This document shows positions 1-56,064 of a stretch of DNA of 56,064 nt, in pieces (the first letter of the stretch is position 1; every line of letters starts with the position of its first letter). The notes under the pieces are model-generated. The model was not told the origin of the DNA and ran no database searches. It saw nothing but the letters and a program-made list of their open reading frames with translations. The stretch spans positions 1-56,064 of the forward strand of contig JADLDY010000026.1 in the NCBI GenBank assembly GCA_020846435.1, written 5' to 3'. This DNA is from Deltaproteobacteria bacterium. Lineage in GTDB: Bacteria > Desulfobacterota > GWC2-55-46. A program made the position numbers and the translations under genes.

Positions 1-1
1 T

Positions 2-799
2 GAAAAGGCAAAAAGAAGGTTGACGCGCCGACTCGAAGGTGCTCTTGAAACGGTGGCAGGGTGTCTTGAGAACGAGGTCCCATTTGATCGTAATCAATTG
101 CTTAGATGTTGCGCAATGGTAAAGATCGGGACCGCCATTTTGAATCGAAAGATTGAGACGTTAGACGGGAAGAAGATTACTCTTTTAGATGATCGCGTTT
201 ATTCTGAATTCATTCTGGAGATGGCGAGAATACTATTTGGAGGAAGGAAAGGAGGCTTGATCGCCAGGTGCCCATCTGAAACATGGAAAAGTCTAGGCCG
301 ATCGGAGACTATTAAGGCACTTCGGTTTTTTCGTACAGCTACAGTATATGCAGCTTTGACTGTTACCAAATATCTCCCTGAAGTGTCAGTGGCTATGGAA
401 AAAGAAGACGAAGAATTTTACTATGGGACATTATATTCTGATCTCGTCGGAGCCAGATCAGCTGGCTTCCTAGATAATCAGAACATAGCTATCGATACAA
501 ATTACTTCTCTGATATTGTTAAGCAGGAAAATTTTAATGAAAAGGACTTGCAGCAGACCAACGAGAGATTCAGTATGCTCGCAAAAAAGATAAAACGCAT
601 TGAGTCTTCGCCAAAATATCCAGACAGGCCATCTCTGCCGAAACAGGGAGATTATGTTTTCTCTGCAGTTCTTGGTGTCACTGTTGTTGATGAAATTGAA
701 GGTAATAACATGACGCTCGTAGATTTTGATTCTGAAAATAACATATCCAAAAAATTTTTGATGAAGCAGGCAAAATTTTTCAAGGTATTCTTGGATTAA
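2..799 (+). CDS. hypothetical protein, 5' end outside window
   Basis: I do not recognise this protein. The frame is open to the left edge of the window, so the true start may lie upstream; the first possible start inside is a TTG at 20. From there it reads 259 residues, with no signal peptide, no membrane segment and no motif I can name; the middle (about residues 170-200) is Lys/Glu-rich and probably helical. The DNA is clearly AT-rich with third positions unlike the GC-rich chromosome from 1.4 kb onward. It lies just upstream of a displaced tRNA 3' end (1223-1268), so I infer that it is cargo of an integrated element extending beyond the left edge. Function unknown. Confidence 0.6.
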   Translation, partial: EKAKRRLTRRLEGALETVAGCLENEVPFDRNQLLRCCAMVKIGTAILNRKIETLDGKKITLLDDRVYSEFILEMARILFGGRKGGLIARCPSETWKSLGRSETIKALRFFRTATVYAALTVTKYLPEVSVAMEKEDEEFYYGTLYSDLVGARSAGFLDNQNIAIDTNYFSDIVKQENFNEKDLQQTNERFSMLAKKIKRIESSPKYPDRPSLPKQGDYVFSAVLGVTVVDEIEGNNMTLVDFDSENNISKKFLMKQAKFFKVFLD

Positions 800-832
800 T
801 TAATGTATGTGATATTTATTTTGCCGTTAAAA

Positions 833-922
833 CACCAGACTCCTGTCTGGTGATGGATAGGCCGTCCGAAGGACCCAAGCCGAAGGCTTGTAGTAGAAGA
901 AACCGCCGACTCCTGTCGGCGG
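833..922. repeat. cluster of four short hairpins
   Basis: This non-coding stretch of the AT-rich 800-1222 region holds four perfect small hairpins in 90 bases. CACCAGAC/GTCTGGTG with a TCCT loop is at 833-852. GTCC/GGAC with a GAA loop is at 864-874. AAGCC/GGCTT with a GAA loop is at 877-889. CCGCCGAC/GTCGGCGG with a TCCT loop is at 903-922. The outer two share stem length and loop, and the inner two share the C(GAA)G triloop. There is no poly-T after the last, so it is not a simple terminator. Role unknown. Confidence 0.55.
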
Positions 923-1018
923 AGTTTCACTTAAATTTCTCTCATAAGCTGGTTGTTCGCCGCTCGTTTTTGAGTGGCTGATTCTATTCACGCTATCCGA
1001 AGTAGGATTTTTCTGGAG

Positions 1019-1171
1019 AAACGCTTATAGTCCACAAATGACTTTATGCTCTATTCGCTCAAGGGATATTTTTTTGGTCTATCTGCGTAACCAAATCGTA
1101 ACCGAAATTGTCCAAAAGGGCCTTAAACGACGGAAAATACCTAAAGGACGGAAGGGCAAAAAACGCTTATA
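1019..1171. repeat. direct repeat AAACGCTTATA x2
   Basis: AAACGCTTATA occurs at 1019-1029 and 1161-1171, within 210 bases of the tRNA-derived boundary at 1223. Short direct repeats beside a tRNA core site are typical of integrase arm-type sites, so these are candidates only. The rest of 930-1222 contains no gene I can support. Confidence 0.3.
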
Positions 1172-1222
1172 TTTCAATAATGTGCAGGTAAAAGGCCCGG
1201 TTATGGTTTTTGATTGTAACGC

Positions 1223-1268
1223 GCTCATAACCCGAAGGTCGCAGGTTCAAATCCTGTCCCCGCTACCA
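1223..1268 (+). pseudogene. 3' half of tRNA-fMet(CAT): probable attachment site
   Basis: The sequence from the anticodon loop (CTCATAA, anticodon CAT) runs through the CCCGA anticodon-stem half, a complete T arm (GCAGG/CCTGT around TTCAAAT) and an encoded CCA (1266-1268). That is the 3' half of an initiator tRNA. The upstream bases do not form the matching 5' anticodon stem, D arm or acceptor strand, so no full tRNA exists here. Tyrosine integrases that use tRNA genes leave exactly such a displaced 3' segment at the far end of the element. I infer that the element lies to the left and that the intact tRNA is outside the window. Confidence 0.8.
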
Positions 1269-1274
1269 AATTGA

Positions 1275-1309
1275 AAGAGAGAACGGCTTTTGCCGTTCTC
1301 TCTTTTTTT
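1275..1309 (+). terminator. tRNA-fMet-type terminator, copy 1
   Basis: A GAGAGAACGGC stem with a short T-rich loop pairs with GCCGTTCTCTC and is followed by seven Ts, 6 bases after the tRNA CCA. Near-identical hairpins occur at 2944 and 5718. Confidence 0.85.
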
Positions 1310-1367
1310 ATTTCAGCCTGGCAAGGACCAGTCGCCGCAGGCCTATGCCGCTCATGAACGCGGTTTC

Positions 1368-1376
1368 TGATACAAT
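1368..1376 (+). promoter_or_regulatory. candidate extended -10 promoter for catalase
   Basis: TGATACAAT (TG at 1368-1369, TACAAT at 1371-1376) fits an extended -10 element about 80 bases before the catalase start. No good -35 box is visible, so confidence is modest. Confidence 0.35.
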
Positions 1377-1457
1377 GGAGGCTGTGAATGGACGGTCCGC
1401 GGCCTTGTCAAGAGAGGCTTGGCAGGCTGTCACAGTTCCCGTAAAAGGAGAGATAAC

Positions 1458-2918
1458 ATGAGCGATGAAAAGAAAAAACTGACTACCGCGGCGGGAGCCC
1501 CTGTGCCGGACAACCAGAATGTCCTGACCGCCGGCAGGCGCGGCCCGATGCTGATGCAGGATGTCTGGTTCCAGGAGAAGCTCGCCCATTTCGACCGCGA
1601 GGTAATACCTGAGCGCCGCATGCACGCCAAGGGTTCGGCCGCGTTCGGCACATTCACGGTCACCAATGACATCACCAGATATACAAGGGCAGATATCTTT
1701 TCGAAGGTCGGCAAGAAGACCGACATGTTCCTTCGTTTCTCGACTGTCGCCGGAGAGCGCGGGGCCGCTGACGCCGAGCGCGATATCCGCGGTTTTGCCA
1801 TGAAGTTTTACACAGGCGAGGGCAACTGGGACCTTGTCGGCAACAACACGCCGGTGTTTTTCATGCGCGACCCGCTCAAATTCCCTGACCTGAACCACGC
1901 GGTCAAGCGCGACCCGCGCACCAACATGCGAAGCGCGAAGAACAACTGGGATTTCTGGACCTCGCTCCCTGAAGCGCTCCATCAGGTCACCATCGTAATG
2001 AGCGACAGGGGCATACCAGCCTCATACAGGAACATGCACGGCTTCGGCTCGCACACCTTCAGCTTCATCAACGCGAAGAACGAGCGTTTCTGGGTGAAGT
2101 TCCATCTTCTGACCCAGCAGGGCATCAAAAACCTCACCGACGCTGAGGCCGCGGCGATCATCGCGAAAGACCGCGAGAGCCACCAGAGAGACCTTTTCGA
2201 GGCCATCGAACGCAAGGAGTTCCCGCGCTGGAAGATGTGCGTCCAGGTCATGCCGGAGAAGGACGCGTCAAAGCTCCCTTACCACCCGTTCGACCTCACC
2301 AAGGTCTGGCTCCACAAGGACTACCCGCTTATCGATGTCGGCGTCATCGAGCTGAACAGAAACCCGGATAACTATTTCGCCGACGTTGAGCAGGCCGCCT
2401 TCAACCCGGCGAATGTCGTCCCGGGCATAGGGTTCTCACCTGACAAGATGCTTCAGGGGCGTCTGTTCTCCTATGGGGACGCGCAGCGCTACCGCCTCGG
2501 CGTGAACCACCACCAGATACCGGTCAACCGCAGCCGCTGCCCTTTCCACGCCTTTCACCGCGACGGGCAGGGGCGCGTTGACGGCAACTATGGCTCCACG
2601 CTCGGATACGAGCCAAACAGCTACGGCGAGTGGCGTGAGCAGCCTGATTTTGCCGAGCCGCCGCTCAGCCTCGAAGGGGCGGCCGACCACTGGAACCACC
2701 GGGAGGACACTGACTATTACACACAGCCCGGGCTGCTCTTCCGTTTGATGTCGCCGGGCCAGCAGCAGGTCTTGTTTGAGAACACGGCCCGCGCGATGGG
2801 GGACGCTCCCAGGGAGATAAAGCTTCGCCACATCGGAAACTGCCTGAAGGCTGACAGGGCCTATGGAGAGGGCGTGGCAAAGGCCCTTGGGATCCCGGTG
2901 AGCGAAGCGCCAAAGTGA
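1458..2918 (+). CDS. katA: monofunctional heme catalase (KatA-type, small subunit)
   Basis: Converts hydrogen peroxide to water and oxygen in the cytoplasm. The 486-residue length fits small-subunit (clade 3) catalases. The distal catalytic His is H56 ([14 protein letters not shown]), the active-site Asn lies in [11 protein letters not shown] (about residue 130), and the proximal heme-ligand Tyr is Y339 in [14 protein letters not shown]; all are intact. The ATG at 1458 is chosen because AAAGGAG sits 8 bases upstream; an in-frame upstream start at 1419 lacks such a site. It stands alone between two copies of the same terminator and directly behind a tRNA-derived boundary, so it could have been acquired with an integration. 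Its GC content nevertheless resembles the chromosome. Confidence 0.97.
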
Positions 2919-2943
2919 CCTGGCGGGGCTTCTATATATTGAA

Positions 2944-2977
2944 AAGAGAGAACGGCATTTGCCGTTCTCTCTTTTTT
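2944..2977 (+). terminator. terminator after catalase, tRNA-type copy 2
   Basis: The AGAGAGAACGGCA / TGCCGTTCTCTCT stem is followed by T6. It matches the hairpins at 1275 and 5718, including the ATTGAAA lead-in shared with copy 1. Confidence 0.85.
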
Positions 2978-3365
2978 ATTGCAGGGAGTAAAACTTCGCT
3001 GGAAGCCACTCTTGATAAAATAAATTGTGTAAATTATTGAGGTAAAACAGCGTCCAGGCGGGCTGGTCTTAATCATTTCTTTACAATTCTCAGAAAAGAG
3101 AGTATAAAAAAGGAAAGATTTTTGACATTCGAAGAGCTTGATGCGGGGTTCGGGCGTTTATTGAACGTTCGAGCCTCTGTGATGGAGCGGCTTGAATATC
3201 GGGCGCGGCTCGCGGGAAGTTTTTTGTTTATCCGGGCGTCTCGCGCAGGCTATGTTTTTAAGGATTTATCGAAAGAATCAATTTTATACAGGTGACCGGC
3301 AATATCGGGAGTGGTTTTACGATATATTCATCGATGACGTTTCATGCTTCGGCAAGGGGGTAACA
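2978..3365 (+). promoter_or_regulatory. gene-free region with sigma-70 promoter and long leader
   Basis: TTTACA (3080-3085), a 17-base spacer and TATAAA (3103-3108) make a strong sigma-70 promoter reading toward the lipoprotein gene. If used, the transcript carries about 250 bases of leader before the ATG at 3366. I see no riboswitch family I can name in that leader and no other gene in the region. Confidence 0.5.
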
Positions 3366-4805
3366 ATGATGAAGGTACTACATGGTTTCAAGAGCGGCAT
3401 ACTGTCCATCCTTGCGGTTTTCCTGATGCTCGGCCTCGTCTCATGCGGCGGAGGCGTGACAGGCTCTGGTTCTGGCTCGACCGGAAGCGTCGCGCTTCTT
3501 TTGACCGACGCCACCACAGACGAGTTTTCCCAGGTCAATATCACCATCACCCGGGCCGAGCTCATAGCGGACTCCCTCAAGGTGACCATACTTTCTACCA
3601 CCAAGACAGTCGACCTGCTGTCTCTCTCGGACGAGACGAACCTTTTCGCGCTCTCCTCCGGCGTCCCGTCAGGTTGGTATGAGAAGATTCGCCTTCATGT
3701 CAGCGACATAGAGCTGGTCAGGAAGGACGGCACGATAATACACCCGATGATATCCGGAAACGGCAAGCTCGACCTGAACCCCAGAGAGAAGTTCTACGTT
3801 GAGTCAGGCGGCACGCTCCTACTTCAGGTCGACCTTGACGCCAACAAGTCCATACATATCGTGAATACAGGACACGGAGACAAGTATAACTTCCGGCCTG
3901 TCGTCTTCATAGATGTCCTCGACGGGCAGACCAGGGGCAAGCTCCTGAGGCTTTACGGCCAGGTGCGCGACATAAACACTGACGACCAGAAGTTCGAGCT
4001 CTGCCCCAAAGAGACACTTTCCCGCGCGGCGTATACCTACGGCAGCGGCTATGTTGACGCGCAGAACAATGTTACGGAGTGCGTGGCCGTGTACAGCTCT
4101 CCGGCAACCTCGTTTTTTGACGCCAACGGAGACCCGGCCGCCTTTGCGGACCTCGCGGACGGAGACCTTGTTACGGCCGTCGGCAATGTCAGGATAGATA
4201 CCTCTTCCGTTCACGAGCATAACATGGGCCTTGACGCGGTAGTGGTCGAGTGGGGGCAGTTCCTGAGGATAGAGGGCATAGCGAAGTCCCTTCCGGACGC
4301 TCTGACCGGCAGGTTCGACCTTGAGGTGTTCTCTGGACAGGGCTTCCCGTCAGGCACGGTCCTCACGGTAGAGCTTCAGGACGGGGCAAGGGTCTACTCA
4401 GCCACGGGGGAAGAGTTGACTGAGGCGGATATCGAGGGCGGCCTCAAGGTCAAGGTGGACGGCGTTCTTTTCCTATCCGACACAGAGCCGGACATTTTAA
4501 AGGCGTCCTTTGCCGTTGTGTTCAAACAGCCCTTCTTGCCTCTTCTGGAGTTGGAGGGTGTTGTCCATAACCTCAATACGGCTGGACGCTCCTTCGACCT
4601 GTTTGACCCCTTGTCGTCGACGGCCCGTTGCGTGGATGTTCCATTGAGCGCGAGGGTCTTTCTCATAACGGTAGTAGGCAGTGATTATGTCAGCGAGGAG
4701 ATAGCGCTCTCAGAGCTTTCGGAGAACCAGAGCGTTCAGGTCTATGGAAACAACGGCTCGACCTGCTTTACGGCGCAGACGATCCTTGCCGAGCCTCTTT
4801 TATAG
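3366..4805 (+). CDS. DUF4382/DUF5666-type secreted lipoprotein
   Basis: This is a predicted outer-surface or periplasmic lipoprotein of unknown function. The N-terminus has a hydrophobic signal ending in the lipobox LVSC (Cys27), followed by a Gly/Ser linker. Residues about 40-180 (VALLLTDATTDEFSQVNITITRAEL) match the DUF4382 fold as I know it. The rest consists of small beta-rich units (LRLYGQVRDINTDDQKFEL, FLRIEGIAKSL, LLELEGVVHNLNTAGRSFDL) resembling tandem DUF5666 modules. The ATG at 3366 is preceded by AAGGGGG and places the signal peptide at the N-terminus; a start at 3192 would add about 58 non-signal residues. The gene is monocistronic, with a hairpin at 4839. Confidence 0.8.
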   Translation: MMKVLHGFKSGILSILAVFLMLGLVSCGGGVTGSGSGSTGSVALLLTDATTDEFSQVNITITRAELIADSLKVTILSTTKTVDLLSLSDETNLFALSSGVPSGWYEKIRLHVSDIELVRKDGTIIHPMISGNGKLDLNPREKFYVESGGTLLLQVDLDANKSIHIVNTGHGDKYNFRPVVFIDVLDGQTRGKLLRLYGQVRDINTDDQKFELCPKETLSRAAYTYGSGYVDAQNNVTECVAVYSSPATSFFDANGDPAAFADLADGDLVTAVGNVRIDTSSVHEHNMGLDAVVVEWGQFLRIEGIAKSLPDALTGRFDLEVFSGQGFPSGTVLTVELQDGARVYSATGEELTEADIEGGLKVKVDGVLFLSDTEPDILKASFAVVFKQPFLPLLELEGVVHNLNTAGRSFDLFDPLSSTARCVDVPLSARVFLITVVGSDYVSEEIALSELSENQSVQVYGNNGSTCFTAQTILAEPLL

Positions 4806-4838
4806 AAGCCCCGCCAGTCTGGTTTGAAGTTTAAGTTG

Positions 4839-4874
4839 AACAAGGGGTTGCGGTTTTTGCCGCAGCCCCTTGTT
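4839..4874 (+). terminator. hairpin after the lipoprotein gene
   Basis: AACAAGGGGTTGCGG pairs with CCGCAGCCCCTTGTT around a T-rich loop (one G-T pair). There is no T run after it, so termination may be weak. Confidence 0.5.
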
Positions 4875-4912
4875 GCGTTCATGGTGTTGATTTTGTATTA
4901 TTGCATATACTT

Positions 4913-4935
4913 GGTGGCACAGCCCACACTACATG
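4913..4935 (-). repeat. REP-like sequence, copy A
   Basis: The minus strand reads CATGTAGTGTGGGCTGTGCC before ACC. It matches 48591-48610 at 18 of 20 positions. It borders the AT-rich orphan gene at 4978, and a related GGTGGGC-type sequence (5615-5633) lies on the other side. Confidence 0.5.
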
Positions 4936-4977
4936 TTTGGATAAATAGCAAATAGAAAAGAGAAGAATGCGTTATGA

Positions 4978-5604
4978 GTGAGTTTGCTTATGCCGAATGA
5001 TTTTGCTTCCTTATGGTCAGCCGTAGCAGCAACTTTTTCAGCGGTGGCGGCGCTAACTATGATGTTTATACATCGTAGGAATATGATTGATGCTGCAAGT
5101 CCTGAGGTTATTATTGAAGGATGGGGCAGGAAAATCTTGAGAGTTGGTGAAACGGAAAAAGATGTGCTGACTTTTGCTAAAATATCGAATGTAGGAAAAG
5201 GTTCAGCGTTTGACATTTGTATAAACGCGACTGATTCTATAAATGAGAGACCGCTAACAGCATCTTCCACCAGAAGTTTTCCAATTATTCCCTCTGGGAA
5301 AGAAATAGCTGTTAATGGAGAAATCTTTCTGTTTTGGAAAAATGTCAATAAAGATCATGGGATGCTTCCAATAAAAATAACTATAAGTTGTTGGAGTAGT
5401 AAGAATTATCGATATGATACTGTTTATAATTTAATGGCTATAGAATTGAAACAATTTGCTGCATTTGCTGGTGCCAGCGAAGTTGCGCCACATATCTGGC
5501 TTATGATACGTAGTGCAAAAAGCTACCCCGTATGGAAGTTAAAACTTAATGAGTATTGTTCGACGCTGCCTGCAATTGGTAGGTTTTTTACGGATAGTAA
5601 GTAA
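4978..5604 (+). CDS. orphan membrane-anchored hypothetical protein
   Basis: I do not recognise this 208-residue protein. One N-terminal membrane segment (about residues 11-31, LWSAVAATFSAVAALTMMFI) is followed by HRRN, so the remainder is probably cytoplasmic. That part looks like a beta-rich domain (about 40-140) and then a mixed tail. The start is either GTG at 4978 or ATG at 4990; neither has a strong ribosome site. The DNA is strikingly AT-rich, unlike both neighbours, and is flanked by REP-like sequences and a decayed tRNA, which points to horizontal origin. The architecture (TM helix plus small soluble domain) is common in accessory or defence-island proteins, but I see no catalytic motif. 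Confidence 0.65.
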   Translation: MSLLMPNDFASLWSAVAATFSAVAALTMMFIHRRNMIDAASPEVIIEGWGRKILRVGETEKDVLTFAKISNVGKGSAFDICINATDSINERPLTASSTRSFPIIPSGKEIAVNGEIFLFWKNVNKDHGMLPIKITISCWSSKNYRYDTVYNLMAIELKQFAAFAGASEVAPHIWLMIRSAKSYPVWKLKLNEYCSTLPAIGRFFTDSK

Positions 5605-5614
5605 ATTATAAGTC

Positions 5615-5633
5615 AGGGTGGGCATAGCCTACC
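5615..5633 (+). repeat. REP-like sequence, copy B
   Basis: AGGGTGGGCATAGCCTACC is an imperfect palindrome of the same GGTGGGC type as 4913-4935 and 48591-48693. It lies just after the AT-rich orphan gene. Confidence 0.35.
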
Positions 5634-5659
5634 TTTCGTTTGCTATCACTGTTGTCATA

Positions 5660-5717
5660 CTGGTAGCTGAATCCTTGTAATAACACGAACAAGGTCAATA
5701 TATCGTCCCCTGCCAAC
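5660..5717 (+). pseudogene. probable decayed tRNA-fMet
   Basis: CTGGTAGCT (5660-5668) matches the D-arm region of initiator tRNAs. It is followed in order by ATAACaCGA, AAGGTC, GTCCCC and a degraded GCCAACA end. These correspond to the anticodon loop, anticodon 3' stem, variable region and acceptor/CCA of the tRNA half at 1223-1268. The tRNA-type terminator follows immediately (5718). The T loop has been lost. The alignment was made by eye, so it needs a covariance-model or pairwise check. Confidence 0.5.
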
Positions 5718-5752
5718 AAAGAGAGAACGGCATTTACCGTTCTCTCTTTTTT
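5718..5752 (+). terminator. tRNA-type terminator, copy 3
   Basis: GAGAGAACGG(C) pairs with (A)CCGTTCTCTC and is followed by T6. It is nearly identical to the copies at 1275 and 2944. Read on the minus strand it could also end the TldE operon. Confidence 0.8.
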
Positions 5753-5802
5753 AATTCAGGCTTGAAAAGGTTTTTTCAATAGAAAGGCCGAATGCGTAAG
5801 CC

Positions 5803-7149
5803 TCAGCTCGTGAACTTGAAGCCGTCTATCAGGAGGTGCGGTGCCGAGATGGAGCTTAAGGAAAAGCCGTGGTTTGGCAGAAGACCGGTTGCGCTCGAGA
5901 CCCCCTCGATCCTTTCGAACGCCTTCATGATGTTCTCGGTGAACCGCATGGGGCTTACGGGGTAGCGTACTCGGCCGTCTTCGACAAAGAAAGCGCCGTG
6001 GCGCGTCATGCCTGTCATGAGAGACTCGGCCGGGTTCAGGAGGCCGTTCACGTAGTGGAAAGACCTCACCAGTATGCCTGTTCCGAGCTTCTCAAGGAGC
6101 TCTTCAGGAGTTTTGTCTCCGGGCTCCATGAATATGTGGTCAGGCATCGGCCCTTCGGTCTCCTCAGGGAACGGGGCGTTGCCGGTTGATACGGCCCCCT
6201 CTGCACAGGCCGTAAAGGAATCGTACGCGACCCCTCTTGCCACGCCGTTCTCGATTATCAAGAGGCGCTTTTTCGCCACCCCTTCCATGTCAAAAGGCAC
6301 TGAGAGCCCTCTGCCGTCAGCGCCGTCATCAAATATGGTTACAGCGGGGCTTGTGACTTTCTCCCCGATCTTCCCGCTTAAAAAGCTCGTGCCCTCGTGG
6401 AAGTTCTTCGCGCCAAAGCCGGTGTAGGAGAGCCAGTAAAGGAGCTCGGCAACCGCCGGAGGCTCGAGGAGGACCCTGTAAGCGCCGGGCGCGGCCTCTC
6501 TGGGCGACTGGGCCTCGATGCACCGGCTGGCAGACTCGACCATGGCGCCGGGTATGTCTATTCCGGAGATGTCTTTCGAGAGCTCTATCTTGATGCCGGA
6601 CTGCCCTTCCTTTGTGCTGATTACGCTCAAGTGCGCCGAGGTGTATTTGTGCGATGCTTCGACCCCGTTCGAGTTGAATACAAAGAGGCTCCCTGATTCC
6701 GTTGAAAGCGCGCCTGAGGCGAGCACGCCGGATCTCTGTGCCTGTGTGAAGCCCTTTGAGAGGCTGGAAGCCTTCTCGCCGAAGGTCATGGAGGCAGTCG
6801 TCTCAAAGTATGAGTCAACTTCAGGGTATGTCTGCCTCTTGGGGAGGGCAACGTCGAAAGGCTCTGCCTTTACGCGCCTGGCTATGTCAACCGCCCTTTT
6901 GAGGCAATCTTCAAGGGAGGCCCTCTCAAGGCTGTTCACCGAGGCGACCCCGACTTTTCTCCCTGATATGACCCTTATGTAAACCGTCGAGTCGACGGAC
7001 GAGACGCCCTGATGAAATGTGGAGGAGGCGAAGCGGACTGTCGAGGCGTTGGAGTTGCTGACGACTACCTCTACCGCGTCTGCCGCCTTCGCACTGATGA
7101 TCCTTCGGGCCTCTTCAAAGACCCTGTCTTTCAAGTCAGTTTCATTCAT
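5803..7149 (-). CDS. pmbA: TldE/PmbA-family protein
   Basis: This is the non-catalytic partner of TldD. In characterised systems the TldD/TldE heterodimer is a cytoplasmic metalloprotease that trims unfolded peptides, for example microcin B17 leader removal and CcdA degradation. The 448-residue protein has the family's N-terminal ARRI...VEVVVSNSNASTVRFASS segment and the C-terminal GMTRHGAFFVEDGRVRYPVSPMRF / NHGFSLSSISAPHLLIDGF segments. It lacks the HExxxH motif, as expected for TldE. The ATG at 7149 overlaps the end of tldD by 8 bases, which implies translational coupling; a GTG at 7161 is possible. It is the last gene of a three-gene minus-strand operon. Confidence 0.93.
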   Translation of the reverse strand: MNETDLKDRVFEEARRIISAKAADAVEVVVSNSNASTVRFASSTFHQGVSSVDSTVYIRVISGRKVGVASVNSLERASLEDCLKRAVDIARRVKAEPFDVALPKRQTYPEVDSYFETTASMTFGEKASSLSKGFTQAQRSGVLASGALSTESGSLFVFNSNGVEASHKYTSAHLSVISTKEGQSGIKIELSKDISGIDIPGAMVESASRCIEAQSPREAAPGAYRVLLEPPAVAELLYWLSYTGFGAKNFHEGTSFLSGKIGEKVTSPAVTIFDDGADGRGLSVPFDMEGVAKKRLLIIENGVARGVAYDSFTACAEGAVSTGNAPFPEETEGPMPDHIFMEPGDKTPEELLEKLGTGILVRSFHYVNGLLNPAESLMTGMTRHGAFFVEDGRVRYPVSPMRFTENIMKAFERIEGVSSATGLLPNHGFSLSSISAPHLLIDGFKFTS

Positions 7150-8590
7150 CTCTTGATACACCCACCATTACTCCCCTGAAGCGGCCGGGGGCGGCGCCGT
7201 GGCCAACGCCAGCGGCCTGCATGGGCTCGCCCTTGCCGCAGCTGTTGAGGCCCCACATCTTCCATTCGTTTTTGTTGCATACCGCGTCGCACGAATTCCA
7301 GAAGGCCGGCGTCATGCCGTAGTAGACCGGGTTCTTGTACGGCTGGCCGAGCTTGCCGTTTTTTATCTCATAGGCTATCTCTGTGCCGAACTGGAAGTTG
7401 AGCCTGAGGTCGTCTATCGACCAGCTACTGTTGGTCGACAGGAATATCCCTTTTTTCGTATCGGCGATGAGCTCGGCAAGGGAGGGCTTGCCCGGCTCTA
7501 TGCAGATATTGCTCATCCGAATGAGGGGGAGCGCGCCCCATCCGTCAGCCCTCATCGAGCCGTTGGACTCTTCATTCAGCGCAACGGCGCTCTCACGTGA
7601 GGTTAGGTAACCCGTGAACACGCCCTCTTTCACGAGGTCGACCCTTCTTGCCCTTACGCCTTCGTCGTCGTACTTGTAGCTTCCGGCCCCGCCCGTGTGG
7701 GTTGGGTCTGCGTAGATGTTGACGTGCTTTGACCCGTACCTGAAAGACCCTCTCTTGTCGAGCGTAAGGAAGCTTCCGCCGGCAAGGCTTGTCTCCGTGC
7801 CGAGCACGCGGTCGAGCTCGACAGGGTGGCCGCACGACTCGTGGAGCTGGAGGGCCATCTGGCTGCCGTCTATGATAATGTCTGTCTTTCCCGTGGGGCA
7901 CTCTTTCGCTTTTAAAAGGGCTCTCGCCTCTTCCGCGATCCTCTCAACGCTCGTCTTCATGCCGAGTTCCTCGAAGAGCTCATAGCCGATCGTTGAAAAC
8001 AGGCCGTGGTGAGCGTCAGGGAAAGACCTTCTTTGCACCTCGCGGCCTCTCTCGGCTATCACGTGGTAGCCTCCTCCGCTGGTGAGGATCGTCTGTAATA
8101 TCTTCGAGCCTTCGGATGAGTAGAACTCCTTTTCAACCCGTGAGAATTCCATGAAGGCTTCGCTTACGGCGATATCCTTCTTTTTAAGGGCCTGGGATGT
8201 GACTTCGATGAGGAGGTTTATCTTTTCTTCTGCCGGGATTTTGAACGGGTCTATTCTGAACGGCGTCGAGAACGCATCAACAACAGGGGGCGCGCTCGAC
8301 AGCCGCGCCTTTGCGGAGTTGAACGCGGCAAAGGCCTTTGCCATGGAGAGGGCCTCGTCAGCGGCTTTGAGCAGGGCCGCCTCGAAACAGAGGTTGGTCG
8401 CGGCAAAGCCCCACGAGCCGCCATACAGGACGCGTATGCCGACGCCTGAGGAGAGGTCGGTCGAGAAGCCCTCGAGGCCGCCGTCCCTGACCTGGATGGA
8501 TTCGCTCCTCAGGACCTCGCGCCTCAGGTCGGCGTATGAAGCCCCTTTTTTCACGAGCCAGTCTATGACTGACCTGAACCTTTCTTCCAA
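7142..8590 (-). CDS. tldD: TldD zinc metalloprotease
   Basis: Catalytic subunit of the TldD/TldE protease. The 482-residue length is typical. The zinc motif HExxxH is intact as HESCGH (residues 250-255) in MALQLHESCGHPVELDRVLG. The C-terminal region carries the family's SSWSIDDLRLNFQFGTEIAYEIKNGK block and a cysteine near CGKGEPMQAAGVGHGAAP. Translation starts at a TTG (8590) with AGGAG overlapping the stop codon of the upstream gene; no better start is in frame. It sits between the ATP-grasp-like gene and tldE, so the three products are probably made together. Confidence 0.95.
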   Translation of the reverse strand: MEERFRSVIDWLVKKGASYADLRREVLRSESIQVRDGGLEGFSTDLSSGVGIRVLYGGSWGFAATNLCFEAALLKAADEALSMAKAFAAFNSAKARLSSAPPVVDAFSTPFRIDPFKIPAEEKINLLIEVTSQALKKKDIAVSEAFMEFSRVEKEFYSSEGSKILQTILTSGGGYHVIAERGREVQRRSFPDAHHGLFSTIGYELFEELGMKTSVERIAEEARALLKAKECPTGKTDIIIDGSQMALQLHESCGHPVELDRVLGTETSLAGGSFLTLDKRGSFRYGSKHVNIYADPTHTGGAGSYKYDDEGVRARRVDLVKEGVFTGYLTSRESAVALNEESNGSMRADGWGALPLIRMSNICIEPGKPSLAELIADTKKGIFLSTNSSWSIDDLRLNFQFGTEIAYEIKNGKLGQPYKNPVYYGMTPAFWNSCDAVCNKNEWKMWGLNSCGKGEPMQAAGVGHGAAPGRFRGVMVGVSRDE

Positions 8591-8599
8591 GACCTTCTC

Positions 8600-10009
8600 C
8601 TAAGCTATTCTCAACACTGGCATCAGCCCGCCTTGCTGCGCGACGTTCACAACGCCTTCCCTTGATACCCTTCCGAGCAGGCCGCTTTCGAGGGCCGTGG
8701 AGGAGAGGCCGTAGACTATGTTGTGTTCTTCAAAAGCGATGTCGCCATTCTCAAAGAGAGGGAATGTGTACCTCTCCGGCTTGCCGTACCTCTGGAGGAC
8801 CCAGCCTGATTCTTCCTTCAAGGCCTCGTTCAGCAGGGCTTCCCACTCGCCCTCGCCTGCTGTCTTTCCTATGACCACTCCTGAGCCGCCGCAGAGGCGG
8901 TTCGGCTTCAGGACAAGGGCCTCTTTGTTCTTCAGAGCGAAGGGCAGGAGGTCGACTTCGAACCCGTCGGGGCCGATGGTCCGCCGTTCCTTTACGACCC
9001 TTGTCCAGAGGAGATGTTTTTTCAGGAGGGCGGCGTCCTTTAACGAAAAATACCTGTCAAACTCCCCGGAGGTGAGGGCCTCCCACATTGACTTGTGGTC
9101 AAAGTCGCCAAGGAGCGAGGAGATAGCCCTGTTCTCCCGGAAGGCCTGTTTGACCGCGGAGACGTCGTCACCCGCGGCGTCTATCTCCATGAGGTCGGAG
9201 AGCTCAAAGTTCCTGTAAACGACATCTATCGCCGTGTCCCTGAAGTATATCTCGCCCTCTTTCATGTAAAGGTCTCTTGGGTCAACGAGCACGGCGTCAA
9301 GGCCTGATGATTTGAGCCGCTCCACTATGTACGGCCCCTCTGTTATCCCTTCCGTAAGGGTCGAGTCCTCTACAAAGGCGAGGGTGTTGCCTTTCCTGCC
9401 GAGGGCCGCTGAGTGGCGGATGACGAGCTCCCTGAGCATCTCCCGCAGGTCAGGGTTTTTTCTGAGCTGTGGAAGGCGCGGCAGGTGGGCTCTGAGGACC
9501 GGCAGTATCGATTCCATGAAGAGGGAGTCTGCCATGGGGCTGTAATGTATGCCGCCTACCGCGCAGGAGTTTATCTCGAAGAACGATATGCGATCCTTCC
9601 AGTTCTCTTCTTTCATGTGGAAGTGGCCGTCGAGCCTGTACCAGAGGGGCTCGCTCGCCGCGCTCTCCCGCCGGAGGTCCCTTATCCACGCCTCTTCCGC
9701 TTCATCGAACGGCAGGAGGGCGCGGACGTCCTGGTCCGTGAACCACGCGTTGTAGACCGCCTCGACGCCTCTCTTGACGGCAAGCGATATCTTTGTGAGA
9801 TATTCGGCCTGGGCGACAGTTACGAAAGAGGGCACGAGCATGAGGTTTATGGCCTCGACAAGCCCGCCGTGCCTCATGTAGGTGAAGCCCTTTTCAACGG
9901 CGCTTGAGGCGGTGGCCCGGAGGAGCTCTTCCGCCTCTTTCGAGGTGAGGTGGTGGAAGGCCTCCAGCATCCTGTCCTGAAGCCTTGTTATGCCGATGGC
10001 GTCTGTCAT
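8600..10009 (-). CDS. ATP-grasp-like ligase, first gene of the TldD/TldE operon
   Basis: I read this 469-residue protein as an ATP-grasp-fold, probably circularly permuted, carboxylate-amine ligase of unknown substrate. Supporting motifs are RLDGHFH (125-131) and FFEINSCAVGGIHYSP (143 on), which resemble the metal/phosphate face. A C-terminal VLKPNRLCGGSGVVIGK (about 370-385) resembles the ATP-binding glycine-rich strand pair, and GWVLQRY follows. No membrane segment is present. The stop is 9 bases before the tldD start. A peptide ligase with a peptide-trimming protease suggests peptide maturation or turnover; that is inference. It could equally be a standalone glutathionylspermidine-synthase-like enzyme. 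Confidence 0.7.
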   Translation of the reverse strand: MTDAIGITRLQDRMLEAFHHLTSKEAEELLRATASSAVEKGFTYMRHGGLVEAINLMLVPSFVTVAQAEYLTKISLAVKRGVEAVYNAWFTDQDVRALLPFDEAEEAWIRDLRRESAASEPLWYRLDGHFHMKEENWKDRISFFEINSCAVGGIHYSPMADSLFMESILPVLRAHLPRLPQLRKNPDLREMLRELVIRHSAALGRKGNTLAFVEDSTLTEGITEGPYIVERLKSSGLDAVLVDPRDLYMKEGEIYFRDTAIDVVYRNFELSDLMEIDAAGDDVSAVKQAFRENRAISSLLGDFDHKSMWEALTSGEFDRYFSLKDAALLKKHLLWTRVVKERRTIGPDGFEVDLLPFALKNKEALVLKPNRLCGGSGVVIGKTAGEGEWEALLNEALKEESGWVLQRYGKPERYTFPLFENGDIAFEEHNIVYGLSSTALESGLLGRVSREGVVNVAQQGGLMPVLRIA

Positions 10010-10159
10010 CTGTCCATACCGTTAAGCGGTTGAAGGTATTTGGAAGACCATTGAAAAAAGGCTTTTGGGGCCAGCGTGTCCTGTATCTTTTCTATATCAT
10101 TTCCGCAATTCATTGCCCATAAACTTATTTGCGGCACGCAGGCGTTTCAAGAGAGCTCA

Positions 10160-10181
10160 ATGACAAGTAAGCCATGACAAG
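10160..10181. promoter_or_regulatory. direct repeat ATGACAAG x2
   Basis: ATGACAAG occurs at 10160-10167 and 10174-10181, in the divergent spacer between the ATP-grasp gene and the receiver-kinase gene. The 14-base period does not match the 11-base Pho-box period, so I list it only as a candidate regulator site. Confidence 0.25.
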
Positions 10182-10292
10182 CCGGAGGATTTGAAAAAAA
10201 CGTTGGCGGCCTTATGTGGATGTCATGTTTTTTTAACCCGGGTGTAATACAGGCGTCACATCAGGCCGCGATAATAAAAAGAAAAAAAAGGA

Positions 10293-11333
10293 ATGATGAT
10301 GAAAAAGGAAAAGGTTTTGATAATAGAAGACGAGCTGGACCTTCTTGACCTGGTTGATTACAATCTCACGAGAAAGGGTTTTGTCACCTCCGGCGCGCTC
10401 GACGGAAGCGAGGGGCTCAAAAGAGTCGAAGACTTCCACCCGGACCTCGTGATACTCGATCTTATGCTGCCTGGCCTTGACGGCTGGGAGGTCTGCAGGC
10501 GCATCAAGGAGAAAAACAGGGAGGTCAAGGTCCTCATGCTCACGGCCAAGTGCATGCCTGAGGACAAGGTCAAGGGGCTTGAGACCGGCGCCGATGATTA
10601 CATGACCAAGCCGTTCAGCGTAAAGGAGCTCATCATCAGGGCGGAGTCCCTGCTTGCATCCAAGAGGCAGAGCGACCTGCACAGGACGGTAGTGCACGAG
10701 ATATCAAACAGGATAATCACGCTGGGGGCGTACTCGAAGCTAATGGAGGGCTCGGCGGACGGCAACGCCGCCAGAAAATATATGGAGAGCGTATGCAGGC
10801 AGGTCGATTCCGCTGAGGAGCTCGTTCATGAGGCTGGAGTGATCCTTGAGGGCGGAGGCGCTTCCCTTGAGCCGGTTGTGCTCGACGTTTGCGAGGTGCT
10901 GGCGGCGGCCGCTGATGCGTACCGGGAAGCCGCGTCAAGACGCGCGATCGAGATCAGGACAGAGGCGTCCGGTCCTGTCGAAGTGTTCGCAGACCCATAC
11001 GCCTTCAAGCAGATAATCCTTAACCTCACAGGCAATGCCGTCAAGTACGGCCGCGCTTGCGGCTTTGTTGAGTTGAGCGTAAAAAAGGAGGGCACGAGCG
11101 TGTCGGTCAGCGTCAGGGACAACGGCATCGGGATACATTCGGCAGACCTGCCGCGTGTATTCGAGCAGGGCTTCAGGGCTTCGAACGCGATAGGGGCGGC
11201 CAGGGGCTCCGGTTTCGGGCTGTACATCGTCAAGACGCTCTGCGAGAGGCTTGGCGCGGCCGTAAGCGCAAAGAGCGTGGAAGGCGAGGGTACGGAGTTC
11301 ACGCTTGAATTCTGCTGGCCTGGCGGGAGATGA
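10293..11333 (+). CDS. receiver-histidine kinase hybrid, soluble
   Basis: A 346-residue signalling protein with an N-terminal receiver domain (phospho-acceptor D56 in DLVILDLMLPG, conserved KP near residue 106). It is followed by a degenerate phosphotransfer helix (LHRTVVHEISNRI, candidate H135) and a HATPase_c domain: N box LKQIILNLTGNAVKYG-like, G1 RDNGIGI, G2 GSGFGLYIVK. There is no membrane segment and no DNA-binding domain, so output must be phosphotransfer or protein contact. REC-first order is unusual for a kinase and typical of phosphorelay intermediates. The genes downstream are a phosphate-type porin and pstS, so a role in phosphate limitation is plausible but inferred. Confidence 0.88.
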   Translation: MMMKKEKVLIIEDELDLLDLVDYNLTRKGFVTSGALDGSEGLKRVEDFHPDLVILDLMLPGLDGWEVCRRIKEKNREVKVLMLTAKCMPEDKVKGLETGADDYMTKPFSVKELIIRAESLLASKRQSDLHRTVVHEISNRIITLGAYSKLMEGSADGNAARKYMESVCRQVDSAEELVHEAGVILEGGGASLEPVVLDVCEVLAAAADAYREAASRRAIEIRTEASGPVEVFADPYAFKQIILNLTGNAVKYGRACGFVELSVKKEGTSVSVSVRDNGIGIHSADLPRVFEQGFRASNAIGAARGSGFGLYIVKTLCERLGAAVSAKSVEGEGTEFTLEFCWPGGR

Positions 11334-11337
11334 CACA

Positions 11338-11368
11338 ATGTTACTTGTTTGCCATATTCCCGTAACAT
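11338..11368. promoter_or_regulatory. inverted repeat ATGTTAC-N17-GTAACAT
   Basis: There are perfect 7-base arms (11338-11344 and 11362-11368) just after the kinase stop and about 130 bases before the porin start. This is a candidate operator for the porin transcript. No regulator can be assigned from sequence alone. Confidence 0.35.
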
Positions 11369-11501
11369 AATGCTTGTAATATGAACATCAAGACATGAAC
11401 CGGCAGCAGACAGCAGGGTATCGCGGAAACAGAGCGCCGAGGCGGTCAAGTCCACGCAAATCGATGTTCCGCGAGGAACAGACAAGGAGGGTTTTAAGAG
11501 G

Positions 11502-12674
11502 ATGAAGAGAAAATTGTACGCTGTAATGGCAGTATCGTTGTTCGGGGTGTTGGCGTCCGGGCCTGCCCACGCCGGGTTTCTGTTCGGAGACGAGACCAAG
11601 GGAGTGACCATCACCAACAACGAAAGCGATCTGAACCTGAGGATAAGGCTGCAGCCGAGGTTTGATTTCGGCGACACGGTAAAGAACACGAGCACTTACG
11701 AATCGCAGGGCGACATCTACCTGAGAAGGTTGCGCCTCGAGCTGGGCGGCCATATCCTTACAAAGACGATAGCGTATAACCTGACGCTCACCGGAGACAA
11801 GTGGGACAAGGCTGGCAACGCTAACGCCATAGGCGTCCAGTACGCTTTTGTGAAGTGGCTCGCCGATGACGCACTGGTCTTTACGGTCGGCAAGGAAAAG
11901 CTCCCGTACTCGAGGGTCTCTCTTACCTCCTCTTCCAAGCAGCTGATAGTTGAGAGGCCGATTTCAACTGAAGCGGCCAAGAAGCTCTTCGGACCAACCG
12001 ATGCGTACTACCAGCCGAAGTTCGCGGTTGGCGGCAAGTTTGCCGAGGGTATCGTCGCCTACGAGGTGGCGGTGGCCGACGGATGGCAGAATGGCGAGAC
12101 GATACAGTCGACAGGCAGCCGCAAGGTCCTCACCTCAGGCCCTCTCGTTGTGGGAAGGATTGAGCTTTCTCCCCCGGGCTGGGTCGAGAAGGGGAAATCT
12201 GACGCGTCCCTCGGCAAGGGCCAGCACCTGACAGTTGGCGCGAACGTGGCCAGCCAGACCGGCATCGAGTATCAGACCGTCGGTTTTGAAGAGGACAGGA
12301 CGCTTATGGGCTTCGACGTCTCAGGTCACTACAACGGTTTTACCGCTCAGTTCGAGTATAACGCCTGGGAGATAGAATCGACAGACCCGGCGATAGTGCT
12401 GAAGAAGCCGATGGGCTGGTACGCGCAGGCAGGCTACTTCATAGACGGCATAAACCTGGAGCCGGTCGTCAGGTATGAGGTCTACGACCATGACTCAGAG
12501 GCGGCAAACAAGGAGCAGAAGATAACTACCGTCGGCGTCAACTGGTATGGCAAGGGGCACAGCTTCAAGGTTGGAGCGAACTGGGTCCACGAGAAGTTTG
12601 ACACGGCCGTGAAGGAAGTCACCAATGACGATTCCAGGGACACGTACCAGGTACAGGCTCAAGTTTACTTTTAA
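11502..12674 (+). CDS. OprP/OprO-type phosphate-selective porin
   Basis: An outer-membrane beta-barrel of 390 residues. The Sec signal peptide ends at PAHA (about residue 24). The barrel strands alternate aromatic and polar residues, with the family-typical RIRLQPRFDFGD, YLRRLRLELGGHI and ALVFTVGKEKLPYSR blocks. The last residue is Phe (VQAQVYF), the BAM recognition signal. In the OprP/OprO family such trimeric pores take up phosphate or polyphosphate; related sequences also serve other anions, so the substrate is inferred from the neighbouring pstS. The start has AGGAGG and AGAGG upstream. No sensor or regulator DNA site is proven. Confidence 0.88.
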   Translation: MKRKLYAVMAVSLFGVLASGPAHAGFLFGDETKGVTITNNESDLNLRIRLQPRFDFGDTVKNTSTYESQGDIYLRRLRLELGGHILTKTIAYNLTLTGDKWDKAGNANAIGVQYAFVKWLADDALVFTVGKEKLPYSRVSLTSSSKQLIVERPISTEAAKKLFGPTDAYYQPKFAVGGKFAEGIVAYEVAVADGWQNGETIQSTGSRKVLTSGPLVVGRIELSPPGWVEKGKSDASLGKGQHLTVGANVASQTGIEYQTVGFEEDRTLMGFDVSGHYNGFTAQFEYNAWEIESTDPAIVLKKPMGWYAQAGYFIDGINLEPVVRYEVYDHDSEAANKEQKITTVGVNWYGKGHSFKVGANWVHEKFDTAVKEVTNDDSRDTYQVQAQVYF

Positions 12675-12743
12675 GGGTGATACAGGTTTTGCAGGGCCAC
12701 TGACAACCCTGTAAATACCGCGAGAGCGGGCTTTTCATCCGTC

Positions 12744-12768
12744 CGGGCGGGAGCAGAGCTCCCGCCCG
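12744..12768 (+). terminator. GC-rich hairpin between porin and pstS
   Basis: CGGGCGGGAGC / GCTCCCGCCCG form an 11-bp perfect stem with an AGA loop, followed by CAGATTTT. It may be a partial terminator or an mRNA-stabilising stem that sets different levels for porin and PstS. Confidence 0.5.
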
Positions 12769-12814
12769 CAGATTTTAAAACGGGCTTTTGCCCATGAGAA
12801 TAAAGGAGAAAAAC

Positions 12815-13852
12815 ATGAAAAGATTCGCAATCGCAGCACTGCTCCTGTCGTCCTTTGCCTTCGCCGGAGGGGCCGCGGCCGAAGGGCTCATAAACGGAGC
12901 TGGCGCGACCTTCCCGTACCCGCTCTACTCCAAGTGGTCTTTCGAGTACGCCAAGAAAACAGGCGCGAAGCTCAACTACCAGTCCATAGGCTCAGGCGGC
13001 GGCATAAAGCAGATCAAGGCTAAGACCGTCGACTTCGGGGCTTCCGACGCGCCTCTTACGGCGAAGGACCTCGATGAGTCCGGCCTTACGCAGTTCCCCA
13101 TGGCCATAGGCGGCGTCGTTCCTGTCGTGAACCTCAAGGGAATAAAGCCCGGCCAGATGAAGTTCACGCCGGAAGTGCTCGCGGACATCTATCTCGGCAA
13201 GATAAAGAAGTGGAACGACGCGAAGATAGCCGACCTCAACCCCGGCGTCAGCCTTCCTGACGACACGATTACCGTGGTCCACCGTTCCGACGGAAGCGGC
13301 ACGACCTGGATATTCACCAACTATCTCGCAAAGGTAAGCCCTGAGTGGGAAAAGACGGCCGGCTTCGGCACTGCCGTGAACTGGCCCGCGGGAGTTGGCG
13401 GCAAGGGCAACGAGGGGGTCGCTACCTATGTGAAGAGGATAAAGAACACCATAGGTTATGTCGAGCTCGCCTACGCGCTCCAGAACAAGCTCAACCACAC
13501 GCAGCTCAAGAACAGGGATGGGCAGTTCGTCGCTCCTTCGCTTGAGAGCTTTGCCGAGGCCGCCGAAGGCGCCGACTGGAAGGGCACTCCGGGCTACGGA
13601 GTGATCCTCACCAACCAGCCTGGGAAGAACGCCTGGCCGATCGCCGGCGCGACCTTCATCCTCGTCCACAAGAACCCCTCGAACTGCTCGAACTCGAGGG
13701 CGGTCCTTGACTTCTTCGACTGGTCCTACCAGAACGGGGCTGAGATGGCCAGGAACCTCGATTATGTGCCCATCCCGAAGAGCGTCTACACTGTGATGGA
13801 GCAGGGCTGGACAAACGACATCGTCTGCAACGGACAGAGCGTCTGGAAGTAA
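12815..13852 (+). CDS. pstS: phosphate ABC transporter substrate-binding protein PstS
   Basis: Periplasmic phosphate-binding protein of 345 residues. A signal peptide (MKRFAIAALLLSSFAFAGGAAA) is followed by the PstS hallmark INGAGATFPYPLYSKW. The ligand-binding segments SIGSGGGIKQI, DFGASDAPL and HRSDGSGTTWIFTNYL are all intact. The ATG at 12815 has AAAGGAG seven bases upstream; an earlier in-frame start at 12788 would precede this site. The permease and ATPase genes pstCAB do not follow, since a strong terminator comes next, so the transporter must be encoded elsewhere. Context with the porin suggests an outer-membrane plus periplasm phosphate capture pair. Confidence 0.96.
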   Translation: MKRFAIAALLLSSFAFAGGAAAEGLINGAGATFPYPLYSKWSFEYAKKTGAKLNYQSIGSGGGIKQIKAKTVDFGASDAPLTAKDLDESGLTQFPMAIGGVVPVVNLKGIKPGQMKFTPEVLADIYLGKIKKWNDAKIADLNPGVSLPDDTITVVHRSDGSGTTWIFTNYLAKVSPEWEKTAGFGTAVNWPAGVGGKGNEGVATYVKRIKNTIGYVELAYALQNKLNHTQLKNRDGQFVAPSLESFAEAAEGADWKGTPGYGVILTNQPGKNAWPIAGATFILVHKNPSNCSNSRAVLDFFDWSYQNGAEMARNLDYVPIPKSVYTVMEQGWTNDIVCNGQSVWK

Positions 13853-13878
13853 ATTTGCCTGTGGATTCATGAAAGCAA

Positions 13879-13911
13879 AAAAGCCGCCCCTCTCAAGGGG
13901 CGGCTTTTTTT
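13879..13911 (+). terminator. terminator after pstS
   Basis: AAGCCGCCCC/GGGGCGGCTT stem followed by a T run. Confidence 0.92.
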
Positions 13912-14004
13912 ATGCGTCCTGTAACCCATATACCGCTGTCCGGCAGCATCGTTTTTATGGTCCGGTTATGTTATTCAAATGCAAGACTCATTTTTTGCCG
14001 GAAA

Positions 14005-14030
14005 TAAAAAAAAGGACCCTTCGGGCCCCG
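14005..14030 (-). terminator. terminator of the small Cys protein gene
   Basis: On the minus strand a GG-CCC / GGG-CC imperfect stem with a GAA loop precedes eight Ts, 25-50 bases after the stop at 14055. Confidence 0.55.
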
Positions 14031-14054
14031 ATGTGTCCGTTATTTAAGGTTTTT

Positions 14055-14261
14055 TCAGCGGCAGAAGGCTGAGGAGGTTCTCTGGGGCCGGGCGGAGCTG
14101 GCTTCTCTGAGAACCCTGGCAAGCAGGATGGGGCAACGGTAATGGTCTTCGGAGCCGCAGTAGGTCGTGAACTCGGAGACGCTCGGGACCATGCTCGTCA
14201 CCGACGCGCCGCATATGAAGTCCTCAGGCCTTGTTTCGATGTAGGGACATTCCCTCTCCAT
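14055..14261 (-). CDS. small conserved cysteine-containing protein
   Basis: A 68-residue protein of unknown function. Cysteines at positions 5, 17, 35, 43 and 67 lie in CPYIE, ICGASVTSMVPS and YCGSEDHYRCPILL contexts. To my memory this pattern recurs in small uncharacterised proteins of delta-proteobacteria and Nitrospirota. There is no signal peptide, so it is likely a cytoplasmic metal- or thiol-containing protein. A clear AAGGAG ribosome site precedes the ATG at 14261, and a minus-strand terminator follows the stop, which supports a real gene. It is divergent from the ars remnant with a short AT-rich spacer and has no operon partner. Confidence 0.72.
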   Translation of the reverse strand: MERECPYIETRPEDFICGASVTSMVPSVSEFTTYCGSEDHYRCPILLARVLREASSARPQRTSSAFCR

Positions 14262-14364
14262 GTTTTTCTCCTTTTATTTTTAATGATTATATCCACTGGA
14301 TGTTACAGGCAGGTTACAGCGGCGTGAAAAGATGTGTTCAGGCCCGAAGACAGGCCTTTTGCGG

Positions 14365-14393
14365 TTGACAGTTCGTCATGTGGCGAATTATAG
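14365..14393 (+). promoter_or_regulatory. arsR promoter with embedded operator
   Basis: TTGACA (14365-14370) and TTATAG (14388-14393) are separated by 17 bases. The spacer carries the 16-base near-palindrome TTCGTCATGTGGCGAA (14372-14387, one mismatch per arm pair). An operator filling the spacer fits ArsR autorepression. Confidence 0.6.
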
Positions 14394-14401
14394 TAATGGG
14401 C

Positions 14402-14767
14402 ATGGATGAGACTGTCGCCATAGCCAAGGCTCTTGCCGACCGGACGAGGCTCCGCATACTCATGGCCCTGACAGGCGGCGAGCTGTGCGTCTGCCAGATT
14501 GTGGAATTCTGCTCTCTGGCGCCATCGACGATCTCCAAGCACCTTCAGATACTCGCCGGATGCGGCCTCATAAGCGGGCGCAAGGACGGCAGGTGGGTCT
14601 ACTATCATCTGTCTGAAAAAGACGCGACGAAAAATGTGCGCGGCGCTCTCAAGTGGCTGCGCTCTTCTTTCTCGGATGACGCGCACTCTTCAATTGACAT
14701 GAAAACGCTCGAGAAGGTCGTCGCTAAAGACAGGGAGGCGCTGTGCAGGTCCCAATCGAAAAAATAA
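14402..14767 (+). CDS. arsR: ArsR-family metalloregulator
   Basis: A 121-residue winged-helix repressor that releases DNA when it binds As(III) or Sb(III). It has the family's helix [27 protein letters not shown]; Cys29, Cys31 and Cys37 form a plausible metal site of the ELCVC type. The recognition helix is [14 protein letters not shown], and the wing is [12 protein letters not shown]. No ribosome site precedes any candidate start (14396, 14402). The predicted -10 ends only 8 bases before the ATG at 14402, so the mRNA may be leaderless. A longer frame from 14378 would run through the -10. The 3' end overlaps the next frame by 25 bases. Confidence 0.88.
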
Positions 14768-15336
14768 AGGTCCTTTTTCTTTGCACAGGAAACTCCTGCA
14801 GGAGCCAGATGGCCGAAGGCTGGGCAAGGTTTCTGCTCTCCGGTCAACTCGAAGCGTACTCCGCCGGGCTCAAGCCTCATGGACTCGACCCGCTCGCCGG
14901 GATGCTCACGAGGTTCGTCCTAGTCAGCAGAAAAGGGTCCGAGTGGTACGAAGGCCGTTTTATCCCGAAAATAAGCCCGCTGACGCTTGTTGCCCTTCTC
15001 TTCACCATAATGGTCATGTTCAGCATCAAGGGCGCACAGATATTGACCATACCCCTCGACGTCGCCAGAATAGCCATACCGCTCCTCATATATTTCGTCG
15101 TGATGTTCTTTGTGAGCTTCTGGATGGGCAGGAGGGCGGGGGCTGATTACTCCAGGACAACAACGGTGGCCTTCACCGCGGCTTCCAACAACTTCGAGCT
15201 GGCGATAGCCGTCGCCATCGCGACATTCGGCATCGACTCAGGTGCGGCGTTCGCCGCTGTCATAGGCCCTCTTGTAGAAGTGCCGGTCATGATGGGGCTC
15301 GTCAACGTGGCCCTGTTCCTGAAAAAACGGTATTAG
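14743..15336 (+). pseudogene. in-frame ArsC-Acr3 deletion chimera
   Basis: Residues 6-46 are the start of a low-molecular-weight-phosphatase-type arsenate reductase ([23 protein letters not shown]-loop C14-x5-R20). From about residue 50 the sequence is the C-terminal part of an Acr3 arsenite permease ([28 protein letters not shown], then [24 protein letters not shown] and [20 protein letters not shown]). The join is at GLDPLAGM, where both families have similar residues, which suggests a microhomology deletion. The reductase lacks the rest of its fold and the permease lacks its first half, so neither activity is expected, yet the frame is intact. The GTG at 14743 overlaps arsR. Confidence 0.85.
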
Positions 15337-15411
15337 CCAGCCGCTTCCGCGAGGCTCAGCCGTGCTTCCTGCGTCAGGCGCGGCCTGCCAGAGAGCCTGC
15401 TCTTTACTGTG

Positions 15412-15864
15412 CTACTGCTGCCTCCTCCAGCCCGACCATGCCGGAACTCCGTTGGCATCGCGCAGCTTCAAAGTCTGGCCGTCCTTTTTTATTTCGGCGG
15501 CGATTATGGCGTGCTTGCCGTCGAACGAGACCCTTGAGCCGGTCACTTCAAGCATGTTCCCCTTTTCTATTGACGTATCCTGCTTCTCGAGGAACCACTC
15601 AGGCCCGAGGTGGACCGGGATGGTCTCTTTTTCGGTTTTAAGCGTCAGATGGATGCCCTTTGACATGCCTTTCATCGGTTTGAACTCATCGACTGAGAGG
15701 ACTTCTCCTGAGAGCGTCTCTACTCTCGAAGTGTCGTACATCCCGGAGTAATTGCTTCCCATGCCCCATCCGCCGCTTCCTTCGCCCATCCTGGCTGCTG
15801 CGCCGGTTGAAAATGCGAGGCACAAGACAAACGCGCCGGCAATCATGAATCCTGTACTTTTCAT
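15412..15864 (-). CDS. exported small beta-barrel protein, unknown function
   Basis: A 150-residue secreted protein. The N-terminal signal peptide ends near GAAA (about residue 24). A Gly/Met/Ser-rich linker (MGEGSGGWGMGSNYSGMYD) is followed by a small beta domain: VETLSGEVLSVDEFKPMKGMSKGIHLTLKTEKETIPVHLGPEWFLEK, MLEVTGSRVSFDGKHAIIAAEI. I know close relatives annotated only as DNA-binding or OB-fold-like proteins; the signal peptide makes a periplasmic role more likely. The C-terminus ends with the conserved ANGVPAWSGWRR. The gene stands alone and divergent from the TetR operon. No catalytic residues are apparent. Confidence 0.8.
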   Translation of the reverse strand: MKSTGFMIAGAFVLCLAFSTGAAARMGEGSGGWGMGSNYSGMYDTSRVETLSGEVLSVDEFKPMKGMSKGIHLTLKTEKETIPVHLGPEWFLEKQDTSIEKGNMLEVTGSRVSFDGKHAIIAAEIKKDGQTLKLRDANGVPAWSGWRRQQ

Positions 15865-16025
15865 GGCAAGCTCCTTCTCTTAAGGTTAAGGGTTGATTTA
15901 CAGATCTGCCGCGGCAATGCGGCCGGTACTCATCCCTTTCGGTAAACTATATCGTAATCAAGGCACTGCGCGGCCTGCGCCAGCCAATGACGGGGCGGAG
16001 TATCTGTCATCTGGCATATCTTTAC

Positions 16026-16082
16026 TTGACAGGCTGGCGGCCTCCCTGTAAGATAGTAATTGATTACTATCTTACAGGGAGG
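16026..16082 (+). promoter_or_regulatory. TetR autoregulatory promoter/operator
   Basis: TTGACA (16026-16031), a 17-base spacer and TAAGAT (16049-16054) form a promoter. A perfect 20-bp inverted repeat (16041-16060 and 16063-16082, spacer TG, core TAAT-TG-ATTA) covers the -10 and the start point. The right arm ends in GGGAGG, which is also the ribosome site for the GTG at 16089. Transcripts from upstream would fold this into a 20-bp stem followed by T6, a terminator. Confidence 0.8.
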
Positions 16083-16088
16083 TTTTTT

Positions 16089-16697
16089 GTGCAGGATAGC
16101 CCCAGGCACCTTCCGGCAGAGGAAAGAAGAGCCGTTACAGTGGAAGCGGTCGTTGACCTTGCAGCGGAGCAGAATCCGAGCGAGATAACTACGGCCGCGA
16201 TAGCCAAGCGCATGCGTCTCACCCAGGGCGCGCTCTTTCGCCACTTCGCTAGCAAGGACGCTATATTGAAGGCCGTGCTCGAATGGGTGGCAGACAGGCT
16301 CCTCAGCCGCACGGACAAGGCCTCGCGCGAGGCCTCCTCGGTCCTTTCGGCGCTTGAAGCCATGTTCGCGACCCACATCGATTTCATAGCCCGCCACCCT
16401 GGCGCGCCGAGGATTGTCTTCGCCGAGCTGCAGCGTCACGACGACACGCCAGCCAAGCTCCTGGCGCAGACTCTCATCAACCGCTACCGCGACCGCTTGA
16501 GCGCCCTCATAGACAAAGGAAAAAAATCGGGTGAGATCAACGGGGATGTCGACGCGAATGCCGCCGCCACCTTATTCATCGGGATGATACAGGGGCTGGT
16601 TATCCAGTCGCTTCTCGGGGGTAATGCCGCGCGCCTCAAAAAAGACGCGCCCGGCGCGTTCGCTATCTACCTGGCCGGCATAAGGAGGCCGAGATGA
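16089..16697 (+). CDS. TetR/AcrR-family repressor
   Basis: A 202-residue repressor, probably of its own exporter operon. The N-terminal HTH is typical (AVTVEAVVDLAAEQNPSEITTAAIAKRMRLTQGALFRHFASKDAILKAV). The C-terminal ligand/dimer domain includes the TetR_C-like VDANAAATLFIGMIQGLVIQSLLGG. The GTG at 16089 is chosen because GGGAGG lies 6 bases upstream inside the palindromic operator, and the upstream frame runs back through the operator itself. Its stop overlaps the next ATG by 4 bases (ATGA), so it is cotranscribed with the exporter. The inducing ligand cannot be read from sequence. Confidence 0.92.
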   Translation: MQDSPRHLPAEERRAVTVEAVVDLAAEQNPSEITTAAIAKRMRLTQGALFRHFASKDAILKAVLEWVADRLLSRTDKASREASSVLSALEAMFATHIDFIARHPGAPRIVFAELQRHDDTPAKLLAQTLINRYRDRLSALIDKGKKSGEINGDVDANAAATLFIGMIQGLVIQSLLGGNAARLKKDAPGAFAIYLAGIRRPR

Positions 16698-17887
16698 AGC
16701 GCTTCCCATTGACAGGAAGGACGATAGCGCTGGCAGGGGTGATCCTGGCGCTGCTCGCTTTGTTCGTCTACGCCGCGCTCCGCTCTGGCCCGCTGGCGCC
16801 GGTCCCTGTGACTGTCGCGAGCGTTGAAGTCCGCCGGATCACGCCGGCCATCTCAGGCATAGGCATTGTAGAGGCCCGCTACACATACAAGATAGGGCCG
16901 ACTGTCGCCGGCCGCGTAAAGCGGGTCGATGTGAATGTGGGTGACAGGGTCAGGGCAGGGGAGCTGCTCGGGGAGATGGACCCGGTCGACCTCGATGACA
17001 GGCTCTCGTCCCAGAGGTCCGCTTTAAAGCGCGCTCAGGCGGCCATGCTCGCGGCTCAGGCACAGGTGAGGGACGCTGAGTCAAGGTCCGCGTACGCGGC
17101 TTCCCAGGCTGAGCGTTATGAAACTCTGCTGCGCAGCGGTTCCGTGACTGTCGTGGCCGCCGAGGCGAAAGAGCATGAAAAGCAGGTCGCTCAGGCCTCT
17201 CTCGCGGCAGCCCGCGCCAACTTTGAAGCCGCCGGAGAGGAGATTGGCCGCATACGCGCCGACGGCGCTGGGGCCGGAAAACAGCTGGCTAATACGCGCC
17301 TCGTCGCGCCGGTCGCCGGGTTGGTGGTGGCCCGTCTGGCAGACCCCGGCACAACGGTCGTGGCAGGCCAGCCGGTCGTGGAGGTAATAGCCCAGGACAG
17401 CCTGTGGGTGAACGCGCGTTTCAACCAGCTCGGGTCCTCAGGCCTGGCCCGGGGTCTGGCCGCGAGGATAGTCTTGCGTTCCGACTCAAGCCGCCAGATA
17501 TCCGGCAGGATAGAGCGGGTTGAGCCGCTGGCCGACGCTGTGACAGAGGAGACGCTTGCCAAGGTGGTTTTTGATGTCCCGGCTGACGCTGGCCGTCTTG
17601 TAGGGGAGCTGGCCGAGGTGACAGTCGCGCTGCCGGCTGTCGACGCCGCGCCGGTCGTTCCCGGCGCGAGCATACAGCGCGTGGACGGCCGCGTTGGAGT
17701 ATGGCTCATCGATGGCGGAAAGCTCTCTTTCGCGCCTGTCAGGATGGGGGCGACGGACCTGGACGGACTGGCGCAGGTCCACGACGGATTGAAGCCTGGT
17801 GACAAGGTGGTCGTCTTCAGCAGGAGCGCCCTCAACAAAAAGAGCCGCGTCAAGGTAGTCGATAAAATCCCCGGGGTCTCCCCATGA
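16694..17887 (+). CDS. HlyD-family membrane-fusion protein of an ABC exporter
   Basis: A 397-residue periplasmic adaptor. One N-terminal membrane anchor (about residues 10-28) is followed by a biotinyl-lipoyl-like half (VAGRVKRVDVNVGDRVRAGELLGEMD), a long alpha-hairpin (about 105-195, Ala/Gln/Glu-rich) and the second half (NTRLVAPVAGLVVARLADPGTTVVAGQPVVEVI). A beta-barrel domain comes last. It is the DevB/MacA-type partner of the permease and ATPase that follow with 4-base overlaps. It should link the inner-membrane ABC unit to an outer-membrane channel, which is not encoded here. Substrate unknown. Confidence 0.92.
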   Translation: MKRFPLTGRTIALAGVILALLALFVYAALRSGPLAPVPVTVASVEVRRITPAISGIGIVEARYTYKIGPTVAGRVKRVDVNVGDRVRAGELLGEMDPVDLDDRLSSQRSALKRAQAAMLAAQAQVRDAESRSAYAASQAERYETLLRSGSVTVVAAEAKEHEKQVAQASLAAARANFEAAGEEIGRIRADGAGAGKQLANTRLVAPVAGLVVARLADPGTTVVAGQPVVEVIAQDSLWVNARFNQLGSSGLARGLAARIVLRSDSSRQISGRIERVEPLADAVTEETLAKVVFDVPADAGRLVGELAEVTVALPAVDAAPVVPGASIQRVDGRVGVWLIDGGKLSFAPVRMGATDLDGLAQVHDGLKPGDKVVVFSRSALNKKSRVKVVDKIPGVSP

Positions 17888-19086
17888 TAAGCCTCGCGGG
17901 GCGTGACATAATGCATGCCTGGGGCAAGTTCGTATTCACCGGGATCGGCCTCGGGCTTCTCATCGGAGTGACATTGACCATGGCAGGAGTTTACAGGGGC
18001 ATGGTCGACGACGCAAAAGCCCTACTTGACAACAGCGGGGCTGACCTGTGGGTCGTGCAGAAGGACACGCTCGGCCCGTACGCCGAGTCCTCGAGCGTCA
18101 ATGACGACGCCTACCGCGGCATACTCGGCATGCCCGGGGTCGAGCGCGCCGCCAATGTGACCTATCTGACCATGCAGGTGAGAAGAGGCGACGCGGACGT
18201 GCGGGCGATGGTGGTCGGCACTGTCTCCGGCGGCCCGGGAGAGCCGGGGCAGCCCGGGTATCTCGTCGCGGGCCGAAGGATAACGGCCGGCCATTACGAG
18301 GCTGTCGCCGACATAGCGTCCGGCTTTCACCTGGGAGAGCGCATCCAGATACGCAAGAATATTTTCACTGTCGTCGGCCTGACAAGGCGCATGGTCTCTT
18401 CCAGCGGGGATCCGATGGTCTTTATCCCGCTCAAGGACGCGCAGGAGGCCCAGTTCCTTAAAGACAACGACGCGATAGTCCAGCAGAGGCGCAGAACCGT
18501 GGAAAATCAGGCTCTGAACCGCCTCGGCGTGCCGGGCCTCCTTGAGGCGCTCATTGCCTCGCAGAGCGTCAACCCGTATGTGAACGCGGTGCTCGTGCAG
18601 ATAAAGCCCGGGTTTGAGCCTGATGACGTGGCTGAGCCAATCCGCCGGTGGAAGCGCCTGCAGGTGTACACGAGGGCCCAGATGGAGAAGATACTCGTCG
18701 GCAAGCTGATTGCGACTTCAGCCAGACAGATAGGCATGTTTCTCGTGATACTCGCGATTGTAAGCGCGGCCATAGTCGCGTTCATAATCTACACGCTGAC
18801 CCTTGGCAAGATAAGGGAGATAGCGGTCTTGAAGCTGATCGGCACGAGGAACCGCACAATAGCCATGATGATCCTCCAGCAGGCGATCGGACTTGGCGTA
18901 ATCGGCTTTGTCGTGGGCAAGATCGCGGCTACTTTCTGGGCGCCGATATTCCCGAAGTACGTTCTCCTCGAGCCGGGGGACGCCGTGCGCGGCTTCGCGG
19001 CGGTTGTGGTCATATGCGTCCTCTCGAGCGTCCTTGCCATACGCGCGGCGCTCAAGGTCGACCCGGCCGAGGCGATAGGCGGCTGA
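17884..19086 (+). CDS. ABC exporter permease, FtsX/MacB-DevC type
   Basis: A 400-residue inner-membrane protein. It has an N-terminal membrane helix (FVFTGIGLGLLIGVTLTMAGVY), a large periplasmic MacB-PCD-like domain (about 45-270) and three C-terminal helices (IGMFLVILAIVSAAIVAFIIYTL, AIGLGVIGFVVGKIAATF, GFAAVVVICVLSSVLAI). The coupling segment GKIREIAVLKLIGTRNRTI lies between them, and DPAEAIGG closes the protein as in FtsX-like permeases. Such permeases work by mechanotransmission rather than channelling. Its start overlaps the adaptor gene by 4 bases and its stop lies 1 base before the ATPase, so it is tightly coupled in one operon. Confidence 0.93.
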   Translation: MISLAGRDIMHAWGKFVFTGIGLGLLIGVTLTMAGVYRGMVDDAKALLDNSGADLWVVQKDTLGPYAESSSVNDDAYRGILGMPGVERAANVTYLTMQVRRGDADVRAMVVGTVSGGPGEPGQPGYLVAGRRITAGHYEAVADIASGFHLGERIQIRKNIFTVVGLTRRMVSSSGDPMVFIPLKDAQEAQFLKDNDAIVQQRRRTVENQALNRLGVPGLLEALIASQSVNPYVNAVLVQIKPGFEPDDVAEPIRRWKRLQVYTRAQMEKILVGKLIATSARQIGMFLVILAIVSAAIVAFIIYTLTLGKIREIAVLKLIGTRNRTIAMMILQQAIGLGVIGFVVGKIAATFWAPIFPKYVLLEPGDAVRGFAAVVVICVLSSVLAIRAALKVDPAEAIGG

Positions 19087-19087
19087 C

Positions 19088-19798
19088 ATGAAAACAAAGG
19101 GAATAAAAATAAGCGGCCTCAGGAAGCGCTACGGAAAAGGTGAGACTGCGGTCGACGCGCTAAAGGGCGTTGACATGGAGGTCGCCGCAGGCGAGGTCGT
19201 CGGGCTCATCGGGCCGTCAGGGTCAGGCAAATCCACGCTCCTCAAGTGCCTCGGCGCGGTCATTGAGCCGACAGCCGGGCAGATGACGCTTGGCGACGAC
19301 GTCATCTACGAGGACGGCTGGAAGATATCCGATTTGCGCGCTCTGCGCCGCGACAAGATAGGTTTCGTCTTTCAGGCGCCGTACCTTATCCCCTTCCTCG
19401 ACGTCACGGACAACGTCGCGTTGCTGCCCATGCTGGCGGGACGCCCTAACAATGAATCGCGCCAGAGGGCTCACGAACTTCTCAAGGCGCTCGAGGTCGA
19501 TCACAGGGCCAGGGCCATGCCGTCACATCTGTCCGGAGGAGAGCAGCAGAGGGTCGCGATAGCGCGGGCCCTGATAAACAGGCCGCCTGTCATACTCGCG
19601 GACGAGCCGACCGCGCCGCTGGACAGCGAGCGGGCTCTCGCCGTAATCCGGATACTGAACCAGATGGCCCGTCAGTACGAGACGGCGATAATAGTCGTGA
19701 CCCACGACGAGAAGATAGTGCCGACGTTCAGGCGAATTTATCACATAAGGGACGGACGGACGCATGAGGAAGCTGGAGAAGGGCGGGCTTTTGAGTGA
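19088..19798 (+). CDS. ABC exporter ATPase, MacB/DevA/LolD type
   Basis: A 236-residue nucleotide-binding subunit with Walker A GPSGSGKST, Q loop VFQAPYLIPFLDV, signature LSGGEQQRVAIARAL, Walker B VILADEPT and H loop VVTHD. The D-loop region reads TAPLDS, with Pro where Ala or Gly is usual; the motif is otherwise intact. It dimerises with the FtsX-like permease to power export. The 3' end overlaps a possible upstream start of the cytochrome c' gene, whose real ATG is at 19827. Confidence 0.95.
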   Translation: MKTKGIKISGLRKRYGKGETAVDALKGVDMEVAAGEVVGLIGPSGSGKSTLLKCLGAVIEPTAGQMTLGDDVIYEDGWKISDLRALRRDKIGFVFQAPYLIPFLDVTDNVALLPMLAGRPNNESRQRAHELLKALEVDHRARAMPSHLSGGEQQRVAIARALINRPPVILADEPTAPLDSERALAVIRILNQMARQYETAIIVVTHDEKIVPTFRRIYHIRDGRTHEEAGEGRAFE

Positions 19799-19826
19799 GC
19801 TTGAAATAAAAAACCGGAGGCGGGAT

Positions 19827-20279
19827 ATGAAAGTAGAGAGGTTATTCGGGTTTGTGCTGGCAGGAGGTTTGTTGCTGGCAGGCGCAACTGGCGCGATGGC
19901 TGAGGCAGGGGCTGAGGTCAAGGACCTCGCGTTGAAGAAGATAATGAAGGACCTCGGGGCCGGCATGCAGACGGTCACGGACGCCATCGCAAGGGAGGAC
20001 TGGCAGCTTGTCGAGAAAACAGCGCCGCAGATAGCCGACCATCCGCAGCCGCCTCTTGGTGAAAAGATGCGCATCATCGCCTTTATGGGTACTGACATGG
20101 GCAAGTTCAAGGGCTACGATGGAGAGGTTCACAAGTCTGCGGAAACGCTCGGGCAGGCGGCCAAATCAAAGGACGGGGTGGCTGTAATCGCGGCCTTCCA
20201 GAGCATTCAGACGGCCTGCTACGGGTGCCACAGAGACTTCCGTGAGGGTTTCATAAAGCATTTTTACGGGACGCGCTGA
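19827..20279 (+). CDS. cytochrome c'-family periplasmic heme protein
   Basis: A 150-residue protein with a Sec signal peptide ending near GAMA, a four-helix-bundle-like body and a single C-terminal heme site, C131-Y-G-C134-H135. A C-terminal CxxCH near the last 20 residues is the hallmark of the cytochrome c'/c556 family, which binds small gases or transfers electrons in the periplasm. The ATG at 19827 is preceded by CCGGAGG and begins the signal peptide, so the overlapping upstream start is rejected. It is the last gene of the TetR-exporter operon, 28 bases after the ATPase, which suggests a shared stimulus. Confidence 0.88.
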   Translation: MKVERLFGFVLAGGLLLAGATGAMAEAGAEVKDLALKKIMKDLGAGMQTVTDAIAREDWQLVEKTAPQIADHPQPPLGEKMRIIAFMGTDMGKFKGYDGEVHKSAETLGQAAKSKDGVAVIAAFQSIQTACYGCHRDFREGFIKHFYGTR

Positions 20280-20314
20280 TAGTTTTTTTAAAGTGAAGCG
20301 GTGTTTGAAATAAA

Positions 20315-20348
20315 AAAAGGGGGGGCATCCGCAGGATGCCCCCCTTTT
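20315..20348. terminator. bidirectional terminator
   Basis: A G7/C6-rich stem (GGGGGCATCC / GGATGCCCCC) is flanked by A and T runs. It ends both the exporter operon (+) and the PEP-CTERM gene (-). Confidence 0.9.
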
Positions 20349-20370
20349 GCAATTCAGTCAGTTAAATTGT

Positions 20371-21105
20371 TCAGGCCCTTTTCCTGCGTCTTGCCGCCCA
20401 GAGGGCCGCGCCTGTCAACCCTGAACCGAGAAGGATAAGGCTCGACGGCTCAGGCACCGGAGTGCTGGTGACGTTCAGGTAGTCGTTGCCGCACGACATC
20501 GTCCAGTGCAGGGTCACGGGGCCGCCTGAGTAGGCAGCGAGTGAGTCGAGCCCGAAGCTGCCTTCGAGCACATAGGACATGCCGCCGTTCGAGTTGCTGG
20601 CGTACACGCCTGAGCCGTACGCGCCTGTGAATGCCGTTGGTATGAGGGTTCCGGTCGCAAGCTGGAACGGGTCGGCCACATGGTGCTGGGCGTACATCGA
20701 GTTCTGCCACGACGAGGCGCTGTAAAGGCTGTAAGAAGGGACGCCTGAAGAGATGGCAAAGTCTATGGCGTAGTCGTAGTTGCCGTCGTTGTTGGTGTCT
20801 ATCGCGAAGTCGCCCGGCGTATAATTGATGCCGTCCAGTCTTACGCCGTTCGCGAGGTTGAAGCCGGTCTGCAGGCCGAAGTAGACCGTGTTGTTTTTTA
20901 TCTGCAGGCCGAGGTACTCGACGTCAAAGGCCTGTCCACCGTATCCTGGGCCGACAAACCCTCCTGAGCCCACTACGTCATCAGAGGAGTAGTAGCCGGC
21001 CCATTCGCTGAGGCCGAACGCCCCGTCAATGGTTATGGCCGGTGCTGTTTGAGCGAAACAAAGAAGAGATGCCGCGATTGTTGTGAGGAAGATTTTGTTT
21101 TTCAT
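20371..21105 (-). CDS. PEP-CTERM sorted surface protein
   Basis: A 244-residue exported protein with a signal peptide (MKNKIFLTTIAASLLCFAQTAPA). The Gly/Ser/Tyr-rich beta body (ITIDGAFGLSEWAGYYSSDD) contains a DTNNDGNYDYAIDFAI calcium-like loop. The C-terminal sorting signal is VPEPSS, a hydrophobic helix, then RRRKRA. Such proteins are cleaved by an exosortase and linked to extracellular polysaccharide in biofilm or floc. No exosortase is in the window. The ATG at 21105 has no ribosome site; the predicted sigma-54 start point is only a few bases upstream, so translation may be leaderless. A start at 21135 would lie inside the promoter. Confidence 0.9.
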   Translation of the reverse strand: MKNKIFLTTIAASLLCFAQTAPAITIDGAFGLSEWAGYYSSDDVVGSGGFVGPGYGGQAFDVEYLGLQIKNNTVYFGLQTGFNLANGVRLDGINYTPGDFAIDTNNDGNYDYAIDFAISSGVPSYSLYSASSWQNSMYAQHHVADPFQLATGTLIPTAFTGAYGSGVYASNSNGGMSYVLEGSFGLDSLAAYSGGPVTLHWTMSCGNDYLNVTSTPVPEPSSLILLGSGLTGAALWAARRRKRA

Positions 21106-21118
21106 GATTAAAGTATAT

Positions 21119-21134
21119 TGCAAGCACGGTGCCA
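21119..21134 (-). promoter_or_regulatory. sigma-54 promoter of the PEP-CTERM gene
   Basis: The minus strand reads TGGCACCGTGCTTGCA with -24 GG and -12 GC exactly 12 bases apart, a consensus match. The expected start point is near 21108, just before the ATG. Confidence 0.85.
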
Positions 21135-21208
21135 TGTTGCGGGTTTCAGGCCAAGTATCTGTTTTTTAATGGTAATATTTTTTGTCTCCAGTCCGGCAGT
21201 TTGAGCAT

Positions 21209-21279
21209 TGTAAAAAAAACCGACAAGGAGCGCTTGAATTCGAGGTTTTACAGAGAGGTGTCTGTCGAAAAAATTTACA
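21209..21279. promoter_or_regulatory. paired upstream activator sites TGTCG-N7-TTACA
   Basis: TGTAAAAAAAACCGACA (21209-21225) and its inverted relative TGTCGAAAAAATTTACA (21263-21279) lie about 100 and 155 bases upstream of the sigma-54 start point. That is normal enhancer distance. PEP-CTERM genes are known to be controlled by the PrsK/PrsR sigma-54 system. Assigning these sites to a PrsR-like activator is inference. Confidence 0.6.
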
Positions 21280-21340
21280 CTTTGACTGTTTTGTAAATTA
21301 AAGGCTGTTTTCAGCCCTGCTGGCAGTGGCCGCGTGAAAA

Positions 21341-21372
21341 AAGAGGGGCTGGCCTTTTGGCCAGCCCCTCTT
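21341..21372 (-). terminator. terminator of the ferritin-cupin operon
   Basis: A perfect AAGAGGGGCTGGCC / GGCCAGCCCCTCTT stem is followed on the minus strand by a T run. Confidence 0.88.
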
Positions 21373-21396
21373 ATGCTTTTTCCATGCCTCCCTGGG

Positions 21397-21783
21397 TCAG
21401 GAGTGTTTTTTTCTTTCGTACTCTTGTGCCTCAGTTTTATTCCTGTGAATGGTGCCGTGCGGGTGCTCGGACGGGGAGTAGACGGTATAGAGCTTCAAGG
21501 GCACGGTCCCTGATGTGTTCACTATGTTGTGCTCGACCCCGGCGGGGATGACTACTGCCGAGCCGTCCTCGAGTTTGTGCTCTTTCCCGTTGAGCACTGC
21601 CTTGCCTTCTCCGGCCTCGACTCTGATGAACTGGTCGACATCATCGTGCGTCTCCATGCCGATGTCCTCGCCCGGCTTTAGCGACATGACGACAAGCTGG
21701 CTGTTTGGCCCGGTGAACAGGACCTCGCGGAAGTAATTATTCTCGAGCGACTTTTTTTCTATGTTGGTCACAAACCCTGCCAT
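21397..21783 (-). CDS. small cupin-domain protein
   Basis: A 128-residue single-domain cupin of unknown substrate. Motif 1 is MSLKPGEDIGMETHDDVDQFIRVEAGEG, with a Gly/Glu/His metal set. Motif 2 is VVIPAGVEHNIVNTSG. Together they supply His and Glu ligands for a divalent metal. Cupins of this type are often mannose-6-phosphate-isomerase-like or act in stress responses, and sequence does not decide here. The ATG at 21783 has GGAG 6-10 bases upstream. It lies 31 bases after the ferritin-like gene and ends at a strong terminator, so the two form an operon. Confidence 0.88.
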   Translation of the reverse strand: MAGFVTNIEKKSLENNYFREVLFTGPNSQLVVMSLKPGEDIGMETHDDVDQFIRVEAGEGKAVLNGKEHKLEDGSAVVIPAGVEHNIVNTSGTVPLKLYTVYSPSEHPHGTIHRNKTEAQEYERKKHS

Positions 21784-21814
21784 CGTCAATCTCCTTTCCC
21801 TTTTTAGCCGAAAA

Positions 21815-22315
21815 TCAGGCGCGCCCCTTGAGCATGAAGCCCAGGTCCTCGAGGAGTGCCTGCAGGTCTTCTTCGTGCTCGACCTCGTCCGTGAGTATCT
21901 GGGAGATGAGATTGTAGGTGACAGGGTCTTTTATGCCGACCTCTTCGATTATCGCGTGGTAGGTGCTTATCGCGCACTGCTCTCCAGCGATGTTCTGCTC
22001 GAGGATCTTCGAGATGAACGGGTCAGCGGGCTCGGCGTAGCCGCAGGTGCCGAGCTCGAACCACTTCTTCGGAGTGGTTATCGGCGTGCCGCCAAGCTGT
22101 ATTATGCGCAGCGAGAGCATGTCCGCGTGCCTGAGCTCGTCCGCGGCGTGCTGCATGAGCTCGGCTATGGCCGCGTCCTTCATGGGGCCTGCCACGATCT
22201 TCGAGCCGATCCAGTACTGGTAGTAGGCGAGCCACTCGTCAGAGAACGCCTTGTTCAGCAGTTCTATCGTGCGCTCCGCGTTCTTGCCTACGATCTCTCT
22301 TCCCCTTGTTCCCAT
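21815..22315 (-). CDS. ferritin-like diiron protein (bacterioferritin/DPS-like)
   Basis: A 166-residue four-helix bundle. Carboxylate and His ligands of a dinuclear iron site are visible in order: SDEWLAYYQYW (Glu), AADELRHADML (ExxH), EQNIAGEQCAISTYHAII (Glu) and LTDEVEHEEDL (ExxH). It probably stores or oxidises iron, or detoxifies peroxide, in the cytoplasm. Cys residues in GTCGYAEP and EQCAIS are extra. The ATG at 22315 follows GGAGG(AAC)-type spacing. It is the first gene of an operon with the cupin, and the combination suggests oxidative-stress or iron homeostasis. Confidence 0.88.
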   Translation of the reverse strand: MGTRGREIVGKNAERTIELLNKAFSDEWLAYYQYWIGSKIVAGPMKDAAIAELMQHAADELRHADMLSLRIIQLGGTPITTPKKWFELGTCGYAEPADPFISKILEQNIAGEQCAISTYHAIIEEVGIKDPVTYNLISQILTDEVEHEEDLQALLEDLGFMLKGRA

Positions 22316-22535
22316 GTCCGTTCCTCCTGAGCTGTCTTTTGTTTTTCTGAAGATTTTCCGTCCGCCGGTCTTTTGGCTTAAAACCCGGCCATTTCAACCC
22401 TGCGTTTGTCTGCGGGTTCGGTCAATGTAATCACAATCACAGCCTTCCAGAGGCTTCTTGTATAGAATCATGCCTGTAAATGAGACCAGGCGGCCCCATT
22501 TACATGGCCGGACGATTGAACCAAGAGGAAGGACT

Positions 22536-22847
22536 ATGCCTGAAAACAAGGACGCTAATGTTGTACGCGAGCAGGTGCTTAAAATCGCCGCCGGCAAGGG
22601 TCCCTCCAGGGTAGCAGAATATACAGTCAGGGAGTATCCTGAGCCGGGGAGCATCCCGAACTGGTTCATGGGCGTCATCTTCCTCCTCAAGGACGAGATA
22701 CAGCCTGATGAGAAGATAGTCATCCATGAGGGCGTAATAAAGATAGTCAAGAAAACGGCTATCGACAAGCTCGTCGAATGGATGACAGGCTCAAGGAAGG
22801 CGCCTGACATAAGCGGCAAGGTCCCGGAAGAGGGCTTGAGGCACTGA
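22536..22847 (+). CDS. conserved hypothetical protein
   Basis: A 103-residue soluble protein without a recognised family. It begins MPENKDANVVREQVLKIAAGKGPSRVAEYTVREYPEPGSIPNWFMGVIFLLKDEI and continues with a short beta/alpha pattern (KIVIHEGVIKIVKKTAIDKLVEWM). The ATG at 22536 has GAGGAAGG upstream; an earlier in-frame ATG at 22458 has no such site. The composition matches the chromosome. It is divergent from the ferritin operon and convergent with the lipoprotein gene 37 bases downstream. Function unknown. Confidence 0.65.
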   Translation: MPENKDANVVREQVLKIAAGKGPSRVAEYTVREYPEPGSIPNWFMGVIFLLKDEIQPDEKIVIHEGVIKIVKKTAIDKLVEWMTGSRKAPDISGKVPEEGLRH

Positions 22848-22884
22848 CCTGTCGCGCTTTAAGGTCTTTTGTCTTGAGCCCATT

Positions 22885-23586
22885 TCAATTCATGGCATCG
22901 ATGCCGGAGCGCACTATGAACCTTATGTGGTTGCTCGTCGCGACCCGCACCTCTATTTCCATCTTCCTGAACCGTATCGTCCTCGACCGCGAGAGGTCGT
23001 AGGCCAACTCCTGCTGGAAGACCTCCCCCGGCCTGTCCAGCGCGGACTCCCTGTAAACTATCGTTATCGTATCCTCCGACATGCCGCCGTAGATGAGCTC
23101 TTTTCTCGACGAGCCTGCCTTGTAGACCGGCTTTGTCTCAAGGAAGTTCTCGGGCCTCGGCACCCACTTGCGCGTTATCCCCAGTGAGCACGCCGCGTCC
23201 CCGTATGCCCTGCCAGTGATGTCGGCCGCGATGCAGTACTCCCATGAGACCGGCTCTCCGTCAGACTTCAACGGCCTGAGCCCTTCGCTCTTGAGGAGCG
23301 TGTCCCCGTTCCAGAGCTTGCCGTGCGGGACGAACTCCATGCCTTTTACTATCGCCGGGTAGGCCGACCCGAACTGCGGCGGCGGTTGGTAGCCGCTCCT
23401 GGTGACTGTCGCCGTGTAATAAAAAAGGTCTTCCTCGACTGCCATCACCTCGCCGGCGTTCCTCGCGTACTCCACTCCTATTATATATGAGACGGAATTT
23501 TTATGCACTGGCTCCTGGCCGGTCAACTCGATACTCCCGGCACAGCCCGCGAGCAGTATAAGCGAGGCGAAAAAGAGCCTTTTCAT
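22885..23586 (-). CDS. hypothetical lipoprotein
   Basis: A 233-residue predicted lipoprotein. The signal MKRLFFASLILLAGC has a classical lipobox (LLAGC), then AGSIELTGQEPVHKNSVSYIIGVEY. The body is beta-rich with several conserved-looking turns (WNGDTLLKSEGLRPL, ELIYGGMSEDTITIVYRE, RTIRFRKMEIEVRVATSNHIRFIV). No enzymatic motif is visible. The ATG at 23586 is preceded by GAGG; a further in-frame ATG at 23601 would place extra residues before the signal. It stands alone. Function unknown, probably outer-membrane or periplasmic. Confidence 0.75.
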   Translation of the reverse strand: MKRLFFASLILLAGCAGSIELTGQEPVHKNSVSYIIGVEYARNAGEVMAVEEDLFYYTATVTRSGYQPPPQFGSAYPAIVKGMEFVPHGKLWNGDTLLKSEGLRPLKSDGEPVSWEYCIAADITGRAYGDAACSLGITRKWVPRPENFLETKPVYKAGSSRKELIYGGMSEDTITIVYRESALDRPGEVFQQELAYDLSRSRTIRFRKMEIEVRVATSNHIRFIVRSGIDAMN

Positions 23587-23901
23587 TGAGCGATTCCTCA
23601 TGGTTGCGGTGTCGAGGATTAAAACTGGAATATACGCAATCCCTTTAGATAATTCAACCGGATTCTGCCTGAGGAGGCTCTGGTCCGCTCTTTGAGGCGT
23701 CCTGCGGGATTTTTAAATTTACGTTATTTTTTGTTGTCTGAGAATCCTCTTGAGTATCAAATGGTTTCCGGCTTCAAGGCCCTTGCCTGGGCCGTCGGAA
23801 CGCGCTGAGGGGTATTGCAATGGGGCCCGAATCGTGTACAATAATGCCTGCAAGGCCCGGAAAAAGGGTCTTGTTTTTTTATTCTCCTGAAAGGATTTTT
23901 G
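23587..23901. other. gene-free divergent spacer
   Basis: This spacer is AT-rich around 23705-23760. GTACAATAATG near 23836 resembles a -10 region for the rightward gene. An imperfect AAGGCCC/GGGTCTT hairpin followed by T7 (about 23852-23881) could attenuate it. I see no gene here. Confidence 0.3.
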
Positions 23902-24468
23902 ATGGGATCGTCTTACGCAAGGTATGCCGCAAAGGGGGCTCTCGCCGGTTTTTTCATCTTCTTCTGGCTCTTCGCCGCGCCCGAGAGGCGCGCGACAGCC
24001 GGTGACGGGAAAAAGACACTGGAGTCCAGGCCTTTTGTCTTCAGCTCGGCGCTCAACAGCGGGAAGAAGGCTGGCGCTCTCGTGCTCGGGCAGACGACCT
24101 TTGAAGAGGCCGCGAAGATGTACCCGCCCCCGCCTTTTGAGGACTATGACGGCGCGTTGAGGCCGGTTGAAGAGCCGCTGTCCGAGAGCATGCAGTCTAT
24201 AAAATACGTCTACAATCCCTGGCAGACGATGTACTCGCTCTTCTTCGATGCTGACAGCCGCCTCGTCATGGTCTCCGAGCTCTATGAGCTCGGCAGGCTG
24301 ACTGAGGAGGAGCTCCTGAAGAGATATCCCGGCATGGTCGAGACCGACTCAGGGAGCGGTTTTATCGAGTACCAGGCCGAGCTTCAGGAGTGCGCCGTCG
24401 TCATCGCGACGGTCGAGACAGCAGGGCGCACTGTCGAGCAGCTTTCGTACGCGTATACCTGCGAGTAG
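23902..24468 (+). CDS. exported hypothetical protein
   Basis: A 188-residue protein with an N-terminal hydrophobic segment (AAKGALAGFFIFFWLFAAPE) that could be a signal peptide or anchor. The soluble body contains KKAGALVLGQTTFEEAAKMYPPPPFEDYDGALRPVEE and VYNPWQTMYSLFFDADSRLVMVSELYELGRLTEEELLKRYPGM. The alternation of short strands and helices resembles small periplasmic proteins that recognise a partner, but I cannot name a family. The ATG at 23902 has GAAAGG upstream. It is followed by a 230-base spacer and then the HD-GYP gene. Confidence 0.68.
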   Translation: MGSSYARYAAKGALAGFFIFFWLFAAPERRATAGDGKKTLESRPFVFSSALNSGKKAGALVLGQTTFEEAAKMYPPPPFEDYDGALRPVEEPLSESMQSIKYVYNPWQTMYSLFFDADSRLVMVSELYELGRLTEEELLKRYPGMVETDSGSGFIEYQAELQECAVVIATVETAGRTVEQLSYAYTCE

Positions 24469-24697
24469 CGCCCGTCTGTTCAGCCTGGCGCTGCACCGCT
24501 CTGTATGACGGCTTTTCCCCTTTCCATGAGAAAACCCAGCCAATATTACATTCCAGCTTTAAAACATTAAATATTCAGGATAGGTCTGCCGATAATAAGT
24601 ATACAGTCGGGAAGATTGGCGAAAGCCCGGCTGAATGAGACCTCTTTCCGGCGCGTTATTCCCTGCCGGATTGTCAGGGGGACTGAGGTAGGGGACT

Positions 24698-25771
24698 ATG
24701 GGGTCGCAATGCCACGGGAACGTACTGGTCGTCGATGACAACAACTTCGTGCTCGAAAGCACGGCCATGCTCCTTTCCTGCCACGCCTATGGCGTAACCC
24801 GGTGCTCTGACGCAGACGAGGCCGTAAGGAAGTTCGCGGAGTCCGGCGCTGACGCAGTACTGACGGACATAAAGATGCCCGGCGCGTCAGGCCTTGAACT
24901 GCTGGAGCGTATCAGGTCCATGAACAGGGAGACGCCGGTCATACTCATGACGGCGTACGCTGATCTCGACATGGCTGTGAACGCCATTAAAAGAGGGGCC
25001 TTCGACTTCATCGTCAAGCCGTACAAGCCGGAGTACCTCCTCCATGCCATAGAAAAGGCCGTGAAGCACAACAGCCTCACGAAGATAGAGAGAAGCTACA
25101 AGTGCCGCCTCGAGGAGGAGGTCAAAGAGCGCACGAGCGAGCTTGCCGACGCATTGAAGATGGTCAAGGACATGAGCAGCGAGCTTGTCCACAGGATAAC
25201 GTCGGTGGCCGAGTACAGGGACAGCGACACGGGAACGCACATCAACAGGATAGGGATCTACTCCGGAAAGCTCGCCAGGGCCCTCGGCCAGAGCGGCGAG
25301 TTCGTGGAGTCCATAGAGTTCGCAAGCCCGATGCACGACATCGGCAAGGTCGGCATACAGGACAGCATACTTCTGAAGCCTGGGCCGCTTACGCCGGAAG
25401 AGTTCGATGTCATGAAGAGCCATGCCGAGATCGGAGGGAAGATGCTCGCCGACTCCCCCTATAAGTCCGTGCAGACGGCCGCCTCGATAGCGAGGACCCA
25501 CCACGAGCGCTGGGACGGCTCAGGATACCCGGCAGGTCTCAGGGGGGAAGAGACGCCGCTTGAAGGCAGGATAGTCATGATAGTCGACCATTATGACGCT
25601 CTGCGCAGCAAAAGGCCTTACAAGGAAGCCTTGAGCCATGAGGATGCCGTGCGCATCATAACGAAGGGCGACGGCAGGACCAGGCCTGAGCACTTTGACC
25701 CTGTCATTATGGAGGCGTTCCTTGATACAGCCAGGGAGTTCAACGAGATATTTGAGTCAAATGTAGATTGA
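24698..25771 (+). CDS. response regulator with HD-GYP phosphodiesterase
   Basis: A 357-residue cytoplasmic protein. The receiver domain (phospho-acceptor D57 in [10 protein letters not shown]) is joined by a coiled-coil linker (about 125-165, Lys/Glu-rich) to an HD-GYP domain with HDIGK (near residue 220) and [11 protein letters not shown] (near 267). HD-GYP domains hydrolyse c-di-GMP to GMP; both metal and GYP motifs are intact, so it should be active. It probably lowers c-di-GMP on phosphorylation. No cognate kinase is adjacent. The gene ends 3 bases from the convergent adenosine-kinase-family gene. Confidence 0.95.
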
Positions 25772-25774
25772 CGC

Positions 25775-26257
25775 TCAGAGCTTGTAGCCTATCTTCCTGA
25801 GGAAAGACCTTCTCTCATCCACATCCTTTTCGCTCTCCAACCCCGCTGGACTGAAGCCGTCGACCACCCCGAGCACGCCCTTGCCCTGCCATGTCTCCGC
25901 GACTATGACCTGGAGAGGGTTCGCTGTAGCGCAAAAGACCCCGGCGACCTCTGGGCAGGCCTTTATCTGGTTCAATACGCTTATAGGGAAGGCGTCAGCC
26001 ATCACTATGACGAAGACGTGCCCCGCGCCTATGGCCAGCGCGTTTTCCATGGCTGACTTCCGCAATGCCTCGTCATTGCCTTCAGAGCGGACAAGGCACG
26101 GCCCCGAGGCTTCGCACAGGGAGACTCCGAACTTCGCCTCAGGCGCTGACGTCTTTATGATTTCATAAAGGTCCTCGACGGTCTTTATGAAATGGGCCTG
26201 CCCGATGATGATGTTCGCGCCCTCGGGCACTGTCGCGTTGATGAGCTTTAATTCCAT
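25775..26257 (-). CDS. adenosine-specific kinase family protein (PF04008-type)
   Basis: A 160-residue protein that matches the small adenosine-specific kinase family from archaea and bacteria: ATVPEGANIIIGQAHFIKTVEDLYE, APEAKFGVSLCEASGPCLVRSEGND, GHVFVIVMADAFPISVLNQIK, VFCATANPLQVIVAE and GVLGVVDGFSP. Members have been proposed to bind or phosphorylate adenosine, but biochemical evidence is thin. The ATG at 26257 has GGGGG at a suitable distance; a GTG at 26263 is the alternative. It lies 31 bases after deoC on the same strand, so a nucleoside-salvage operon is plausible. Confidence 0.88.
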   Translation of the reverse strand: MELKLINATVPEGANIIIGQAHFIKTVEDLYEIIKTSAPEAKFGVSLCEASGPCLVRSEGNDEALRKSAMENALAIGAGHVFVIVMADAFPISVLNQIKACPEVAGVFCATANPLQVIVAETWQGKGVLGVVDGFSPAGLESEKDVDERRSFLRKIGYKL

Positions 26258-26288
26258 CTCCACCCCCGGTTGTGAAAAGTTTACGCCT

Positions 26289-26960
26289 TTACCGTTTGAA
26301 GCCGCCCCTCATCTCATTGAGTATCGAAGGGCCGGAGCTCGTGCCGAGCCTCGTCGCCCCGGCTGCAATCATGGAAAGGGCGCTCTCCAATGTTTTTATC
26401 CCGCCTGAAGCCTTGACCTTTATCCTGCCGGACGCGGCGGCCGCGAGGAGCTTGACGTCGCGTACTTCAGCGCCTTTCGGCCCGAAGCCTGTCGATGTCT
26501 TGACAAATTGAGCGCCGGAAGTTATTGCCGCTTCGAGAGCGGCGATTTTTTCTTCATCGGTCAGGTAGCAAGCCTCTATTATGACCTTCACGACAGAGCC
26601 TGGCACGGCCTCCACGATGCCGCTGATCTCGTCTGCCACGAATGAGGCGTTGCCAGATTTGAGCATGGAGATGTTGATCACCATGTCTATTTCGGAAGCG
26701 CCGCTGCCAACTGCCGCCTTTGCTTCGAGGAGCTTGACCCCGGCAGACTGAAAGCCGAGCGGGAAGCCGATGACCGTCGAGACCAGAGTTTTCGAGGACC
26801 CGAGAAGGCTGGAAGAGAGCGCCACATGGCATGGCGGCACGCACAGGGTCGCGAACCCAAGGCCTTTTGAGAGCCCGACAAACGCTGAGAGCTCTTTTGC
26901 CGTCGCGTCCGGCCTTAGAATGGTCTGGTCGATGAAGCCTGCGAGCATGTTCATATCCAT
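26289..26960 (-). CDS. deoC: deoxyribose-phosphate aldolase
   Basis: Cleaves 2-deoxyribose-5-phosphate to glyceraldehyde-3-phosphate and acetaldehyde in nucleoside catabolism. The 223-residue TIM barrel carries all catalytic residues: D92 in SEIDMVIN, the Schiff-base lysine K154 in FVKTSTGFG and K183 in KVKASGGIK. The substrate-phosphate loops (GFPLGF, GTSSGP) are also intact. The gene heads a short minus-strand operon with the adenosine-kinase-family gene, which fits salvage of deoxynucleosides. Confidence 0.96.
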   Translation of the reverse strand: MDMNMLAGFIDQTILRPDATAKELSAFVGLSKGLGFATLCVPPCHVALSSSLLGSSKTLVSTVIGFPLGFQSAGVKLLEAKAAVGSGASEIDMVINISMLKSGNASFVADEISGIVEAVPGSVVKVIIEACYLTDEEKIAALEAAITSGAQFVKTSTGFGPKGAEVRDVKLLAAAASGRIKVKASGGIKTLESALSMIAAGATRLGTSSGPSILNEMRGGFKR

Positions 26961-27176
26961 GAACGGAAAATAGCAGAGAAATCTCCTGATGGCAAGCTGA
27001 CAGGCTTACTCCGGCGCACTCCTAATCGACTTTTAATGTTCAATGCCCTATCATTTTATGAGACGGCACGCGGCTTTGGCGTTCTTTGCCCGGTTCCGGC
27101 TCATGGAAAACCCCTCGCGGGTTGACGGAATGTAAAAACCCGTGATATTATTCGATAAAAGTTTATGGAGGCCGTG

Positions 27177-27851
27177 ATGGACGACACAGAGCGCGTCCTT
27201 GTCGATGTATGGGACTGGCCGACAAGGATTCTGCATTGGCTGAACGCAGGTATCGTGATAGCACTTATCGTCCTCATCATCGGGGCCGAGTGGATGGAGG
27301 AGCTTGGGGTGGCGAGAGAACTGCGCCGCCCGGTAAAGGAGGCGCACGCCTGCCTCGGCCATTTGTTCATGGTGACCCTCTTCCTCAGGATCATCTGGGG
27401 CTTCATCGGCAACAGATACGCGCGCTTTACTGACATAGTGCCTCTGAAGGGCTGGCAGTGGCAGGCCATCGGCCACAACATCAAGTGGTACCTGAGCGGC
27501 TTTAAGGGAAGGGCGGCAAAAGTTACAGGCCATGACCCGCTGGCGGCGCTATTCTACACAGTCCTTTTCATCGTCCTCATAGGCCAGGCCTTGACAGGCA
27601 TGCTCCTTTCAGGGGCCGAGTTCAACACCTTCCCTGGCTCGCTCTTCACCGGCGGGATGAGCGAAGAGGCTCTCGAGGGGTTGGAAGAGGCTCTTGAAGG
27701 GCCGCATAAGGCAGGTTTCCTGTTCATCCTCTTATTCATAGCCGCGCACCTCATCGGGCTTGTCGCGCACGAGCTCAAGGAAAAGACCGGCCTTCTTACT
27801 TCCATGGTAAACGGCAAGAAGTGCCTGCGAAAAGAAGACGTTGACCGCTAA
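27177..27851 (+). CDS. cytochrome b561-family membrane protein (copy 1)
   Basis: A 224-residue diheme-type inner-membrane cytochrome b. Four membrane segments are visible (IVIALIVLIIGAEW, GHLFMVTLFLRIIWGFIG, LFYTVLFIVLIGQALTGMLL, GFLFILLFIAAHLIGLVA). Heme-ligand candidates are His in RILHWLNAG, EAHACLGHLF, GPHKAGF and AAHLIGL. The ATG at 27177 is chosen because GGAGG lies 5-9 bases upstream. It is 24 bases before a response regulator and kinase, so it may supply redox input to, or be an output of, that pair. A paralogue lies at 40947. Confidence 0.9.
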   Translation: MDDTERVLVDVWDWPTRILHWLNAGIVIALIVLIIGAEWMEELGVARELRRPVKEAHACLGHLFMVTLFLRIIWGFIGNRYARFTDIVPLKGWQWQAIGHNIKWYLSGFKGRAAKVTGHDPLAALFYTVLFIVLIGQALTGMLLSGAEFNTFPGSLFTGGMSEEALEGLEEALEGPHKAGFLFILLFIAAHLIGLVAHELKEKTGLLTSMVNGKKCLRKEDVDR

Positions 27852-27875
27852 ACCAAAAAACAGAGCGAGACGAAC

Positions 27876-28547
27876 ATGAGAATACTGATTGTCGAGGATG
27901 AAAAAGACCTCGCCGCCATAATAAGGCAGGGGCTCGAGGAAGAGGGCTATATCGTTGACGTGGCTCACGACGGGGAAGAGGGCTTGTACATGGCCGAGAG
28001 CTACCCCATAGACGTCATGGTCCTCGACGTGATGCTCCCTCTGATGGACGGACTTACGGTCCTCAGTAATCTGCGCAAAAAGGGCGTGCAGACGCCGGTC
28101 ATACTGCTCACTGCCCGTGACGCGCTCATAGACAAGATAAAGGGGCTTGACACAGGCGCCGACGACTACCTCACCAAGCCGTTCGTTTTCGAGGAGCTTC
28201 TGGCGAGGATCCGCTCTCTGATACGCAGGAAGACCACGGTCAAGGAGGCTGTCATAAGGATAGCCGACCTCGAGATAGACACGGCGAGCCATCAGGTGAA
28301 GAGGGCGGGCAAGCCGATCGCGCTTTCGGCCAAGGAGTACTCTCTCCTCGAGTTCCTGGCTTACAGAAAGGGAGAGGTGGTAAGCAGGACCGACATCATC
28401 GAGCACATCTACAACGAGGACGCCGACATGGACTCGAACGTCGTCGATGTGTATATAAATTACCTGCGCAACAAGATCGACAAGGAATTCTCCGGCAAGC
28501 TCATCCACACGGTGCGCGGCGCCGGCTACATACTCAAGGAAGAATAG
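27876..28547 (+). CDS. OmpR/PhoB-family response regulator
   Basis: A 223-residue DNA-binding response regulator. The receiver has an acidic pocket (EDEKD), phospho-acceptor D51 in DVMVLDVMLP and K101-P in LTKPF. The C-terminal winged helix includes LSAKEYSLLEFLAYRKGEVVSRTDIIEHIY and VDVYINYLRNKID, ending with HTVRGAGYIL. It belongs to the CusR/CopR/QseB-like branch. The kinase gene follows after 15 bases, forming a standard two-component pair, with cytochrome b561 in front. Target promoters are not identifiable here. Confidence 0.96.
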   Translation: MRILIVEDEKDLAAIIRQGLEEEGYIVDVAHDGEEGLYMAESYPIDVMVLDVMLPLMDGLTVLSNLRKKGVQTPVILLTARDALIDKIKGLDTGADDYLTKPFVFEELLARIRSLIRRKTTVKEAVIRIADLEIDTASHQVKRAGKPIALSAKEYSLLEFLAYRKGEVVSRTDIIEHIYNEDADMDSNVVDVYINYLRNKIDKEFSGKLIHTVRGAGYILKEE

Positions 28548-28562
28548 GGGCTCCCCGCAGTT

Positions 28563-29957
28563 ATGTTCAATTCCATCAAATTCAAGCTGGTCCTCTGGTT
28601 CGTCATAGTCTTCTCGTTTTTCTTCGCGGGCATCGAGCTCTTCCTTTACTACAAGCTCGAGGACCTCACTGTAAAGCTCGCCGACGAGCACGTCAATTCG
28701 GAGATACAGACGCTCGCCAACCTCATGGCCATAGAAGAGGTGCAGGGCAAGCTCGAGAGCGAGCTCCAGGAGTTAGGGGCCGCGGTCACTGGCGTCTACG
28801 CCGAGAAGCTCTCCGGCCACTACTACCAGATAGTCTCGGAAGACGGCCACATACTCGTGCGCTCGCCGTCACTGGCGCTCGCTGACGAATCCCTCCCGAT
28901 ATTGAAGCCCTCGCGCATCCCCGATTACAGGACCATAGGCGGCCCCAACGGGGAGCACGTGCGCATGCTCTCCCAGACCTTTGATTTCTCCATCGGCTCT
29001 CTCACCTTTCAGGCCGCCGATTCTCTTGACGAGACCTACGAGCTCATGGGCTCGTTCAGGAAGATAGTGCTGCTGGCCTTCCCTGCCGTCTTCATAATCT
29101 GCGGCATAGGCGTCTTCCTCATAACGAGCTGGGCCTTGAGGTCCCTCAAGACCTTTACCGTGAAGGTCGGCCAGATAACCGAGGAGAACCTGAGCCAGAG
29201 GCTCGAGGAGAGGGGAGTGGCCGCGGAATTGAAGCCTCTTGCCACGAGCTTCAACACCATGCTGAGCCGTCTGGAGGAGTCGTTCTCCAAGCAAAAGCAG
29301 TTCCTCTCTGACGCCTCCCATGAGCTCAGGACCCCGACTTCGATAATCAAGAGCTTCTGCGATGTCACCTTGAACAGGGAGAGGAACGCCGCAGACTACC
29401 GCGAGTCTATAAAGAAGATAGGCGACACGGTAAACAGGATGTGCGACATCATAAACCGCATCCTCGTCATATCGAGGATGGACAACAAGACCATCCAGTT
29501 CAAGCCGGTGAAGATAGACCTCATGGACCTCATGAAGGACGTGAAGAAGCTCATCGAGCCGTCGGCCGCGAACAAGGGCATAACCTTGAACCTCGAGGGC
29601 AAGGGCGTCGTCGTGAAGGGCGACCGCGAGGGGCTAACCGAGGTCTTCACCAACATCGTCGAGAACGCCATCAAGTACAACCGCCCCTCAGGGGAAGTCA
29701 ACATAGACGTGAACGAGTACATGGGGCAGGCCGTGGTCACTGTCGAGGACACCGGCATGGGCATACCGGCTGGAGAGATGGACAAGATATTCGACAGGTT
29801 CTACAGGGTCGACGCCTCCCGCGGCTTGACAGTCGGCAGCGGCCTTGGCCTGTCCATCGTGCGCACCATAGTCGAGGCCCATGGCGGCAAGGTAGATGTC
29901 AAGAGCGAAGTCGGCAAGGGCTCCACTTTCAGCGTGACCCTGCCCAGGAACTCCTGA
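28563..29957 (+). CDS. membrane sensor histidine kinase
   Basis: A 464-residue kinase with a first membrane segment (FKLVLWFVIVFSFFFAGIELFLYY) and a periplasmic sensor domain of about 130 residues. The second segment (IVLLAFPAVFIICGIGVFLITSW) leads to a HAMP linker and HisKA, with the phosphorylated His in FLSDASHELRTPTSIIKSF. HATPase_c has N box VFTNIVENAIKYN, G1 DTGMGIPAGE, F box and G2 GSGLGLSIV. It pairs with the upstream OmpR-type regulator. The periplasmic domain has no motif I can name, so the signal is unknown; heavy-metal or envelope-stress sensors share this architecture. Confidence 0.96.
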   Translation: MFNSIKFKLVLWFVIVFSFFFAGIELFLYYKLEDLTVKLADEHVNSEIQTLANLMAIEEVQGKLESELQELGAAVTGVYAEKLSGHYYQIVSEDGHILVRSPSLALADESLPILKPSRIPDYRTIGGPNGEHVRMLSQTFDFSIGSLTFQAADSLDETYELMGSFRKIVLLAFPAVFIICGIGVFLITSWALRSLKTFTVKVGQITEENLSQRLEERGVAAELKPLATSFNTMLSRLEESFSKQKQFLSDASHELRTPTSIIKSFCDVTLNRERNAADYRESIKKIGDTVNRMCDIINRILVISRMDNKTIQFKPVKIDLMDLMKDVKKLIEPSAANKGITLNLEGKGVVVKGDREGLTEVFTNIVENAIKYNRPSGEVNIDVNEYMGQAVVTVEDTGMGIPAGEMDKIFDRFYRVDASRGLTVGSGLGLSIVRTIVEAHGGKVDVKSEVGKGSTFSVTLPRNS

Positions 29958-29993
29958 GTCCGCGCAAAAGAGCGCTGTTCTCCTGTTTTTTCC

Positions 29994-30021
29994 GGCCCCC
30001 CTTTATTGTCAAAGGGGGGCC
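29994..30021 (+). terminator. terminator after the sensor kinase
   Basis: A perfect GGCCCCCCTTT / AAAGGGGGGCC stem with an ATTGTC loop. Only a short T run follows. Confidence 0.65.
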
Positions 30022-30148
30022 GTTTCAGTTAACCCCCTGTTTTATCTTCGTATTCACCGGAAAACCGCCTTCTAATCTTTCCTTAATCCCGGCGCAACTA
30101 TACTGGTCTCAGGACACACTGCGCAATACGCCTTCAGGAGCAAGACCT

Positions 30149-30514
30149 GTGCAAACCATATTTTTCGATCTTTCAGGTACGGTTTTCGGGTCTTTTGACC
30201 TGAGCCTCAGGCCGGGTATAAGGGAGACCATAGGGTCCCTGAGGGACGCGGGTTACAGGGTAGAGTTCTGGACCAGCGGCAACAGGGAGCAGTATGAAAG
30301 CCTCCTGAAAAACGCCGGCATAGACGGCTCTGTTTACCCGAAGAAGACGGCCCTGCCGTTCGAGCCTGACCTGTGCGTTGACGACGAACCAGAGGGCTGG
30401 ATGCCTGGCTACAGGTACAAGGTCGATATCCATCTGGCCGAGGACATGCCGGGCTCTCCGATACTGGTCGCTGAGCTTTTATGCCATTCGGGAAGGAACT
30501 TCTACTGGGACTGA
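30149..30514 (+). CDS. small HAD-like protein
   Basis: A 121-residue minimal HAD fold. Motif I is FFDLSGTVFGSF (D7); the second Asp of DxD is replaced by Ser (S9), which is found in some HAD branches but may change activity. Motif II is EFWTSGN, the motif III Lys lies in YPKKTALPF, and motif IV is DLCVDDEPEG. There is no cap domain. The GTG at 30149 is chosen for the AGGAG eight bases upstream and because motif I then starts at the N-terminus. It leads a compact operon with a 68-residue and a 36-residue Cys-rich protein. Substrate unknown. Confidence 0.75.
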   Translation: MQTIFFDLSGTVFGSFDLSLRPGIRETIGSLRDAGYRVEFWTSGNREQYESLLKNAGIDGSVYPKKTALPFEPDLCVDDEPEGWMPGYRYKVDIHLAEDMPGSPILVAELLCHSGRNFYWD

Positions 30515-30529
30515 AAAAAGGAGGTTTCC

Positions 30530-30736
30530 ATGAAAAGGGTCATCGTTATCGACATGGTTGGCGAGGAAGGCGAGACTGATGCCGTAAGGATCGAGGCCGC
30601 GCCAATCGAGCGGAAAAGAGAAGGATTCTACGCGCCAGCCGCGGATCTCGCCCTTGAGACGATAGTCTGCGAGAGACCTTCCTTTGAGACGCAATCTTTT
30701 TACAAGACTCTTTTTGACGAGTACTTCAAAAGATAA
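30530..30736 (+). CDS. 68-residue protein of unknown function
   Basis: It starts with an ATG 6 bases after AAAGGAGG and encodes MKRVIVIDMVGEEGETDAVRIEAAPIERKREGFYAPAADLALETIVCERPSFETQSFYKTLFDEYFKR-like content in two parts: a beta strand (VIVIDMV) with an acidic turn, then a helical tail with one Cys. No family is recognised. It lies 15 bases after the HAD-like gene and abuts the Cys-rich mini-gene, so all three should be cotranscribed. The strong ribosome site and chromosome-like composition argue that it is real. Confidence 0.65.
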   Translation: MKRVIVIDMVGEEGETDAVRIEAAPIERKREGFYAPAADLALETIVCERPSFETQSFYKTLFDEYFKR

Positions 30737-30747
30737 TGGAGGCCGCC

Positions 30748-30858
30748 GTGAAAAAAGAAGAGCTCCAGGCCTCAAGAGGCCCTCAAAGGGAGTGCGGCTG
30801 TGATTGTCAGGTCTGCAAATGCCAGGGCCACGCGTCAGCTCCCCCTGACAGGGACTGA
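30748..30858 (+). CDS. 36-residue Cys-rich peptide (CxCxCxxCxC)
   Basis: GTG at 30748 is preceded by GGAGG (30738-30742) at the right distance; an ATG at 30736 in the same frame overlaps the previous stop and lacks its own site. The peptide has a Lys/Glu-rich N-terminus, then five cysteines at 16, 18, 20, 23 and 25 (ECGCDCQVCKCQG), a His at 28 and a short Pro/Asp tail. The cysteine pattern resembles a metallothionein-like metal-binding knuckle. It could also be a precursor peptide or a small iron-sulfur or copper chaperone. A strong terminator follows 33 bases later. No family is known to me. Confidence 0.6.
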   Translation: MKKEELQASRGPQRECGCDCQVCKCQGHASAPPDRD

Positions 30859-30890
30859 AAAGCCGGTTTCCTGAAATATCGATCTGACAG

Positions 30891-30921
30891 AGCCCCCTTT
30901 TTTTAGAAGGGGGCTTTTTTT
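30891..30921 (+). terminator. terminator of the HAD/Cys-peptide operon
   Basis: AGCCCCCTT/AAGGGGGCT stem followed by T7. Confidence 0.9.
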
Positions 30922-31048
30922 ATTCACACCGGAAGCCTTCTCTTTCGCGGTCTGCCATTATTTTTGCCGTTTACTCCACAACGTCTTTATTATATAAATA
31001 AAACTCTCCTCAAATAGACTGGAAAGGGTTTGCTGGTATAATCCATAC

Positions 31049-31873
31049 ATGGAAAAACCGATACCGAAAAGAAGGCTTGGCAGGACAGGCGTCGAGGTAA
31101 GCATACTGGGGCTCGGCGGAGAGGGAGTCCTGCGTACGGTCGGCCGCGAGCAGGAGGCTGACACCCTCATTAACACGGCCATAGACTTAGGCATAAACTA
31201 CATGGAATCGGCCAGGGCCTACGCCGGGAGCGAAGCCTACTACGGGCTCGCTTTGAGGGAGAGAAGGCCGCAGGTCTTCCTCGCGAGCAAGTCGCACGCG
31301 AGGGACAAAAAGGGCGCGCTTGCCCACCTCGAAGAGACCCTCTCCAACATGAAGACAGATTATCTCGACCTCTGGATGATTCACGATGTGCGGACAGAAG
31401 ATGATATCAAACAGATATTCGGCCCGAACGGGGCTCTCGAGGCTTTTGTAGAGGCGAGGGCAAAGGGCAAGGTCAAGTACATAGGCGTCACCGGTCACCA
31501 CGACCCGGTCATCGTAAGAAAGTGCCTCGAGGCGTTTGACTTTGACACCGTCCTCGTGCCAGTGAACCCGGCTGAGTCTTTCTACAAATGCTTCCTCGAC
31601 GAGGTAGTGCCGATAGCAAGCAAGAAGGACACGGCAATAATGGGGATGAAGGTCTACATGAGGGGGCAGCTCCAGGCCCCGAAGAGGCTCCTTTTGAGCT
31701 ACGCCCTTACGCAGCCCATATCTGTCGCGGTGGTCGGCTGCGACAATATCGAGCAGATGAACGAGAACGCCGAGGCGGCGAGCAACTTCCAGCCGATGAG
31801 GTTCAAGGAGATACAGAGGTTCGGGCAGATGATAGAGCCGTACGCGCGTCAGCTCATGTACTACAAGCCGTAA
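31049..31873 (+). CDS. aldo/keto reductase
   Basis: A 274-residue NAD(P)H-dependent oxidoreductase with a TIM-barrel AKR fold. The start MEKPIPKRRLGRTGVEVSILGLGGEG is typical. The catalytic tetrad is partly visible: Asp in INTAIDLGINYMESARAYAGSE, Tyr in EAYYGLALRE, Lys in VFLASKSHARDKKG and His in LDLWMIHDVRTEDD. The nucleotide-binding end (MGMKVYMRGQL, ISVAVVGCDNIEQMNENAEAA) is shorter than usual, close to the AKR branch that often carries a C-terminal ferredoxin, here absent. The gene stands alone and is followed directly by an inverted-repeat element. Substrate unknown. Confidence 0.92.
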   Translation: MEKPIPKRRLGRTGVEVSILGLGGEGVLRTVGREQEADTLINTAIDLGINYMESARAYAGSEAYYGLALRERRPQVFLASKSHARDKKGALAHLEETLSNMKTDYLDLWMIHDVRTEDDIKQIFGPNGALEAFVEARAKGKVKYIGVTGHHDPVIVRKCLEAFDFDTVLVPVNPAESFYKCFLDEVVPIASKKDTAIMGMKVYMRGQLQAPKRLLLSYALTQPISVAVVGCDNIEQMNENAEAASNFQPMRFKEIQRFGQMIEPYARQLMYYKP

Positions 31874-31996
31874 CAGGCTGCCCAAAAAGTCCATCTGCTT
31901 TGTTGTCAGCGTCGCTCATCATTGCGGCGTACACAAAAAGTACGCCTCATGATTCGCTCCTCGACGCCTCGCAGCTGGAGCTTTTTGAGCGGCCTG
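31874..31996. mobile_element. MITE-like inverted-repeat element, copy 1
   Basis: This 123-bp element begins CAGGCTGCCCAAAAAGTCC and ends with the imperfect complement GGAGCTTTTTGAGCGGCCTG. An inner palindrome (GCGTAC / GTACGC) sits around ACAAAAA. A second full copy is at 35681-35804 with the same ends and inner block. It has no coding capacity of its own. It starts immediately after the reductase stop, so it may also act as its terminator. Confidence 0.75.
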
Positions 31997-32010
31997 TTTG
32001 TATGCACTCC

Positions 32011-32046
32011 GCCCAAAAAGTCGATCTGCTTTGTTGTCAGCGTCGC
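32011..32046 (+). repeat. partial third copy of the inverted-repeat element
   Basis: GCCCAAAAAGTCGATCTGCT and the following TTGTTGTCAGCGTCGC repeat the left end of the element at 31874 with one base change. This is a truncated tandem copy. Confidence 0.65.
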
Positions 32047-32058
32047 GAGTTCCAAATA

Positions 32059-32096
32059 AAAGCGGGGCGTACGATTGATCGTACGCCCCGCTTTTT
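32059..32096 (-). terminator. terminator of the nitroreductase-tpx operon
   Basis: A 17-bp perfect stem (AAAGCGGGGCGTACGAT and complement, loop TG) lies just downstream of tpx on the minus strand, with T-rich flanks on both sides. Confidence 0.85.
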
Positions 32097-32120
32097 ACTT
32101 CCAGAAGAGATCCGCTTCTT

Positions 32121-32651
32121 TTAAGCCGCCTGTCCCTTTGCCACGAGTTCTTTCACCGCCTTGAGGCTGCCTTCGAAGTCGACGCTGTCGGTCGCCTCCG
32201 GCACTATCTCGGCGTAGGCTATCGTGTCTCTTGAATCAACGACGAATATCGCTCTGGCCAGCAGCCTCAGGTTTTTGATAAGGACGCCGTAGTTCTCGCC
32301 GAAGAGAGCGTTCTTGTGGTCTGAGAGGCTCGTGACCCTGTCTATCCCGGCCGTCGAACAGAACCTCTTTATCGCGAAAGGCAGGTCCATGGTGACGTTG
32401 AGGACGACCACGTCCTTGCCGAGGGAGACAGCCTGTTCGTTGAACCTCCTCAGCTGGGAGTCGCACACTCCGGTGTCGAGAGAGACCGCGACGCTTATCA
32501 GCTTTATCTTGCCGCTGAAGTCCTTGAGCGTTACCTCTTTCAAATCCTGGCCGACGAGATTGAAGTCCGGGGCCTTGTCGCCTGCCTTGAGCTCAGGGCC
32601 TGTGAGCGTGAATTTGTTCCCTTTGAGTGTGATCCTGTCTTTTCTTTCCAT
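32121..32651 (-). CDS. tpx: thiol peroxidase Tpx
   Basis: A 176-residue atypical 2-Cys peroxiredoxin that reduces hydroperoxides with thioredoxin. The peroxidatic Cys is C63 in VSLDTGVCDSQLRRFN, with T60 conserved, and the resolving Cys is C98 in RFCSTAGIDRV. The Gly after the Thr replaces the usual Pro. The N-terminus (ITLKGNKFTLTGPELKAGDKAPDF) is typical. The ATG at 32651 has GAGGA upstream and lies 7 bases after the nitroreductase stop, so the two are cotranscribed in what looks like a redox-stress operon. Confidence 0.95.
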   Translation of the reverse strand: MERKDRITLKGNKFTLTGPELKAGDKAPDFNLVGQDLKEVTLKDFSGKIKLISVAVSLDTGVCDSQLRRFNEQAVSLGKDVVVLNVTMDLPFAIKRFCSTAGIDRVTSLSDHKNALFGENYGVLIKNLRLLARAIFVVDSRDTIAYAEIVPEATDSVDFEGSLKAVKELVAKGQAA

Positions 32652-32658
32652 CTTGTCC

Positions 32659-33297
32659 TCACTTTTTTGAGTAGGTTTCATGGCTTACGAACTCGTCAAT
32701 CTCTCTTCTGAACGCGCGCGGCAGAAGGGTTACCCCGCTCTTGAGGTCGCCGACCGCGATGAGCATTATCACCAGCTTGTTCTCCGGTATGTTGAATTCC
32801 TTTTTTATGCACGCTTCGTCAAAGCCGTCCATCGGGTGTGTTTCCAGCCCCAGGCCCTTTGCCGCTATCATGAGCGTCATGGCGTAGAGCGCGGCGTTCT
32901 TCGAGGCGAAGACCTTTCTCGTGACGCTGTCTTTCGCGCCGTAGAGCGAGTCTATCATGCCCGAGTAGCTTGCGCGGGTTTCAGGCTTCATGTACCCGAG
33001 AGAGAGCCAGCTCTCCAGCACCCTGTCCTTGTTCTCCTCGACGGCGTCGGGGTCGGCGATTATTATGAGCACGGCCGTGGCTTCTTCGACCTTTTGCTGG
33101 TTCATGGCGCACGTCCGAAGAGTTTTTTTCCTTTCAGGGTCCCTGACCGCTATCACTTTCCAGGGCTGGAGGTCGAAGGAGGAGGGGGCGAGGTTCGCAA
33201 GCCCGAGGAGCTCGCCAAGCTTCGCGTCCGTAATGGTTTTGCCTGGCTCGAAGAAGTTTATCGCGCGCCTTTGTTTTATAGCTTGTATCGTGTCCAT
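32659..33297 (-). CDS. nitroreductase-family flavoprotein
   Basis: A 212-residue FMN-dependent NAD(P)H oxidoreductase. It has the FMN-binding RRAINFFEPGKTITDAKLGELLGLANLAPSSFDLQPWKVIAV start and the C-terminal LMIAAKGLGLETHPMDGFDEACIKKEFNIPENKLVIMLIAVG segment of the NfsB/YodC-like group. The arginine pair near the start contacts the flavin phosphate. It is cytoplasmic, and the physiological substrate is unknown; quinones, nitroaromatics or flavins are possible. It is the first gene of a two-gene operon with tpx. Confidence 0.93.
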   Translation of the reverse strand: MDTIQAIKQRRAINFFEPGKTITDAKLGELLGLANLAPSSFDLQPWKVIAVRDPERKKTLRTCAMNQQKVEEATAVLIIIADPDAVEENKDRVLESWLSLGYMKPETRASYSGMIDSLYGAKDSVTRKVFASKNAALYAMTLMIAAKGLGLETHPMDGFDEACIKKEFNIPENKLVIMLIAVGDLKSGVTLLPRAFRREIDEFVSHETYSKK

Positions 33298-33387
33298 ATG
33301 GAGCCCCCTTTTTACGATTAACCTGACTAAAGCCTATCATAATACAGTGGGCTGTCAAACCATGTCAGTCGATATCTCCCGGAGGTC

Positions 33388-33396
33388 TGCTATAAT
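33388..33396 (+). promoter_or_regulatory. extended -10 promoter for the rhomboid gene
   Basis: TGCTATAAT (TG at 33388-33389, TATAAT at 33391-33396) is a consensus extended -10, about 73 bases before the start. No clear -35 box is present. Confidence 0.55.
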
Positions 33397-33468
33397 GGAT
33401 TTCAGGCCGTTATTTCACTGGCATGCCCTCCAGTGCGAGCGCTTGAGGGTGGCTGAAAAAGGAGCCGG

Positions 33469-34143
33469 ATGATACCTGTAAAGGATGACATACCGTCGAG
33501 CACATTTCCTTTTGTAACGATAACGCTCATTGTCGTGAACGCGGCTGTATTCATCTACCAGCTGAGCCTCGGCATGAGCGGAGTTGAGAGTTTCATTTTG
33601 AGGACAGCCGCCGTGCCGGTCGAGATAATGAACCTCAGCGATATAGGCCCAGCCGCGATAGTCCCGCTCCCGTTCACGCTCATCACGGCGATGTTCGTGC
33701 ACGGCGGCCTTCTGCACATAGGCGGCAATATGCTCTTCCTCTGGATATTCGGGGACAATATCGAGGACAGGTTCGGACACGTCGTATTCCTCTTCTTTTA
33801 TCTGCTCGCGGGGGTCGCGGCGAGCCTCTTTCACATAATGCTCGAGCCCGGCTCGACAGTGCCGATGGTCGGCGCGAGCGGCGCGATAGCCGGGGTCCTC
33901 GGGGCCTACTTCCTGCTCTTCCCGAAGGCGCAGATAAACACCCTTATCGTACTGCCGCTTTACATATCGATGGTGAGGCTTCCAGCTCTGTTCTTCCTCG
34001 GTTTCTGGTTCCTTCTCCAGATATTGAACTCCGGGGTCTCTTCAGCGGGAGGGGTGGCGTGGTACGCGCATATTGGCGGGTTCGTCGTCGGGGCGGCGTG
34101 CGCTCTCGCGTACAGGGCATTCAAGGGGGGCCGACCCCGTTAA
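33469..34143 (+). CDS. rhomboid-family intramembrane serine protease
   Basis: A 224-residue polytopic membrane protein with six membrane segments. The catalytic Ser is S138 in the GASG motif (VPMVGASGAIAGVLGAYF) and the catalytic His is H201 (AWYAHIGGFVVGA). H83 and N87 (HGGLLHIGGNMLFLWIFG) stabilise the oxyanion. The WR-like loop is represented by FGDNIEDRFGH. All key residues are present, so it should cleave single-span membrane proteins. No substrate is apparent nearby. It begins with an ATG after AAAGGAG (GGCTGAAAAAGGAGCCGG). Confidence 0.95.
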   Translation: MIPVKDDIPSSTFPFVTITLIVVNAAVFIYQLSLGMSGVESFILRTAAVPVEIMNLSDIGPAAIVPLPFTLITAMFVHGGLLHIGGNMLFLWIFGDNIEDRFGHVVFLFFYLLAGVAASLFHIMLEPGSTVPMVGASGAIAGVLGAYFLLFPKAQINTLIVLPLYISMVRLPALFFLGFWFLLQILNSGVSSAGGVAWYAHIGGFVVGAACALAYRAFKGGRPR

Positions 34144-34244
34144 ATGGAGCGTCTTTTCTGAAAACTTATTGAAAAGGTGGTATTCTTAATATAAGATTAG
34201 CCTGAAATCAACGTGAATTTAAGCCCTTAGCTCATGGAGGCTTT

Positions 34245-34706
34245 ATGGCAAGGAAGGAAAATTCCAGGATCCAGAAGATACTCTTCCCGACTGATTTTTC
34301 AGGCGCGTCCATACACGCGGCTTCTTACGCGCTTTCCCTCGCGAAGAGCTACAAGGCAAAGCTCTATGTACTTCATATCGTAGACACGAGCGAAGAGGCG
34401 AGCGGCTTTTACCTGCCGCACCTTTCCTACGAGAAGCTCGACAAGGAGTTGAAGGAGAGCGCGGGAGAGATGCTCGAGAAGTTCTGCTCGACGCGCTTCA
34501 AGGGCTGCAAAAACATCGAGAAGAGAGTGCTTGCCGGCGAGCCCTACAAGGAAATACTCAAGATGATGAAGGGCATGGACATAGACCTGGCAGTCATGGG
34601 GACTCTCGGCAAGGCAGGCATAGACAGATTTTTCTTCGGCAGCACGACTGAAAGGGTCATGAGGAAGGCGACATGCCCGGTCTTCGTGGTCCCGCCGCCA
34701 AGGTAG
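34245..34706 (+). CDS. universal stress protein (UspA family)
   Basis: A 153-residue single-domain Usp. The core [40 protein letters not shown] is followed by the ATP-binding signature [31 protein letters not shown] (G-x2-G-x9-G-S/T), so it is of the ATP-binding subtype. It is cytoplasmic and probably acts in starvation or oxidative stress. The start follows ATGGAGG at normal spacing. The stop is 3 bases before tatA, so the three genes uspA-tatA-tatC form an operon. Confidence 0.93.
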
Positions 34707-34709
34707 CGG

Positions 34710-34943
34710 ATGTTCGGCATCGGCCTCTCAGAGTTCATAGTCATTGTCATAGTGGCCCTCATCGCCATAGGGCCGGACAAGCTCCCGGAGCTCGCGAAGA
34801 CGCTCGGCAAGGCTTTTTCAGAGTTCAAGAAGGCTGGCGAAGAGGTTAAAAAGAGTTTCAGGGAATCCGCGAGACCTCAAGAGGAAGGGAAAAGTCCCGA
34901 AGGCGGGCAGGGTGAAAAGCCAGAGGGCAGGGACGGAAAATGA
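34710..34943 (+). CDS. tatA: twin-arginine translocase TatA/TatB-like subunit
   Basis: A 77-residue protein with one N-terminal membrane helix ([20 protein letters not shown]), the hinge [16 protein letters not shown], an amphipathic helix ([14 protein letters not shown]) and a charged disordered tail. The IGPDKLPEL hinge is closer to TatB than to the FGPKKLPEL of TatA, but a single such gene next to tatC usually acts as TatA or a bifunctional TatA/B. It forms the pore for folded twin-arginine substrates. Its stop overlaps the tatC start by 4 bases. Confidence 0.92.
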
Positions 34944-35680
34944 GCGGTCAGGAAAAGACCATGGCCTTGACCGAGCACCTCACGGAGCTTAGGAAGCGCC
35001 TCATAATATCCGTCATCGCGGTCACTCTCGGGTTTTTAGCGGCCTATTATTACTCTGACAGGCTCTACTGGGTCTTGGCAAGCCCTCTTACAGAGGCCCT
35101 GCCTCCGGGGCAGGACTTTCTCGTCTTCACTGGGCTTGTGGAGCCGTTCTTCATATACCTCAAGGTCGGTCTCCTCGGCGGGATAATACTGGCGAGCCCG
35201 ATAGTCATCTACGAGATATGGGCCTTTGTCGCGCCTGCCCTGTACAGGGAAGAGCGCCGCTGGTTCGTTTTCACGGTCATCTTCTCCGCGCTGCTCTTCT
35301 GTGGCGGCACAATCTTCGCCTTTGAGGTCGTCTTCCCGTTCGGCTTCAAATACCTCCTCAGCTATTCAGCTCCCGGCTTGAAGCCCTTCCTGTCGATGGG
35401 CGAGTATTTTTCCATGGCGACGAGGCTGCTTTTGGCCTTTGGCCTCATATTCCAGCTCCCTCTCGCGATGCTCGTCCTCTCCAGGCTCGGGGTCGTCACC
35501 GCCCGCCAGTTCGCCTCATGGTGGAGGTACGCGATAGTCGCCATAGTCATAGCCTCGGCCATCCTCACGCCAACGCCCGATGTTTTCAACCAGATGCTCA
35601 TGGCCGGCCCCCTTATAGTGCTCTACGCAATAGGGCTTGGAGCGGCGGCTTTGCTCGGGAAGAAAAAGAAAGCGGAATAG
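34940..35680 (+). CDS. tatC: twin-arginine translocase TatC
   Basis: A 246-residue receptor of the Tat pathway, with six membrane segments. Typical blocks are MALTEHLTELRKRLIISVIAVTLGF (the N-terminal substrate-binding region), LVEPFFIYLKVGLLGGIILASPIVIYEIWAFVAPALYREERRW (the conserved P-loop with the F/Y-E-x-W-x-F-x-x-P-G/A pattern) and TPTPDVFNQMLMAGPLIVLYAIG. It recognises RR signal peptides in the inner membrane. It follows tatA with an ATGA overlap, and a MITE-like element starts at the base after its stop. Confidence 0.96.
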   Translation: MSGQEKTMALTEHLTELRKRLIISVIAVTLGFLAAYYYSDRLYWVLASPLTEALPPGQDFLVFTGLVEPFFIYLKVGLLGGIILASPIVIYEIWAFVAPALYREERRWFVFTVIFSALLFCGGTIFAFEVVFPFGFKYLLSYSAPGLKPFLSMGEYFSMATRLLLAFGLIFQLPLAMLVLSRLGVVTARQFASWWRYAIVAIVIASAILTPTPDVFNQMLMAGPLIVLYAIGLGAAALLGKKKKAE

Positions 35681-35804
35681 CAGGCTGCCCTAAAAGTCCA
35701 TCTGCTTCGTTGGCCTCAAAGCTCGTTATTGAGGCATACATACAAAGTACGCCTCATTCCCCGCTCTCTTTGTAGTCCGGCATTGGAGCTTTTTGAGCAG
35801 CCTG
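35681..35804. mobile_element. MITE-like inverted-repeat element, copy 2
   Basis: This 124-bp element has the same ends as 31874-31996 (CAGGCTGCCCTAAAAGTCC and GGAGCTTTTTGAGCAGCCTG) and the inner palindrome TTGAGGCATAC / GTACGCCTCA. Internal sequence differs more than the ends. It starts exactly at the tatC stop. Confidence 0.75.
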
Positions 35805-35821
35805 ATAAAAAAGTGAATAAA

Positions 35822-35851
35822 AAAGGCCCATCCTTTTCAGGATGGGCCTTT
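35822..35851 (-). terminator. terminator of the gyrB-NYN operon
   Basis: AAAGGCCCATCC / GGATGGGCCTTT stem with a T run on the minus strand. It may also serve the tat operon. Confidence 0.88.
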
Positions 35852-35867
35852 GCTCGTCTCGCTCTGG

Positions 35868-36698
35868 TTACTTTTCCGGATGTATCTTTGATATGTTCGC
35901 CGCCTGCATTCCCTTTTCCCCCTGCACGAGGTCGAACTCGAAGATGAACTCCCTGCTCGGCAGAAGGCTGATCTCGATGCCGGATGAGAAGGCCGACTCG
36001 TGGGCAAAGGCCGTGCCGTAGGGCGAATCAGACCTTCTGGTGTCGGTTATCCACAGGCCCGGGCCTATCCTCGACAGAAAGCGCATGAAGCCGAAGTTCT
36101 TGGCGTGGTTGTAGGTGTAGCAGATGCCGCGCACCCTTGAGCCGACTTCTCCCCAGTTCTTTTTGGGGTCGGCGTCAGGCACCGGCAGGAGGTTGGGGAT
36201 GAGGTAGCCTGACATGAACAGGTCTACTTCGCGCCTGAGGTTCGAGGAGATGTTCTGGAAGGCGACGGCCTCGACCCTGCACCCCTTGTTCTGAAGAGCG
36301 CGCACGACCTGGATGAAGTCGCCGTCCCCGGTGGCCATCATGACCTTGTCGAGGTTTTCAGACTGCAGGAGCGCGTCGACGGCCATGTCGAGGTCGGCGT
36401 TGGCCTTGCCGAACCTTACGCCGGATTCGTCCGTGTACCAGCTGACAATCTTCTCTATGACCTTGTAGCCGTAATCGCGCAGAGTCGAGTGGAAGTTGAA
36501 GGTCCTCTCACGGTAGTCGTGGTCAGTGCGAGCGCGCTCTTCGTCGTAGGCGACGTAGGCGTTGAGCCTTATGGGCTCGCCGTGGTCGCGGCAGGCGAAG
36601 TCCCTGAGGACGTCGAAGCGCATGCCGTAGCCGCCGTTCCTCGTTATGTTGGCGACGTCTATGTAGAGGCCCGTCCTCTGGGCTTTCTTTGCGTTCAT
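35868..36698 (-). CDS. NYN-domain nuclease-like protein fused to a cold-shock-like domain
   Basis: A 276-residue protein. The N-terminal half (about 1-165) is a NYN/LabA-like PIN-fold domain: GLYIDVANI (D14), KANADLDMAVDAL and VMMATGDGDFIQVVRALQNKGCRVEAVAF supply the acidic cluster of a metal-dependent RNase. The C-terminal part (about 188-276) resembles a cold-shock OB fold, with VRGICYTYNHAKNFGFMRFL replacing the usual KWFN-KGFGFI strand. FEFDLVQGEKGMQAANI closes it as in CspA. So it probably binds and may cut RNA. It lies 19 bases after gyrB on the same strand. Function is inferred from domains only. Confidence 0.85.
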   Translation of the reverse strand: MNAKKAQRTGLYIDVANITRNGGYGMRFDVLRDFACRDHGEPIRLNAYVAYDEERARTDHDYRERTFNFHSTLRDYGYKVIEKIVSWYTDESGVRFGKANADLDMAVDALLQSENLDKVMMATGDGDFIQVVRALQNKGCRVEAVAFQNISSNLRREVDLFMSGYLIPNLLPVPDADPKKNWGEVGSRVRGICYTYNHAKNFGFMRFLSRIGPGLWITDTRRSDSPYGTAFAHESAFSSGIEISLLPSREFIFEFDLVQGEKGMQAANISKIHPEK

Positions 36699-36717
36699 GA
36701 TCTGACCGTCCTTTTCA

Positions 36718-39512
<2,795 letters not shown>

Positions 39513-40937
39513 ATGGGGATGAAAAAACTGAAAACGCCTGCCCCTGTCATGTCAAGGGAGGTATTCAGGGAGGTGCTCGAAGCGTCTAACGACGCGGTGA
39601 TAATCGCCGGAGAGGACGGTCGCATCTCGTTCTGGAACCACTCGGCAGGCCGTCTTTTCGGGTACGGCCACGAGGAGGCCGCGAGGATAACGCTCCTCGA
39701 CCTGATGCCGGAAGAGTATCGCGAGCGGCACAGGGAAGGCTTCGCCAGCTTCATCAAGACCGGAAAAGGCCGGATAATGGGCAAGCCGGTCATTGTCAAG
39801 GGCCGTCGCTCTGACGGCACGGTCTTCCCCATAGAGCTCGGGCTGGCCGCCTACAAATCAGGCGGAAAATGGGTCGTCGCCGCCATCATCAGGGACATCA
39901 CGGAACGCAGAGCCTACGAGCACAAGCTCGCCCACCAGAGCAGGCTCCTCGTCAGGGCGAACAAGGAGTTAGCCCTGCTTGCCAGCGTCTCGTCGCTCCT
40001 CAGCCAGTCGATGGAGTTCACCGTTCTCCTCAACACCATACTCGACACCATCACGCGTATCGACATATTCAAGTTCGAGAGGAGCGGCGGCATCATGATA
40101 CTGAGGGACGGCGTCCTCAACCTCGTCGCCCACCGCGGCCACAACGAGGACTTCCTTGAAAAGCACAGGGCGATAAAGTTCGGGGAGTGCCTCTGCGGGC
40201 TCGCCGCTGAAACTGGCGAGGTGATAACCTCGACTGACTCGGAAGGGGACGCGAGGCATACCATAACCTACGGCGGCATGAAGCCGCACGGGCACATCAT
40301 CATCCCTCTGAAGTCCAAGGACAGCGTCGTAGGGGTCCTGTACCTTTACCTCCAGCCGGGGGTTATCGTCGACAGCGACAGGAAGTCTTTTCTTGAATCG
40401 ATAGGCGTGATGCTCGGGGTCGCGGTGAGCAACTCGCTTTTGTACGAGGAGACGAGGCGCCTTGCCCTCCACGACCCGCTCACAGGGCTCGCGAACAAAA
40501 GGCTCCTCGATATCGAGCTCAACAGGAACAGCGTGCTGGCCAGGAGGTGCGGAAGGCCCTTTTCATGCGTGATGCTCGACATCGACCATTTCAAGGCCTA
40601 CAACGACAGGTTCGGGCACGTGGCCGGAGACCAGATGCTTCAGTCTGTCGCCAGGGTCATAAGGATATCGATACGCGAGTCTGATTTCGTGGCGAGGTAC
40701 GGCGGAGAGGAGTTCTGCGTCATACTGCCCGAGACTGACGCGCCCGGCGCAGTTATCGTGGCAGAGAAGATACGGGTCGCGATTAAGGAGATGACCCGGA
40801 TAACCGTAAGTTCCGGAGTTTCGGCCTTTGATCCAGGCATGTCCTCTCCGGAAGAGGTGGTGGTGTCGGCTGACAGGGCCCTTTACATCGCAAAGGAGCT
40901 TGGCAGGGACAGGGTCGAGCTAGCGGGCAGGGCCTGA
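39513..40937 (+). CDS. PAS-GAF-GGDEF diguanylate cyclase
   Basis: A 474-residue soluble c-di-GMP synthase. PAS (about 15-135: FREVLEASNDAVIIAGEDGRISFWNHSAGRLFGY) ends in an IIRDITERRAYE PAC segment. GAF (about 155-310) contains FGECLCGLAAETGEVITS. GGDEF (about 315-470) has the active-site motif RYGGEEF and a product-inhibition I-site RESD five residues before it, so it should be active and feedback-inhibited. There are no membrane segments, and the ligand or cofactor of PAS is unknown. It is monocistronic with its own promoter. Confidence 0.95.
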   Translation: MGMKKLKTPAPVMSREVFREVLEASNDAVIIAGEDGRISFWNHSAGRLFGYGHEEAARITLLDLMPEEYRERHREGFASFIKTGKGRIMGKPVIVKGRRSDGTVFPIELGLAAYKSGGKWVVAAIIRDITERRAYEHKLAHQSRLLVRANKELALLASVSSLLSQSMEFTVLLNTILDTITRIDIFKFERSGGIMILRDGVLNLVAHRGHNEDFLEKHRAIKFGECLCGLAAETGEVITSTDSEGDARHTITYGGMKPHGHIIIPLKSKDSVVGVLYLYLQPGVIVDSDRKSFLESIGVMLGVAVSNSLLYEETRRLALHDPLTGLANKRLLDIELNRNSVLARRCGRPFSCVMLDIDHFKAYNDRFGHVAGDQMLQSVARVIRISIRESDFVARYGGEEFCVILPETDAPGAVIVAEKIRVAIKEMTRITVSSGVSAFDPGMSSPEEVVVSADRALYIAKELGRDRVELAGRA

Positions 40938-40946
40938 CCGAACGGC

Positions 40947-41693
40947 TTATCTGTCGCGGTCGACAGGCTCTTTGTCAAAGACCTTCCAGCCGGTGAACAT
41001 GGCTGAGATGATCCCGTTCCTCTCGCGTATCTCTGTTATTATCGCCGCGGCTATGTGGACAAGGACGAGCAGGACGAGGGCGTAGAAGAGCGTTCCATGC
41101 GCCTGTATGAAAGGCTTCCTGAAAGAGCGCATCTCTTTGAAGCGGGCGTCGTTTATGTTTGTCTTTGAATACGGCTTGACCTCATCGAGCCTCGTGATGT
41201 CTTCAGCAACCCATGTTTTCATCGTGGAGCCGAGCGGCGGGTAGTAGATGTCTGTCCCTGCGAGGATGAGCCCGGTGCCCCCCATCGCGAGCATGACGAT
41301 GATAAGCGCGCCGACCATCAGCTTGCCGAGCGGGTTGTGGCCAAGCCAGCCCGGGGCGCTCCCTGCCATGAATCCGGCCGTGTACTCCCTCGCTTCCCTG
41401 ACGTAGCCTTTGCCGAATGGCAGGATAGCCTTCCACCTCGCGTAGCGATTGCCTGTAAAGCCCCAGATGACCCTCCAGAGAAGGTTAAGGCCAAAGACGT
41501 AGCCGACGAGCACGTGGACGGTTTTGAGCGCCACCTTGCCGCTGTCCGTGACGCCGAGGCTTCCAGCGAAAAGTATCACCGTCCCGATTGCCGCAAGGCT
41601 CAGGACCGCGCAGAAGTTTATCCAATGGAACCAGCGTGTGACGCGGTCCCAGACCGCGTATTCCAGCAGGCGCTCCCTGACAACGTGCTTCAT
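40947..41693 (-). CDS. cytochrome b561-family membrane protein (copy 2)
   Basis: A 248-residue inner-membrane cytochrome b. Heme-ligand candidates are His in VTRWFHWINFC, VHVLVGYVFGLN, QAHGTLFYAL and LVHIAAAI; four membrane segments surround them. It shares FLW-RVIWGFTGNRYARW-type blocks with the paralogue at 27177. The ATG at 41693 is chosen because the upstream extension lacks any feature and crosses the tRNA-His downstream region. A longer periplasmic loop (TDIYYPPLGSTMKTWVAEDITRLDEVKPYS) distinguishes it from copy 1. Likely a quinol-to-periplasm electron carrier; the partner is unknown. Confidence 0.88.
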   Translation of the reverse strand: MKHVVRERLLEYAVWDRVTRWFHWINFCAVLSLAAIGTVILFAGSLGVTDSGKVALKTVHVLVGYVFGLNLLWRVIWGFTGNRYARWKAILPFGKGYVREAREYTAGFMAGSAPGWLGHNPLGKLMVGALIIVMLAMGGTGLILAGTDIYYPPLGSTMKTWVAEDITRLDEVKPYSKTNINDARFKEMRSFRKPFIQAHGTLFYALVLLVLVHIAAAIITEIRERNGIISAMFTGWKVFDKEPVDRDR

Positions 41694-41726
41694 ATCTTTA
41701 TTTTCCCCGAACTTTACTTTTAAGAA

Positions 41727-41758
41727 AGGGCCGCTTACCGTTGTGCCTGAGCGGCCCT
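41727..41758 (-). terminator. hairpin between tRNA-His and cytochrome b561
   Basis: AGGGCCGCT/AGCGGCCCT stem followed on the minus strand by TTTCTTAAAA. It probably ends the tRNA transcript. Confidence 0.55.
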
Positions 41759-41946
41759 GTTTAAAGATGAGCTGATTATAGAACAAAATTTTGATTTTAG
41801 CCAGACGCTGCCATTGATTCGGCGCAGGGCCTTCATGGACTGAGTTGTCGGGCAGGGCCGCTGAAATCTGAGGGCGCACAAGAGGATGGCGCGATGGTCT
41901 TTCAGGGGTATTGAGTCTGTATGTTTAATTGGAATTACGGAAAAAA

Positions 41947-42023
41947 TGGGGTGGACGAGGGGATTCGAACCCCCAACCCCCGGAGTCACAGTCCAGTGCT
42001 CTAACCGTTGAGCCACGTCCACC
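41947..42023 (-). tRNA. tRNA-His (GTG)
   Basis: On the minus strand the acceptor arms GTGGACG/CGTCCAC pair, with an extra 5' G (G-1, at 42023) opposite C73, the tRNA-His identity element. The anticodon loop is CTGTGAC (anticodon GTG) and the T loop TTCGAAT is intact. CCA is encoded (41947-41949). No disruption or integrated element is seen at this tRNA. Confidence 0.96.
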
Positions 42024-42159
42024 ATCGGGGAAGCTTGCTGCGGGTGATTATCAAAATTTTTTAACATATGGAGTCCCGTTGTGTCAATACAAATGCGCTC
42101 GAGAGACGCTGGCCTTAAAACGGGTTTGAATTTTCCACTTCAAATAGTATTATGTTTCC

Positions 42160-44820
42160 ATGCACACGAAAGCCTTTGAAAAACTCGCCTCGGCCATCTC
42201 CCGCGGGGCTTTTGTCCTTACGGTCAACGCGAGGCTCACCCGCCATATAACTTCAGAGTATGACAATTCAATGAGGCGAAGCGGGAAGACCGCCTGGCCG
42301 ACTGCCTCTGTCATGCCGTTTTCCTCGTGGGTGGCGGGCTTTCGGGAAGAGTACTCAAACGTGCCTGCCTTGACCGGGCTTCGCGCAAGGGCCCTGTGGG
42401 AGAGGATAGTCTCTTCAGACCCGCTTGTCTCAGAGGCATGGCCGTCTTCAGGGGTCGGCCGGGCCTCTTTCGAGGCTTACAGGCTCATGAGCGAGTACTC
42501 CATCTCTCTTCCTGAAGATGAAATATACCTCACCGAGGAGTCGAAGGCGTTAAAGAGGTGGGCTGGCGCGTATGAAGCCGAGCTCAAGAGGCTCGGCTTC
42601 ACTGGCGAGGCACAGGTCAATGAAGAGGCGAAGAGGCTCATTGAACGCGGAGCGCTCATTCCAGGTGAAGTCATACTGGCGGGCTTTGACGAGCTCTCTC
42701 CAGCGGCCTCGTCGATAGCGGCGGCCCTTGAAAGGCAAGGCTCTCTTGTGAGCAGGTGGCCTGACCCGCTGGATCTGCCGCCTCAGGCTGAGGCGGCCCT
42801 TGTCGAGTGCGAGGACGAACTGGAAGAGGTCGTGAGGGCCGCCAGGTGGGTGCGCTCGGTTTACAGGCCTGGGATGAAGATAGGCGTAATAGTCCCTGAC
42901 CTCGACAGGTACAGGCGTTCCATAATAAGGGAATTCACGGCAGAGCTCTCGCCAGCGGCAGTGCTGCCCGGCGCGTCAGTGACCTCTTCCTTCAACGTAT
43001 CGCTTGGCGCACCTCTTGCCGAAGAGCCGCTCGTCGGGTCAGCCCTCGCCATCATCTCGATAGGCGCCTCGAAGACGCATCTAAGCGAGCTCATGTCCGC
43101 TCTCTCCTCTCCTTTTTTTGCGGGAGATGAAATAAAAGAGATAGCGAAGGTCGATTTGAGGCTGAGGGAGCAGAACAGGACAGAAGCGAGCCTCGCGGAG
43201 TTCAAGGCCCTTCTTGGCGGGCAGGGGCCTTCGAAGAGGCTCGGCGAATGGCTCGACTGGATGAAGGGCGCGGGGAAAAAACAGGCTCCTGGCGCGTGGG
43301 CAAAGGCCTTCACAGACCTCCTCGGCAGGGTCGGCTGGCTCAAGGGCAGGGAGCTTTCAAGCAGGGAGTATCAGGGCCTTGCCGCGTGGAACAAGGCTCT
43401 CGAAGGCTTCAGCTGTCTTGACGACGTGCTCGGAAAGATATCGAGGGGGGAGGCCGCCTCCCGGCTTATCTCAATAGCGAGAGAGACGATACATCAGGTC
43501 GAGACTCCGGACTCCGACATACAGGTTCTGGGCCTTCTCGAAGCGACCGGCCTTTGGTTCGATCACATAAGGGTCATCGGGTGCCATGAGTGCGCCCTTC
43601 CGGCCGAGCCTTCTACTAACCCTTTTCTGCCGCCAGGCCTTCAGGCTCTGAGAAGAGTGCCCCATTCAACCGGAGAGATCGAGCTCGAGTTCGCGAGAAT
43701 AGTCAGCAAAAGGCTCCTTTCGTCAGCCCCGTCCGTCATCGTGAGCTGGCCGCGTTCCTCTGACGGCCGCGAGCTCAACGTAAGCCCGCTTTTCAGGGGC
43801 TGTGTCAAGGCCATCGAAGGGGAGATGCCTTCCTCAAGGCTCCTTGACATGGACCCGGCCCCTCTTGAGGATGGCCTGCCTGACGGGCCTGTCCCGGTCA
43901 GTGAGCCGGAGAAGGCGGCATTAAGAGGCGGCACATCGATATTGAAGAACCAGTCTATCTGTCCGTTCAGGGCCTTTGCCCTACACAGGCTCTACGCGAA
44001 GGCGCTGCCCTCAACGGAGCTGGGGCTCAAGCCCGAGGCGAGAGGGACGCTTTTGCACGAGGCGATGAGGCTTTTCTGGGAAGAGGTGCGCTCTTCAAGC
44101 GCTCTCAAGGAAATGAAGGAGTCCGGCGGCCTCAAGGCCTATGTCGACGGGATAGCAACGAAGGCGCTCGAAGGCGCTCAGCTGCCGCCGCCTCTTTCAA
44201 CGCGCTTTGTAGAGCTCGAGCGCCAAAGGCTCTCGGCACTGCTACTTGAGTGGGTAGAGATCGAGTGCGCGAGGGGAGTCGGCTTCCATGTGAAGACGAC
44301 CGAGCTTGAAAAGACTCTCGAGATAGGCGGCCTTGTCGTGAAAGGCAAGGCCGACAGGATAGACGAGCTCGACGGCGGCGGAGAAGCGGTGATCGACTAC
44401 AAGACCGGAAACCCCGCGAGAAGGGATTGGCTGACCAGGCGTCCTATGGAGCCTCAGCTCCTCGTGTACAGCGTTGACGGGCGCTTTGACGCAGTCTCGT
44501 TCGCGAGGGTCTCCACGGGAGGGTGCAAGTTTCTTGGCATAACAAGGCACGAGAGGACTTTGCCGGGCATAAAGCAGTACGACGACGACAAATTCAAGGT
44601 CGAGGCCGAAGGCCTTGACTGGGACTCTCTCATGCTTTTCTGGAAGGAGACACTGGAGACTCTCGCGAAAGATTTTCTCGCTGGGGTCTGCGAGGTCGAC
44701 CCGAATAACCTGCCGGGCGACGACAGGGCGTGCAGGTATTGCGAGCTCGGCCCGCTTTGCAGGGTCTCGGAGCTCGGGAGAAGAGGCGGCGCGGATGAAG
44801 GCGATGAAGAATCCAGTTAA
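42160..44820 (+). CDS. AddB/RexB-like helicase-nuclease subunit with Fe-S nuclease
   Basis: An 886-residue partner of the helicase that follows, acting in double-strand-break processing. The N-terminal half is a degenerate helicase-like scaffold without Walker motifs. The C-terminal third is a PD-(D/E)xK nuclease: LHEAMRLFW helix, GKADRIDELDGGGEAVIDYKTG (Asp and Lys of the active site near residue 744). One Cys at about 603 (SICPFRAFALHRL) with C-x2-C-x5-C near the end (ACRYCELGPLC) makes the four-Cys iron-sulfur staple of AddB-type nucleases. It also resembles the family called probable DNA repair protein (TIGR03623-like). The ATG at 42160 lacks a clear ribosome site. Confidence 0.85.
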   Translation: MHTKAFEKLASAISRGAFVLTVNARLTRHITSEYDNSMRRSGKTAWPTASVMPFSSWVAGFREEYSNVPALTGLRARALWERIVSSDPLVSEAWPSSGVGRASFEAYRLMSEYSISLPEDEIYLTEESKALKRWAGAYEAELKRLGFTGEAQVNEEAKRLIERGALIPGEVILAGFDELSPAASSIAAALERQGSLVSRWPDPLDLPPQAEAALVECEDELEEVVRAARWVRSVYRPGMKIGVIVPDLDRYRRSIIREFTAELSPAAVLPGASVTSSFNVSLGAPLAEEPLVGSALAIISIGASKTHLSELMSALSSPFFAGDEIKEIAKVDLRLREQNRTEASLAEFKALLGGQGPSKRLGEWLDWMKGAGKKQAPGAWAKAFTDLLGRVGWLKGRELSSREYQGLAAWNKALEGFSCLDDVLGKISRGEAASRLISIARETIHQVETPDSDIQVLGLLEATGLWFDHIRVIGCHECALPAEPSTNPFLPPGLQALRRVPHSTGEIELEFARIVSKRLLSSAPSVIVSWPRSSDGRELNVSPLFRGCVKAIEGEMPSSRLLDMDPAPLEDGLPDGPVPVSEPEKAALRGGTSILKNQSICPFRAFALHRLYAKALPSTELGLKPEARGTLLHEAMRLFWEEVRSSSALKEMKESGGLKAYVDGIATKALEGAQLPPPLSTRFVELERQRLSALLLEWVEIECARGVGFHVKTTELEKTLEIGGLVVKGKADRIDELDGGGEAVIDYKTGNPARRDWLTRRPMEPQLLVYSVDGRFDAVSFARVSTGGCKFLGITRHERTLPGIKQYDDDKFKVEAEGLDWDSLMLFWKETLETLAKDFLAGVCEVDPNNLPGDDRACRYCELGPLCRVSELGRRGGADEGDEESS

Positions 44821-47800
44821 ACATATGGACGCCGGGGCCCGGGAGAGGGCGCTAGACCCGTCCTGCTCGTTCGCGGTGCAGGCCCCTGCAGGCTCTGGCA
44901 AGACCGAGCTTTTGATGCAGAGGTATCTTACGCTTCTCTCTCTCGTCGAGAAGCCCGAAGAGATACTCGCGCTGACCTTCACGAGGAAGGCCGCAGGAGA
45001 GATGCGCTCGCGCGTTATCGGGGCGATGCGAAAGGCCGCCGATGCGGGCTATGTGCCTGTTGCAAGCCATGAGGCCAGGACGATAGCTCTGGCGAAAAAG
45101 GCGCTCGAAAGGGACTCTGAGCGCGGCTGGTCGCTCCTTGAGAACCCGAACCGCCTGAAGGTCGTCACCATAGATTCTTTTTGCGCGTCTATTGTCCGAC
45201 AGATGCCGGTCCTCTCCGGGCTCGGCAGGTACTCTATCGTGGACGAGCCTGAAGAGTTCTACAGGGAGGCGGCCGAGAGGACTGCCGCGCTCGTCGAGGA
45301 GGAAGGGGCCAGAGGCGACGCCTTGAGGAAGGCTCTGGGGCATCTCGACAATTTCGTCAAAGGGCTCGTCGACAGGCTCGTCATGATGCTCTCAAGGCGG
45401 GATCAGTGGTTGAGGCACATACAAAGAGGTGCGACCGGCCCTGAGCTGAGGGCGCTCCTCGAAGGGTCTCTTGAGAGGCTCGTGAAGAGCGAGCTCGAGA
45501 GGATAACAGAGGCTTTCCCGCCGGGCATCGCCGGGGTAATCGCGCCTTACGCGAGGTACGCGGCCTCGAATATCGAAGTCCCTGAAAACCCCATAGCCAG
45601 ACTGGCCAGCCTCGAGGGGCTTCCATCGTGCGAGGCGTCTTCATTGGCCGAGTGGCAGGGCATAAGGGAACTTTTACTGACAAATAAAAACGAACTGCGC
45701 AAACAGGTCAACAAGAACACAGGCTTCCCTGCCGGCAAAGGGGACGCGGCCGACAGGAAAAGAGAGTTTCAAGAGCTGCTCCTTTCATTTGATAAGTTCG
45801 TTGATTTGATCAAAGCCCTCGGCAGGGTCTCTCTTCTTCCGGAGCCGAAGTTTACGGAAGACGAATGGGAGGCGTTAGAGGCAATAGTGAGCCTTCTGCC
45901 GATAGCCGAAGAGATGCTCGCCGCCTCTTTCGGCGCCGAGGGCGCGGTAGACTTTCAGGCCGTGAGCCTCGCCGCCCTGAAGGCGCTCGGCACCGAGGAA
46001 GCCCCGACTGATCTCATGCTCTCTCTCGACTTGAGGATACAGCACATACTTGTCGATGAATACCAGGACACCTCCGGCACGCAGCTCAAGCTCCTTGAGG
46101 CGTTGACAAGAGGCTGGGTTGACGGTGACGGCAGGACTCTGTTCGTCGTCGGCGACCCGATGCAGTCGATATACCGTTTCAGGGAGGCCGAGGTCGGCCT
46201 GTTCCTCGACGCGAGGAGCACTGGCATAGGCTCAGTCAAAATGGAGCCGTTGACGCTTGTGCGCAACTTCAGGTCTGAGGAAGGCATTGTCTCGTGGGTG
46301 AACAAGACTCTCTCAGGGGCGTTCCAGCCCAAGGAGGACCCGTTCACGGGAGCCGTCGAATACTCGCCTTCAGAAGCCGTCAAGGAGAGCTCGGGCGGCC
46401 ATGTAGAGATAACCCTGTTCGAGGGCAGGGATGACGCAGCAGAGGCGAAAAAGGTCGTCTCGATTTTGAAGTCCATACCTCTGGATGAGACGACGGCGAT
46501 ACTCTGCCGCTCGCGGGGCAACCTCGCCTCGATCCTCGATGCGCTGAAAAAAGAATCAATACCCTTCGGAGCGCAGGCCATTGACCCGCTCTCCGACAGG
46601 ATGGCGGTGCAGGATATAATGTCGCTTTTGCGCTCTCTCAGCCACCCGCTCGACAGGGTGGCGTGGCTCTCGTGCCTCAGGGCGCCGTGGTGCGCTCTGC
46701 CGGTATTCGACCTGCACGCACTTTGCTACGGCGACAGGGACTCCCCTGTATGGGAGCTGTTAAGCGACAGTGAGAGGCTTGGGAAGCTCTCGAGTGAAGG
46801 GCAGGAGAGGGCCGGGTCGTTTCGCGCCGCGATGGGCAAGGCTCTCTCCTGTTGGGGCAGACAGGCCCCTTCAGAGGTTTTGAGGGGTCTGTGGATAAGT
46901 CTCGGGGGACCTGCCTGCATTGATGAGCTGGGCAGGGAGGACGCTGAGCGCCTGTTCGCGCTCATCGAGGCGTCCGAGTCTTCAGGCGCTCTCCCGGTAG
47001 AAGAGGTCGAGGGCCGTATCACAAGGCTCTACGCCGACCACCCCGGAAGCCCCGGAGGTTCTCTCGACCTCATGACCATACACAAGGCAAAGGGCCTTGA
47101 GTTCGACAACGTCATAATCCCCGGCATGGGCCGGGAGGCGAGGGGCGAGGACAAAAAACTCCTCGTATGGATGGAAAGGGGGGAGGAGGACCTTCTGCTC
47201 GCGCCCATCGAAAGAAAGGACGCGAAGGAGAAGAGCCGCATCTACTCGTACCTTTCGGCCATCCAGAAGGAGAAGGCGTCGAATGAAGAGGCAAGGCTCC
47301 TGTATGTGGCCGCTACAAGGGCAAAAAAGTCCCTTTTTCTCCTCGGGCACGCCAGAGAGAACGAAGACGGCGAGATAAAGACAAGGCCGAGGTCTTTTTT
47401 TTCGAGGATACCGGATGCCCTGGCAACAGAGGCTGTACATGGCGAGGGATCGCCGGAAGAGGCCGCCGAGAAAAAGACTTTAAGGATAAAGCGGCTCCCC
47501 TCCGGATGGAAGCTGCCGGAGGCAAAGGCCCCGCTGCCTTCAGAGGGCGAGTTCATGCTGCCGGGAAAACAGGGGCCGGTCTTTTTCTGGGCAGGGGAGG
47601 CGGCCAAGTACCTCGGCACGGCCGTGCACAGGTACTTTTGCGCCATATCGAAAGACGGGCTCGGAAAATGGGACAGCGCAAGGATAGGCGGCGAAGAGCC
47701 GAGGATGCGCTCCATGCTCAAGTCTCTCGGCTTGAGCGGCGTCGAGGCGACGAAAGCGGCAAAAGAAGGGGTCGCCATACTCAGGGAAGCAATTGCTGAC

Positions 47801-48121
47801 GAAAAGGGGAGATGGGTCCTCGCGCCCCACGATGAGGCTTCAAGCGAGCTGCCCCTGACCGCGGTGATAGAGGGCAGCATCGAAAAGGTCGTCATTGACC
47901 GGACCTTTGTCGATGTCTACGGCGTAAGGTGGGTGATAGACTTCAAGACCGGCGTTCACGCCGGAGGCTCTCTCGATGAGTTCCTGAAAAGCGAACTTGA
48001 AAGATACTCTGGACAGCTCTCAAAGTATGAGGCAGTGTTGAGGGCCTATGGAGAGACAAGGCCCATTCGGAAAGGGCTGTACTACCCCGCCCACAGGGCG
48101 TGGGTTGAGTTGGAAAGATGA
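44795..48121 (+). CDS. AddA/RecB-like UvrD-family helicase-nuclease
   Basis: A 1108-residue ATP-dependent helicase-nuclease for recombinational repair. The helicase motifs are Walker A APAGSGKTE (about residue 30), Ia ALTFTRKAAGEM, II LVDEYQDTSGTQ, III GDPMQSIYRFREAE, IV VRNFRS, V TIHKAKGLEFDNVII and VI LLYVAATRAKK. The C-terminal RecB-type nuclease has VRWVIDFKTG (near residue 1047) with a preceding HRYF segment. The ATG at 44795 follows AGAGG and overlaps the AddB-like gene by 26 bases; ATGs at 44804 or 44825 are alternatives. The two subunits should form an AddAB-type complex. No Chi-recognition claim can be made. Confidence 0.93.
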   Translation: MKAMKNPVKHMDAGARERALDPSCSFAVQAPAGSGKTELLMQRYLTLLSLVEKPEEILALTFTRKAAGEMRSRVIGAMRKAADAGYVPVASHEARTIALAKKALERDSERGWSLLENPNRLKVVTIDSFCASIVRQMPVLSGLGRYSIVDEPEEFYREAAERTAALVEEEGARGDALRKALGHLDNFVKGLVDRLVMMLSRRDQWLRHIQRGATGPELRALLEGSLERLVKSELERITEAFPPGIAGVIAPYARYAASNIEVPENPIARLASLEGLPSCEASSLAEWQGIRELLLTNKNELRKQVNKNTGFPAGKGDAADRKREFQELLLSFDKFVDLIKALGRVSLLPEPKFTEDEWEALEAIVSLLPIAEEMLAASFGAEGAVDFQAVSLAALKALGTEEAPTDLMLSLDLRIQHILVDEYQDTSGTQLKLLEALTRGWVDGDGRTLFVVGDPMQSIYRFREAEVGLFLDARSTGIGSVKMEPLTLVRNFRSEEGIVSWVNKTLSGAFQPKEDPFTGAVEYSPSEAVKESSGGHVEITLFEGRDDAAEAKKVVSILKSIPLDETTAILCRSRGNLASILDALKKESIPFGAQAIDPLSDRMAVQDIMSLLRSLSHPLDRVAWLSCLRAPWCALPVFDLHALCYGDRDSPVWELLSDSERLGKLSSEGQERAGSFRAAMGKALSCWGRQAPSEVLRGLWISLGGPACIDELGREDAERLFALIEASESSGALPVEEVEGRITRLYADHPGSPGGSLDLMTIHKAKGLEFDNVIIPGMGREARGEDKKLLVWMERGEEDLLLAPIERKDAKEKSRIYSYLSAIQKEKASNEEARLLYVAATRAKKSLFLLGHARENEDGEIKTRPRSFFSRIPDALATEAVHGEGSPEEAAEKKTLRIKRLPSGWKLPEAKAPLPSEGEFMLPGKQGPVFFWAGEAAKYLGTAVHRYFCAISKDGLGKWDSARIGGEEPRMRSMLKSLGLSGVEATKAAKEGVAILREAIADEKGRWVLAPHDEASSELPLTAVIEGSIEKVVIDRTFVDVYGVRWVIDFKTGVHAGGSLDEFLKSELERYSGQLSKYEAVLRAYGETRPIRKGLYYPAHRAWVELER

Positions 48122-48582
48122 ATAGGTTTCAAGACCAGATATCCAGGGAATGGGAACTGCTTGTAGTTAAGAGAATAAAGGCAGTTCGAAACGGGTATTG
48201 GTTAGAAGCGATAACGCTTTCTTATATTTGCTTGGAGTTGAGACTCCGTATTCTGTTGTCTACTAATGCCCTTGGGAAGAAAATACCTGTGGAACATGAA
48301 AAAATTATAAAACAAAAATATTTGATGAGCTTGGCAAACCTCGCAAAAGAAAATGGTTTTATAAGTGAAGACATCTGGGAGCGCATAAAAAAATTTAATA
48401 GTCTTAGAAAAAAAGCTATACATGGCCTTATACAAGGCGAAATTGGCTATGATGACTTGAGAGAGCCTTGTTTGGAAATTGATAGATTAACCTCTGATAT
48501 TCAAGATTGTTGGCTGAAAATTACTTTTGGGCCGGTAGAGAGTTTTGAAGAGTACAAGAAAAAGAACAAAGAGCTTGATTAG
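48118..48582 (+). CDS. HEPN-like orphan protein
   Basis: A 154-residue helical protein. Residues 8-75 look like paired helices with AITLSYICLELRLRILLS. The segment KKFNSLRKKAIHGLI contains R97-x4-H102, the HEPN signature that forms the RNase centre of many toxins and Cas/Abi proteins. In other HEPN-like families this motif occurs without nuclease activity, so function is open. The DNA is very AT-rich compared with the addAB genes before it, yet its ATG overlaps the addA stop by 4 bases (ATGA). REP-like sequences follow. It may be an abortive-infection or DNA-repair accessory inserted behind addA. Confidence 0.7.
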   Translation: MNRFQDQISREWELLVVKRIKAVRNGYWLEAITLSYICLELRLRILLSTNALGKKIPVEHEKIIKQKYLMSLANLAKENGFISEDIWERIKKFNSLRKKAIHGLIQGEIGYDDLREPCLEIDRLTSDIQDCWLKITFGPVESFEEYKKKNKELD

Positions 48583-48590
48583 GCAGGTAG

Positions 48591-48693
48591 CATGCAGTGT
48601 GGGCTGTACCCTCCATTAAAAAAAGAGGGAAACTTAAAACGAGATTGCTTCGTCGCGCAAGGCGCTTCTCGCAATGACAGCAGGTAGCCCACC
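48591..48693. repeat. REP-like palindromic element
   Basis: CATGCAGTGTGGGCTGTACC (48591-48610) and GGTAGCCCACC (48683-48693) form inverted ends. Between them GAGATTGCTTCGTCGC...CTTCTCGCAATGAC (48641-48678) is a second palindromic unit. The left end matches the minus strand of 4913-4935 at 18 of 20 bases. Confidence 0.6.
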
Positions 48694-48710
48694 ATGGTAT
48701 TAAAATAAAA

Positions 48711-48739
48711 AAGGCCGCGCTCCTCAAGGGCGCGGCCTT
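48711..48739 (-). terminator. terminator of the hemerythrin gene
   Basis: AAGGCCGCGC/GCGCGGCCTT stem with TTTTTTATTTT on the minus strand. Confidence 0.88.
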
Positions 48740-48765
48740 CATGTTCTGCGTTGGGCAATCGGTGG

Positions 48766-49194
48766 TCAGCAGTTTACCACGGCCTGGTGCTTTGCCTCCT
48801 GCGCCCTCAGGAACGCGCCGAGAGACTTGTCCATGTTGCCTATGTGGTTTACGAACCAGTCGACGAGCTGTCTCTGGACCTTTATGACGAGGGCCAGAGT
48901 GGCGTCGTCCTCGAACTCTGATTTGAGCGCGGCGAGCTCCTGGAGGAACTTCCTGTGCTCATTCATGTGGGCCTTCCTTCCGGAGTAGCCGGCCTTTTCC
49001 ATCGAAGCCTCTTCCGAGGTGAAGTGCCTTATCGTGTAGCTTTCGAGAAATTCGAAAAGGGCCTGGATCTCTTCCCTTACGCGGGCTCTTTCCATCGCGT
49101 CCAGGAGCGTTCCGAGCCTCGTAAACAGCTCTCTGTGCTGCTTGTCCTGCCACCATACCCCTGTCGAGTACTGTTCTTTCCACTTAGGCGCCAT
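48766..49194 (-). CDS. hemerythrin-domain protein
   Basis: A 142-residue four-helix bundle that binds O2 at a diiron site. The ligands are visible in order: WWQDKQHRELF (His), IRHFTSEEASMEKAGYSGRKAHMNEHRKF (H-x3-E and H-x3-H) and VDWFVNHIGNMD (H-x4-D). No signal peptide is present. Bacteriohemerythrins sense or store oxygen, or protect anaerobes. The ATG at 49194 has AAGGAGG at ideal spacing, so the longer upstream frame is rejected. It is monocistronic with its own terminator. Confidence 0.95.
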   Translation of the reverse strand: MAPKWKEQYSTGVWWQDKQHRELFTRLGTLLDAMERARVREEIQALFEFLESYTIRHFTSEEASMEKAGYSGRKAHMNEHRKFLQELAALKSEFEDDATLALVIKVQRQLVDWFVNHIGNMDKSLGAFLRAQEAKHQAVVNC

Positions 49195-49545
49195 GACGTC
49201 CTCCTTATGTTTGGGCCGGCATTTGGGCCCGTATTCTTTATCGGCGGCTTTTGCCCGGACTTTAGCGAAAAAAACAGTCGGCCTTAGACTTGACGCAACT
49301 ATTTGACAAATAAGGTTTTTTTGTGGGCTATCCTTCTCCCGGGTCTCTGGGCCTTTCCCTTGACAACCCATGAGTTTACATAGTACGCTTGAATTTACCT
49401 GTAAAATGACGGGATGCGCAGTTACAGGCGCGCTCCTGTCTGCCTCTTTGAGCGCTCCGGTTTTGCTTTATAATGCTTTCTGGCGGCTATTGAGCCGTGT
49501 CAGACAAGCGCGCTTGACCCTTAAACCGTATTCAACGGTCTGAAA
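49195..49545. promoter_or_regulatory. divergent spacer, candidate promoter for the kinase gene
   Basis: TATAAT at 49469-49474 with a CTTTGA box 17 bases upstream (49446-49451) is a plausible sigma-70 promoter for the kinase gene. CCTGTAA (49399-49405) and TTACAGG (49422-49428) form an inverted repeat just upstream. I see no gene in the region. Confidence 0.4.
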
Positions 49546-52053
49546 ATGTTCCTTAAGAGATGGATACACTGGGCCGTTTTCGCTGTCATGTTCTTCATGA
49601 CGGTCATCGTCTGGCGCGCTCTGGTCAATTCCGAGAGGGATGCCCTTTCAAACCATGTGGCTGCCACAGCCTCGTCCGCGAGGGATTTTCTGAGGGACGA
49701 GCTCGAAGGTGACGCGGAGTCCATCTCCGGGCTTGGAAAGCGTTGGGAGTCAAGGGAAGGCCCTTACGGGGTTGAATGGCAAAGGGATGTTCTCCTTCAA
49801 CTTGAAGGCGAGCCTGAGTCCCTTGGAGTTGTATGGTTCGGACGAGGCCGCGAGGTCTTGTCCGTTGTCCCTGAGGGGGCCGCGGTTCCAGTCGATTTCA
49901 GCGCTGGCGGCCCGGTGTCAACGGTGTTTACTGAAGCTGGCGCGGGGAAGTCTGGAGCCGTCTTTTCACAGTTCAAGCTCGCGGGTGGGCGTCCCGGCTT
50001 CATGATAGGGGCGCCTCTGTGGTTCGACGGCAAGTTCCGGGGCGTCATAGCCGGGTTTTTCGACAGCCGCGAGTGCGTGCGCAACGCGCTCACCGACACC
50101 CGCCACGAGTGGGTGGGCTACTCCTTTGCCGTGACCTCCGGGAACTCCGAGCTTTACAGGAGCGGCGTCGAGCCTGTCAACGAATGGGCTCGGGAGCTTC
50201 CCGTGGGCGTGTCCTCCTTTGACTGGAAGGTGTCGGTCTGGCCCGGCGAAGAGGTTGTCCGCGAGCACATAACAGCGCTGCCGCATGCCATCTTCGCTCT
50301 CGGCACTGTAAGTTCCTTTTTTGTCTCAACGCTCCTGTACTTCGTCCAGATGAACAGGCGCAGGCGCAAGGAGCTTGAGAACGCCAACAGGCTCCTTGGC
50401 GCCGAGGCGGTCCAGAGGAGCCGGACAGAGGACGAGCTCAGGAGGAGCGAAGAGAAGTTCAGGGCCCTCGTCGAGACGATGAGCGACTGGATCTGGGAGA
50501 TGGACGTGAACGCCAGGTACACGTACGTGAGCCCGCGGGCCGCGGCTATCACGGGTTACGGCCTCAAGGAACTCCTCGGCAGGCGCCCCTGGGAGTTCAT
50601 GCCGCCGAATGAGGCGGACAGGTTTAAAACGGAGTTCTACCGGCTCTGCCGCGCCAGAGAGCCGTTCAGCCTTCTTGAGAACGTGAACATGAGGAAGGAC
50701 GGCTCCTTCATCGTGATGGAGACGAGCGGCACTCCGGTCTTCGGCAGTGACGGAGAGTTCGCCGGGTACATCGGCGTTCACAGGAACGTCACCAAGAGGA
50801 AGAAGGCCGAGGACGACCTTAAAAGGAGCAACGAGAGGCTCGAGAACGCCCAGCGCATCGCGAAGATGGGCAGCTGGGAGTGGGACATAGAAACGGACGA
50901 GCTCCACTGGTCCGACGAGATATACAGGATGTTCGGCGTGAGCCCCGAGGACTTCGGTGCGACGTACGAGGCGTTCTTAAGCTTCGTCCATCCCGAGGAC
51001 AGGATGTCCGTGCACAGGAGCGTGACAGAGGCGCTGACGCTCAGGAAGCCCTACTCCATAGAGCACAGGATACTGCTCGCGGACGGCACGTCCAGGGTGG
51101 TGCACGAGCAGGGCGAGGTCAGGTTCAATGAGGCCGGAAGCCCTGTCGCCATGTCAGGCACCGTGCAGGACATCAGCGAAAGAAAGCAGATAGAAGAGCA
51201 GCTCAGGCTTTACAGGGAGCACCTCAGGGAGCTTGTCGAGGAGAGGACCGCCGAGCTCAACGGGCTCAACGAGAAGCTCAAGTTCGAGGTCGAGATAAGA
51301 AAGAAGGCCGAAGAGGCCGTCATAAGCATGAACGAGGCCCTTGAGAAAAGGGCTGTCGAGCTCGAGCGGGTCAACAAGGAGTTGGAGGCGTTCACCTACT
51401 CGGCCTCCCATGACCTGCAGGAGCCGTTGAGGGTCATATCAGGCTACATCCAGCTCCTCGGCAGGCGCTACAAGGGCAGGCTCGACAAGGACGCCGACGA
51501 GTTCATATCCTTTGCCGTGGACGGGGTCGCCAGGATGCAGAGGCTCATCGCCGACCTCCTGTCGTACTCGCGCGTCGGCAGGATAAGTTCGTTCGCGCCG
51601 GTCGATTTCGAGGCCGCGTTCCTGAGGGCCAAGGCGAACCTCCGGGTCGCGATAGAAGAGAGCGGCGCGGTCGTCCGGCACGGGGCCCTGCCCACCATCA
51701 TGGCGGACGAATCGCAGATAGAGCAGCTCTTGATGAACCTCCTCAACAACGCCATAAAGTACAGGGGGGACGCTATCCCGCTCGTGACTGTAAACGCTGA
51801 AAAAGTTGACGGCGAGTGGCTTTTTTCCGTCACGGACAACGGCATAGGCATAGACCCGAGGTACTCCGAGCAGGTCTTCGACATATTCAAGAGGCTCCAC
51901 GGCAGCGCCGAGTACCCCGGCACGGGAATAGGCCTTTCAATCTGCAAAAAAGTCGTCGAGAACCACGGCGGCCGTATCTGGGTGGAATCGCTCCCAGGGG
52001 CCGGCTCGACCTTTTATTTCACGATACCGGGAAAAGAACCTGATGATGAGTGA
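49546..52053 (+). CDS. membrane multi-PAS sensor histidine kinase
   Basis: An 835-residue kinase. The first membrane helix (WIHWAVFAVMFFMTVIVWRAL) is followed by a periplasmic sensor domain (about 30-245) and the second helix (AIFALGTVSSFFVSTLLYFV). PAS 1 (about 300-420) ends GVHRNVTKRKKAE and PAS 2 (about 430-545) ends TVQDISERKQIE. A coiled coil (HLRELVEERTAELNGLNEKLKFEVEIRKKAEEAV) leads to HisKA, with the phospho-His in FTYSASHDLQEPLRVISGY. HATPase_c has MNLLNNAIKYR, DNGIGIDPRY and GTGIGLSICKK. This kinase class (bacteriophytochrome-like output) typically signals through a single-domain receiver, exactly what follows. Stimulus unknown. Confidence 0.94.
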   Translation: MFLKRWIHWAVFAVMFFMTVIVWRALVNSERDALSNHVAATASSARDFLRDELEGDAESISGLGKRWESREGPYGVEWQRDVLLQLEGEPESLGVVWFGRGREVLSVVPEGAAVPVDFSAGGPVSTVFTEAGAGKSGAVFSQFKLAGGRPGFMIGAPLWFDGKFRGVIAGFFDSRECVRNALTDTRHEWVGYSFAVTSGNSELYRSGVEPVNEWARELPVGVSSFDWKVSVWPGEEVVREHITALPHAIFALGTVSSFFVSTLLYFVQMNRRRRKELENANRLLGAEAVQRSRTEDELRRSEEKFRALVETMSDWIWEMDVNARYTYVSPRAAAITGYGLKELLGRRPWEFMPPNEADRFKTEFYRLCRAREPFSLLENVNMRKDGSFIVMETSGTPVFGSDGEFAGYIGVHRNVTKRKKAEDDLKRSNERLENAQRIAKMGSWEWDIETDELHWSDEIYRMFGVSPEDFGATYEAFLSFVHPEDRMSVHRSVTEALTLRKPYSIEHRILLADGTSRVVHEQGEVRFNEAGSPVAMSGTVQDISERKQIEEQLRLYREHLRELVEERTAELNGLNEKLKFEVEIRKKAEEAVISMNEALEKRAVELERVNKELEAFTYSASHDLQEPLRVISGYIQLLGRRYKGRLDKDADEFISFAVDGVARMQRLIADLLSYSRVGRISSFAPVDFEAAFLRAKANLRVAIEESGAVVRHGALPTIMADESQIEQLLMNLLNNAIKYRGDAIPLVTVNAEKVDGEWLFSVTDNGIGIDPRYSEQVFDIFKRLHGSAEYPGTGIGLSICKKVVENHGGRIWVESLPGAGSTFYFTIPGKEPDDE

Positions 52054-52486
52054 AGCCGCGAGGATGGTAGACATACTGATGGTGGAGGACAACCCCCATG
52101 ACGTAAGGCTCACGATGGAGGCTTTCAAGGACGCAGGGGTCCCGAACGTCCTGAGCGTCGCGAAAGACGGCGAGGAGGCGTTGAGGTTCCTGAGGCGCGA
52201 GGGTCCTTACTTGGATGCGCCGAGGCCAGACCTGATACTCCTTGACCTGAACCTGCCGAGAAAGAGCGGCAGGGAGGTCCTTGAAGAGATAAAAAAGGAC
52301 CCTGACCTGAAACGCATACCGATAGTCGTGCTCACGACTTCGGGGAATGAAGAGGACATCCGCCTGGCTTACGAGCTCCATGTGAACGCCTATATAACAA
52401 AGCCTATGGACCTTGATCATTTCATCAGGATAGTGGGGGCGGTGGGGGACTTCTGGCTCAGGGCCGCGGTCCTCCCGCCGAAATAG
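52043..52486 (+). CDS. single-domain receiver (Rcp1-like response regulator)
   Basis: A 147-residue receiver without output domain. The acidic pocket is VEDNPHD, the phospho-acceptor Asp is in PDLILLDLNLPRKSGREVLEEIK, T/S in VVLTTSG and Lys in AYITKPMDLDHF. The long alpha4 loop (SGNEEDIRLAYELHVNAY) is the Rcp1 type, partners of phytochrome-like kinases. It starts within the end of the kinase gene (11-base overlap) and ends 1 base before the sigma-54 activator, so kinase, receiver and activator form one operon and likely one phosphorelay. Confidence 0.95.
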   Translation: MMSEAARMVDILMVEDNPHDVRLTMEAFKDAGVPNVLSVAKDGEEALRFLRREGPYLDAPRPDLILLDLNLPRKSGREVLEEIKKDPDLKRIPIVVLTTSGNEEDIRLAYELHVNAYITKPMDLDHFIRIVGAVGDFWLRAAVLPPK

Positions 52487-52487
52487 C

Positions 52488-53900
52488 ATGGAGATAATGC
52501 CGTTTCTTAAAATACTCCTCGTCGAGGACAGCCCGGCCGACTCTCGCCTCCTGTGGGAGATGCTCCGCGAGTCCGGCATAAAGAACAGGTTTTCGCTCGA
52601 CCCGGCCGTGACGCTCAAGGACGCCTTGAGCCAGCTCTCTTCGAGGAAGTTCGACCTCGTGCTCCTCGACCTCATGCTCCCTGACTCCTCCGGCCTCGAC
52701 ACCTTCCGCGCCGTGCACAAGGCCTACCCTGACGTCCCTGTCGTGCTTTTGACTGGCCTTTCCGACGAGACTCTTGCCGCGAGGGCCGTGAGAGAGGGCG
52801 CGCAGGACTACCTCGTCAAGGGGCAGGTCGACGCCGCCGTGCTCGTGCGCTCGATGAGGTACGCCATAGAGCGGCATGTCGCTGACAGGAGCTTCAAGCC
52901 AGCGCACAAGGCTTCGGAGGACGTGGTGATGCTCTGCCCGGACATGATAGGGTCTTCACCCGCCTTGAAGGAGGTGAGGAGCCTCATAGAGACGGTCGCG
53001 AGGACTTCCAATACATCCGTCCTCATAATGGGCGAGACCGGGACCGGCAAGGAACTGGTCGCCAACTCCATACATTATCTCAGCAGCCGCAGGTACGGCC
53101 CGTTCATAAAGCTCAACTGCAGCGCAATCCCGGATACGCTCATGGAATCCGAGCTCTTCGGCTATGAGAAGGGGGCCTTCACCGACGCGCGCCAGTCCAA
53201 GAAGGGCCTTTTCGAGCTGGCCGACGGCGGCACGATATTCCTCGACGAGATAGGGGACATGGACCTGAGGCTCCAGCCCAAGCTCCTTCAGATACTCGAG
53301 AACAGGACATTGCGCAAGCTTGGCGGGGTCGCTGACATGAAGATAGACGTCAGGGTCATCGCCGCGACCAATGTCGATCTTTCGGAGATGGTCCGCGCCA
53401 AACGCTTCAGGGAAGACCTGTATTACAGGCTTAATGTCATGGCGATAAACCTGCCGCCGCTCCGTGAGCGCAGGGAGGACATCGTCGCCCTCGCGGAGCA
53501 CTTCATCAACGAGAACAAGGACTTCGAGGGGGAGGAGGGGCAGGTAAAAAAACTCTGCAAGGAAAGCGCATCCGCGCTCGAGAATTACGGCTGGCCCGGC
53601 AACATAAGGGAGCTCAAGAACATCATCGAGAGGGCCATGATACTCGCCGGGCCGGACGAGATAAGGTCCGAGCACCTGCAGATCTCCGCGGCTCCGTCCG
53701 TCGCCCCGTCAAAAGAGGAGGGGCCGCCAGGGTATTCGATGGATATGTCTCTTGACGACCTTGAAAAGGCCCATATAAGGAATGTCCTCGAAAAAACAGG
53801 CGGCAACATAACGCACGCCTCAAAGGTCCTTGGCATCTCCCGCTACACCCTCAGGGAAAAACTGAAAAAGTACGGGCTCAGGGAAGCAGAAGACGCGTAA
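52488..53900 (+). CDS. NtrC-like sigma-54 activator with receiver domain and GAFTDA loop
   Basis: A 470-residue enhancer-binding protein. The receiver domain (D61 in FDLVLLDLMLPDSSG) is followed by the AAA+ domain: Walker A GETGTGKE (about 182), the sigma-54 contact loop reading GAFTDA (about 230-235) instead of GAFTGA, Walker B TIFLDEIGD and the arginine finger region YRLNV. A Fis-type HTH (NVLEKTGGNITHASKVLGISRYTLREKLKKYG) closes it. It shares an operon with the kinase and receiver. Three palindromes and a sigma-54 promoter lie immediately downstream, so it probably activates the REC-PilZ gene. The Asp in the loop may alter sigma-54 engagement. Confidence 0.95.
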   Translation: MEIMPFLKILLVEDSPADSRLLWEMLRESGIKNRFSLDPAVTLKDALSQLSSRKFDLVLLDLMLPDSSGLDTFRAVHKAYPDVPVVLLTGLSDETLAARAVREGAQDYLVKGQVDAAVLVRSMRYAIERHVADRSFKPAHKASEDVVMLCPDMIGSSPALKEVRSLIETVARTSNTSVLIMGETGTGKELVANSIHYLSSRRYGPFIKLNCSAIPDTLMESELFGYEKGAFTDARQSKKGLFELADGGTIFLDEIGDMDLRLQPKLLQILENRTLRKLGGVADMKIDVRVIAATNVDLSEMVRAKRFREDLYYRLNVMAINLPPLRERREDIVALAEHFINENKDFEGEEGQVKKLCKESASALENYGWPGNIRELKNIIERAMILAGPDEIRSEHLQISAAPSVAPSKEEGPPGYSMDMSLDDLEKAHIRNVLEKTGGNITHASKVLGISRYTLREKLKKYGLREAEDA

Positions 53901-53944
53901 CTTCGGTTTTTTCCCTGAGAACCTCGATAACTGAACGTCCCATG

Positions 53945-54002
53945 TGATAAGTTTCTTACCGGCATGGTAATAAACTTATCGCCTAATGGTAAGTTTCTTA
54001 CC
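53945..54002. promoter_or_regulatory. three spaced palindromes, candidate enhancer sites
   Basis: TGATAAGTTTCTTACC (53945-53960), TGGTAATAAACTTATC (53965-53980, opposite orientation) and TGGTAAGTTTCTTACC (53987-54002) are variants of GGTAAG-N3-CTTACC. Centres lie 20 and 22 bases apart, about two helical turns. They lie 90-150 bases upstream of the sigma-54 start point, the normal enhancer range. The adjacent NtrC-like activator is the obvious candidate binder. Confidence 0.75.
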
Positions 54003-54064
54003 GCTTCTCCTCCTTCAAACCCACATTTCAAACCTAACTATTTGAAAACACAGTTATTTTTTTA

Positions 54065-54082
54065 TTGGCATGGCTGTTGCAA
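54065..54082 (+). promoter_or_regulatory. sigma-54 promoter of the REC-PilZ gene
   Basis: TTGGCATGGCTGTTGCAA has -24 GG (54067-54068) and -12 GC (54079-54080) exactly 12 bases apart and close to consensus. The leader to the ATG is about 70 bases. Confidence 0.85.
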
Positions 54083-54162
54083 TTGTAATAGCTCATACGC
54101 TTGACGCCATAAAAAAATAAAGGAAGCCTTGCCTGAGTTTTTGCGAGGATTGGGAAAAATTA

Positions 54163-54831
54163 ATGGTTGATAGCCTCTGTAAGGTGCTGGTGGTCGATGA
54201 TGACAGGGTGATACGCGAAGTCTGCTCTGAAGCTCTCGCGTATGACGGTTATGCGGTCACTGTCGCTTCCGGCGGCTGGGACGCTCTCGGCCTTGTCAAC
54301 GGCAGTGAATGGGACCTTGTGGTAACCGACGTGAATATGCCCGGGCTCGACGGCATAGATTTTTACAGGGTAGCGGTGAGCCGCTCCCCTGAGCTTGCCT
54401 CAAGGTTCGTCTTCATGACCGGGGATCAGACCTCGGCCAGGACAATAGAAGCGATGGGCGCCAGGCTCGTGAGAAAGCCTTTCAAGGTAAAAGAGCTGCT
54501 TGACGCGGCGTCTTCGGTCTTCCAATCCACGGATGCCAACAGGCGCCACAAGAGGCTGCCTGTTGCCAGATGCATGCAGGTGCGCATCAACGGGGCTGAC
54601 CTTGACGCAGTGGCGGAGGACTTCTCGCTCAACGGCATGAAAATAAGGTACGCGGGCGTTCCGTTCGAAAAAGGCCCCGTGCTCAGGATCTCGATAGACG
54701 CTTTGAACATCAGCACCGAGGCGCGGGTCGTATGGTCGGCTGCGTCTGCGTCTGAATCTTACTCAGGTGTGATTTTCGATAAGCCAGTTCCGGTGTCAGT
54801 ACTCGCGGGCCTGGCTTCAAACAGATTTTGA
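54163..54831 (+). CDS. receiver-PilZ protein
   Basis: A 222-residue protein. The receiver (DDDR pocket, phospho-acceptor in WDLVVTDVNMPGLDG, Lys in RLVRKPFKVKEL) is joined to a C-terminal PilZ domain: RRHKRLPVARCMQVRI, then EDFSLNGMKIRY, supplying the RxxxR and (D/N)xSxxG c-di-GMP-binding motifs (here RRHKR and DFSLNG). It should couple phosphorylation to c-di-GMP sensing. A sigma-54 promoter and three palindromes precede it. The sigma-factor gene follows after 25 bases. The HD-GYP, GGDEF and PilZ proteins in this window form a local c-di-GMP network. Confidence 0.9.
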   Translation: MVDSLCKVLVVDDDRVIREVCSEALAYDGYAVTVASGGWDALGLVNGSEWDLVVTDVNMPGLDGIDFYRVAVSRSPELASRFVFMTGDQTSARTIEAMGARLVRKPFKVKELLDAASSVFQSTDANRRHKRLPVARCMQVRINGADLDAVAEDFSLNGMKIRYAGVPFEKGPVLRISIDALNISTEARVVWSAASASESYSGVIFDKPVPVSVLAGLASNRF

Positions 54832-54856
54832 CCTGTAACGTAATGAGGAGGATAAA

Positions 54857-55897
54857 ATGCTTAGAAGCACTGTAAGGACAACTGAAAGAAAGCTGGCGGT
54901 AAGGACAAGGACCAAAAAGAGCGTTTCCCTGGAGACTGCCCAGACGTGGCCCCTCCCTTTTACTGAAGCGCCGGAGACGGTAAAGACGGTAAAGACAAAG
55001 ACGGTAAAAAGGTCTGTCCAGGTGGTCAGGGACGAAGACGAAGGCCGCGAGACGCAGAGCGCGCCCCAGTCCCCTGACTCCATAAACATCTACTTCAGGG
55101 AGATAAAGAAGTACAAGCTCCTCAAGGGGCCCGAAGAGATCGCCCTGGCGAAGAAAGTCGCCAAAGGCGACAAGGACGCGAGGAAGACGATGATAGAGGC
55201 CAACCTCCGCCTTGTCGTGAACATAGCGAAGAAGTACATGAACCGGGGGCTCCCGTTCCAGGACATCATAGACGAAGGCAACATAGGCCTCATAAAGGCG
55301 GTCGAGAGGTTCAAGGCGAAGATGGGCTGCAGGTTCTCTACCTACGCCACCTACTGGATAAGGCAGACCATTGAGAGGGCGCTGGCCAACAAGGGCAACA
55401 TGATAAGGCTCCCCATACACATAGTGACCGACATGTCCAAGATGGAGAGGGCGGCAAGGGAGTTTCGCGTACGCTCCAACAGGGAGCCGAGCTCGGCCGA
55501 GCTCTCCGAGAAGACCGGGCTTTCCGGAAGGTACGTTAAAAAGCTCGAGGTGATCAGCAAAAGGACCCTCTCTCTCGAGTCCACGGCGCACGAAAGCACG
55601 GACCAGACCCTGCTTGAGAGCATAGAGGACGACAGGACGCCTGCTCCGATGGACCTCATACACGAGGCGGTCGTCGCTGACAGGGTGTCGAGCTGGCTTG
55701 AGATGCTCGACGAGAACGAACGCAAGGTCCTGACGCTGAGGTTCGGCATAGGCGACTACTCGCCCAAGACCCTTGAGGTCATAGGCAAGAAGTTCGGGGT
55801 CACGAGAGAAAGGGTTCGCCAGATAGAGGAGAAGGCCCTGGGTAAATTGAGGGAGATAGCCGGGAGGACGCAGAGCACGGCGGCTGACTTTCTGTAA
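54857..55897 (+). CDS. sigma-70 family factor, RpoS-like
   Basis: A 346-residue group-1/2 sigma factor. After an 80-residue variable N-terminus (Lys/Thr-rich, VKTVKTKTVKR) come region 1.2 SINIYFREIKKYKLL, region 2 ANLRLVVNIAKKYMNRGLPFQDIIDEGNIGLIKAVERFKAKMGCRFSTYATYWIRQTIERALANKGNMIRLP, region 3 and region 4 (VLTLRFGIGDYSPKTLEVIGKKFGVTRERVRQIEEKALGKLRE). The NKGNMIRLPIH segment resembles RpoS. It lacks the long non-conserved region of RpoD. AGGAGG precedes the ATG. It may be read from the sigma-54 promoter upstream of REC-PilZ, a sigma cascade. Its target promoters cannot be inferred. Confidence 0.92.
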   Translation: MLRSTVRTTERKLAVRTRTKKSVSLETAQTWPLPFTEAPETVKTVKTKTVKRSVQVVRDEDEGRETQSAPQSPDSINIYFREIKKYKLLKGPEEIALAKKVAKGDKDARKTMIEANLRLVVNIAKKYMNRGLPFQDIIDEGNIGLIKAVERFKAKMGCRFSTYATYWIRQTIERALANKGNMIRLPIHIVTDMSKMERAAREFRVRSNREPSSAELSEKTGLSGRYVKKLEVISKRTLSLESTAHESTDQTLLESIEDDRTPAPMDLIHEAVVADRVSSWLEMLDENERKVLTLRFGIGDYSPKTLEVIGKKFGVTRERVRQIEEKALGKLREIAGRTQSTAADFL

Positions 55898-55925
55898 GCG
55901 TACTGCCGGTTAGTCGGAAAACGAA

Positions 55926-55958
55926 ATAAAAAAAGGACGCGTCGTGCGTCCTTTTTTT
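55926..55958 (+). terminator. terminator after the sigma factor gene
   Basis: AAAGGACGC/GCGTCCTTT stem with a GTCGT loop, followed by T7. Confidence 0.9.
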
Positions 55959-55968
55959 ATTCTCCAGT

Positions 55969-56010
55969 AAATAAAGAAGGGGAGCGAAGTTCGCTCCCCT
56001 TCTTTATTAT
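55969..56010 (-). terminator. terminator of tRNA-Arg
   Basis: A 19-bp near-perfect stem (AATAAAGAAGGGGAGCGAA and its complement, crossing the centre GTTC) followed on the minus strand by TTCTTTATTTA, just after the tRNA end. Confidence 0.85.
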
Positions 56011-56015
56011 ATCTT

Positions 56016-56064
56016 TGGTGCGCCTGACTGGATTCGAACCAGTGGCCTACTGCTTAGAAGGCAA
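56016..56064 (-). tRNA. tRNA-Arg (TCT), 5' part outside window
   Basis: The minus strand shows the anticodon loop CTTCTAA (anticodon TCT), the T arm ACTGG-TTCGAAT-CCAGT, the acceptor 3' strand CAGGCGC and encoded ACCA. The D arm and acceptor 5' strand lie beyond the right edge. Confidence 0.93.

Follow-up and report, generated by a model that had tools for sequence, protein, structure and literature searches.

Control of a second sigma factor by σ54 is known from Borrelia, in the form of the Rrp2-RpoN-RpoS pathway (PMC3037356), and from Pseudomonas syringae, in which the σ54 activators HrpR and HrpS switch on the alternative sigma factor HrpL (PMC8657755). In addition, a 2025 survey lists σ70/σ32 genes (COG0568) among those associated with σ54 (PMC12316311). 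A limited, non-exhaustive literature search retrieved no description of a cassette made up of a kinase, a receiver, an activator and a sigma factor. Here we describe a locus of this composition in a window of 56,064 nucleotides, by which we mean the whole stretch of DNA that was analysed.

Results

Organisation of the locus

Three closely spaced genes on the plus strand lie upstream of the gap that holds the regulatory sites, and their kinase-receiver-activator order is repeated in most of the family loci read. The first gene of this sensor-activator operon (49546-52053) is an open reading frame for a PAS-domain histidine kinase with Pfam PAS, HisKA and HATPase_c matches. The second open reading frame (52043-52486) encodes a single-domain response regulator (PF00072), a small receiver that also precedes the activator in related loci, and the third gene (52488-53900) encodes a REC-AAA+-Fis σ54 activator (PF00072; PF00158, match 1.6e-69; PF02954). 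With a PF00158 domain carrying a GAFTGA-type loop, a receiver and a C-terminal Fis-type helix-turn-helix (HTH), the recognition helix of which reads SRYTLREK, the protein has the architecture of the σ54 enhancer-binding proteins. It is NtrC-like, not NtrC, and its score against the NtrC equivalog of NCBIfam (TIGR01818) is 369.3 bits, below the cut-off of 558.6. The loop reads GAFTDA instead of GAFTGA in the activator and its orthologues and is invariant in the alignment; a study of Desulfovibrio vulgaris σ54 activators lists GAFTDA as a tolerated variant that keeps activity (PMC4641369). The 23 orthologous and related activators placed in a tree, G047 included, make up a single clade (99/100). 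Fis-HTH activator-type frames in the genome to which the window belongs (G000) number 13, with loops of the GAFT or GSFT type, and the helix of the activator described here recurs in none of the other 12 that were found there.

Between the activator gene and the gene for a REC-PilZ protein lies a gap of 262 bp, which houses three 15-bp palindromes and a -24/-12 element. An earlier note on this DNA had reported three recurring sites of the GGTAAG-N3-CTTACC type, and these are real: the predicted activator sites 1 (GATAAGTTTCTTACC, 53946-53960), 2 (GGTAATAAACTTATC, 53966-53980) and 3 (GGTAAGTTTCTTACC, 53988-54002), all unstranded, depart from this pattern by one, two and no mismatches, only site 3 being an exact copy, and the sites are conserved in relatives. 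Their centres (53953, 53973 and 53995) are 20 and 22 bp apart, as had been claimed, and the centre of site 3 lies 72 bp before the GG of the -24 element. The σ54 promoter that had been proposed between the activator and REC-PilZ genes is likewise predicted by us, at 54065-54081 on the plus strand (TTGGCATGGCTGTTGCA), with an intact GG-N10-GC core and a single departure from TGGCACGN4TTGCW; transcription from it would start near 54092. By itself the -24/-12 pattern lacks significance in a stretch of 56 kb (8 matches against 7.4 expected), and both the position and the sequence of this element are kept in relatives. We compared the gap with 20,000 dinucleotide shuffles of its 262 bp: a single one contained at least three GRTAA-N5-TTAYC sites, this being the consensus that fits the sites of relatives, and 11 contained a family of three palindromes of any kind, with no motif named. 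Together with these shuffles, the conservation of the sites across relatives makes an origin as a chance repeat untenable. A plasmid search gave no match.

Conservation of the sites and the promoter

The layout, in which the activator gene is followed by two or three GRTAA-N5-TTAYC sites, is kept in about 26 orthologous loci; the loci of relatives were found by homology and are those of 'Deltaproteobacteria' metagenome-assembled genomes. The centre of the last site lies 69-73 bp from the GG of the -24 element in the 21 family loci measured, a tally from which extra two-mismatch windows and a false second promoter in some rows were set aside. Within the genus, the sites and the promoter form conserved islands of the gap. 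The earlier note had pointed out two finer features, the location of the sites on one helix face and their alternate orientation; both apply to this genome, and neither is conserved among relatives. Spacings range from 19 to 25 bp, with a resultant of 0.38 when 33 of them are projected onto a helix of 10.5 bp per turn, and helical phasing is therefore no conserved requirement; direct centres in genus g2 rule out alternating orientation as a conserved trait.

The genome scan for site clusters that had been suggested found the strict two-site pattern in 17 of the 48 genomes of the order, at one locus per genome, whereas the reversed-pattern control gave zero. Orthologues of the activator (E below 1e-200) are present in 22 of the 48 genomes, and all 17 pattern-bearing genomes are among them (17/22 carriers versus 0/26 non-carriers; Fisher 6e-9). 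The activator is also present in G023, G026, G031 and G037, in which the sites miss only the strict pattern, and in G019, in which they are degenerate. A scan of the phylum (395 genomes) yielded a single two-site match outside the family, and this lies inside a coding frame. The occurrence of the two-site pattern once per genome rules against a wide regulon; when a single site with a promoter was searched for, a few further candidate matches came up. Single GRTAAG-N3-CTTAYC sites with at most one mismatch occur at 33 places in the whole genome G000 versus 5 for the reversed pattern; that coding bias lies behind this difference is only a guess.

Genes downstream of the promoter

In the window, the first gene after the promoter (54163-54831, plus strand) encodes the REC-PilZ protein (PF00072, PF07238), which has the RxxxR and [DN]xSxxG motifs of PilZ c-di-GMP receptors and is predicted to bind c-di-GMP; R127, R131, S155 and G158 are invariant in 13 homologues. 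The sigma gene (54857-55897, plus strand) begins 25 bp further on, and its product, with regions 1.2, 2, 3 and 4, is a member of the σ70 family. Its best NCBIfam match is rpoS (TIGR02394), but the score of 294.5 bits is below the cut-off of 378.7, and we therefore call the sigma factor RpoS-like. After the sigma gene lies a terminator-like hairpin with a T tract (55929-55959, plus strand), recognised by eye without a tool scan.

For comparison across relatives, we tallied 26 orthologous loci, of which 22 are from the family and four from a second family, f9; some are cut by contig ends. REC-PilZ comes first after the promoter in 14 of these loci; its place is taken by a bare receiver in two (G019, G024) and by a SpoVG-like gene in another two (G015, G018), while in the other eight there is no frame of about 90 amino acids between promoter and sigma gene. 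SpoVG-family genes ahead of the sigma gene are located at L041:1042-1374 and L043:1674-2006. The sigma gene is found downstream of the promoter in 25/26 loci, the exception being G022, in which REC-PilZ has no sigma gene after it and the activator is on a different contig. A conserved -24/-12 element before the operon of the sigma gene, with the activator gene alongside, is likewise found in 25 of the 26 loci. Since REC-PilZ is optional and the sigma gene is so regularly present, the constant predicted target is the sigma factor, and the earlier proposal that the REC-PilZ gene is the target was half right. Many relatives have a second REC-PilZ-sigma pair, mostly with a -24/-12 element of its own and without GRTAA sites (L222 in G013:C39, L221 in G037:C1, and L017, L019, L023, L024, L027, L028, L030 and L031); upstream of the pair, L221 and L222 encode a receiver protein of a different type (328 and 518 aa).

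Held-out family and sister activators

The four f9 orthologues (G435, G437, G438, G439) belong to another family of the same class and were found later, without being used in the definition of the motif. All four loci have sites, promoter and sigma gene, with two sites 24-25 bp apart and the last one 70-73 bp before the -24/-12 element; the sites are exact in G437 and have 1-2 mismatches in one or both in G435, G438 and G439. Related activators that come with different kinases face genes of a different kind, namely a porin in G047 and cytochrome-c-peroxidase-like genes (a label given from reading the sequence, without a family search) in G434, in G217 and at second copies in G435 and G439. Among these sister activators, the helix SRLTLREK (G434 and G047; loci L218 and L180) is accompanied by GRTAA half-sites, that is, sites of the GGTAA/GATAA type, and the helix ARQHLRKK (G217 and both second copies, in G435 and in G439; loci L216, L217 and L219) by GATAC-N5-GTATC sites, 71 bp from the GG. 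Sites of the GRTAA type too lie about 71 bp from the GG, so that the geometry is kept, except in G047, where the distance is 61 bp. The half-site thus varies with the recognition helix.

Alternative readings of the sites, the target and the promoter

The adjacent NtrC-like activator had been put forward as the natural ligand of the palindromes, and its co-occurrence with the sites, the held-out family, the fixed site-promoter distance and the covariation of helix and half-site all support this: the palindromes are very probably its predicted binding sites. Because the sites adjoin the activator gene, the co-occurrence could partly stem from shared inheritance of one locus, but this is disfavoured by the covariation of helix and half-site and by the fact that the target genes differ. 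Many dimeric regulators typically use palindromic 15-bp sites, and the palindromes might accordingly be operators of another, unlinked regulator, for example a repressor, acting on the σ54 promoter. We regard this as very unlikely, given that the sites track the activator gene across families, also before unrelated targets (G047, G434), and that the half-site shifts when the recognition helix of the activator shifts. An RNA hairpin or cruciform, for instance one that terminates or attenuates transcription of the activator gene, would account for the 15-nt inverted repeat formed by sites 1 and 2, which are complementary at 14/15 positions (93%) around a 5-nt loop. However, no terminator-like site and no Rfam match was found there, and the centres pair at 0/3 positions in G014, G015, G016, G018 and G036; unpaired centres between arms that pair anyway are as expected of separate palindromes, and we rejected the hairpin as having a negligible chance of being correct.

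With the activator as the favoured ligand, the choice of target can be weighed in the same manner. If REC-PilZ, as a c-di-GMP output, were the functional target and the sigma gene were reached by incidental read-through, its place as the first gene here and in just over half of the loci and the conservation of its PilZ motifs would be explained; its replacement or absence in 12/26 loci, against 25 in which the sigma gene is kept, makes this improbable, and we retain the sigma factor as the constant target. The promoter raises a separate question, as neither rpoN nor hprK, its neighbour in G013, was found in the G000 assembly, which is rated 100% complete. From this it could be argued that the lineage lost rpoN and that the promoter is a relic, to which we assign a very slim chance: the promoter core is intact, the 13 activator-type frames are retained, and rpoN is present in all three genomes of the same genus. 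In the order, 45/48 genomes have rpoN. An assembly gap is the likelier reason for the missing rpoN, because of these same-genus genomes and the retained activator-type frames.

Discussion

The sequence directly shows the order and domains of the genes, the sites and the promoter, how these are conserved and co-occur with the activator, and the helix/half-site covariation, and we consider it highly likely that the kinase-receiver-activator cassette described here drives a cascade from σ54 to an RpoS-like sigma factor through the predicted enhancer-promoter. In this proposal, the PAS histidine kinase, perhaps together with the small receiver protein, would set the phosphorylation of the NtrC-like activator, which would bind the two to three GRTAA-N5-TTAYC palindromes beyond the end of its own gene and then oligomerise. 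Some 70 bp downstream, at the -24/-12 element, it would touch σ54-RNA polymerase, and ATP hydrolysis would open the promoter complex. REC-PilZ and the RpoS-like sigma factor would be co-transcribed from this putative σ54-dependent promoter, and the sigma factor may then steer polymerase to a regulon of its own, giving a cascade from σ54 to a σ70-family factor. A wider idea, which we hold to be rather unlikely, is that a two-component-σ54-RpoS-like sigma arrangement recurs in the lineage, in which there is a second REC-PilZ-sigma unit with an activator and a -24/-12 element of its own, and that the presumably co-transcribed REC-PilZ ties the sigma factor to phosphorylation and c-di-GMP, for example by direct contact.

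If correct, the proposal would define a complete set, from the regulator and its DNA code to promoter and target, on the basis of sequence from an uncultured lineage of deltaproteobacteria. It would also place an RpoS-like sigma factor under σ54 with explicit enhancers, outside the pathogens that provide the best-described cascades of this kind. The natural switch of helix and half-site at fixed geometry offers a ready test of how Fis-type HTH domains read DNA.

HrpL of P. syringae is an ECF sigma factor. It is a sigma factor of type III secretion, whereas the sigma factor described here has regions 1.2-4. The two systems are alike in that σ54 activators turn on the gene for an alternative sigma factor, but HrpR and HrpS are without a receiver domain (PMC8657755) and the activator here is a response regulator. 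The activator shares its REC-AAA+-Fis architecture with NtrC and with σ54 activators of D. vulgaris, for which the source also describes palindromic sites upstream of -24/-12 elements, often beside the activator gene, and the occurrence of GAFTDA (PMC4641369). Unlike the present locus, the main text of that source gives no GTAA/TTAC motif and, in the part consulted, names no sigma-factor target (PMC4641369). The system of Borrelia burgdorferi resembles ours in that a response-regulator activator with σ54 drives a gene for an RpoS-type sigma factor and in that the activator gene is immediately preceded by a kinase gene (PMC1976401, PMC3037356). It differs in that Rrp2 activated rpoS without an enhancer, with no bound site upstream of rpoS (PMC1976401), and in that BosR is also required (PMC1976401, PMC3037356). 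Set against Rrp2, which we compared by description only, the cassette described here carries explicit conserved sites beside its activator and sigma genes.
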